The notes below the pieces were generated by a model. It saw only the letters and a list, made by a program, of their open reading frames with translations, had not been told where the DNA came from and ran no database searches. Of a DNA stretch of 38,054 bases, positions 1 through 38,054 are shown one piece after another. Each line of letters begins with the position of its first letter. Positions within the stretch are counted from its first letter, which is position 1. The stretch spans positions 1 to 38,054 of the forward strand of contig NZ_VDUZ01000073.1 in NCBI RefSeq assembly GCF_008039615.1, read 5' to 3'. The position numbers were made by a program, and so were the translations under genes. The stretch is from Vineibacter terrae (lineage in GTDB: Bacteria; Pseudomonadota; Alphaproteobacteria; Reyranellales; Reyranellaceae).

Positions 1-51
1 CCGCTCCAGCGGCGCTCTTGCATTCCGGTAGGAAGAGCGCCGCTGGAGCGG
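1..51. repeat. Palindromic repeat, 19-bp perfect arms
   Basis: Bases 1-19 are the exact reverse complement of 33-51, with a 13-base loop. The arm begins CCGCTCCAGCGGCGCTCTT. A degenerate copy of the same arm lies at 25142-25180, so this is a dispersed element and not a chance hairpin. The RNA would fold very stably and could end transcription arriving from the left, but no T-run follows. It may extend left of the window. Confidence 0.75.
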
Positions 52-159
52 CGCGGCCCGACCGAAATCAGCGCGCTTTCGGCGCACGCCTTGTCCCTGC
101 GGCGCCGGCCGTGCCACGATCCGCCGAACGGCAGGTCGAACCGGCCGGGAGGAGGAAAC

Positions 160-684
160 ATGGCGCGCAGCATCACCGTCGCGAAATTTCGCGACGTCGC
201 CAACGGCTTGCAGGAAGGCCAGTTCGCGGTCGGCGAGCGGGTCAAGATCGACAGCCTGTCGGGGCTCGATCCGATCTACAAGGCGCTGCTCGATCGCCCG
301 ATCACCGTCACCCTCGGCCTGGTGGGGCCGGACGGCCGGATCGGCCTGACGCCGATGTGGTTCGACTACGAAGGCGACCACGTGCTGGTGAACACGGCGT
401 CGCATCGCCCGAAATGCGGCTGGATCCGCAAGAACCCGCAGTTCACGATCCTGATCGTCAACCCCGACAATCCCTATCACTGGGTCCAGCTCAAATGCGC
501 CGTCGACCATGAGGAGCGCGAATGGGAGGCGGGCGGCGAGCGCGTGACCCGGCAGCTCGACAAGATCTGGACCAAGTACACCGGCAACCCGCCGCCCTAC
601 GGGTTGCGCGATCCCGCCATCGACGAGAAGCGGGTGCTGTTCGTCTGCAACGTCGATCGCATCGCGACGTTCGGCAAGCCGTGA
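160..684 (+). CDS. Pyridoxamine 5'-phosphate oxidase-family (split beta-barrel) protein
   Basis: A 174-residue protein of the PPOX/flavin-reductase-like split-barrel type; such proteins bind FMN, F420 or haem and are mostly of unknown substrate. The segment IGLTPMWFDYEGDHVLVNTA followed by KNPQFTILIVNPDNPYHWVQ has the alternating strand pattern and the typical conserved P-W-F and 'N-P' elements of the family. The start at 160 is chosen because GGAGGAGG stands directly upstream (150-157); an earlier in-frame start would add a low-complexity arginine-rich leader. No partner gene is adjacent, so the reaction cannot be named. Cytosolic; no signal peptide. Family assignment is fairly sure, function is not. 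Confidence 0.8.
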   Translation: MARSITVAKFRDVANGLQEGQFAVGERVKIDSLSGLDPIYKALLDRPITVTLGLVGPDGRIGLTPMWFDYEGDHVLVNTASHRPKCGWIRKNPQFTILIVNPDNPYHWVQLKCAVDHEEREWEAGGERVTRQLDKIWTKYTGNPPPYGLRDPAIDEKRVLFVCNVDRIATFGKP

Positions 685-781
685 CCAGGCTGCTTGCACG
701 ATTCAAGCCAGCCTCTCGAGGAACTGTAGGCCTTTCGCCTGACGCCGGGCGGCTGTGCGCCATGGGCGTTGGTGTCAAATA

Positions 782-994
782 TCAGTGACGCAAGGACGAC
801 GGAGAGGCAGCGTCGATGTCGGCGCTGAGATCGCCGCGCTCCGCGGGCGCTTTGCTGCGGTAGCTTTTTCGCCCGCATGTTGGGCAGGTGAAGGTCAACA
901 TCTCCCACCCCCGCTTCAGTGCCGGATGCGGCTCGCTTGTCGCGAAGACGGTTTGCTCACGGCAGTAGGCACAGGGTGGACAGTCGGACGTCAT
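782..994 (-). CDS. Small zinc ribbon-like hypothetical protein
   Basis: A 70-residue protein. Visible features are a cysteine cluster at residues 5, 8 and 11 (CPPCAYC) and a second pair at 37 and 40 (CPTCGRKSYRS), the spacing of a compact zinc ribbon or a treble-clef fragment. The tail after residue 50 is low in complexity. The start codon has only a weak ribosome-binding site. No function can be assigned; it sits in a stretch of small minus-strand genes. The cysteine pattern argues against a chance frame, but expression is unproven. Confidence 0.55.
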   Translation of the reverse strand: MTSDCPPCAYCREQTVFATSEPHPALKRGWEMLTFTCPTCGRKSYRSKAPAERGDLSADIDAASPSSLRH

Positions 995-1030
995 GGCCGG
1001 AATCCAGCGCTCGGCGGATTTGCGCCGCTG

Positions 1031-1282
1031 TCAGCGTCCGGTCGCACGGCTGACACAGCTCACTGCCAATGGCAAGCGTAGGGCGACCATTCCCTGGCGG
1101 CGCGCCGGCCCGTGTTCGGGCGCCAGCAGCCTTTCCACGGCGGCTACGGCCGTATCGATGTCGCCGCAGACGAGCTCCTGGCCGTTGATTGCAGCGACGT
1201 AGTCCGTGCCCACGAGCCTGATGGTGATGATGCCGCCGGATAGCGAATCTCCGGATGACGAATCCCCGAAAGACGATTCCAT
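1031..1282 (-). CDS. Hypothetical protein, 83 residues
   Basis: Not recognised. A serine/glycine/aspartate-rich start (residues 1-16) is followed by a compact alpha/beta-looking stretch (IITIRLVGTDYVAAINGQEL, then DIDTAVAAVERLL). The AGGAG ribosome-binding site seven bases before the ATG supports translation. The last 25 residues look unstructured and basic. It lies 36 bases upstream, in transcription order, of the zinc ribbon-like gene, so the two may be cotranscribed. No signal peptide or membrane segment is seen. Confidence 0.5.
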   Translation of the reverse strand: MESSFGDSSSGDSLSGGIITIRLVGTDYVAAINGQELVCGDIDTAVAAVERLLAPEHGPARRQGMVALRLPLAVSCVSRATGR

Positions 1283-1468
1283 CGTGTGCTCCTGCGCGAG
1301 GACGCCGGACCGCGCGCCGCGGCGCCATTGTCTTGGCTTGGTTCTTCGAGAGGGGAGGACGCATGACGGTGTGGCAACGTCTGCCGGGCGCTCCTTGTTG
1401 CACCGACATCAAAAAGACACAGGCGGTTGGCGGTTTTGGGGGTGCGTATGCGATTGCCGCCCAGTGCT

Positions 1469-1507
1469 GTCCCTGCTGTCATGCCTGATTGGAATGACAG
1501 CAGGGAC
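1469..1507 (-). terminator. 13-bp hairpin after the lipoprotein gene
   Basis: Bases 1469-1481 (GTCCCTGCTGTCA) and 1495-1507 are perfect reverse complements around a 13-base loop. The hairpin lies 25 bases past the stop of the minus-strand lipoprotein gene, where a terminator is expected. No T-run follows on either strand, so it may instead be a 3'-end stabilising hairpin or a repeat. Confidence 0.45.
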
Positions 1508-1532
1508 GGGTGGCGGCTACGTCAGGTTTCAC

Positions 1533-1751
1533 CTAGTAGCTGCTGTAGTAGGTGCGGTTGGGATAGCTGTAGTAGGTGGTGGTGCTCGGATAATAGTAGT
1601 ATCCGGGGGTCGAATAGACGACCGTGCGCGCTGGTGTCGCTGCAGGCACATACGCGACGCGTTCTGTGCTCTCGGTGCGGACCGTGCAGCCCGCAAGAAC
1701 GCCAGCCAGCAGCGCCGGCAGCAGAATCAGCGACATTCGAACCGGTCTCAT
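1533..1751 (-). CDS. Small tyrosine-rich lipoprotein
   Basis: A 72-residue protein with a lipoprotein signal: MRPVRMSLILLPALLAGVLAGC, with LAGC as lipobox and the cysteine at residue 22 as the lipidation site. The mature part is about 50 residues, rich in Tyr, Thr and Ser (YYYYPSTTTYYSYPNRTYYS), with no recognised domain; it resembles the small envelope lipoproteins common in rhizobia and relatives. The start at 1751 is fixed by GGAGGAGG immediately upstream on the minus strand; longer in-frame starts would bury the signal peptide. Likely anchored in the outer or inner membrane. Role unknown. Confidence 0.75.
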   Translation of the reverse strand: MRPVRMSLILLPALLAGVLAGCTVRTESTERVAYVPAATPARTVVYSTPGYYYYPSTTTYYSYPNRTYYSSY

Positions 1752-1916
1752 GACCTCCTCCATCCGACATGTGTGGAGAGAAAACGAACCGGATGAGACG
1801 GACGTTGCGAGGCAAACATGTGACAGCCACCCGCGCGGGCGCACATCGATGCCTTGCTGATGGAACTGCCGGGCATTGCTCGGCGTTGTAACGCCTCAGG
1901 CGTTCGAGAGGTGGTC

Positions 1917-2198
1917 ATGCCGACGCGGGAAGAAAAAATCCGGGAACGCGCGCACCAGCTCTGGGAGCAGGAGGGGCGTCCCGCGGGGCAGGAGGCCCAG
2001 CACTGGGAACGCGCCAGCCGCGAGATCAATGCGGCCGAGGCGGCCTCGGATGGCCTGGGCCATCCGCGGCAGCCTCCTGAGGCGCAGGCCACCGGCTCGG
2101 CCAGCCCGCAGCAGACTCATCCGGATACTGTCTCCCGAGGCCGTAAGGCGCCGCGCCGTCCTGACGGCAAGGCGGGTGGCAAGACCCGAAAATCGTAG
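1917..2198 (+). CDS. DUF2934 domain protein
   Basis: A 93-residue protein. The N-terminal 35 residues (PTREEKIRERAHQLWEQEGR, then HWERASREI) match the DUF2934 pattern: charged helix, A-x-x-L/I-W-E-x-E-G-x-P and a closing W-x-x-A motif. The rest is Pro/Gly/Arg/Lys-rich and probably disordered, ending in a basic tail that could bind nucleic acid or simply be charged. The ATG at 1917 follows GAGAGGTGG. In rhizobia DUF2934 genes often lie near glycogen or stress genes, which fits glgX just downstream, but no function is established. Confidence 0.75.
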   Translation: MPTREEKIRERAHQLWEQEGRPAGQEAQHWERASREINAAEAASDGLGHPRQPPEAQATGSASPQQTHPDTVSRGRKAPRRPDGKAGGKTRKS

Positions 2199-2291
2199 CG
2201 GCTTCGACAGGAACGCAGCCATCCGGCGGTGACGCGCGTCGTCCGCCGGGACGGCGACGCCTGCTGGAGGCTTTCGATCGTGGGGGGAACG

Positions 2292-4511
2292 ATGAGCGGG
2301 TCAAACGTGTCTTCGCTGCGTGCGAGCTTGCGGGAGGGAGCGCCGTTCCCCCTGGGCGCGACGTGGGACGGGCTGGGCGTCAACTTCACCCTGTTCTCCG
2401 CCAATGCGACCAAGGTGGAGCTGTGCCTGTTCGATGCCGCCGGCACCACGGAGCTCGAGCGCATCGAGCTGCCGGAATACACAGACGAGGTCTGGCACGG
2501 CTACCTCGCGGCCGCACGGCCGGGCACGACCTACGGCTACCGGGTGCATGGCCTGTACGAACCTGATGCGGGCCATCGCTTCAACGCCAACAAACTGCTG
2601 ATCGATCCTTATGCCAAGCAGCTCGTGGGCAGCCTCGCTTGGCGGCCGGAGCTGTTCGGCTATAAGCTCGATTCGCCCGACAAGGACCTGTCCTTCGACG
2701 ATCGCGACAGCGCGCCCTTCGTGCCGAAATGCCGCGTGATTGATCCTGCGTTCACCTGGGGGACGGCGGCGCGACGCGCGGTGTCGTGGGAGCAGACGAT
2801 CATCTACGAGATGCATGTGCGCGGCTTCACGAAGCTGCACCCGTTCATCCCGGAGGACCGGCGCGGCACGTTCGCCGGGCTCGCTGACCCGCATGTCATT
2901 GCGCATCTGAAATCGCTGGGCATCACGGCGGTGGAGCTGCTGCCGATCCATGCCTTCGTCGACGACGACTATCTTCTCAAGAAGGGGCTGCGCAACTACT
3001 GGGGCTACAATTCGATCGGCTTCTTCGCGCCCGACCCGCGCTACCTCAGCACGCCCTTCGTCAGCGAGCTCAAGGAGGCGGTGAACCAGTTCCATGCGGC
3101 CGGCATCGAGGTGATCCTCGACGTCGTCTACAATCACACCGCGGAAGGCAACGAGCTCGGACCGACCCTCTCGTTCAAGGGCATCGACAACGCCAGCTAC
3201 TATCGCCTGCTGCCCGACAAGAAGCGCTTCTACATCAACGACACCGGCACCGGTAACACGGTCAATCTGAGCCATCCCCGCGTGCTGCAGATGGTGGCCG
3301 ACAGCCTGCGCTACTGGGCCACCGAGATGCGGGTCGACGGCTTCCGCTTCGATCTCGCCACCATCCTGGCGCGCGAGCCCTATGGCTTCGACGAGGGCGG
3401 CGGCTTCCTCGACAGCTGCCGCCAGGATCCGATCCTCTCGCAGGCCAAGCTGATCGCCGAACCCTGGGACATCGGACCGGGCGGCTACCAGGTCGGCCGC
3501 TTTCCACCGGGCTGGGCTGAATGGAACGACAAGTTCCGCGACACGGTGCGCGCCTACTGGAAGGGGGACGACGGCATGCTGCCCGAGCTGGCGACCCGCC
3601 TGACGGGCTCGGGCGACCTCTTCAATCGCCGCGGCCGCAAGCCATGGGCCTCCGTCAACTTCATCACCGCCCATGACGGCTTCACGCTGCACGACCTCGT
3701 CTCCTACGACGCCAAGCACAACGAGGCCAACGGCGAGGACAACCGCGACGGCCACGACAACAATCACTCGTGGAACCACGGTCACGAAGGGCCGACGGAC
3801 GATCCCAACATCAGGGCGCTGCGCGAGCGTACCAAGCGCAACCTGCTGGCGACGCTGCTGCTGTCGCACGGCACGCCGATGCTGCTGGCGGGCGACGAGT
3901 TCGGCCGCAGCCAGGGCGGCAACAACAACGCCTATTGCCAGGACAACGCGGTGAACTGGATCGACTGGCAAAGCCAGCCCCATGAAGGGCGCGACCTGGT
4001 CGATTTCACGCGCAAGCTGATCGCCCTGCGCAAGGCCTACCCGATCCTGCATCGCGGGCGCTTCCTCGTGGGCGAGTACAACGAGGAGCTGGATGTCCGG
4101 GACGTGACCTGGCTGTCGCCGGCCGGCGCCGAGATGACGCCCGAGCAATGGCAGGATGCCAACGCCAAGTGCCTGGGCCTCGTCCTCGACGGCCGTGCCC
4201 AGCCCAGCGGCATCAAGCGCCGCGGCGCCGACACCACGCTGCTGCTGATCCTCAATGCCTATCACGACGTGGTGAATTTCACCCTGCCGAACGTTCCCGA
4301 GGGCGACAGCTGGCAGAGCCTGATCGACACCAACGTGCCGACGCTGATCCGCCAGTCGCCGCACGCCTTCGGCGAGGTCTATGAGGTCACCGGTCGCTCC
4401 TTCCTGCTGTTCGCGCTTGAGCGTCGGCGCAAGCGCACGCGGTCCGTGCGCGCCGGCATGGCAGCCCTGCTCACGGTCGCCAACCGCCCGTTCCGCCTGG
4501 AGCAGGGCTGA
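2292..4511 (+). CDS. glgX: Glycogen debranching enzyme GlgX
   Basis: A 739-residue GH13 enzyme expected to hydrolyse alpha-1,6 branches of glycogen or limit dextrin in the cytosol. An N-terminal CBM48-like domain ([20 protein letters not shown]) precedes the barrel. The four GH13 regions are visible: DVVYNH (277-282), GFRFDLA with nucleophile Asp354, IAEPWD with acid/base Glu390, and TAHDGF with Asp462. The signature [20 protein letters not shown] and the later [19 protein letters not shown] are typical of the GlgX/TreX type. The start at 2292 follows GGGGGGAA; an upstream in-frame start is less likely. The tail after about residue 715 is basic and unconserved-looking. No glgB, glgA, treY or treZ lies in the window, so it stands apart from the usual operon. 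Confidence 0.95.
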
Positions 4512-4522
4512 GCGGCAGCATT

Positions 4523-4608
4523 GTCATCCCGAGCGTCAGCGAGGGATCTCCCGCGCATGGCGCACCATGCGTCCATCGCAGGAGATCCCTCGCTGCGCTC
4601 GGGATGAC
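4523..4608. repeat. Dispersed palindromic element (GTCATCCCGAGCG family), copy 1
   Basis: Left arm 4523-4551 and right arm 4581-4608 are reverse complements apart from a one-base difference and a small indel. The 29-base loop is recognisably the same, in reverse orientation, as the loop of the copy at 14815-14900, so the whole of about 86 bp is the unit. A degenerate half follows at 4609-4635. It sits between the convergent ends of glgX and asd and could act as a bidirectional terminator. Confidence 0.85.
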
Positions 4609-4648
4609 GGTTGGCCGCGCTACGCTCGGAATGACGCCGGTCGAACGC

Positions 4649-5914
<1,266 letters not shown>

Positions 5915-6031
5915 CTAATTCGTTCCGCGGCCGTTGTAAATGGCCCGCGCGGTGTCATCCCGCCGCACACGCATGCCGTCATCCCTCGTGGATACGACCA
6001 CCCCGGGCATGATCAGCCCACCGCGCACAAT

Positions 6032-6058
6032 GTCATCCCTCGCTGCGCTCGGGATGAC
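6032..6058. repeat. Half copy of the GTCATCCC palindromic element
   Basis: Reads GTCAT followed by the complete right arm CCCTCGCTGCGCTCGGGATGAC, so the ends GTCATCCC and GGGATGAC form an inverted pair with the conserved CGCTGCGCTC core. It looks like a collapsed or recombined copy of the elements at 4523-4608 and 14815-14900. Further partial GTCATCCC units lie just to the left. Confidence 0.65.
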
Positions 6059-6101
6059 AGGGCTCACAAAGGCCCCGTGCGATCGCCTGTTTTCGTTCCG
6101 A

Positions 6102-6130
6102 TTGTCGGCCGCGGGCGCGCACCCTATAAT
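6102..6130 (+). promoter_or_regulatory. Orphan sigma70-like promoter
   Basis: TTGTCG (6102-6107), 17 bases, then a consensus TATAAT (6125-6130). The expected transcription start falls near 6137, where the sequence reads ATGTAG, a start codon directly followed by a stop. No plus-strand gene follows for several kilobases, so it would make a non-coding or antisense transcript if active. It could be a chance match. Confidence 0.35.
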
Positions 6131-6319
6131 AGCACGATGTAGCAAGCGTTCCCGCCGCCGGGGCCAACGGGCGTTTCGTCTCCCCCACGACACGGGGCAA
6201 GGCCGCCGCCGGGCCCATGCGGGCGCGGGCCGCCGCAAAGGCCCAAACGCTGTTGCTGACGCAAGCAACGTCCTCTCCAGCCGCAAGGTGATCACGTATG
6301 GCATTGGGGGCCAACCTCG

Positions 6320-6455
6320 CTGTCATCCTGAGCGAAGCGAAGGATCTTTCGGGCCGCCGAACCGCACGGGCGTCAGCTTCGAACACGTGCGCCGATAAGT
6401 CCTGCTCGAGCGAAACGACGGTCCAAAAGATCCTTCGCTTCGCTCAGGATGACAG
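6320..6455. repeat. 136-bp palindromic element with perfect 30-bp arms
   Basis: 6320-6349 and 6426-6455 are exact reverse complements beginning CTGTCATCCTGAGCGAAGCG, separated by 76 bases. The arm is a sister type of the GTCATCCCGAGCG element (same positions conserved: GTCATCC-GAGCG-AGCGA-GGATCT) but with a distinct, longer interior. Such units are widespread intergenic repeats in many bacterial phyla. Confidence 0.85.
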
Positions 6456-6726
6456 AAGCGTGCTTCGCGTCCGAAGTGCCCACGCCATGGCGCAAGCGGG
6501 GGGAGGTGCTCGTCCGCATTGCAAGCGCGCGGCGCTCATGCGCGGCCATGATGGTATCAATCCTTCAAGCTGCATCGCAGGCCCCTCCGGGACACGGCGA
6601 CGCCGGCATGGAAGCACGAAACCGCGCAAACGCCGCAAATTATTGGAATCGGCGCAACTGCTTGTCAGGACTATCAAAAACAATTCCTGGAACTGCGCAG
6701 GGCCATTTCGCCGCCGGTGCCGCCTA

Positions 6727-8847
6727 CTACTTGCCCTCACGGAACCAGGCGAGCCCGATGCCCAGCAGGAAGGCGAGCGCGACGACCAGGCCGGGCAGCA
6801 GCGGGTAGCGGTTGACGCCGGTGACGGCGTAGCTCTCGTTGCGGCGCAGCCCGATCCAGGAATCGCCGTGGGCGATGCGGTTGGCCGAGACGCGGCGCAC
6901 GTCGGGATCAGGCACGTCGGACAGCCAGATCATGCCGCCGCCCGAGGCATCGGCCAGCGGCTTGAGCTTGCTGGCGGTGGCGCGCACGTCGGAGAACTCC
7001 AGCGGGTCGGGATTGCCGACCGCGGCCACCGTCTTGAGCTTGCCGTCGTCGAATTTGTAGAGGCCGGGCTTGTCGACCTGGATGGTGGCGATGGCCCGCC
7101 CCGGCGCCAGCGGGTTCAGCGTGATGGTGCGGCGCGAGCCGTCCGGCGCGGTCATCTCCACCGGCGAGAACGTGTCGGCCAAGGTCTGACGCTTGATGTC
7201 GATACGCCCGCCATGGGCGTCGGCGCGCAGCGCCTCTTCCTCCAGGTCGGGCTCCTTCATCAGCCAGTGCGCGATGCGGCGCACCAGCTCGGCCTGCGGT
7301 CCGCCGCCCTCGATGCCGCGGTTCCACAGCCACAGGTGATCCGACAGGATCTGCGCCACGCGGCCCTCGCCGACGCGGTCGAGCACCACCAGCGGCTTGT
7401 CGTCGGCGCCGGCCAGTACGGTGACGCCCTTTTCCGCCCGCGCCGGCACCATGCGGAACCAGCGGCCCCAGCTCGGCTCCTGACGCTGCACGTCGGCGGG
7501 TGCGTCGATCGGCGCCGGATTGCCGGCCTGCGGCAGCTCCGCGGTCACGGGATGGCGGTCGCCCAGCGTCGTGGGCTTGGGCTTGAAGCCGCGCTCGATC
7601 ACGTCGCCGGTCGGCGGCGCCGGCAGCACGGCGCCCAGCGGCGTGCGGTAGATCGAGCGCTGCGTGGCGTAGACCGGTCCCACCGACAGCAGCAGCGCGC
7701 CGCCGCCGCGCACATAGTTGGCGATGTTGCCGAAATACTCGCGCGTGATGATCGAGCCGGTCTCGTAGCGGTCGAACACGATCAGGTCGAATTCCTTGAG
7801 CTTCAGGTCGAACAGCTCGCGCATCGGGAACTGGATCAGCGACAGCTCGCGGGTGGGCGTGAAATCGTCCTTCGAGGGCGTGCGCAGGATGGTAAAGTGC
7901 ACCAGGTCGACCGCCGGGTCACCCTTGAGCAGGTTGCGCCAGGCACGCTCGCCGGGATAGGGCTCGCCCGAGACAAGCAGCACCCGCAGCCGGTCGCGCA
8001 CGCCGTTGACGACGAACAGCGCCCGGTTGTTCTCCATCGTGAGCTCGTGCGTGCCGGCGGCAACCTCGACCTGCACGACATTGGCGCCGCCGTTGGCCAC
8101 GGGGATCTCGACCTCGATGGTGCGGCCGATCGGGGCGTTCAACCGCAGCGGCGGATCGCTGCCGACGGTGATGCTGACCGGCGCCGGGCCCTTGGCATCG
8201 GGGGCCGAGTCCTCGACCCGGAACTTGGCGGTGACGCTCTTGCCCACGACGCCGAATTTCGGCGTCTGCTCCAGCACCAGCAGGCGGTCCGCCTCGTTCT
8301 TGCGGCCGCTCAGCAGCACATGCGTGGGGGCCGTGGCCAGCTCGGGCGGAATCGGGTTGGGCACGTCGTGCACCTGCCCGTCGGTGAGCAGGATCACGCC
8401 GGCGAGCCGCTCGCGCGGGATGTCGACCAGGGCGTTGCGCAGGGTGCCGATCAGGCGCGTGCCGCCCAGGCTTTCGCTGCCCAGCTTCAGGCTGTTGGGC
8501 GGCAGCACCACCTCGCGCACCTCCAGCCCTTCCAGCGTGCCCAGGCGCTTGCGCAGGGCTTCGCGGGCGGCGGTGATCTGGGCGCGGCGATCGTTGATCG
8601 ACTGGCTGTCGCTGTCGTCGACCACGATCAGGGCGACATCGTCGATGCCGCGGCGCACCTCCTCGACCAGCGACGGGTTGGCCAGCGCCGCCAGCACGAC
8701 GGCGACGGCGGCGATGCGCCAGAGCACGCCCGTCGCGCGCCGGGCCAGGCCGGCGATGCCGATGGCGATGCCGATCACGCCGAAGAGAAGCAGCACTTCC
8801 CACGGCAGCAGCGGATCGAAGGCGATGCTGGCAGCGCTGGAGGTCAT
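6727..8847 (-). CDS. Membrane protein of the MoxR/DUF58/DUF4159 cluster
   Basis: A 706-residue protein. Two N-terminal membrane helices (about residues 14-60), a long extracytoplasmic part, and a last helix near 680-700 (LLPGLVVALAFLLGIGLAW) just before the C-terminus. The part after the helices (VALIVVDDSDSQSINDRRAQ) resembles a von Willebrand A-like fold with a D-x-S-x-S motif, and a later section (YVRGGGALLLSVGPVYA, GEGRVAQILSDHLWLWNRG) resembles class-I glutamine amidotransferase-like domains of this family. It overlaps the preceding gene by ATGA, so translation is coupled. Known only as a conserved companion of MoxR-type ATPases, with a presumed role in envelope protein maturation or metal insertion. 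Exact function unknown. Confidence 0.8.
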   Translation of the reverse strand: MTSSAASIAFDPLLPWEVLLLFGVIGIAIGIAGLARRATGVLWRIAAVAVVLAALANPSLVEEVRRGIDDVALIVVDDSDSQSINDRRAQITAAREALRKRLGTLEGLEVREVVLPPNSLKLGSESLGGTRLIGTLRNALVDIPRERLAGVILLTDGQVHDVPNPIPPELATAPTHVLLSGRKNEADRLLVLEQTPKFGVVGKSVTAKFRVEDSAPDAKGPAPVSITVGSDPPLRLNAPIGRTIEVEIPVANGGANVVQVEVAAGTHELTMENNRALFVVNGVRDRLRVLLVSGEPYPGERAWRNLLKGDPAVDLVHFTILRTPSKDDFTPTRELSLIQFPMRELFDLKLKEFDLIVFDRYETGSIITREYFGNIANYVRGGGALLLSVGPVYATQRSIYRTPLGAVLPAPPTGDVIERGFKPKPTTLGDRHPVTAELPQAGNPAPIDAPADVQRQEPSWGRWFRMVPARAEKGVTVLAGADDKPLVVLDRVGEGRVAQILSDHLWLWNRGIEGGGPQAELVRRIAHWLMKEPDLEEEALRADAHGGRIDIKRQTLADTFSPVEMTAPDGSRRTITLNPLAPGRAIATIQVDKPGLYKFDDGKLKTVAAVGNPDPLEFSDVRATASKLKPLADASGGGMIWLSDVPDPDVRRVSANRIAHGDSWIGLRRNESYAVTGVNRYPLLPGLVVALAFLLGIGLAWFREGK

Positions 8848-11663
8848 CGCCGCAGCCTCTGCATGATGTCGTTGAGATGAACGGCGTCGTCCTTGTAGTT
8901 GCCGGTGAGGGCATACATCACCAGGTTGACGCCGAAGCGGAACGCCATCTCGCGCTGGTTCTCACCGCCGGGCGCCACCGGGAACATGCCGCGCCCGGCC
9001 GACTCCATGGCCCAGGCGCCGGCATAGTCGTTGGCGCCGACGATGATGGCGGCCACGCCGTCATTGATGCGGCCGTTGCCGGCCTCGATCCACAGGCGGC
9101 CGCCGGCCCAGCGTCCCGGCATGTCGGACAGCAGGTAGAACGATTTGCTCAGCACGTGGTCCTGCGGCATGGCGACCAGCGGCGGCACGTCGACGGTGCG
9201 CAGCAGGCGCTTGAGGTCGGCATTGGTGCCGCCGCGGCCCAGGGTGATGTGCTGGTCACGGGTGTCGAGGAACAGGATGCCGCCCGACTTCATATGGCGG
9301 TCGATGTTGGCCGCGGCCGCCACCGACGGCGCCGGCTGGTCGGGCGTGATCGGCCAGTAGACGAACGGATAGAGCCGCAAATCGTCCTTCTCGAGGTCGA
9401 CGCCGATCGGGTCGCCGGGCTCGACCGAGGTGCGGGCGCGCAGGATCTCGCCCAGGCCTTCGAGGCCGGCGCGGCTGACCTCGTCGACCTCGCGGTTGCC
9501 GGTGATGACATAGGCCAGCCGGGTCTCCAGCGTGGCGCGCAGGAGCGCGTCGTCGCCCGGCTTGGGCTGGGTGGGCGTGGCCGCGGGCGGCGGCGACGGC
9601 GGCTGTTGCTGTGGCCGCTGCTGCGTCGGCGGCGCCTTGGGCTGCGGCTGCTGCGCCTGCACGTCGCCGGGCGAGACGGCGATGGCCAGGCCGACGGCGA
9701 TCACGATCGCGCCCGCAGCGCGTCCCAGCCGTCGCCCCGGCAGGGGCAGCAGGCCGCGCAGCAGCAGCGCGATCACGAAATCGAGCAGCAGCAGGATCAG
9801 CGCGGCCGCCAGGAACCAGCGGCTGAGGTCGGTCTCGCCTTCCTCGGACAGGCGATCGGTCGCGACGCCGCTGGGCAGGCTGCCGAGCACGGCGGGTGGG
9901 TCGACGCGGCCGCCGAGGTTGAACGCCACCTGCGCCGACTGGTCGCCGTAGAGGCCGGGTGGGGTCACGGGCCGCGGCCGGAAGGTCTGCATCGCATCCG
10001 GCGGCAGGGGCAGGGTGCCCAGCGGCGGCGCCCCCAGCTTGCCGAAGCCGTCCAATGCCCGCCACGGCTTGAGCTGCTGCGCCGTGCCCTCGCCGGCGAC
10101 GCCGCGGCTGAGCTGCACCAGGCGCTGCAGCATGTCGACGAACAGGCCCGAGAGCGCGAGGTTGCTCCAGCCGGTGTTGGCGGTCGTGTGGATCAGCACC
10201 AGGTAGCCCTGGCCGCGCTTCTCGCCGGTCACCAGCGGCGTGCCGTCGGTGAGCCGCGCCCAGGTCTTGTCGCCGACATCGGGGCCGGGCTCGGCCAGCA
10301 CCTGCTGCTGGATGCGCACGTCAGGGGGAATGGTCAGGCCGGCGAACGGACTGGTGGCCGGGAACTCGGCCAGGGCGGCGGGCTGGCCCCAGCTCATGGC
10401 GCCGCCCAGCGCGCGGTCACCCTGGCGCAGCTTGACCGGCACCAGCTCATCCTCGCTGGCGGCCAGGCGCGGCCCGGCGAAGCGCACCAGGATGCCGCCC
10501 TTCTCGATCCAATCGTTCAGGGCGGCGCGATCGTCGGACCCCGGCGATGCGTTGTCGGGCACCAGGATGATCGCCATGCGCTGGCCCAGCAGGGCGGTGC
10601 GGTCGCCGATGGTGATCGCGGCGTAGGGCTCCAGCGCCCGCTCGAGGAAGAACACCTCCTGCAGCAGCGGCTGGCCGCTGGCGGTCTGGCTTTCGCCCAT
10701 GATGCCCACCGGCCGGCGGCGGAAGCGCTCGTCGAGCAGCACGGCGGCGCCGGCGCTCGACTGGCCTTCGATGTCCAGCCGCGCGATGCGGTTGCGCAGC
10801 TCGGTGGGGGTGTCGATGGTCGCCGCCGCCTCGGTGGCGGTGGGCGCGAAGTCGAGCATGGTGCGGGCCACGATGGCGCCGCGGTCGTCCGAGCCCTGCA
10901 CGGCGATGCGGCGCGGGCCGTCGCCCGCGGCACGCAAGGCCTTGACCTTCAGCTCGCGGCCGCCGGCTTCCGGCTGCAGCAGGGTAAGCGCGATGCGCGA
11001 CGATTCCGGTCGGATGACCTCGAGCGAGCCCAGCTTCAGCGCCCGCTCCGCCGCCGCCTGCAGGTCCTTGCTGTCCAGGCCGTCGCTCAGCCACACCACA
11101 TGCGCCGGCGTGGGCAGGTTCAGCTTCTGCAGCGCCGCGACAGCGGCGGCGCGATCGGTCGGCCAGGGCTTGGGCTTGAGCGCCCGGATGGCGGCGCGCG
11201 CCTCCTCGGGACGCAGCAGCCCGTGCTTGGGCTGCACGTCGTCCAGCGCCGCCGGCGCCGTCGACTGGATCGCCACCGGCCGGTTGGCCCGCTCGGCGCG
11301 CTCGGTCAGCCGCTCGGCGTGGCGCTGCATCACGCTCCAGTTCGGCGCCGAGGCCCAGCCGTCGTCGATCAGCAGCACCAGCGGCCCTTGTCCGCCCAGC
11401 TCCGCCGCCGGGTTCAGCAGCGGCCGGGCCAGCGCCACGATCAGCAGGGTCACCAGCAGCAGGCGCAGCAGCAGCAGCCACAGCGGGATGCGCACCGGCG
11501 TGCGCTCCGGCGGCTCCAGCCCCAGCAGCAGGCGGATCGCGGGAAAGCGCACCAGCTTGGGCGCCGGCGGCAGCAGGCGCAGCAGCCAGTAGATCACCGG
11601 CAGCGCCACCAGCAGCGACAGCATCCACGGCGTGGCAAACGCCAGAGCGCCCAGGCTCAGCAT
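8844..11663 (-). CDS. DUF4159 protein with N-terminal BatA-type double membrane domain
   Basis: A 939-residue membrane protein. The N-terminus (AFATPWMLSLLVALPVIYWL, two helices within residues 5-80, ending ALARPLLNP) is the BatA-like aerotolerance-type domain. A VWA-like stretch follows (PLVLLIDDGWASAPNWSVMQ). A hydrophobic pair lies near residues 608-668, then a Pro/Gln-rich linker to about 715, and the DUF4159 domain to the end, with LYPFVYWPI, GGILFLDTRD and NLVMYALTGNYKDDAVH. The family is predicted to sit in the inner membrane with a large periplasmic part. The ribosome-binding site (GGAGGGGG) falls inside the repeat at 11671-11794. Last four bases overlap the next gene. Confidence 0.88.
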   Translation of the reverse strand: MLSLGALAFATPWMLSLLVALPVIYWLLRLLPPAPKLVRFPAIRLLLGLEPPERTPVRIPLWLLLLRLLLVTLLIVALARPLLNPAAELGGQGPLVLLIDDGWASAPNWSVMQRHAERLTERAERANRPVAIQSTAPAALDDVQPKHGLLRPEEARAAIRALKPKPWPTDRAAAVAALQKLNLPTPAHVVWLSDGLDSKDLQAAAERALKLGSLEVIRPESSRIALTLLQPEAGGRELKVKALRAAGDGPRRIAVQGSDDRGAIVARTMLDFAPTATEAAATIDTPTELRNRIARLDIEGQSSAGAAVLLDERFRRRPVGIMGESQTASGQPLLQEVFFLERALEPYAAITIGDRTALLGQRMAIILVPDNASPGSDDRAALNDWIEKGGILVRFAGPRLAASEDELVPVKLRQGDRALGGAMSWGQPAALAEFPATSPFAGLTIPPDVRIQQQVLAEPGPDVGDKTWARLTDGTPLVTGEKRGQGYLVLIHTTANTGWSNLALSGLFVDMLQRLVQLSRGVAGEGTAQQLKPWRALDGFGKLGAPPLGTLPLPPDAMQTFRPRPVTPPGLYGDQSAQVAFNLGGRVDPPAVLGSLPSGVATDRLSEEGETDLSRWFLAAALILLLLDFVIALLLRGLLPLPGRRLGRAAGAIVIAVGLAIAVSPGDVQAQQPQPKAPPTQQRPQQQPPSPPPAATPTQPKPGDDALLRATLETRLAYVITGNREVDEVSRAGLEGLGEILRARTSVEPGDPIGVDLEKDDLRLYPFVYWPITPDQPAPSVAAAANIDRHMKSGGILFLDTRDQHITLGRGGTNADLKRLLRTVDVPPLVAMPQDHVLSKSFYLLSDMPGRWAGGRLWIEAGNGRINDGVAAIIVGANDYAGAWAMESAGRGMFPVAPGGENQREMAFRFGVNLVMYALTGNYKDDAVHLNDIMQRLRR

Positions 11664-11670
11664 GGCAAGA

Positions 11671-11794
11671 CCCCCTCCCCCACGCAGTGGGGGAGGTGGC
11701 CGAAGGCCGGAGGGGGAGCCGACGTGGTCATTGTTACCAGGACCACGTCAGCTCCCCTCCGCCCCTTCGGGGCACCTCCCCACTGCGTGGGGAG
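11671..11794. repeat. Large imperfect palindrome between DUF58 and DUF4159 genes
   Basis: Left arm about 11671-11729 and right arm 11741-11794 pair almost completely. The inner part GACGTGGTC/GACCACGTC is perfect around an 11-base loop. Each arm has its own small hairpins (CCCCCACGCAGTGGGGG; GGCCGAAGGCC and CCCCTTCGGGG), with compensatory differences between the arms that keep pairing. It resembles the common CTCCCC...GGGGAG extragenic palindromes of alphaproteobacteria. It fills most of the gap inside what should be one operon and contains the ribosome-binding site of the DUF4159 gene. Confidence 0.85.
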
Positions 11795-11820
11795 GAAACG
11801 CAATGTTCCTTCCCGGCCCA

Positions 11821-12702
11821 TCACCGCCTCCCCGTGTCGGCCATCGCCATGTACAGCGACAGCAGGGCGGTCTCGGGCGGCCGGTCGGTACGGTGCGCCC
11901 GCCAGGTCCAGCCGACCGACTGGGCGATGCGGGCCAGGCCTTCCTTCTGCGCCACCAGGCGCGCGTGATAGGCGTCGCGGACGGCTTCGACCTTCCGGAT
12001 GGTGTGGTCGCCCTCGTGCTCCAGGCCGGAGAATTTCACGTGGCCATCATACGGCAGATCCTCTTCCGCCGGGTCGAGCACCTGCAGGAGGTGGCCATGC
12101 ACGCCATGCGCGGCATAGTGGCGCACGACGGCCTCCAGCGACTCCAGCGGATCGAGCAGGTCACCGATGAGCACCACATGCCCGTGAGCCGGCAGCGGGA
12201 CCTGGGGTGGCACGCTGGCATTGGCGCCCAGCACGGCACTTTCGGTCAGCGCGTTCACCAGCCGGCGCGGCACGCCGCGGCCCGAGGCCGGGCGGTCGCC
12301 GCCGCCCAGCAGGGCCACCCGCTCGCCGGCATCGACCAGCAGCGTGGCCAGCGCCAGCAGCATGACCTCGGCCCGCATCTTCTTCGTCGGCACGCTGCGG
12401 CCCGAGCTGAAATCCATCGACGGCGAGCCGTCGCGCCACAGCCAGACGCTGGCCGCGGCTTCCCATTCGGTCTCGCGGACATAGACGGCGCGGCTTTTGG
12501 CGGTCTGGCGCCAGTCGATGCGGTTGATGGCATCACCCGGCCGGTACTGACGGAACTGCCAGAACGCATCGCCTTGCCCAACGCGGCGCCGTCCATGCAC
12601 GCCCTGCATGACGGTCGTGGCCACGCGCTGGGCTGCCACCAGCAATGGCGGCAATGCCGATGCAAGGCGGGCAGCATCGGTCAGCGTGGGGGTAACAACC
12701 AT
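11821..12702 (-). CDS. DUF58 domain protein
   Basis: A 293-residue protein of the DUF58 family, the standard partner of MoxR ATPases. The signature region FRQYRPGDAINRIDWRQTAK near residues 50-69 is clear. The following WLWRDGSPSMDFSSG carries the D-G-S-x-S type metal-site motif of the degenerate VWA fold, and VVLIGDLLDPLESLEAV is a later core strand. Unlike longer DUF58 proteins it shows no N-terminal membrane helix. It lies 30 bases after moxR and should be cotranscribed with it. Role in the cluster is inferred only: an adaptor between the ATPase and the membrane proteins. Confidence 0.92.
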   Translation of the reverse strand: MVVTPTLTDAARLASALPPLLVAAQRVATTVMQGVHGRRRVGQGDAFWQFRQYRPGDAINRIDWRQTAKSRAVYVRETEWEAAASVWLWRDGSPSMDFSSGRSVPTKKMRAEVMLLALATLLVDAGERVALLGGGDRPASGRGVPRRLVNALTESAVLGANASVPPQVPLPAHGHVVLIGDLLDPLESLEAVVRHYAAHGVHGHLLQVLDPAEEDLPYDGHVKFSGLEHEGDHTIRKVEAVRDAYHARLVAQKEGLARIAQSVGWTWRAHRTDRPPETALLSLYMAMADTGRR

Positions 12703-12732
12703 GGTGCTGTCGCGGACTCCGCGCTCCGGGCC

Positions 12733-13797
12733 TTACGCCAGCTTGGTGCACAGCTTGGCAATGACGCTGTCGACGGTGACGCCCTCGGCGCGCGCCGCAA
12801 AATTCGTGGCCATGCGGTGGCGCAGCACCGGGCCGGCCAGGGCGACGATGTCGTCGACCGAAGGCGCCAGCCGGCCCTGCAGCACGGCACGGGCACGCGA
12901 CGCCAGCATCAGCGCCTGGCTGGCGCGCGGACCCGGGCCCCAGGCCACATGCTTCTTGATGTCCTCGACGTCGGTGCTGTCGGGGCGGCCGGCGCGCACC
13001 AGGGTGAGGATCGCATCGACCACCTTGTCGCCGATCGGCACGCGGCGGATCAGCGCCTGCGCCGCCTGCAGGTCGGCCGCGGTCAGCACCCGCTCGGCCT
13101 GCGGCTGGCGGGAGCCGGTGGTGACGATCATCATCTCGCGCTCGGCGGCCTCGTCGGGATAGCCGACATCGACCTGCAGCAGGAAGCGGTCGAGCTGCGC
13201 CTCGGGCAGGGGGTAGGTGCCCTCCTGCTCCAGGGGGTTCTGGGTCGCCAGCACGTGGAAGGGGCGCGGCAGGTCGTGACGCTTGCCGCCCACGGAAACG
13301 TGATATTCCTGCATGGACTGCAGCAGCGCCGACTGGGTGCGCGGGCTGGCGCGGTTGATCTCGTCGGCCATCAGCAGCTGGGTGAACACCGGGCCCGGGA
13401 TGAACCGGAAGGCGCGGCGGCCGGCGGCATCCTCCTCCAGCACTTCCGATCCCAGGATGTCGGCCGGCATCAGGTCAGGCGTGAATTGCACGCGTCGTGC
13501 ATCCAGCCCCAGGACGATGCCCAGGGTCTCGACCAGCTTGGTCTTGGCCAGGCCCGGCAGGCCGACCAGCAGCAGGTGTCCGCCCGACAGCAGCGAGATA
13601 AGTGTTTGATCGATAACGTCTCTTTGGCCATAAATGACCTTGCCGACGCTGTCGCGGACGGCACGCAGCTTGCCGCCCAGCGCCTCGATGTCCCGCAGCA
13701 CGGCTTCGGGATCGGCAGCGGCATCGGTGAATGGGGGCGGGAGGTCGGTTTGCACGCGAAAGCTCCGTGGTTCTGGGCGGGCGCCAAGGCGGGTCAT
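12733..13797 (-). CDS. MoxR-family AAA+ ATPase
   Basis: A 354-residue AAA+ ATPase of the MoxR type, thought to act as a chaperone with VWA/DUF58 partners. Walker A is GLPGLAKTKLVE with Lys85; Walker B is LLMADEINR; sensor 1 is VLATQNPLEQEGTYPLPEAQ; the arginine-finger region PEAQLDRFLL follows. The lid domain occupies roughly residues 220-354. The ATG at 13797 is kept because GAGGA lies upstream; a GTG about 14 codons in is an alternative, as the first residues look unconserved. It is the first gene of the four-gene minus-strand cluster and diverges from the nudix gene. Confidence 0.93.
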   Translation of the reverse strand: MTRLGARPEPRSFRVQTDLPPPFTDAAADPEAVLRDIEALGGKLRAVRDSVGKVIYGQRDVIDQTLISLLSGGHLLLVGLPGLAKTKLVETLGIVLGLDARRVQFTPDLMPADILGSEVLEEDAAGRRAFRFIPGPVFTQLLMADEINRASPRTQSALLQSMQEYHVSVGGKRHDLPRPFHVLATQNPLEQEGTYPLPEAQLDRFLLQVDVGYPDEAAEREMMIVTTGSRQPQAERVLTAADLQAAQALIRRVPIGDKVVDAILTLVRAGRPDSTDVEDIKKHVAWGPGPRASQALMLASRARAVLQGRLAPSVDDIVALAGPVLRHRMATNFAARAEGVTVDSVIAKLCTKLA

Positions 13798-13931
13798 CCT
13801 GGTGATCCTCGCGGCTCGGGCGCCACGGCCTGCTCGTCAGCCTGCTTACAAGATTGCAAACGACACGCCACCCATCAAATGACGATTACGCGGGTTTCCC
13901 AATCATGGGAGCCGGGAAATCAGGCGAAGGC

Positions 13932-14567
13932 ATGACGATGACACGTGACGAGGTGCGCACGAAGCTCCTGGCCCGCAATGCGGCGATCGCCGCCGGCCAG
14001 CTGGTGCCGCCGGCTTATGTCGGTAGTGATTTTGCGCTCAACGGCGCCGACCGGCCGCCCGCCGACCTGCGGCCGGCCGCCGTCCTGGTGCCGCTGGTCG
14101 ATCGCGCCTCGGGCCTCACCGTGCTGCTGACGCAGCGCACGGCCGACATGCCCAGCCATGCCGGCCAGATCGCCTTCCCCGGTGGCGGCCGGCGTGTCGG
14201 CGATCCCGACCTCATCGCCACCGCGCTGCGCGAGACCGAGGAGGAGATCGGGGTCGGCCGCAACCTCGTGGATATCGTCGGCCTGATGGACAACTACGTC
14301 ACCGGCTCGGGTTTCCTGATCACGCCGGTGGTCGGCTTCGTGCAGCCCCGGTTCGAGCTGAAGCCCGACCCGCGCGAGGTCGCCGACATCTTCGAGGTGC
14401 CGCTGGACTTCTTCCTCGATCCGGCCAACCACCACATTCATTCGCGGACCTGGCAGGGCCGCGAGCGGCGCTACTACGCCATGCCCTACGGCGAGCGCTA
14501 CGTGTGGGGCGCCACCGCGGGCATGATCAAGAACCTGTGGCGGATTCTGTCCGGCCTGCCGGAGTGA
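13932..14567 (+). CDS. CoA pyrophosphatase-type nudix hydrolase
   Basis: A 211-residue nudix hydrolase predicted to cleave CoA or acyl-CoA to 3',5'-ADP and phosphopantetheine. The NuCoA signature is visible as LLTQRTADMPSHAGQI followed by AFPGG, and the nudix box as GGRRVGDPDL then ALRETEEEIGV with the metal-binding E-x-x-E-E. Three start codons are close together; 13932 gives the best ribosome-binding context (GGCGAAGGC), but 13905 or 13938 cannot be excluded. It opens a plus-strand run with only 7 bases before the next gene. Confidence 0.9.
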   Translation: MTMTRDEVRTKLLARNAAIAAGQLVPPAYVGSDFALNGADRPPADLRPAAVLVPLVDRASGLTVLLTQRTADMPSHAGQIAFPGGGRRVGDPDLIATALRETEEEIGVGRNLVDIVGLMDNYVTGSGFLITPVVGFVQPRFELKPDPREVADIFEVPLDFFLDPANHHIHSRTWQGRERRYYAMPYGERYVWGATAGMIKNLWRILSGLPE

Positions 14568-14574
14568 GGCTGCC

Positions 14575-14964
14575 ATGCGCGCCGCGCTGATCCTGGTCCT
14601 CGCCCTGGGCGGGCCGGTCGCCTTGTTCTTCCTGTGGGCCTGGGCATCGGCGATCAAGCGCGAGCGCAAGCTGCAGGGCACCCTGCCGGCCTGGCAGGAC
14701 CTGCCCTGGACGAACCTGCTGATCGCCGGCCTGCTGCTGGCGATCGTCGGCATCATGGCCATGTACTTCACCGACGACCGCAAGGGCGGGCTGCTGGGCT
14801 GCAACGCCGTCTCCGTCATCCCGAGCGCAGCGAGGGATCTCCTGCGGCAAGACGCACAGTGCGCCATTCGCGGGAGATCCCTCGCTGCGCTCGGGATGAC
14901 GGCGGGGGCGGCCGCGCAGCGTTGCGCGGCATGCGATGGCTCCGCCCCTCCGGGGGAAGGCTGA
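14575..14964 (+). CDS. DUF6111-like small membrane protein with repeat-derived C-terminus
   Basis: A 129-residue frame. The first 65 residues look native: a membrane helix (ALILVLALGGPVALFFLWAW), a charged linker ending LPAWQDLPWTNL, and a second helix (LLIAGLLLAIVGIMAMYF), the layout of DUF6111-type proteins found between nudix and cca genes. From about residue 80 the protein is encoded by the palindromic element 14815-14900 (VSVIPSAARDLL, then RGRSLAALGMTAG), followed by a short tail ending APPGEG. The normal conserved C-terminus appears lost, so the gene may be a functional fusion or a decaying gene. Family name is from recall of context and layout, moderately sure. Confidence 0.65.
   Translation: MRAALILVLALGGPVALFFLWAWASAIKRERKLQGTLPAWQDLPWTNLLIAGLLLAIVGIMAMYFTDDRKGGLLGCNAVSVIPSAARDLLRQDAQCAIRGRSLAALGMTAGAAAQRCAACDGSAPPGEG
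14815..14900. repeat. Dispersed palindromic element copy 2, inside a coding frame
   Basis: 14815-14842 and 14873-14900 are perfect 28-bp reverse complements (GTCATCCCGAGCGCAGCGAG and on), separated by 30 bases. The loop aligns, reverse-complemented, with that of copy 1 at 4523-4608, including an ATGGCGCAC core. The element lies within the reading frame of the small membrane protein and keeps it open. Confidence 0.9.
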
Positions 14965-14971
14965 GACCGCC

Positions 14972-16201
14972 ATGCCGCCCACAGGCCGCCTCGCCGTCCA
15001 GCCGTGGATGAGCGACCCCCGCACCCGACGCGTGCTCGACGCGCTGGCGCGCGACGGCATCGGCGTGCGCTTCGTCGGCGGCTGCGTGCGCGATGCGCTG
15101 CTCGGCAAGGATGTCGTCGACATCGACCTCGCCATCGACCACCCGCCCGAGGCGGCCATGCGGGCGCTGACGGCGGCGCATCTGAAGGTGATCCCGACCG
15201 GGATCAAGCACGGCACGATCACCGCCGTGTCGGGCGGGCGGCCCTACGAGATCACGACCCTGCGCCGCGACGTGGAGACCGACGGGCGGCACGCCATCGT
15301 CGCCTTCACGGATGATTGGCGGGCCGACGCGGCGCGGCGCGATTTCACGTTCAACGCCATGTTCTGCGACGCATCAGGCGACCTGTGGGACTTCTTCAGC
15401 GGCCGCGACGATCTGGTGGCGGGGCGGGTGCGCTTCGTCGGCGACGCCGCCACCCGCATCGACGAGGACGTGCTGCGCACCCTGCGGTTCTTCCGCTTCC
15501 ACGCCTGGTATGGACGCGCGCCGTTCGACGCCGACGGCTTCGCCGCCTGTCGCGCCGCGGCCGGCAAGCTGCGCAGCCTGTCGGCCGAGCGTGTGCGCAA
15601 GGAGCTGCTGAAGCTGCTCGCGGCCGACGATCCGGCAGCCACGATCGAGGCCATGGCGGCGATCGGCCTGTTCAGCCATTGGCTGCCCGAGCACGGCGGC
15701 ACCGATCTGCTGCGCCGCGTCGTCGCCAACGAGCGGGCGGTCTCGGTTGCCGACGGTCTGCGGCGCCTGGCGGCGATCATCGGACCGGCGGGCGACGCGA
15801 CGATGATCGGCAAGCGCCTGCGCTTGTCGACGCAGGAATCCCTGCGGCTCACCGTGATGCTGAGCGCCGAGCCCGTCATCGACGTCGGGCATGGCGCGGC
15901 CGCGGTCCGCCGGCAGGTCTACCAGCTGGGCAATGCGCTCTATGTCGATCGGCTGATGCGCGCCTCGGACGCCGGCCTGCCGGCCTGGATGCAGGCCTAT
16001 CGCCTGGCCACGACATGGACCGCGCCGGAGCTGCCGGTGTCGGGCGGCGACGTGCTGAAGGCCGGCGTGCCGGCGGGCCGCCGCGTCGGCGCGCTGGTCG
16101 CGGCCCTCGAGGGCTGGTGGATCGACCGTGATTTCGCGCCCGATCGCGCCGCCTGCCTGGCCGAGCTGCGCCGTCGCATCGAGGCGGGGGAGGGCGCATG
16201 A
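14972..16201 (+). CDS. cca: CCA tRNA nucleotidyltransferase
   Basis: A 409-residue class-II nucleotidyltransferase that adds or repairs the 3'-CCA of tRNA; poly(A) polymerase I-like enzymes share the head. The head motif GGCVRDALLG is at 36-45, the catalytic D-x-D at 50-52 (DIDLAID), RRDFTFNAM at 122-130, and RIDEDVLRTLRFFRFHA further on marks the neck. No HD domain is evident. The start at 14972 follows GGGGAAGG, 7 bases after the preceding stop; an in-frame ATG at 14936 is possible but would begin in repeat-flanking sequence. The end overlaps the next gene by ATGA. Confidence 0.92.
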   Translation: MPPTGRLAVQPWMSDPRTRRVLDALARDGIGVRFVGGCVRDALLGKDVVDIDLAIDHPPEAAMRALTAAHLKVIPTGIKHGTITAVSGGRPYEITTLRRDVETDGRHAIVAFTDDWRADAARRDFTFNAMFCDASGDLWDFFSGRDDLVAGRVRFVGDAATRIDEDVLRTLRFFRFHAWYGRAPFDADGFAACRAAAGKLRSLSAERVRKELLKLLAADDPAATIEAMAAIGLFSHWLPEHGGTDLLRRVVANERAVSVADGLRRLAAIIGPAGDATMIGKRLRLSTQESLRLTVMLSAEPVIDVGHGAAAVRRQVYQLGNALYVDRLMRASDAGLPAWMQAYRLATTWTAPELPVSGGDVLKAGVPAGRRVGALVAALEGWWIDRDFAPDRAACLAELRRRIEAGEGA

Positions 16202-16629
16202 TCCGGCCCGGGCTGGCGCTGGTGCTGTGGCTGGCGACGGCAGCGCTGCTGCTGGCCAACCACACGATCGGCGATACGCTGATCGCCACGGCGATCGGGC
16301 CGCGCGATGCCGCCTGGTACAAGGCGCTGCTGCCGTTGCCCTATGTCATGCTGATGGCGGTGATCCACGCCCGCCGCACGGCCGGCCCGGCATGGCAGGC
16401 GGCAGCCTTGCTGGCCGGGGGGCTGTGGTCGGTGACGACGGCGCTGCTGGACGCCGTCTACGGCCGCATCACCTATGGCGAGAGCCTGGAGGCGATCCTC
16501 GACCGCTATGCCGTGCTGGAGGGTGCGCCCTGGCCCCTGCTGCTGCTGGCGCAGCTCGTGCTGCCGTGGCTGTGCGGCTGGTTGACCGCCAGACGGCGAC
16601 GGCCCGCCGATCCGGCGGGCCGTCCGTGA
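16198..16629 (+). CDS. Integral membrane protein, unknown function
   Basis: A 143-residue protein with about four membrane segments: ALVLWLATAALLLANHTIG, ALLPLPYVMLMAVIHA, AALLAGGLWSVTTALLDAVY and PLLLLAQLVLPWLCGWL. The C-terminus is short and basic (TARRRRPADPAG) and its coding sequence doubles as one arm of a strong hairpin. It starts within the stop of cca (ATGA), indicating translational coupling. No recognised family or catalytic residues. Confidence 0.75.
   Translation: MIRPGLALVLWLATAALLLANHTIGDTLIATAIGPRDAAWYKALLPLPYVMLMAVIHARRTAGPAWQAAALLAGGLWSVTTALLDAVYGRITYGESLEAILDRYAVLEGAPWPLLLLAQLVLPWLCGWLTARRRRPADPAGRP
16598..16624. terminator. 12-bp hairpin at convergent gene ends
   Basis: GACGGCCCGCCG (16598-16609) and CGGCGGGCCGTC (16613-16624) form a perfect stem with a 3-base loop, overlapping the last codons of the plus-strand membrane gene. 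It lies at the meeting point of convergent genes and may slow polymerase from both sides. There is no T-run, so factor-independent termination is uncertain. Confidence 0.6.
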
Positions 16630-16646
16630 GCGGCATGGCCGATCGG

Positions 16647-17207
16647 CTACTGCTTCTTCGCCAGCTGGCCGGTCGCGGTGCGGCGGATGTTGCCATCGAC
16701 CGTGCTGCGGAACGCCAGCAGCAGGTTCTTGCCCTGCAGGGTGCGCGTCCAGGCGTTGAGGATGTAGCCGCCGGACTCGCTGATGGTCACCGAATAGACC
16801 GTGAGGCTGTTGCCGTCGATGCCGGCCCAGTACTGGGTCTGGCCCTGCATGAGGTCGGCTTCCGGCCCCTTGAACAGCTTGCCGTTCACCGTCGGCTGGA
16901 ACACCACGGTCTGGCCCTGCGCCTTGGGGTTGGTCTGGCCGTCGTTGACGCGGAAGTCGATGCTGGACCAAAGCACCTTGAAGTTGTCGCCGTCCTTGAC
17001 GATCTCGACGTCGTAGTCGCGCTGCGTCACCTTCGACTGCTTGCCGCCGACCAGCTCGGAGACGCCGGTGCCGGCATAGGTGCCGACGAACGGCTCGATC
17101 GGATGCCTTTCGGGCTTCGCCGGATCGTCAGCCGCCAGGGCCGCGCTTCCCGCGACGACAGTCGTGGCGATCAGGGCCGCCGTCAGCGCGCGCCGTGTCC
17201 AGCTCAT
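16647..17207 (-). CDS. Secreted hypothetical protein
   Basis: A 186-residue protein with a clear Sec signal peptide (RRALTAALIATTVVAGSAALAA, cleavage after about residue 25). The mature part is rich in beta-strand-like stretches (FVGTYAGTGVSELVGG, YDVEIVKDGDNFKVLWSSID, TLQGKNLLLAFRSTVDGNI), suggesting a lipocalin-like or other small beta-barrel periplasmic protein; this is a guess from the pattern only. GGGAGGC precedes the start. It lies 66 bases after hemF on the same strand and could be read from the trmL-hemF transcript. Confidence 0.75.
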   Translation of the reverse strand: MSWTRRALTAALIATTVVAGSAALAADDPAKPERHPIEPFVGTYAGTGVSELVGGKQSKVTQRDYDVEIVKDGDNFKVLWSSIDFRVNDGQTNPKAQGQTVVFQPTVNGKLFKGPEADLMQGQTQYWAGIDGNSLTVYSVTISESGGYILNAWTRTLQGKNLLLAFRSTVDGNIRRTATGQLAKKQ

Positions 17208-17273
17208 CTATGCCTCCCACGCAGGAACTGCTGGCGCACTGTAGCGGCGGCGATGCAGAGGGTAAAGACGGGC

Positions 17274-18200
17274 CTACCACCTGACCTCGGGCGGCATGGA
17301 GGTGAGGATCGCCTCCACGTTGCCGCCGGTCATGAGCCCGAAGCGCGTGCCGCGGTCGTGCAGCAGGTTGAACTCGACGTAGCGGCCGCGCCGGCGCAGC
17401 TGGTGGTCGCGCTCGGCCTCGGTCCACGGCTCGTCGCGGTGGCGGCGCACCAGCCTGGGGTAGACGTCGAGGAAGGCTTCGCCAACGGCGCGCGTGAAGC
17501 CGAAATCGCGGTCGCGGTCGCCGCTGTCGAGGTAATCGTAGAAGATGCCGCCCACGCCGCGGGGCTCGCCGCGATGCGGCAGGAAGAAGTACTCGTCGCA
17601 CCAGGCCTTGAAGCGCGGGTAGTAGGCCGGATCGAAGCGGTCGCAGGCGCCCTGCAGCGCAGCATGGAAGGTGGCCGTGTCGGCGTCGTCCGCGACCATC
17701 GGCGTGAGGTCGGCGCCGCCGCCGAACCAGGCCCGGGTGGTGACCACGAAGCGCGTGTTCATGTGCACCGCCGGCACGCGCGGCGAGCGCATATGGGCGA
17801 TCAGCGAGATGCCCGACGTCCAGAAGCGGGGATCCTGCGCCGCGCCGGGGATCTGCTGGCGGAATTCGGGCGAGAACTCGCCATGGACCGTCGACACGTT
17901 GACGCCGACCTTCTCGAAGACACGGCCGCGCATCACCGACATCACGCCGCCGCCGCGATCGCTTTCGCCTTCGCCGTGCGCGCTGCCGCGCTGCCATGCC
18001 GTGCGCTCGAAGCGCCCGGGCGGCAGCTCGCGATGGGTGCCGGCCAGCTCGTCCTCCAGGGTCTCGAAGGCGGCGCAGATGCGATCGCGCAGCGACTCGA
18101 ACCAGGCGCGCGCTGCCTGCTTGCGCGCCTCGATATCGGCGTCGAGCGGGGATGGGGACGGCGCCGGGCGGCGCTCGTGGCTGTCGGTGGGGGCGGTCAT
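17274..18200 (-). CDS. hemF: Oxygen-dependent coproporphyrinogen III oxidase
   Basis: A 308-residue enzyme that oxidatively decarboxylates coproporphyrinogen III to protoporphyrinogen IX, using O2, in haem synthesis. Conserved blocks seen in order: [80 protein letters not shown] with DYL, and the end [20 protein letters not shown]. The start codon overlaps the trmL stop (ATGA), which fixes it. The N-terminal 25 residues are Pro/Ser-rich and variable. Location next to petABC makes sense, since cytochromes b and c1 need haem. The use of HemF implies aerobic growth. Confidence 0.95.
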
Positions 18201-18655
18201 GTCAGGGCAGCGTATCCGTCGGTCTGTCGCAACGCCTCGCTCAATACCATCGCTGCGGCCAGGGTGACATTGAGCGAGCGCAAGCCCGGGCGCATCGGCA
18301 GGCGCAGCCGCAAATCGGCGGCGGCATGCACATCGGCCGGCGCGCCGGCGCTCTCGCGGCCGACCAGCAGCGTGTCGTCGCGCCGGAACGCGACCTGCGG
18401 GAAGACGTGGTCGCCGCCGGTCGTGAGCAGGATCAGGCGCCCGGCGCCGCGGTCGCGCTGGAACGCCTCCCAGGAGCTGTGCCGCACGAGGCGCACATGG
18501 TCGATGTAGTCCATGCCGGCGCGGCGCAGGCGGCGGTCGTCGACCGGAAAGCCGCACGGCTCGATCAGATCGACCGCCACGCCCAGGCAAGCAGCCAGCC
18601 GCAGCATGGCGCCGACATTGGGCGCGATGTCCGGCTGATAGAGGGCAAGGTTCAT
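18197..18655 (-). CDS. trmL: tRNA (cytidine/uridine-2'-O)-methyltransferase TrmL
   Basis: A 152-residue SPOUT methyltransferase that 2'-O-methylates position 34 of certain leucine tRNAs. The opening [20 protein letters not shown], the middle [14 protein letters not shown], the SAM-knot piece [11 protein letters not shown] and the C-terminal knot [19 protein letters not shown] are all present. Length is normal for TrmL/YibK. It is the first gene of the minus-strand trmL-hemF pair, divergent from petA across 289 bases. Confidence 0.92.
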
Positions 18656-18863
18656 GGCCAGCCGTCTACCAGCGGCCGGCGAGTCGCGAAACCGGCGTCA
18701 GCGACATCACGACCGCTTGGCGGCCATGGCAGAGGTGGTCTAAAGCCCTCAAGGCGGCGCTGTGATGCGCCGGCGTGGATGTGCGTGGCGATGTGTGCAC
18801 GTTTGTGCGTCATCCTGCCGCATGTGCGCTGCGGAACGCCGATCAGGTGCGGGTAACAAATCC

Positions 18864-18892
18864 TTGAACCCTGAGGGGCTTTCCGCTTCATT
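18864..18892 (+). promoter_or_regulatory. Possible petABC promoter
   Basis: TTGAAC (18864-18869), 17 bases, then TTCATT (18887-18892), about 50 bases before petA. The -35 match is good and the -10 poor, so this is a weak proposal. The rest of the divergent gap (18656-18944) shows no other clear signal. Confidence 0.3.
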
Positions 18893-18944
18893 ACGGCCGC
18901 TTTTTCCGGGCGGTTCGCCCGTCCGCGAGTGGGGACAAGTACTG

Positions 18945-19517
18945 ATGGCGACAACCAGCAATCCGGCGACGATGCCAGGCGGCGCCGGGCACGGCGATGG
19001 TGTGACCCGGCGTGATTTCCTGTTCATTGCGGCCGGTGCCACCGGTGCGGTGGGGGCTGCAGCGGTGGCGTGGCCGCTGATCAACAACATGAACCCGGCC
19101 GCCGACGTGCTGGCGCTGGCGTCGGTCGAGGTCGGCCTCAACGGCATCGAGGTCGGCCAGGCCATCAAGGTGAGCTGGCGCGGCAAGCCGGTCTTCATCC
19201 GCCGCCGCACGGCGGAGGAGATCAAGGAGGCCCGCGACGTCGACTGGCACACGCTGCCCGACCCGCAGGACGACGTCTCCCGCGTCCACAAGGGCAAGGA
19301 CGAGTGGCTGATCCTGGTCGGGGTCTGCACCCATCTGGGCTGCATTCCGCTGGGCACGGCCCAGGGCGAGCCCCGCGGCGACTACCACGGCTGGTTCTGC
19401 CCCTGCCACGGTTCGCACTACGATACGTCCGGTCGCATCAGGAAGGGGCCGGCACCGAAGAACCTCGAGGTGCCGACCTACGACTTCGCGAACGACACCA
19501 CCGTCAAGATCGGCTGA
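18945..19517 (+). CDS. petA: Cytochrome bc1 Rieske iron-sulfur subunit
   Basis: A 190-residue subunit carrying the 2Fe-2S cluster that takes electrons from ubiquinol at the Qo site and passes them to cytochrome c1. A twin-arginine-type anchor ([20 protein letters not shown]) lies near residues 25-45 and stays as a membrane helix. Cluster ligands are in CTHLGC (128-133) and CPCHGSHYD (from 152), giving the two Cys/His pairs and the structural disulfide. The ATG at 18945 is preferred over a far upstream frame because the added part is not Rieske-like. First gene of petABC, 23 bases before petB. Confidence 0.96.
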
Positions 19518-19540
19518 GCGGGCCGGAGGGGAGCAGAGTC

Positions 19541-20806
19541 ATGGCCTCGACGCAAGGCGTGCCGCCGGCTTACAACAACGCGGTCATCAGGTGGATCGAC
19601 AAGCGGCTGCCGATCTTCACCTTCATGCATCATGAGTACGGTGTCTTCCCGACGCCGCGGAACTTCAATTACTGGTGGAGCTTCGGCGGCATCGCGATGG
19701 TGATGCTGATCACCATGATCGCCACCGGCATCGTGCTGGCGATGAACTACACGCCGCATGTGAGCTACGCCTTCAACTCGGTCGAGCGCATCATGCGCGA
19801 CGTGCCGCAGGGCTGGCTGATCCGCTACATGCACATGAACGGCGCGTCGTTCTTCTTCATCGCCGTCTTCATCCACATCTTCCGCGGCATGTACTACGGC
19901 TCCTACAAGAATCCGCGCGAGCTGCTGTGGATCCTGGGCGTCGTGATCCTGCTCTTGATGATGGCCACGGCCTTCATGGGCTACGTGCTGCCCTGGGGCC
20001 AGATGAGCTTCTGGGGCGCCACCGTCATCACCAACCTGTTCTCGGCCATCCCGGTGTTCGGCCAGGACATCGTGACGTTCCTGTGGGGCGGCTTCTCGGT
20101 CGACAACCCGACGCTGAACCGCTTCTTCTCGCTGCACTACCTGCTGCCGTTCGTGATCGTCGGCGTCGTCGTGCTGCACATCGCAGCCATGCATGTCGCC
20201 GGCTCCAACAACCCGATCGGCATCGACCCCAAGGGTCCGCAGGACACGCTGCCGTTCAGCCCGTACTACGTCACCAAGGACGGCTTCGCGGTCGTGATCT
20301 TCCTGATGATCTATGCCGCGTTCGTCTTCTTCGCGCCGGACTTCTTCGGCGAGCCGGACAACTACATCCCGGCCAACCCGCTGCAGACGCCGGCGCACAT
20401 CGTGCCGGAGTGGTACTTTCTGCCGTTCTACGCCATCCTGCGCAGCATTCCCGACAAGCTGGGCGGCGTGATCGCGATGTTCGGCTCGATCGGCGTGCTG
20501 TTCCTGCTGCCGTGGCTCGACACCGCGCGGGTGCGCTCGTCGCGGTTCCGGCCGATCTACAAGTGGTTCTTCTGGGTGTTCGTGCTCAACGCGCTGGTGC
20601 TGGGCTGGGTCGGCGGCAACGCTGCCGACGCGGAGCTGGCGATCGGGTCCATGCACATCCCGCTGCTGTGGATCGGGCGGCTCTGCACGTTCTACTACTT
20701 CTTTCACTTCCTGATCCTGTTGCCGATCCTCGGCAAGATCGAACGGCCGCTGCCCTTACCCGCCAGCATCGCCGAATCAGTGCTCAAGCCGGCTATGGCC
20801 AGGTAA
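19541..20806 (+). CDS. petB: Cytochrome b subunit of the bc1 complex
   Basis: A 421-residue, eight-helix membrane subunit that binds haems bL and bH and forms the quinol oxidation and reduction sites. Seen are [58 protein letters not shown] (haem histidines) and the Qo motif [16 protein letters not shown]. It is full length, cytochrome b and not the split b6/IV form. GGAGGGGAG lies before the ATG. It shares the transcript with petA and petC. Confidence 0.97.
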
Positions 20807-20819
20807 GGGGGATCGCACG

Positions 20820-21644
20820 ATGCGCAAGTTGATCGCCACCGGCGCCTTTCTCCTGCCGTTGCTCGCTGCGCCGGCGGCCATCGCCCCGGCCCTGGCCGAG
20901 GGTGGCCACGGTCCGGCGCTGCTGCCGGCCAAGTTCTCGTTCGAGGGGCCGTTCGGCACCTACGATCGCGCCGCCGCCCAGCGCGGCTTCCAGATCTACA
21001 AGGATGTCTGCGCGGCCTGCCACTCGATGTCGCTGCTGTCCTACCGCAACCTGATGGACCTCGGCCTCAGCGAGGCGGCGGTGAAGGGCATCGCCGCCGA
21101 CGTGACGGTCCAGGACGTCAACGACAAGGGCGAGCAGATCGAGCGGCCGGGCAAGCCGTCCGACCACTTCAGGAAGCCGTTCCCCAACGAGGCCGCGGCC
21201 GCGGCCGCCAACGGCGGGGCGGCACCGCCCGACCTGAGCCTGATCGTCAAGGCCCGGCCCGACGGCGCGCGCTACGTCTTCTCGCTGCTGCAGGGCTATG
21301 TCGAGTTCGACAAGCTCTCCGACCAGGAGAAGGCCGCCTTCGGCCTCGCCAAGGACTACAAGCTCGAGGACGGCAAGCACTTCAACAAGTACTTCCACCC
21401 CGGCGAGCAGGGCTACAAGATCGGCATGGCGCCGCCGCTGGCCGATGGCGCCGTCACCTACATCGACGGCACCAAGAACGACTTGCCCACCATGGCGCGG
21501 GACGTGGTGACCTTCCTTGCCTGGGCGGCCGAGCCGAAGATGGAGGACCGCAAGCGCACCGGCGTGCGCGTGATCCTGTTCATGCTGATCTTCGCCGGCC
21601 TGATGTACGCGGTGAAACGCAAGGTCTGGGCCGACGCGCATTGA
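20820..21644 (+). CDS. petC: Cytochrome c1
   Basis: A 274-residue subunit that accepts electrons from the Rieske protein and reduces soluble cytochrome c. A signal peptide covers residues 1-26 (IATGAFLLPLLAAPAAIAPA, cleavage after ALA). The haem c motif CAACH is at 64-68, the axial methionine is probably in YKIGMAPPLADG, and a C-terminal anchor helix (VRVILFMLIFAGLMYAVKRK) holds it in the inner membrane. An Ala-rich insertion (EAAAAAAANGGAAPPDLS-like) lies before the conserved PPDLSLI. AAGGGGGA precedes the start; 13 bases after petB. Confidence 0.96.
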   Translation: MRKLIATGAFLLPLLAAPAAIAPALAEGGHGPALLPAKFSFEGPFGTYDRAAAQRGFQIYKDVCAACHSMSLLSYRNLMDLGLSEAAVKGIAADVTVQDVNDKGEQIERPGKPSDHFRKPFPNEAAAAAANGGAAPPDLSLIVKARPDGARYVFSLLQGYVEFDKLSDQEKAAFGLAKDYKLEDGKHFNKYFHPGEQGYKIGMAPPLADGAVTYIDGTKNDLPTMARDVVTFLAWAAEPKMEDRKRTGVRVILFMLIFAGLMYAVKRKVWADAH

Positions 21645-21670
21645 GCGTCGCCGCGCGACGCACGATCTGC

Positions 21671-21705
21671 GAAGGCCGCCCGCTCCGGGCGGCCTTCGTT
21701 GCTTT
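21671..21705 (+). terminator. petABC rho-independent terminator
   Basis: GAAGGCCGCCCG (21671-21682), a CTC loop, CGGGCGGCCTTC (21686-21697), then GTTGCTTT. A perfect 12-bp G+C-rich stem with a U-rich tail, 26 bases past the petC stop. Confidence 0.88.
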
Positions 21706-21731
21706 CAGGGCCCCGACAGGGAGGCAGAGCA

Positions 21732-22370
21732 ATGGCCGACTACACGCTGTGGTGCTTCGCGCAATCCGGCAACGCCTACAAGGTGGCCCTGATGCTCAAC
21801 CTCTGCGGCACCGATTGGACGCCGCGCTTCGTCGACTATTTCGGCGGCGAGACGCGCACGCCCGAATACCGCGCCGTCAACGTGATGGGCGAGGTGCCGA
21901 TGCTGGAGCATCGCGACGTGCGGCTGACGCAGTCGGGCGTGATCCTCGACTACCTGGCTTCGAGCCTGGGCAAGTTCGCGCCGCAAAGCGCGATCGAGCG
22001 GCGCGAGACGCTGCGGTGGCTGTTCTTCGACAACCACAAGCTCACCAGCTACACCGCCACCTACCGCTTCCTGCGCAACTGGGGCACCAATGTCGATCCG
22101 GCTGTGCTTGCCTTCTTCGAGCAGCGCGTCAAAGCCGCCTTCGGCGTGCTGGAGGCCCAGCTGGCGAAGCAGCCGTTCGCGATCGGCGAGCGGCCGACCA
22201 TCGCCGACCTGTCGATGTGCGGCTACCTCTACTGGCCCGACGAGATCGGCATCGACATGGCGCCCTATCCTGCGATCCGCCGCTGGCTCGACGACATCAA
22301 GGCCTTGCCGGGGTGGGAGCATCCATACGCGCTGATGCCGGGCCATCCGTTGCCGGCAAGGAAGCAGTGA
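21732..22370 (+). CDS. Glutathione S-transferase family protein
   Basis: A 212-residue protein with the two-domain GST layout: a thioredoxin-like N-terminal half ([19 protein letters not shown], then [20 protein letters not shown], containing the conserved cis-proline V-P and the S glutathione-binding site) and an all-helical C-terminal half ([20 protein letters not shown], with the structural G-x-x-x-S/T-x-A-D motif). GGGAGGC precedes the ATG. The true substrate cannot be read from sequence; it may be a detoxification enzyme. It lies between the petC terminator and the dapD promoter and is probably a single-gene unit. Confidence 0.88.
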
Positions 22371-22387
22371 TGGGCCGTGGGGCGCGG

Positions 22388-22415
22388 TTGACGGATCGGG
22401 CGCGCCCGCTATGGT
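22388..22415 (+). promoter_or_regulatory. dapD promoter
   Basis: TTGACG (22388-22393), 16 bases, TATGGT (22410-22415). The start of transcription would be near 22422, leaving a leader of about 20 bases with the AAGGAGAG ribosome-binding site. The -10 and following bases (TATGGTCCGCCG) nearly equal those before argB. Confidence 0.6.
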
Positions 22416-22440
22416 CCGCCGTCTTCGAAAAGGAGAGATC

Positions 22441-23283
22441 ATGAGTGCCGCTGAGCTGAGGCAAGCCGTCGAGACCGCCTGGGACAATCGCGACGGCATC
22501 AACAGCAAGACCAAGGGCGAGGTGCGCGACGCCGTCGAGGCCGCCATCGCCGGCCTCGACGATGGCACGTATCGCACCGCCGAGAAGGTCGGCGGCGAGT
22601 GGGTCGTGAACCAGTGGCTGAAGAAGGCGGTGCTGCTGTCGTTCCGGCTGTACGACAGCGTGCCCATGGATGGCGGCGCGGTGTTCCCGGGCATCGGCGC
22701 GGCGCCGTGGTACGACAAGGTGCCGCTGAAGACCTCGGGCTGGGATGCTGCCCGGTTCGCCAAGGCGGGCTTCCGCGCCGTGCCCGGCGCGGTGGTGCGC
22801 CGCGGCTCCTACGTGGCGCCCAACGTCGTGCTGATGCCGAGCTTCGTGAACCTCGGCGCCTATGTCGGCTCGGGCACCATGGTCGACACCTGGGCGACGG
22901 TGGGCTCCTGCGCCCAGATCGGCAAGGACTGCCACCTGTCGGGCGGCGTCGGCATCGGCGGCGTGCTGGAGCCGCTGCAGGCCAACCCGGTGATCATCGA
23001 GGACAACTGCTTCATCGGCGCCCGCTCCGAGGTGGTCGAGGGCGTGATCGTCGAGACCGGCGCGGTGCTGGCGATGGGCGTCTTCATCAGCGCCACGACC
23101 AAGATCGTCGATCGCGCCAGCGGCCAGATCCATGTCGGCCGGGTGCCGGCCTACTCGGTCGTGGTGCCCGGCAACCTGCCTGGCGGGCCGAACCGGCCGT
23201 CGACCTACTGCGCCGTGATCGTCAAGACGGTCGACGAGCGCACCCGCTCCAAGACCTCGATCAACGAGCTGCTGCGGGACTAG
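22441..23283 (+). CDS. dapD: Tetrahydrodipicolinate N-succinyltransferase
   Basis: A 280-residue enzyme transferring succinyl from succinyl-CoA to tetrahydrodipicolinate in the diaminopimelate pathway. The middle and C-terminal parts form a left-handed beta-helix of hexapeptide repeats ([54 protein letters not shown]) with the family-typical [20 protein letters not shown]. The N-terminal helical domain is normal. The start follows AAGGAGAG. Acts in sequence with asd and dapE of this window; 11 bases separate it from dapE. Confidence 0.97.
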
Positions 23284-23294
23284 GCCGCGCCGTC

Positions 23295-24479
23295 ATGCCC
23301 GACGCCCTCGCCAATACCGCGCTCGACGTCGTCGAGCTGACACGTGCGCTGGTGCGATGCCCCAGCGTGACGCCGGTCGAGGGCGGCGCGCTGGCGCTGC
23401 TGGAGGACCGCCTGTCGCCGCTGGGCTTCCGCTGCGAGCGCATGGATTTCAGCGAGCCCGGCACGCCTGATGTCGCCAACCTCTATGCCCGCGTCGGTGC
23501 CGGCGGAAAGCATTTCTGCTTCGCCGGCCATAGCGACGTGGTGCCGGCCGGCGATCTGTCGTCGTGGACCATCGGTCCGTTCGCTGCCGAGCTGTCGGAC
23601 GGCTATGTCTTCGGACGTGGCGCCGCCGACATGAAGGGAGCCATCGCCGCGTTCGCCTGCGCCGCGGCGGCGTTCCTGCGTCAGCGCGGAACGGATTTCG
23701 GCGGCTCGATCAGCCTGCTGATCACCGGCGACGAGGAGGGGCCGGCCGTCAACGGCACGGTCAAGATGCTGCGCCGGCTGGCTGAGCGCGGCGAGGCTGT
23801 CGACCTCTGTGTCGTGGGCGAGCCGACATCGTCGAAGCGCTTCGGCGACATGATGAAGATCGGCCGCCGCGGCAGCGTGAATGTCGAGCTCACCGTGCGC
23901 GGCATCCAGGGCCATGTCGCCTATCCCGACCGCGTCGACAATCCGATCCACCGGCTGGCGCGCCTGATCGAGGCGCTCATCGGCGTGCCGCTCGATCAAG
24001 GCAGCACCCATTTCCAGCCCAGCTCGCTGCAGGTGACCACGGTCGATGTCGGCAACCCCGCGACCAACGTCGTCCCGGGCGTGGCGCGCGCCCGGTTCAA
24101 CGTGCGCTTCAACGATCTGTGGACGTCGCAGACCCTGCTGGCGCATCTGCGCGAGCGGCTCGACCAGGCCAACGGCCGGGTCGGCGGCAACGGCCTCTAC
24201 GAGATCGATGCCCAGGTTTCGGGCGAGTCGTTCTATACGCCGCCGGGCGAGCTGTCCGACCTGATCGCCGGCTCCGTGCGGGAGGTCACCGGCATCGACC
24301 CGGAGCTGTCCACGACCGGCGGCACGTCCGACGCGCGGTTCATCCGCGCCGCCTGCCCCGTGGTCGAGTTCGGGCTCGTCGGCGAGACGATGCACAAGGT
24401 CGACGAGAAGAGCGCCGTCGCCGACCTGCAGGCCCTCGCCCAGGTTTATACGCTGATGCTGGAACGGTGCTTCTGGTGA
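23295..24479 (+). CDS. dapE: N-succinyl-diaminopimelate desuccinylase
   Basis: A 394-residue M20-family dizinc hydrolase producing LL-diaminopimelate and succinate. Metal ligands and catalytic groups are in place: GHSDVVP with His79 and Asp81 (Asp81 beside the site), GRGAADMKG with bridging Asp112, GDEEGP with general base Glu147 and ligand Glu148, and His367 in ETMHKVDE. GRRGSVNVELTVRGIQGHVA and YPDRVDNPIHRLARLI mark the dimerisation domain. Second gene of dapD-dapE-engB. The start lies 11 bases after dapD. Confidence 0.96.
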   Translation: MPDALANTALDVVELTRALVRCPSVTPVEGGALALLEDRLSPLGFRCERMDFSEPGTPDVANLYARVGAGGKHFCFAGHSDVVPAGDLSSWTIGPFAAELSDGYVFGRGAADMKGAIAAFACAAAAFLRQRGTDFGGSISLLITGDEEGPAVNGTVKMLRRLAERGEAVDLCVVGEPTSSKRFGDMMKIGRRGSVNVELTVRGIQGHVAYPDRVDNPIHRLARLIEALIGVPLDQGSTHFQPSSLQVTTVDVGNPATNVVPGVARARFNVRFNDLWTSQTLLAHLRERLDQANGRVGGNGLYEIDAQVSGESFYTPPGELSDLIAGSVREVTGIDPELSTTGGTSDARFIRAACPVVEFGLVGETMHKVDEKSAVADLQALAQVYTLMLERCFW

Positions 24480-24481
24480 GC

Positions 24482-25117
24482 ATGGACAGCCTTTACAGCG
24501 ACGATCAGATCGAGGCCGGCCGCCGGTTGTTCGCGGCTCCGTGCACGTTCATCGCAGGCGCGGCATCGATCGAGTCGCTGCCGCCGTTCGAGCTGCCCGA
24601 GATCGCCTTCGCGGGCCGCTCCAATGTCGGCAAGTCGAGCCTGGTCAATGCGCTCACCGGCCGGTCGACCCTGGCGCGCGTATCGTCCAAGCCGGGCCAT
24701 ACGCGGCAGCTGAACTTCTTCGACCTCGGCAGCCGGCTGATGCTGGTCGACCTGCCCGGCTACGGCTTCGCCCAGGTCTCCAAGAGCCTGAAGCAGAGCT
24801 GGCAGGATCTCGCCGCCGCCTACCTGCGCGGCCGCCCGACGCTGAAGCGCATCTGCCTGCTGATCGACGCGCGCCACGGCGTGAAGGACTCCGACCGCGA
24901 GACGATGAAGAACCTCGACAAGGCGGCCGTGGTCTACCAGCTGGTGCTGACCAAGGCCGACCTGCTGAAGTCCGGCACCGCCGTCGCGCAGGCACTCCAG
25001 GCGGCGACCGCGGAGGCGGCCAAGCATGCGGCGGCGCATCCGCAGGTCATCGCCACCAGCAGCGAAGCCGGCGCCGGCATCCCCGAGCTGCGCGCGGAGC
25101 TGGCGGCGCTGGTATAG
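24482..25117 (+). CDS. engB: Ribosome-biogenesis GTPase EngB/YsxC
   Basis: A 211-residue GTPase of the TrmE-Era-EngA-EngB group, required for large-subunit ribosome assembly. G1 GRSNVGKS at 45-52, G2 near T74 (SKPGHTRQLNFF), G3 DLPGYG at 90-95, G4 TKAD at 157-160, and a G5-like TSSEAG near the end. The start may be the ATG at 24482 or the GTG at 24476 overlapping the dapE stop; both give intact proteins. In most alphaproteobacteria this gene follows yidC and precedes argB; here an inverted glyA separates it from argB. Confidence 0.95.
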   Translation: MDSLYSDDQIEAGRRLFAAPCTFIAGAASIESLPPFELPEIAFAGRSNVGKSSLVNALTGRSTLARVSSKPGHTRQLNFFDLGSRLMLVDLPGYGFAQVSKSLKQSWQDLAAAYLRGRPTLKRICLLIDARHGVKDSDRETMKNLDKAAVVYQLVLTKADLLKSGTAVAQALQAATAEAAKHAAAHPQVIATSSEAGAGIPELRAELAALV

Positions 25118-25141
25118 GCCGAGGGCGAGGTCGGGCCGCGC

Positions 25142-25180
25142 CGCTCCAGCGGCGCTCAAGCATGCGGCGCCGCGGGAGCG
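25142..25180. repeat. Palindrome between convergent engB and glyA
   Basis: 25142-25155 pairs with 25167-25180 with a single A-G mismatch and an 11-base loop. The left arm (CCGCTCCAGCGGCGCTC, from 25141) matches the repeat at 1-51. It lies between two convergent stop codons and may serve as a bidirectional terminator. Confidence 0.75.
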
Positions 25181-25200
25181 CCACCGCCCCGGCCGGAGGC

Positions 25201-26478
25201 TTACGCTGCGCGGGCTTCCGTCACGCCGGGCAGCGGGAATTGCCGGCAGAACGCACGGACCTCGTCCGCCAGCCGCGACAGGCGGGCCGCGTCGTCGGGA
25301 TGGCGCATCGCATCGACCATCCAGCCGGCGATGCGGTGCATCTCGGCCTCGCCCATGCCGCGCGTGGTGGCCGCGGGCGTGCCGATGCGCAGGCCGCTGG
25401 GGCGCAGCGGCGGGCGCGGATCGTCCGGCACCACCTGCTTGTTGGCGGCGATGCCGATCCGGTCGAGCGCCTCCTCGGCGCGCCGGCCATCGAGGCCGAA
25501 GCTGTCGATCGTGTGCAGCACCAGCAGGTGGTTGTCGGTGCCGCCGGTAATCAGGCTCACGCCCTGCGCCAGGAGGGCGGTCGCCAGTGCCTGGGCGTTG
25601 GCCAGCACCTGGCGGGCATAGTCGCGGAATGCCGGTTCGGCCGCCTTGCGCAGGGCCACGGCCGTGGCGGCGATGGTGTGCATGTGCGGCCCGCCCTGCA
25701 GGCCCGGGAACACCGATGCGTCGATCGCCTTGGCTTGCGCCGAGCGGCACAGGACGAGGCCGGCGCGCGGGCCGCGCAGCGACTTGTGCACCGTGGTCGT
25801 GACGATATCGAAGCCGTCGTCGAGCGGGTTGCGCAGCGCACCGGCGGCGACGAGGCCGCCGATATGGGCGATATCGGCCATCGCCAGCGCGCCGACCGCA
25901 TCGGCGATGCGGCGGAAGGCGCCATAGTCCAGCCCGCGGGGATAGGAGCTGAAGCCGCACAGCACCAGCTTCGGACGGGTCTCCAGCGCTGTGGCCATCA
26001 GCGCGTCGTAGTCGATGGCACCCTGCTGGTTGTGCCGGGTCTTGTAGCGCACGAAATTGAACAGGCGGCCCATGTGCGACACCGGCGCGCCGTGCGTCAG
26101 GTGGCCGCCATGCGACAGGTCCATGGCGAGCACGGTATCGCCCGGCTGCAGGCAGGCGAGGTACGCCGCCTGGTTCATGGCCGAGCCGCTGAGCGGCTGC
26201 ACGTTGGCGTGCTCGGCACGGAACAGGGCCCGGGCCCGTTCGCGTGCGATGTCCTCGATCCGGTCGGTGAACTGCTGGCCACCGTAGTAGCGCCGGCCGG
26301 GATAGCCTTCGGCGTACTTGTTGGTGAGCACGGTGCCGAGCGTCGCCAGAACCTCGGGATAGGTGTAGTTCTCCGACGGGATCAGCTCGATCCCGTCGCG
26401 CTGGCGCACTTCCTCGCCGCCGATCGCGGCGGCGATCTCGGGGTCGTTGTCGGCAAGCAGTTGGCGATGATGGTCCAT
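25201..26478 (-). CDS. glyA: Serine hydroxymethyltransferase (atypical form)
   Basis: A 425-residue PLP enzyme expected to interconvert serine plus tetrahydrofolate with glycine plus methylene-tetrahydrofolate. The PLP lysine is Lys232 in TTTVHKSLRGPRAG. NKYAEGYPGRRYYGGQQFTD, the AMDLSHGGHLTHG loop and the aspartate of MADIAHIGGLVAAG are present. It differs from usual proteobacterial GlyA: ELIPSENYTYP instead of ELIASEN, HKSLRGPRAG instead of HKTLRGPRGG, and SGSAMNQAAY instead of SGSQAN. It may be a second SHMT acquired from another lineage or a paralog. AGGAGG precedes the start at 26478. A ZTP riboswitch lies directly upstream, and convergent engB downstream. Confidence 0.92.
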   Translation of the reverse strand: MDHHRQLLADNDPEIAAAIGGEEVRQRDGIELIPSENYTYPEVLATLGTVLTNKYAEGYPGRRYYGGQQFTDRIEDIARERARALFRAEHANVQPLSGSAMNQAAYLACLQPGDTVLAMDLSHGGHLTHGAPVSHMGRLFNFVRYKTRHNQQGAIDYDALMATALETRPKLVLCGFSSYPRGLDYGAFRRIADAVGALAMADIAHIGGLVAAGALRNPLDDGFDIVTTTVHKSLRGPRAGLVLCRSAQAKAIDASVFPGLQGGPHMHTIAATAVALRKAAEPAFRDYARQVLANAQALATALLAQGVSLITGGTDNHLLVLHTIDSFGLDGRRAEEALDRIGIAANKQVVPDDPRPPLRPSGLRIGTPAATTRGMGEAEMHRIAGWMVDAMRHPDDAARLSRLADEVRAFCRQFPLPGVTEARAA

Positions 26479-26507
26479 GGGCAGCCTCCTGACGTCGGTC
26501 GGAAACA

Positions 26508-26582
26508 TGCCCAGGCGAGCGGCCCCCGGCTGTCCGTGCTCCCCGGTGGTGGACGCCACCTTGACTCGCCAGTCACACGGAC
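26508..26582 (-). ncRNA. ZTP (pfl) riboswitch upstream of glyA
   Basis: On the minus strand the leader carries the conserved blocks of the pfl/ZTP aptamer in order: P1 5' strand GTCCGTG (26582-26576), GTGACTGGCG, a small GGTGG-CGT-CCACC hairpin, ACCGGGGAGC, P1 3' strand CACGGAC (26538-26532), then GCCGCTCGCCTGGGCA at the 3' end. P1 pairs perfectly over 7 bp. ZTP riboswitches sense the purine/folate alarmone ZMP/ZTP and control folate and purine genes such as glyA, folD and purH. The final TGGGCA (26513-26508) is complementary to TGCCCA (26483-26478), which overlaps the A of the start codon and encloses the AGGAGG site, suggesting translational control. Recognised by eye; not folded by program. 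Confidence 0.9.
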
Positions 26583-26703
26583 GGGGACGCCTCCGGTCAA
26601 GCCGGCGGCGCGGGCGGACTCATAGGCGGGTTGGCGGCGCAGCGCAAGCCGTCGCGCCGCGCCGGCGCCTTCCGTCATAAGACTGTCAATCGCGTCTGGC
26701 CGC

Positions 26704-26732
26704 TTGGCGCCGTGGTCCGGCTTGGTTATGGT
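26704..26732 (+). promoter_or_regulatory. Possible argB promoter
   Basis: TTGGCG (26704-26709), 17 bases, TATGGT (26727-26732). The start of transcription would be near 26739, only about 5 bases before the terminator-like hairpin at 26744. The -10 region TATGGTCCGGCG resembles that before dapD. Confidence 0.5.
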
Positions 26733-26743
26733 CCGGCGTTCAT

Positions 26744-26775
26744 GCCCTCGCCCGCATCCGGGCCGAGGGCTTTTT
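26744..26775 (+). terminator. Intrinsic terminator directly upstream of argB
   Basis: GCCCTCG (26744-26750) plus CCCG, a CATC loop, CGGG, one bulged C and CGAGGGC (26764-26770), followed by TTTTT (26771-26775). This is a textbook plus-strand terminator, yet argB starts on the same strand 26 bases later. It may stop transcripts arriving from upstream or act as an attenuator of argB. Confidence 0.8.
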
Positions 26776-26800
26776 CCGATCAGCGAGGGTGGGGGCGGCT

Positions 26801-27718
26801 ATGGCCGAACCGATGCAGCCGGAGAGCAAGGAGCAGAAGCGGTTGATCCGCATGGCCGAGACGATCTCGCAAGCGCTGCCCTATATGCGACGTCTCTCCG
26901 ACGCCAACATCGTGGTCAAGTACGGCGGCCACGCCATGACCGATCCGCATCTGGGCGACATCTTCGCGCGCGACATCGTGCTGATGAAGCAGGTCGGCAT
27001 GAACCCGATCGTGGTCCATGGCGGCGGTCCGCAGATCAACCGCATGCTCGAGCGGGTCGGCATCAAGAGCAACTTCGTGCACGGCCTGCGGGTGACCGAC
27101 GCGGCCACGATGGAGATCGTCGAGATGGTGCTGGCCGGCGCCATCAACAAGGCGATCGTGGCCGACATCAACGAATGCGGCGGCACCGCCGTCGGCATCT
27201 GCGGCAAGGACGGCAACCTGATCCTGGCACGCAAGGTCACCGAGATGCGCGATCCGCGCACCGGCGAGCTGCTGCAGGTCGATCTGCAGCAGGTGGGCGA
27301 GCCGGCCCGGATCAACGTCATGGTGCTGGAGCAGCTCGCCGCCGCCAAAGTGATCCCGGTGGTGGCGCCGATCGGCTTCGGCCTCAACGACGAGCTGACC
27401 TACAACATCAATGCCGACACCTCGGCCGGCGCGATCGCCGGCGCGATGCGCGCCAAGCGCCTGTACTTCCTCACCGACGTGCCGGGGGTGCTCGACAAGA
27501 ACAAGCAGCTGATCCGCGAGATGAACGTCGAGCAGGCGCGCGGCCTGATCGCCGACGGCACCATCTCCGGCGGCATGATCCCCAAGATCGAGAACTGCAT
27601 CGATGCCGTGAATGCCGGGGTCGAGGCCGCGGTGATCATGGACGGCCGCGTGCCGCACAGCCTGCTGCTGGAGTTGTTCACCGAATCGGGCGTCGGCACC
27701 ATGGTGAAGCGGAAGTAA
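26801..27718 (+). CDS. argB: N-acetylglutamate kinase
   Basis: A 305-residue amino-acid kinase phosphorylating N-acetylglutamate, the second step of arginine synthesis. VVKYGGHAM begins near residue 38 (phosphate-binding Lys40), [13 protein letters not shown] follows, and the C-terminal lysine region [20 protein letters not shown] is intact. The N-terminal helix ([20 protein letters not shown]) is of the arginine-sensitive, hexameric type, which suggests feedback inhibition by arginine. The ATG at 26801 is preceded by GAGGGTGGGGG. No other arginine gene is in the window. Confidence 0.95.
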
Positions 27719-27800
27719 CCGCCTTTCACCGAGGTTTCGCGATATTGCCGCAGCCGGTGCTGGGGTTTTGCGTTCCTTGCGTGGGTGGGTCGGGGCCGCC

Positions 27801-27829
27801 TTGACGGCCGATGGGCGACACCATACCTA
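27801..27829 (+). promoter_or_regulatory. Possible def promoter
   Basis: TTGACG (27801-27806), 17 bases, then TACCTA (27824-27829). Good -35, weak -10, about 25-30 bases before the def start codon. Confidence 0.35.
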
Positions 27830-27859
27830 AGTGGCCGAATTGACTAGCGAATGGTCCCG

Positions 27860-28426
27860 ATGGCCCTGTTGCCGATCCTGACGGCGCCCGATCCGCGCCT
27901 GAAAAAGAAGTCCCAGCCCGTGAAGGCGGTCGATGCCGAGACCCGCCAGCTCATGGACGACATGCTGGAGACCATGAAGGCCGCGCCGGGCATCGGTTTG
28001 GCGGCGCCGCAGGTCGGCGTGCTCAAGCGCGTGATCGTCCTGGAGATCGAGCGCGAGGACACCAGCACCGGGCCATTGTTCATGGCCAACCCGGAGATCA
28101 TCGACGTCTCCGAGGAGGACGCCACCTACAACGAGGGATGCCTGTCGGTGCCCGAGCACTATGCCGACGTGGTGCGTCCGGCGAAGGTCACCGTCCGCTA
28201 TCTCGACCGCGACAATGTGCAGCGCGAGCTGTCGTGCGACGGCCTGCTGGCCACCTGCGTGCAGCACGAGATCGACCATCTCGACGGCATCCTGTTCATC
28301 GACAAGATCTCGGCGCTCAAGCGCTCGATGATCCTGCGCAAGCTGGTGAAGGCGCGCAAGGAGAAGGAGCGCGAGGGGGACGAGCCAACGTCGGCCAAGA
28401 AGGAAAGCGAGCACGCGGTGCTGTAG
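27860..28426 (+). CDS. def: Peptide deformylase
   Basis: A 188-residue metalloprotease that removes the N-formyl group from new proteins. The three motifs are complete: GIGLAAPQ (44-51), EGCLS (92-96, metal ligand Cys94) and QHEIDH (135-140, ligands His136 and His140, catalytic Glu137). The start at 27860 gives the usual MALLPIL opening; an in-frame ATG at 27851 would add three residues and cannot be excluded, since neither has a strong ribosome-binding site. The charged C-terminal tail (KARKEKEREGDEPTSAKKES) is variable. Works with fmt, but two inverted genes lie between them. Confidence 0.95.
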   Translation: MALLPILTAPDPRLKKKSQPVKAVDAETRQLMDDMLETMKAAPGIGLAAPQVGVLKRVIVLEIEREDTSTGPLFMANPEIIDVSEEDATYNEGCLSVPEHYADVVRPAKVTVRYLDRDNVQRELSCDGLLATCVQHEIDHLDGILFIDKISALKRSMILRKLVKARKEKEREGDEPTSAKKESEHAVL

Positions 28427-28443
28427 CTTTCCGGCGAAGGTCC

Positions 28444-29340
28444 TCAATCCTTGCGCGTGACGCTCACCTCGACCTCGAGGCCCAGCCCGTCTTCGGCCTT
28501 GCCCTCCCAGGATCCCGATACGGGCGAGGCCTGCGCCGGGTCGCGCACGATGGCGACCGGGATCAGGGCGCCGTCGGAGACCAGCGCGTTGGTGGGATCG
28601 AGGTGCATCCAGCCTGCGCCCGGCAAATAGATCTGCGCCCAGGCATGGGTGGCGCCGCCGCCTTCGACCGCCGGCGCATCGGCGGCCTCATCCCGGCCAG
28701 GGTCGTAGATGTAGCCGCTGACGAAACGCGCGGCGAGGCCCAGGCTGCGCGCGCCCTCCATCATCAGATAGGCGAAGTCGCGGCAGGTGCCGGACCCCGA
28801 TTGCAGCGTCTCGAGCGGTGACTGGGTCCCGTAGGCGTCGCGCGGCACATAGGTGAAGGTGCCCCTGATCGCAGCCGCCATGGCGTTGAGCACCGGCAAG
28901 GTCTCGGGCAATCCCGGCGTTTCGTCGGCGACAGTGAGGAAGCCCTTGGCCCAGAGATCGATCGCGTGCTCCGGGTCCGGCACGTGCCGCTCCTGCAGGC
29001 CGGCGAGATCACGGATCTCGTCGGCCGAGTAGGCCAGCGGCAGGTTGCGGGCATGCTCCGCCACCATGTACTCGGTGGCCACGAACGGGAAGCGTTCGAC
29101 GTCCAGCGTGCTCTCGATGACCAGCGCGCTGGCCGGCTCGGCGAAGTCGACGAGCGCGATGCTGTTGCCGAACACGTCGTATTGCCAGACGGTCTGGCTC
29201 GGCGTCGGCGTGATCGCAAGCGTGGCCTCGTGCAGGCGCATCTCGTGGCTGTCGCGTGGCCGCACCATCAGGCGATGGCGCCCGAACATGACCGGGTTGG
29301 CGTAGCGGTAGGTCGTCGTGTGCCGCAGCAGGAAGCGCAT
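28444..29340 (-). CDS. Transglutaminase-like cysteine peptidase-fold protein
   Basis: A 298-residue protein with the bacterial transglutaminase-like N-terminal domain (RFLLRHTTTYRYANPVMFGR, roughly residues 1-80) and a transglutaminase core. The catalytic triad is visible: Cys186 in SGSGTCRDFAYLMMEGARSL, His232 in THAWAQIYLPGAGW, and Asp248 in MHLDPTN. Such proteins are cytosolic and are usually thought to be proteases or amide-forming enzymes; substrates are mostly unknown. No ribosome-binding site is obvious before 29340. It lies 13 bases after the hydrolase gene and is cotranscribed with it. Confidence 0.9.
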   Translation of the reverse strand: MRFLLRHTTTYRYANPVMFGRHRLMVRPRDSHEMRLHEATLAITPTPSQTVWQYDVFGNSIALVDFAEPASALVIESTLDVERFPFVATEYMVAEHARNLPLAYSADEIRDLAGLQERHVPDPEHAIDLWAKGFLTVADETPGLPETLPVLNAMAAAIRGTFTYVPRDAYGTQSPLETLQSGSGTCRDFAYLMMEGARSLGLAARFVSGYIYDPGRDEAADAPAVEGGGATHAWAQIYLPGAGWMHLDPTNALVSDGALIPVAIVRDPAQASPVSGSWEGKAEDGLGLEVEVSVTRKD

Positions 29341-29353
29341 GTTGAATGTGCTT

Positions 29354-30103
29354 TCACGTCGGCGTGTGGCGAGTCAGGAAATCGCGCACACGGCGGATCG
29401 ATTCGGCGAGATGGGTCGGGCCGCGCCAGTCCTGCTGCACCTCGAGATCGGGCGCCAGGCGTGCGATCTCGGCGCTGGTCTCGGCCGGGTGCGGGGTGTC
29501 CGTGCCCGGTTGCAGGTATAGCGGCGTGCGGCAGCCGCGCACGAAATCGCGGCTGACCGAGAACACGAAATCGCCGCCGAACATGTTGCGGCCGAAGCTC
29601 TGGATGACATCCTCGCCCAGGGTCGGATCGCGCTCACGCATGGTCTTGCTGAAGCCGTCGACGGCCGCGGCCCAGGTGGCGCGGTTCTCATGCAGGCCGA
29701 TCGGGTTCTGCAGCACGGCCGCCGCCACGCGGTCCGGCGCCATCGCGCACAGCTTCAGGCAGAAGCTGCCGCCGATGCAGCCACCCATGACGTGGAACTG
29801 GCGATAGCCGAGATGGTCCATCAGGGCGAGATGGTCGGCGCCATAGGTGTGCCAGCCGTGATCCGCGGCCACCGCGCCGCGGGACTGGCCGGCATTGCGC
29901 TGATCCATGCCGACCACGGTGAACCGGTCCGACAGGTCGGCCATCGGATTCATCCATGGTGCCGGCGCGTTGGAATCAGCCGGGCTCGCGCGCCAGTACG
30001 CCAGCTGCGAGCGCAGCCCGCCGGGTGCGAACAGCAGCAGCGGGAAGCCTGAGCCGTGGACCTCGTAGTAGATTTCGGCGTCGGGAAGCTTGAGGGTAGG
30101 CAT
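29354..30103 (-). CDS. Alpha/beta hydrolase with cysteine at the nucleophile elbow
   Basis: A 249-residue alpha/beta-fold hydrolase. PLLLFAPGG is the oxyanion-loop region, VVGMDQRNAGQSRG follows, and the nucleophile elbow reads VMGGCIGGSFCL: Cys109 takes the place of the usual serine in G-x-S-x-G. Likely acid is Asp in QPGTDTPHP, likely histidine in WRGPTHLAESI. Cys nucleophiles are known in dienelactone hydrolase relatives. The start at 30103 has GGAG upstream; a longer frame adds a poor leader. First gene of a two-gene minus-strand unit with the transglutaminase-like gene. Substrate unknown. Confidence 0.85.
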   Translation of the reverse strand: MPTLKLPDAEIYYEVHGSGFPLLLFAPGGLRSQLAYWRASPADSNAPAPWMNPMADLSDRFTVVGMDQRNAGQSRGAVAADHGWHTYGADHLALMDHLGYRQFHVMGGCIGGSFCLKLCAMAPDRVAAAVLQNPIGLHENRATWAAAVDGFSKTMRERDPTLGEDVIQSFGRNMFGGDFVFSVSRDFVRGCRTPLYLQPGTDTPHPAETSAEIARLAPDLEVQQDWRGPTHLAESIRRVRDFLTRHTPT

Positions 30104-30197
30104 TGGCAGCTCCGCTGTCGTCGACCGGCGCGAAGCATGGGCCGGGAAGAGCGCCGCGTACAAGCCCCAACCAAGTGACCGCCAGCTATCCGGCGCG

Positions 30198-30227
30198 TTG
30201 CCGCGCTGATGGCCGGCGGCCTATAAC
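30198..30227 (+). promoter_or_regulatory. fmt promoter, possibly giving a leaderless mRNA
   Basis: TTGCCG (30198-30203), 18 bases, TATAAC (30222-30227). Initiation 6-7 bases after the -10 falls on or next to the A of the fmt ATG (30234), and no ribosome-binding site precedes the ATG. The pair is reasonable, though the -35 is imperfect. Confidence 0.5.
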
Positions 30228-30233
30228 AGCCGC

Positions 30234-31211
30234 ATGAAACTCGCTTTTCTCGGCACATCGGAATTCGCCGTGCCGGCACTGCAGGCGCTGGTCGATGCCG
30301 GGCACGACGTGGTCGCGGTCTACACCCGTGCGCCCAAGCCGGCCGGCCGCGGACAGAGGGAGCAGAAGACCCCGGCGCACAGGCTTGCCGATCAGCTGGA
30401 GCTTGTCGTCCGCACCCCCCGGACGCTGCGCATCGACGAGGCCGCGGCCGAGTTCAAGGCGCTCGATCTCGATGCCGGCGTGGTCGTGTCCTACGGCCAT
30501 ATCCTGCCCAAGAGCTTTCTCGAAGCGCCGCTGCTGGGCTGCTTCAACATCCACGGCTCGCTGCTGCCGCGCTGGCGTGGGGCGGCGCCGATCCAGCGCG
30601 CGCTCCTGGCCGGCGATGCCGAGACCGGCGTCACCATCATCCGCATGGACGAAGGGTTGGACACCGGCCCGATGCTGCTGGCCGAAAGCGTGCCGATCCG
30701 TGCCGACACCACGGCGGGATCGCTGCATGATGGGCTGGCGGTGCTGGGCGCGCGGCTGATCGTGTCGGCGCTTGACGGCCTCGTGGCCGGCACCTTGCAG
30801 GCCGTGGCCCAGCCCGCCGACGGCGTCACCTATGCCCACAAGCTGCAGCGCGAGGAGGGCGCCCTGGACTGGCGCCGGCCGGCAGCCGAGCTCGAGCGGC
30901 AGGTGCGCGCGTTCGACCCCTGGCCGGGCACCTACTTCGATGCGCCTGCCCCAGGTGGCGGGATGGAGCGGATCAAGCTGCTGGGGGCCGCGCTGGCGCT
31001 GGCCGCGGGAGCACCCGGCACGGTGAGCGTCGCGCGCGACGGCGTTCCGACGGTGGCTTGCGGCGTCGGCGGCATGCGGTTGCTGCGCCTGCAGCGGCCC
31101 GGCAAGGCGCCGGTCGATGGCGCGGCGTTCGCCCGCGGCTTCCCGCTCGCCGGCACGGTGCTGCCACCGCCGGCCGGCGGCGATGCGCCGGTGGTGCGGC
31201 CGACGGGATGA
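30234..31211 (+). CDS. fmt: Methionyl-tRNA formyltransferase
   Basis: A 325-residue enzyme formylating initiator Met-tRNA with 10-formyl-tetrahydrofolate. Opening [19 protein letters not shown]; catalytic region [17 protein letters not shown] (Asn106, His108) and Asp143 in GLDTGP. The tRNA-binding loop in [16 protein letters not shown] and the C-terminal OB-like domain (residues about 205-310) are present. The C-terminal tail is Pro/Gly-rich. Overlaps truA at its end. Supplies the formyl groups that def removes. Confidence 0.96.
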
Positions 31212-32005
31212 TGGCCCGCTACAAGCTCACCCTGGAATATGACGGCGCGCCGTTCGTCGGCTGGCAGCGGCAGGACAACGGCCTGTCCGTCCAGCAGGCG
31301 GTCGAGGATGCGGTGCTGCGGTTCTGCGGCGAGCGTGCGCATGTGCAGGCTGCCGGCCGCACGGATGCCGGCGTCCATGCCTGGGGCCAGGTTGCGCATG
31401 TCGACATCGCCAAGCCGACGCGGCCGGATGTCGTGCGCGATGCGCTGAACTTCCATCTGAAGCCGCATCCGGTGGCGGTGGTGTCGGCCGAGGCCGCGCC
31501 CGACGGTTTCCACGCGCGCTTCTCCGCCACGGGCCGGCGCTATCTCTACCGCATCGTCAACCGGCGCGCGAAGCTCGCGCTCGATGCCGGCCGTGCCTGG
31601 CTGGTCTCGGTGCCGCTCGACGATGCAGCGATGACGCAGGGGGCGCGCCGCCTGGTCGGCCGGCATGACTTCACCAGCTTCCGCTCGACCGCCTGCCAGG
31701 CCGCGAGCCCCGTCAAGACGCTCGACCGGCTGGACGTCAGCCGTGCGGGCGATGAGATCCGCATCGACGTCGCGGCGCGCTCGTTCCTGCACAACCAGGT
31801 GCGCATCATGGTCGGCACCTTGAAGCTGGTCGGCGAAGGCAAATGGACGCCCGATGATGTCGCTGCGGCGCTGGCCGCGTGCAATCGTGAGCGCGGCGGA
31901 CCGACGGCACCGCCGGACGGCCTCTACCTCGCGGCCGTACGCTACGAGGCGCCCTCAGGCAGCCTCGAAGGTGAAGCCGATGAAGCCGTTGATGATCAGG
32001 CCTAG
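31208..32005 (+). CDS. truA: tRNA pseudouridine(38-40) synthase TruA
   Basis: A 265-residue pseudouridine synthase for positions 38-40 of many tRNAs. Catalytic Asp53 lies in [18 protein letters not shown]; the [18 protein letters not shown] opening, RRYLYRI and [20 protein letters not shown] are characteristic. Two adjacent ATGs (31208, 31211) are possible starts, the first overlapping the fmt stop. After the usual end ([11 protein letters not shown]) an acidic 20-residue tail continues, and its last 51 bases run over the 3' end of the convergent membrane gene. The tail is probably a by-product of stop-codon loss. Confidence 0.95.
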
Positions 32006-32536
32006 CATCAGGCCGAGCCAGAGGTTGAGCGCCGCCAGCGCGATGGCCGGCACCCAGGGTATGTCGAGCGTGCAGCGCAGGATGCGCGCCACAAGGACCA
32101 GCGTGGCAAGGATCACGGCAAGCTCGACCACGCCGACCAGGCTGGGCGCGATCAGGCGCGACAGCGCCGACAGGCCGACGGCGGCGACCAGGAAGGGCAC
32201 GTTGGCCCAGTTCAACGCCACCACGCTGCCGATGTAGCGCTTGGCTCGGTCCATGAAGCGGCTCAGCTCCAGCAGGACGACGGGGAACAGGGTCCAGTCG
32301 ATGATGTAGCGCAGCGTCTCCAGCGCCGCCACGCGCGGCTCGGATGACGCCGTCGTCGCGCCGTCGTAGATCATCATCAGGTAGAAGGCATAGAGCGGCG
32401 CCAGCAGCACGGCCGGCCGGAACGACCGCCAGAAGCCCTCGCGGCTGCGATCCAGCAGGGCGAGCCCGGACGGGTCGCCCTTCATCAGCCGGATCGCGCC
32501 GCTGACGCCGCGCGTGATCTCGATCAGCGTCAGCAT
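31955..32536 (-). CDS. Yip1-like integral membrane protein
   Basis: A 193-residue protein with about five membrane segments: [66 protein letters not shown] and [20 protein letters not shown]. The N-terminal 45 residues are cytosolic with a charged stretch ([20 protein letters not shown]). Length and layout suggest a Yip1/YIPF-type family, without firm identification. It follows yidC by 33 bases and seems to be the last gene of the rpmH operon. The start at 32536 gives the conserved-looking opening [10 protein letters not shown]. Confidence 0.75.
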
Positions 32537-32569
32537 GCCGTCTCTGCCTTGCGGCACCTCCGCGGCTGG

Positions 32570-34417
32570 CTACTTCTTGCGGCCGGCGGTCTTGCCTGCG
32601 GCTGCCGGCTTGGCGGGTGCAGGCGGTGCCGCCGGCTTCGGCGCCGGCGCCGGAGCCTTGGCGCCGAATGATACCGGCACGCCCAGGCGCCGCATGATGG
32701 CGTATTGCTGGGCCATCGACAGCGTGTTGTTCCATGCCCAGTAGATCACCAGGCCGGCGGCGAACTGCCCCAGCATGAAGGTGAACATGATGGGCAGGAA
32801 CTGGAAGATGCGGGCCTGGACCGGGTCGGCCGGCTGCGGGTTGAGCATCTGCTGCATGTACATCGTGATGCCCATGATGATGGGCCAGATGCCGATGTCG
32901 ACGATGTGCAGCAGCGGCGGCACCTGCCAGTGGGGCAGGCCGAACAGCTGAAGCAGGCCGAAGCCCTGCAGCAGCGTGAGCGGGTCGGGCGCGGCAAGGT
33001 CGTGGATCCAGCCGAAGAACGGCTGGTGGCGCATCTCGATGGTCGTGTACAGCACCTTGTAGAGCGCGAAGAACACAGGGATCTGCAGCAGCACCGGCAG
33101 GCAGCCCGCTGCCGGGTTCACCTTCTCGCTCTTGTAGAGCTTCATCAGCTCCTGGTTCATCGCCATCTTGTCGTCGGCGAAGCGCGCCCGCAGCTTCTCC
33201 ATTTCTGGCTGCAGCGCCTTCATCTTCGTCATCGACTCGTAGGACTTGTTGGCCAGCGGGAAGAACGCCAGCTTGACGAGCACGGTGAGCGCCAGGATGG
33301 CGATGCCGAAATTGCCGATCAGGCCGAACAGCTTGTCGAGCAGCCAGAACAGCGGCTTGGTGAGGAACCAGAACCAGCCCCAGTCGATCGTCAGGTCGAA
33401 GCGCGCGATGCCCAGCGCCTCATGATACTGGTCGATCAGGGTGACGATCTTGGCGCCGGCAAACAGGCGCGCCGTGGCTTCGCTGCTGGCGCCCGGCGCC
33501 ACCGTCACCGGCGTGTCGTTGCGGAAGAACGCGTGATACTTCTTGAGCGTGCCGCCTTCGACGCTCTGGCTGATTTCGGTGGCCACCCGCGTCTTCTGGT
33601 CGGGGATCAGCGTCACCATCCAGTACTTGTCGGTGAAGCCCAGCCAGCCGCCGGTGGTCGGCAGCGTCTGCTTCTTGCCGTCCTTGAAGTCCGACCAGGA
33701 GAACTCCTTCAGGACCTCGTCGTAGACGCCGTAGGGGCCTTCGTGCAGCAGATAGATGCCCTCGGTCTTGGGGTCGCCCTCACGGGTGACGAGGCCGTAC
33801 GGGAACAGCGACACCGGCTTGTCGGTCTTGTTGTCGACGGCCAGCGCGACGGTGAACATGAAATTCTGATCGAGGGTGATCTTCTGCCGGAAGATGAGGC
33901 CCTCGCCGTTGTCCCAGCTCAGGGTCAGGGGCTGGCCAGCGGCCAGCTCGGTCCTGTCGGCCGTCCACAGCGTGTCGGCGTCGGGCAGCTTGACCGCGGC
34001 GTTCGACACGTTGGACCAGCCGAAGCGCACGTAGTAGCCATTGGGCGAGCGCTCCGGCGACAGCAGCGTCACCATCGGGCTGTTCTTCTCGACCGTCACG
34101 CGATGCTTGGCCAGCAGCACGTCGTCGATGCGCGCGCCGCGCAGCGCGATGGAGCCTTCGATCTGCGGGGTGGTGATCGTCACGCGCGGCGACGCCTTCA
34201 GCGCCTCCTCGCGCGTTGCCGCTGGCGCCGACGGGCTGCCGGCCGACGGTACTGGCGTGCCGGGCGTGCCGGGTGCGCCCGGCGAGGGTACAGGGTGCGA
34301 CGGCTGCTGCTGTTGCTGCGGCGGTGGGGGCGGCGGCGCTGGGGGCATCAGCGCCTGCCATCCGACGATGATCGCAATCGACAGCGCGATGGCGAGGATG
34401 AGGTTGCGCTGATCCAT
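32570..34417 (-). CDS. yidC: Membrane protein insertase YidC
   Basis: A 615-residue Oxa1-type insertase. An N-terminal anchor (LILAIALSIAIIVGWQALM) is followed by a Pro/Gln/Ser-rich linker to about residue 75, a large periplasmic domain (about 75-350) of the proteobacterial kind, and the core: FGIAILALTVLVKLAFFPLA, cytosolic hairpin KSYESMTKMKALQPEMEKLR, and the later helices with CLPVLLQIPVFFALYKVL and IMFTFMLGQFAAGLVIYWAW. The groove position that is Arg in E. coli is Lys here (VLVKLAFF), as in other alphaproteobacteria. The basic tail (KPAAAGKTAGRKK) may bind ribosomes. It inserts proteins with or without SecYEG. Confidence 0.97.
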   Translation of the reverse strand: MDQRNLILAIALSIAIIVGWQALMPPAPPPPPPQQQQQPSHPVPSPGAPGTPGTPVPSAGSPSAPAATREEALKASPRVTITTPQIEGSIALRGARIDDVLLAKHRVTVEKNSPMVTLLSPERSPNGYYVRFGWSNVSNAAVKLPDADTLWTADRTELAAGQPLTLSWDNGEGLIFRQKITLDQNFMFTVALAVDNKTDKPVSLFPYGLVTREGDPKTEGIYLLHEGPYGVYDEVLKEFSWSDFKDGKKQTLPTTGGWLGFTDKYWMVTLIPDQKTRVATEISQSVEGGTLKKYHAFFRNDTPVTVAPGASSEATARLFAGAKIVTLIDQYHEALGIARFDLTIDWGWFWFLTKPLFWLLDKLFGLIGNFGIAILALTVLVKLAFFPLANKSYESMTKMKALQPEMEKLRARFADDKMAMNQELMKLYKSEKVNPAAGCLPVLLQIPVFFALYKVLYTTIEMRHQPFFGWIHDLAAPDPLTLLQGFGLLQLFGLPHWQVPPLLHIVDIGIWPIIMGITMYMQQMLNPQPADPVQARIFQFLPIMFTFMLGQFAAGLVIYWAWNNTLSMAQQYAIMRRLGVPVSFGAKAPAPAPKPAAPPAPAKPAAAGKTAGRKK

Positions 34418-34429
34418 AGCGTGAATCCG

Positions 34430-34744
34430 TCAGAATTCGAGTGGCCGTGGCGTGCTCGGCGGCGCGGCGGGCAGCCGGCCGGAAGGGTTCGCCAGTGGGG
34501 GCACGGGGTCATAGCCCAGACCACCCCAGGGATGACAGCGACAAATGCGCCGTACAGTGAGCCAAGTGCCGGCGATCGGCCCATGCGTCTGCAGGGCTTC
34601 GTTGGCATAGCGCGAGCAGGTCGGCTCGAACCGGCAGACGCCGCGGAAGAAGTAGGCCGGCACGAGCTGGTAGAAGCGGACCAGCCCGCGCAGCACCAGT
34701 GTCAGGGCGCCGGTCAGCAGCCGGATGGGAAGCAGCTGTCTCAT
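34430..34744 (-). CDS. yidD: Membrane protein insertion efficiency factor YidD
   Basis: A 104-residue small membrane-associated protein that assists YidC. The amphipathic N-terminal helix ([15 protein letters not shown]) is followed by the invariant [15 protein letters not shown] and [16 protein letters not shown]. The C-terminal 20 residues are proline-rich and variable. Its start overlaps the rnpA stop by ATGA. Confidence 0.95.
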
Positions 34745-35157
34745 GTCGCGCCTGCCGGCTCCTGGACCTTCAGCCGGTGCAATGCCCGGCGCAGGTCATC
34801 GGCCATGCTGGCATAATCGCGGCGCACCGCGTCGTGGCGGCCGATCAGGACATAATCGAGGTCGATGCGCGCGCTCGGCACCAGGATCTCGCGTGCCAGC
34901 GACCGCAGCCGGCGGCGCACCCGGTTGCGGATAACGGCGTTGCCGATCTTCTTGGTGACAGTGAAGCCGACCCGCGGCTGCCGCCCGGCGGGGATGTCCG
35001 ATGGCCGTGCGGCGACCTGCAGGATGAAGCCCGGCGTCACCTGCTTGCGGCCGGACGCTTGGAGACGCAGAAAATCGGCCCGCTGCGGCAAGCGCCCGAG
35101 GCGCCGGGGCCTCGGCAGGTCAGGCGTCGTGGATCGCGTATAAGGTGCGGCCGGCAT
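34741..35157 (-). CDS. rnpA: Ribonuclease P protein component
   Basis: A 138-residue protein subunit of RNase P, which matures tRNA 5' ends. The signature RNRVRRRLR with surrounding basic residues and [19 protein letters not shown] is clear. An N-terminal extension of about 20 residues ([14 protein letters not shown]) is longer than usual but common in alphaproteobacteria. Follows rpmH on the same transcript. Confidence 0.93.
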
Positions 35158-35219
35158 TGGACGGCCGTTGGCGACTGCGGGTCAGGCGCACGTCGCTGGC
35201 GACGGCTCGGAGGCGTGGC

Positions 35220-35354
35220 TTACGCCGACAGCCGCTTGCGCCCCTTGGCGCGGCGGTTGGCGATGACGGCGCGGCCGCCGACCGTGGCCATGCGGCTGCG
35301 GAAGCCGTGGCGGCGCTTGCGCACCAGTTTGCTCGGCTGGTAAGTGCGTTTCAC
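35220..35354 (-). CDS. rpmH: Ribosomal protein L34, GTG start
   Basis: A 44-residue protein of the large ribosomal subunit. Translation gives (M)[19 protein letters not shown], then [24 protein letters not shown], the full L34 sequence. The start codon is GTG (minus strand, 35354-35352), preceded by AGGGAG. It heads the rpmH-rnpA-yidD-yidC operon. Confidence 0.97.
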
Positions 35355-35481
35355 AGCGCAACTCCCTGTTCATGCGGTCGCCTCGAGGGGCGCCCCGGTA
35401 AAATGCGACAACCGCCCAGGAAGCTTCCCAGCCACCGGCGCAGCCGACGACGGGCCGCATGGGCGGTCGAAAGTGGCGCAG

Positions 35482-35510
35482 CCTATACGAGGCGGCGGCC
35501 GGGAAGTCAA
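35482..35510 (-). promoter_or_regulatory. rpmH operon promoter
   Basis: On the minus strand: TTGACT (35510-35505), 17 bases, TATAGG (35487-35482). Start of transcription near 35475, giving a leader of about 120 bases before rpmH. No DnaA boxes were recognised around it. The gene-free stretch 35355-35667 between rpmH and the TVP38 gene otherwise shows only a TATAAC at 35596-35601 on the plus strand. Confidence 0.7.
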
Positions 35511-35667
35511 CGGAGCAGCGACCCGTGCGCTGCCCAGGAACGCCGCTCACCGGGCCGTGACGGCAAATGAGTCGCGCGTCAACGGCCGCGATGCCTATAA
35601 CCGATCTCGGCGCGAACAGGGACGTCGACAACAAGCGCGGCGTGCCAGGAGGTGCGACACGAAGACC

Positions 35668-36417
35668 ATGGCGGCACGCGGGTCCGACACCGACGATATC
35701 CGTCGTGCACCATCGCGGTGGCGTCGGATGACGCCACTGGCACTGCTGATTGTCGGGCTGGCGCTGTTTTTTGCGACCGGCCTGCATCGAGTCCTGACCT
35801 TCGATGCCCTGCGTGCTCATCGCGTCGCCTTGGCCACCTGGGTGGCCGACCATCGTTTGCTCGCGCTGCTGCTGTATCTGATGGCGTACACGATCCTGGT
35901 GGCGTTCTCGTTGCCGCTGGCCACGCTGGCGACATTGCTGGGTGGCTGGCTGTTCGGCACGCTGGTCGGCACCACCCTCGCCGTCCTGGGCGCGACCATC
36001 GGCGGGATCGCGGTGTTCCTCGCCGCACGCAGCGCCTTCGGCGACCTGCTGCGTGCCCGTGCCGACTCGTTCCTGGGGCGCATGGAGGCGGGCTTTCGCC
36101 GTGATGCGTTCAGCTACCTGCTGTTCCTGCGGCTGGTGCCGATCTTTCCCTTCTGGCTGGTCAACGTCGCGCCGGCGGTGTTCCGGGTGAAGCTGCGCAC
36201 CTATGCCATCACGACCTTCTTCGGGATCATTCCCGGCACGGCCGTCTACTGCAGCGTCGGCGCCGGCCTGGGCGGGGTGCTCGACCGCAACGAGACGCCC
36301 GACGTCAAGCTGATCTTCGAGCCGCAGGTGCTGCTGCCGCTGCTGGCCCTGGCGGCGCTGTCGCTGGTGCCGATGCTCTATGGCCGCTGGAAGGCCGCAC
36401 GCGGTGAGGGGCCGTGA
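35668..36417 (+). CDS. TVP38/TMEM64 (DedA-like) membrane protein
   Basis: A 249-residue membrane protein of the SNARE-associated/VTT family, related to DedA lipid transport proteins. About six hydrophobic segments; the VTT core reads LATLLGGWLFGTLVGTTLAV, FLAARSAFGDLLRARADSFL and the re-entrant motif YLLFLRLVPIFPFWLVNVAP, with R and P residues typical of the family. AGGAGGTG lies upstream of the ATG at a long spacing. It overlaps the next gene by GTGA. This pair (sometimes one fused protein) recurs in proteobacteria and cyanobacteria; joint role unknown. Confidence 0.9.
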   Translation: MAARGSDTDDIRRAPSRWRRMTPLALLIVGLALFFATGLHRVLTFDALRAHRVALATWVADHRLLALLLYLMAYTILVAFSLPLATLATLLGGWLFGTLVGTTLAVLGATIGGIAVFLAARSAFGDLLRARADSFLGRMEAGFRRDAFSYLLFLRLVPIFPFWLVNVAPAVFRVKLRTYAITTFFGIIPGTAVYCSVGAGLGGVLDRNETPDVKLIFEPQVLLPLLALAALSLVPMLYGRWKAARGEGP

Positions 36418-37841
36418 CGAGTCGGCTGGAACTTGACATCTGCGTGATCGGGGCCGGCTCGGCCGGGCTGTCGCTGGCGGCCGGGGCGGCGCAGCTTGGC
36501 CTGAAGGTGGCGCTGGTCGAGCACCACAAGATGGGCGGCGACTGCCTGAACTATGGCTGCGTGCCTTCGAAGTCGCTGATCGCCGCTGCGCAGGTCGCCC
36601 AGACCCTCCGCCGGGCCGACCGTTTCGGCGTCGGCGCCGCCGAGCCGGTGGTCGATTTCGCTGCGGCCATGGATCACGTGCGCGCCGTGATCGCCGCCAT
36701 CGCGCCCCATGACTCGGTCGAGCGGTTCGAAGGGCTGGGTGTGCGGGTGATCCAGGCGCCGGCGCGCTTCGTCTCGCGCGACGAGGTCATGGCGGGTGAG
36801 ATCGCCATCCGTGCCCGGCGCTTCGTGGTGGCCACCGGATCGCGGCCGGTGGCGCCCCCGGTCCCGGGCCTGGCGGATGTCCCGTACCTGACCAACGAGA
36901 CGCTGTTCAGCAACCGTGCGCGGCCCGACCATCTGCTGGTGGTCGGCGGCGGGCCTGTCGGCCTGGAGATGGCGCAAGCCCACCGCCGGCTGGGTGCCCG
37001 GGTCACGGTGCTGGAGGCGGCGCGGCTGATGGGCAGCGACGATCCAGAGCTGGTCGACGTCGTGCGCCGGCGCCTGGCGAGCGAGGGGATCGAGCTTCAC
37101 GAGCAGGCGCGGATCCTGCGCGTCGAGCGCGACGGCGTGGAGGTCGCGGTGGCGATCGACACCGGCAGCGGGGAGAGGCGGCTGGCCGGCTCGCATCTGC
37201 TGGTCGCGGCCGGCCGGGCACCCAATGTCGAGCAGCTCGACCTCGCCGCAGCCGGCATCGCGGCGACCCCGAAGGGCATCACCGTCGACAAGACGCTGCG
37301 CACGACCAACAGGCGGGTCTATGCGATCGGCGATGTCAACGGGCTGGCGCCGTTCACGCACATGGCCGGCGCGCAGGCGGCGCTGGTGATCAGGCATGCG
37401 CTGTTCCGCCTGCCTGTCGATGTTCACGCCGGTCCGGTGCCGCGCTGCACCTACACCGATCCGGAGCTGGCCCAGGTCGGCATGACCGAAGCGCAGGCCC
37501 GTGCCGCGCACGGCGACACGGTGCGGGTGGTGCGCTGGCCCCTGACCGGCAACGACCGCGCCCAGGCCGAGCGCGAGACCGAGGGCCTGGTCAAGGTCGT
37601 GACCGACCGGCGCGGCCGCGTGCTCGGCGCCGGCATCGTCGGCGCGCGGGCCGGCGAGCTGGTCCAGGTCTGGTGCCTGGCGCTGGCGCGCAGGCTGAAG
37701 ATCGGCGCCGTGGCCCAGATGGTGGTCCCCTATCCAACCCTGGGCGAGATCAACAAGCGCGCGGCCGGCGCCTACTTCACTGAGCGGCTGTTCTCGCCGC
37801 GCACCCGGCGGATCGTCGGCTGGCTGTTCCGGCTAGGGTAA
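36414..37841 (+). CDS. FAD-dependent pyridine nucleotide-disulfide oxidoreductase (MerA/Lpd-like)
   Basis: A 475-residue flavoprotein. FAD loop GAGSAGLS (13-20), redox disulfide Cys44-Cys49 in GGDCLNYGCVPSKSL, NAD(P) loop VVGGGPVGLEMAQAHRRLGA, second FAD motif YAIGDVNGLAPFTHMA. In the dimerisation domain the usual His-Glu (HPTLSE) is PYPTLGE with Tyr440 in place of His, as in mercuric reductase-like proteins, and there is no C-terminal cysteine pair. Substrate is unknown; true lipoamide dehydrogenase or Hg(II) reductase activity is doubtful. The GTG start overlaps the stop of the membrane gene, so production is coupled. Confidence 0.9.
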   Translation: MTSRLELDICVIGAGSAGLSLAAGAAQLGLKVALVEHHKMGGDCLNYGCVPSKSLIAAAQVAQTLRRADRFGVGAAEPVVDFAAAMDHVRAVIAAIAPHDSVERFEGLGVRVIQAPARFVSRDEVMAGEIAIRARRFVVATGSRPVAPPVPGLADVPYLTNETLFSNRARPDHLLVVGGGPVGLEMAQAHRRLGARVTVLEAARLMGSDDPELVDVVRRRLASEGIELHEQARILRVERDGVEVAVAIDTGSGERRLAGSHLLVAAGRAPNVEQLDLAAAGIAATPKGITVDKTLRTTNRRVYAIGDVNGLAPFTHMAGAQAALVIRHALFRLPVDVHAGPVPRCTYTDPELAQVGMTEAQARAAHGDTVRVVRWPLTGNDRAQAERETEGLVKVVTDRRGRVLGAGIVGARAGELVQVWCLALARRLKIGAVAQMVVPYPTLGEINKRAAGAYFTERLFSPRTRRIVGWLFRLG

Positions 37842-37864
37842 CTGCCGGATCGGTGCAGCGGATG

Positions 37865-37887
37865 TAATTGCGTATAATGTGCAATTA
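37865..37887. promoter_or_regulatory. Operator-like palindrome with embedded TATAAT
   Basis: TAATTGC (37865-37871) and GCAATTA (37881-37887) flank GTATAATGT, with a consensus -10 hexamer in the middle (37873-37878). The arrangement matches autoregulated promoters of HTH-XRE antitoxins, where the repressor covers the -10. No such gene follows; only a short frame starting at 37911 is seen, which stops after 8 codons. Confidence 0.5.
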
Positions 37888-37992
37888 TTACGTGCCGCCC
37901 TGACGACATGCCTGGGCAAGCCGGCGCCCTAGCAGCCTGTCGGACTGAGGTTATTGGGTAGTTGATTGAGTGATTTTGAAAGCACCGAGGTC

Positions 37993-38054
37993 ATGGGTCG
38001 CGATTTTTGGTGGTACTTTCCCCGTCAGGCGTGTGCGAGGGTGAACATCCGCTT
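37993..38054 (+). CDS. Partial open frame at the right edge, possible mobile-element gene
   Basis: ATG at 37993 after ACCGAGGTC, reading MGRDFWWYFPRQACARVNIR and running off the window. Not recognised. The DNA from about 37924 (CAGCCTGTCGGACTGAGG) is less GC-rich than its surroundings and looks like the end of an insertion sequence, so this may be the start of a transposase. Too short to judge. Confidence 0.25.
   Translation, partial: MGRDFWWYFPRQACARVNIR

Follow-up and report, generated by a model that had tools for sequence, protein, structure and literature searches.

The window, the whole stretch of DNA analysed, comprises 38,054 nt of Vineibacter terrae (contig NZ_VDUZ01000073.1), in which a minus-strand glyA gene has argB upstream and divergent, and the GTPase gene ysxC downstream and convergent. 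The glyA product scores 524 bits against the serine hydroxymethyltransferase (SHMT) model NF000586, well above the cut-off of 335, and between the gene and argB lies a leader with the following features:

25201..26478, minus strand: glyA, serine hydroxymethyltransferase of 425 aa, the second SHMT of the genome (NCBIfam NF000586)
26478..26483, minus strand: UGCCCA, 3' strand of the predicted anti-start arm, its last base being the A of the ATG (sequence, fold and conserved register)
26485..26490, minus strand: Shine-Dalgarno (SD) site AGGAGG, 6 nt before the ATG (sequence; identical in both near relatives)
26501..26506, minus strand: GUUUCC, predicted partner of the SD core (minimum free energy fold; identical in both near relatives)
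26502..26586, minus strand: complete ZMP/ZTP (pfl) riboswitch aptamer (RF01750 match)
26508..26513, minus strand: UGGGCA, 5' strand of the predicted anti-start arm, overlapping P3 (pair probabilities 0.93-1.0 with 26478..26483)
26509..26517, minus strand: conserved block CGCCUGGGC, with the pseudoknot 3' strand (CGCC) and the P3 3' strand (GGC, 26511..26509) (RF01750 alignment)
26567..26574, minus strand: conserved block GACUGGCG (RF01750 alignment)

A covariance search confirmed the first-pass annotation in its claim of a ZTP (pfl) aptamer in the minus-strand leader of glyA: RF01750 matches at 26586..26502 with 61.5 bits (gathering threshold 39, E 9.2e-08) over positions 1-86 of the 86-position model. 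It is the only Rfam family to reach its gathering threshold in the window, and the search of the 8.76-Mb genome gave no second RF01750 match. The conserved blocks that had been claimed by eye, GACUGGCG and CGCCUGGGC, are both present; the span originally given, 26478-26582, rightly took in the ATG at one end and fell four bases short of 26586 at the other. Within GACUGGCG, GGCG (26570..26567) is the pseudoknot 5' strand, a role stated for ZTP aptamers in the available text of PMC10907184, and its complementarity to CGCC can be read from the sequence. The stems P1, P2 and P3, the last of them short (GCC/GGC), are all formed, P1 and P3 each containing a single mismatch. Given both blocks, the GGCG/CGCC complementarity and, 23 nt from the aptamer end to the ATG, an SHMT gene of the purine or one-carbon folate kind, the leader would by class be a ZMP/ZTP riboswitch, with ligand binding expected from that membership.

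The 3' end of this aptamer appears to have a second partner. In the unconstrained fold of 26586..26450, UGGGCA and UGCCCA form six Watson-Crick pairs with probabilities of 0.93-1.0, including the A of the ATG, just as had been proposed from the letters, and the resulting arm spans -5 to +1 of the glyA start, a masking helix of the sort that marks a translational riboswitch. The accompanying idea that the arm loops out AGGAGG fared less well: the computed folds instead pair GGAGG with UUUCC just 3' of the aptamer, in free and in aptamer-constrained RNA alike. In the unconstrained fold this pairing belongs to nine further pairs, in which GUUUCCGAC (26506..26498) meets GUC (26493..26491) and GGAGGC (26489..26484) around a bulged A26490. 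The full 41-nt hairpin is predicted at -22.1 kcal/mol, equally low values arising in 2 of 2000 shuffles, and the local SD hairpin alone at -8.0 kcal/mol; the window's arm by itself is mildly unusual, in that 211 of 5000 start-region shuffles (4%) do as well.

Because the arm uses the P3 3' strand, GGC 26511..26509, aptamer and arm are mutually exclusive, an exclusion that fits an ON switch in the modelled folds, and the cost of opening the start region falls from 15.7 kcal/mol in the free RNA to 10.8 with the aptamer strand removed. The modelled cost moves in the direction of the suggestion that aptamer folding frees the start, and the arm does form in the free fold; in both folds, however, the SD stays paired. 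With the SD still paired in the aptamer-constrained model, from which pseudoknot energy is absent, the ON state as modelled falls short of an open start and of what the simple story needs; a weaker local SD hairpin may persist when the switch is on.

The reading that we prefer, with a probability of about four in five, is that this ZMP/ZTP riboswitch acts as an ON switch on the translation of a second SHMT, one inducible by folate stress. When ligand is absent, the aptamer 3' strand UGGGCA would leave P3 and pair with UGCCCA at the start codon, the arm thereby extending the local UUUCC/SD-core hairpin into one closed hairpin across the whole start region. A shortage of 10-formyl-folate would let ZMP/ZTP accumulate and hold P3 and the pseudoknot, the arm would be blocked, the start would be easier to open and more SHMT would be made, loading more one-carbon units on folate. 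We favour an ON switch acting on translation because no terminator-like site was found: a consensus scan of 26400-26860 gave neither an intrinsic terminator, the hallmark of terminator-type ZTP riboswitches, nor a sigma-70 promoter. We infer both the action on translation and the direction of control, taking the latter, like the ligand, from the riboswitch class and from trimethoprim responses elsewhere. The ON direction and the ZMP/ZTP ligand of the class are given in the available text of PMC2864571, PMC9481103 and PMC10907184, the second of which also predicts that some tandem ZTP riboswitches are OFF switches. A Cupriavidus metallidurans pfl-glyA-lacZ fusion was raised by trimethoprim, a sulfonamide being without effect (PMC10882993, available text), and a translational lacZ fusion to a Pectobacterium ZTP riboswitch was trimethoprim-induced and dead in an aptamer mutant (PMC10117056, available text).

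Two near relatives, Rhodospirillaceae bacterium SYSU D60007 (L009) and Reyranella sp. CPCC 100927 (L010), with SHMTs 88% and 87% identical to the window's, retain the same elements. The letters GCCGCUCGCC to GACCGA and CGUCAGGAGG to GGACC are identical in all three leaders, as are AGGAGG, GUUUCC, GACUGGCG and CGCCUGGGC; the hairpin tip is longer by 7 bases in L009 and 8 in L010 with both arms unchanged, and the sequence upstream of the aptamer varies. The longer tips also bear on an in-frame ATG at 26508-26506 (minus strand), inside the aptamer 3' end. This codon is unlikely to be the true glyA start: homologues align from the ATG at 26478, which AGGAGG precedes by 6 nt, and in the two relatives, with spacings 7 and 8 bases longer, the upper ATG is out of frame. 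Its occurrence within the aptamer is probably chance.

What makes the arm convincing is its conservation among leaders and not the window sequence alone. RF01750 lies upstream in 37 of 80 glyA loci (9, 10, 11 and 7 by batch), these being the best 80 of 479 and not a census, and the 37, with 48 leaders from whole genomes and the window, make a set of 86. Start codons were assigned with a simple SD rule in place of annotation; 81 of the 86 leaders received a call, and 70 of these are distinct in the two strands compared. The five without a call are L005, L106, L109, L113 and L118, of which L005 had its start set by hand for the free-register test and is absent from the fixed-register and access analyses. 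Identical leaders, such as L004 and L039, which are one leader, were merged in the register tests and not in the access model, and leaders more than 80 nt from their start were excluded from the free-register test and the access model; L117, L120, L123 and L132 have starts called about 100 nt or more from the aptamer. L006, L008 and L092 were dropped as lying on the same contigs as L009, L010 and L017, L001 is the window itself, and ten RF01750 matches (a second match in G609 and nine weaker ones) were left out, having no locus.

When the register is fixed so that the U of UGGGC stands opposite the A of ATG, at least five continuous pairs form in 26 of the 70 distinct leaders and at least six in 19, against at most 4 and 2 leaders, respectively, in registers slid by 1 to 4 bases. 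When start regions are redealt among leaders, at least six pairs form in 13.5 +/- 1.7, and the real 19 is reached by 5 of 5000 deals; at five pairs, redealt partners equal the real ones (26.2 vs 26), because the GGGC/GCCC core is nearly constant. Beyond that core the flanks match leader by leader, as in UGGGCGC/GCGCCCA (L013), UGGGCUU/AAGCCCA (L075), UGGGCAC/GUGCCCA (L055) and UGGGCGGC/GCCGCCCA (L070). The other 44 of the 70 lack five pairs in the fixed register, some of them using another register or a terminator-like tail.

Freeing the register leads to a similar result. Among 70 distinct leaders within 80 nt of their start, helices average -11.06 kcal/mol with their real partners and -10.13 +/- 0.20 with dealt ones (0 of 5000 deals), and 49 reach -10 kcal/mol or better against 43.7 +/- 1.6 when dealt (6 of 5000) and 15.3 with shuffled start regions; at -5 kcal/mol there is no difference (61 real vs 60.5). 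Helices of -10 kcal/mol or better occur at 28 of 37 ZTP glyA starts against 22 of 136 for the other genes in those loci, a comparison whose P-values take no account of relatedness among leaders (one leader stands for both L035 and L046) and in which the other genes, unlike the glyA starts, needed an SD of at least three letters. That GCCC before ATG is merely common in such genomes can be rejected, as G[CT][CT]C stands at -8 to -1 in 25 of the 37 ZTP glyA genes and in 11 of the 136 others. Contrasts on supported branches of the SHMT tree number 3, 2 and 2 per pair type, none against pairing and too few for significance; this tree test of compensatory change was a thin one, its 22 rows having been chosen because their core was paired. 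In the access model of 77 leaders, the effect of removing the aptamer strand is uneven: 38 leaders gain 3 kcal/mol or more, 20 of them 5 or more, and 9 show no gain or a loss, with a median of 2.9; the gain is 4.9 kcal/mol in the window, and 3.4 and 2.8 in the two near relatives. The arm that the first-pass annotation had put forward as a specific design of this locus is thus supported, and its specificity is not: the arm is found again in front of many other genes with a ZTP riboswitch.

The link of the riboswitch to an SHMT gene likewise stood, with a change in the gene concerned, which is the second SHMT and not the rpiB-nrdR copy. The other SHMT of the genome, 49% identical to the window's, lies on contig C10 between rpiB and nrdR (L003 907-3267), where the genome-wide covariance search gave no RF01750 match. 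Six of 61 relatives carry RF01750, and exactly those six (6/6 vs 0/55 of the others) encode an SHMT that shares 66% identity or more with that of the window, the best among the 55 non-carriers being 52% over full length, with short fragments up to 55%; among the same 61, no SHMT match was found in G001 (same genus, 87% complete) or G042. The riboswitch stands directly before that SHMT in five of the six, and in G037 aptamer and gene are on different contigs. Of 385 genomes belonging to the class, at least 11 have an SHMT at least 61% identical to the window's, and RF01750 lies directly before the gene in 10 of those 11, the eleventh of those listed, G293, having no RF01750 match. Two of the ten, G151 and G370, show only one SHMT each, so the riboswitch-linked enzyme is not always a spare. 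In the SHMT tree the window falls in a supported set of 27 rows from Pseudomonadota and Acidobacteriota, 26 of them with the riboswitch and the exception being a myxococcal row (L014); this was a quick tree in which the rpiB-nrdR copy, L003, sits on a very long branch (7.49), its placement being unused.

Some neighbouring cases may be recorded separately. The locus of the Polyangiaceae SHMT L014 has no RF01750 match, which may reflect loss or a leader below threshold. Two alphaproteobacterial SHMTs, 61% and 58% identical to the window's, at G293 C6:47429-48682 and G254 C1:187916-189157, also have no RF01750 match. A TwoAYGGAY RNA match (RF01731, 46.3 bits, gathering 43) lies at L031 2679-2811 on the minus strand, beside a ZTP-glyA leader and on the opposite strand to it. 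By eye, the 11 of the 21 RF01750 genomes in the class set that are not among the ten carry the aptamer before other genes, and a second RF01750 match, L106, runs off its contig end. We take the genes behind the aptamers L095, L100, L101, L127 and L133, and L091, L093, L099, L104, L111, L116, L122 and L134, to be LysE/RhtB-type exporter-like and DJ-1/PfpI-type-like genes, judging by eye; such genes are less usual ZTP partners than purH, folD or glyA.

Three other accounts of the locus must be weighed. The switch might be transcriptional, an anti-start hairpin, or Rho acting on the untranslated leader, ending transcription when ligand is absent. Precedent is on its side, since terminators overlap many pfl RNAs (PMC2864571, available text), the Clostridium beijerinckii ZTP model is terminator-based (PMC10907184, available text) and the Thermosinus ZTP riboswitch is termed a transcriptional ON switch in PMC7337938, in the available part of which nothing on translation was found. 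By eye, moreover, a terminator-like T-rich tail follows a G+C-rich arm in the leaders of some relatives (L021, L035, L066), and Rho-dependent ending is possible. At 26400-26860, however, there is no terminator-like site, what follows the hairpin is coding sequence with no run of T, and the arm ends on the start codon itself, so that we consider transcriptional control unlikely here.

It is very unlikely that the riboswitch is real and the arm inactive, control passing through the SD hairpin or some other fold. The SD hairpin does remain paired in the constrained fold, and its letters are identical in the two relatives except at the tip; yet neither slid registers nor other genes in those loci come near the conservation of the start-codon register. 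That the aptamer itself is decayed or inactive and control of glyA lost, as the single mismatches in P1 and P3 might hint, is scarcely credible: the full-length model match scores 61.5 bits, three relatives have identical core blocks amid varying flanks, and the aptamer goes with the same SHMT type in the six of 61 relatives that carry it, in one of which a contig end separates the two. Translational ON control through the arm remains our preferred reading. The chances are about even for a wider proposal, namely that a register-locked UGGGC/start platform is common to ZTP leaders of Proteobacteria, Desulfovibrionaceae and Acidobacteriota before several genes, and that the distinct SHMT isozyme travels with it as a portable riboswitch-plus-gene cassette, a one-carbon backup usually found beside a housekeeping SHMT.

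Should the preferred reading hold, one could tell in advance which of the two SHMTs these bacteria would raise in response to antifolates, and the leader would supply a compact translational sensor part of the ON type. The use of that reading lies in a clean start-codon design common to many ZTP leaders and in a switch that marks the second SHMT. The riboswitch class and its partnership with glyA are already known, pfl RNAs before glyA having been listed in 2010, with glyA among the five commonest partners (PMC2864571, available text). The mechanistic ZTP papers covered treat, in their available text, terminator-type or general ZTP folding; no description of a start-codon arm was found in the ZTP literature searched, which did not extend to the founding paper (Kim 2015), and we do not claim that the arm is unreported.

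Among known systems, C. metallidurans resembles V. terrae in having one pfl riboswitch in its genome, upstream of glyA, a likeness drawn from description and not from sequence; its reporter was an operon fusion, and the available text describes no start-codon arm (PMC10882993). Herbaspirillum seropedicae has the same pfl class before glyA, known there as an annotation (PMC7011215, available text). The Pectobacterium case is likewise a proteobacterial ZTP riboswitch and differs in being a reporter fusion and not glyA, the available text giving no description of its platform (PMC10117056). A whole-riboswitch ZTP covariation model describes, for the class, strand exchange between the aptamer and its expression platform, as proposed here, but was built from terminator-filtered sequences and, in its available text, does not treat a translational ZTP platform (PMC13273304). 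The window's leader thus shares with the pfl motif RF01750 a full aptamer match upstream of glyA, and differs in its platform: terminators in the available text of PMC2864571, and here an aptamer strand predicted to pair with the start codon itself.
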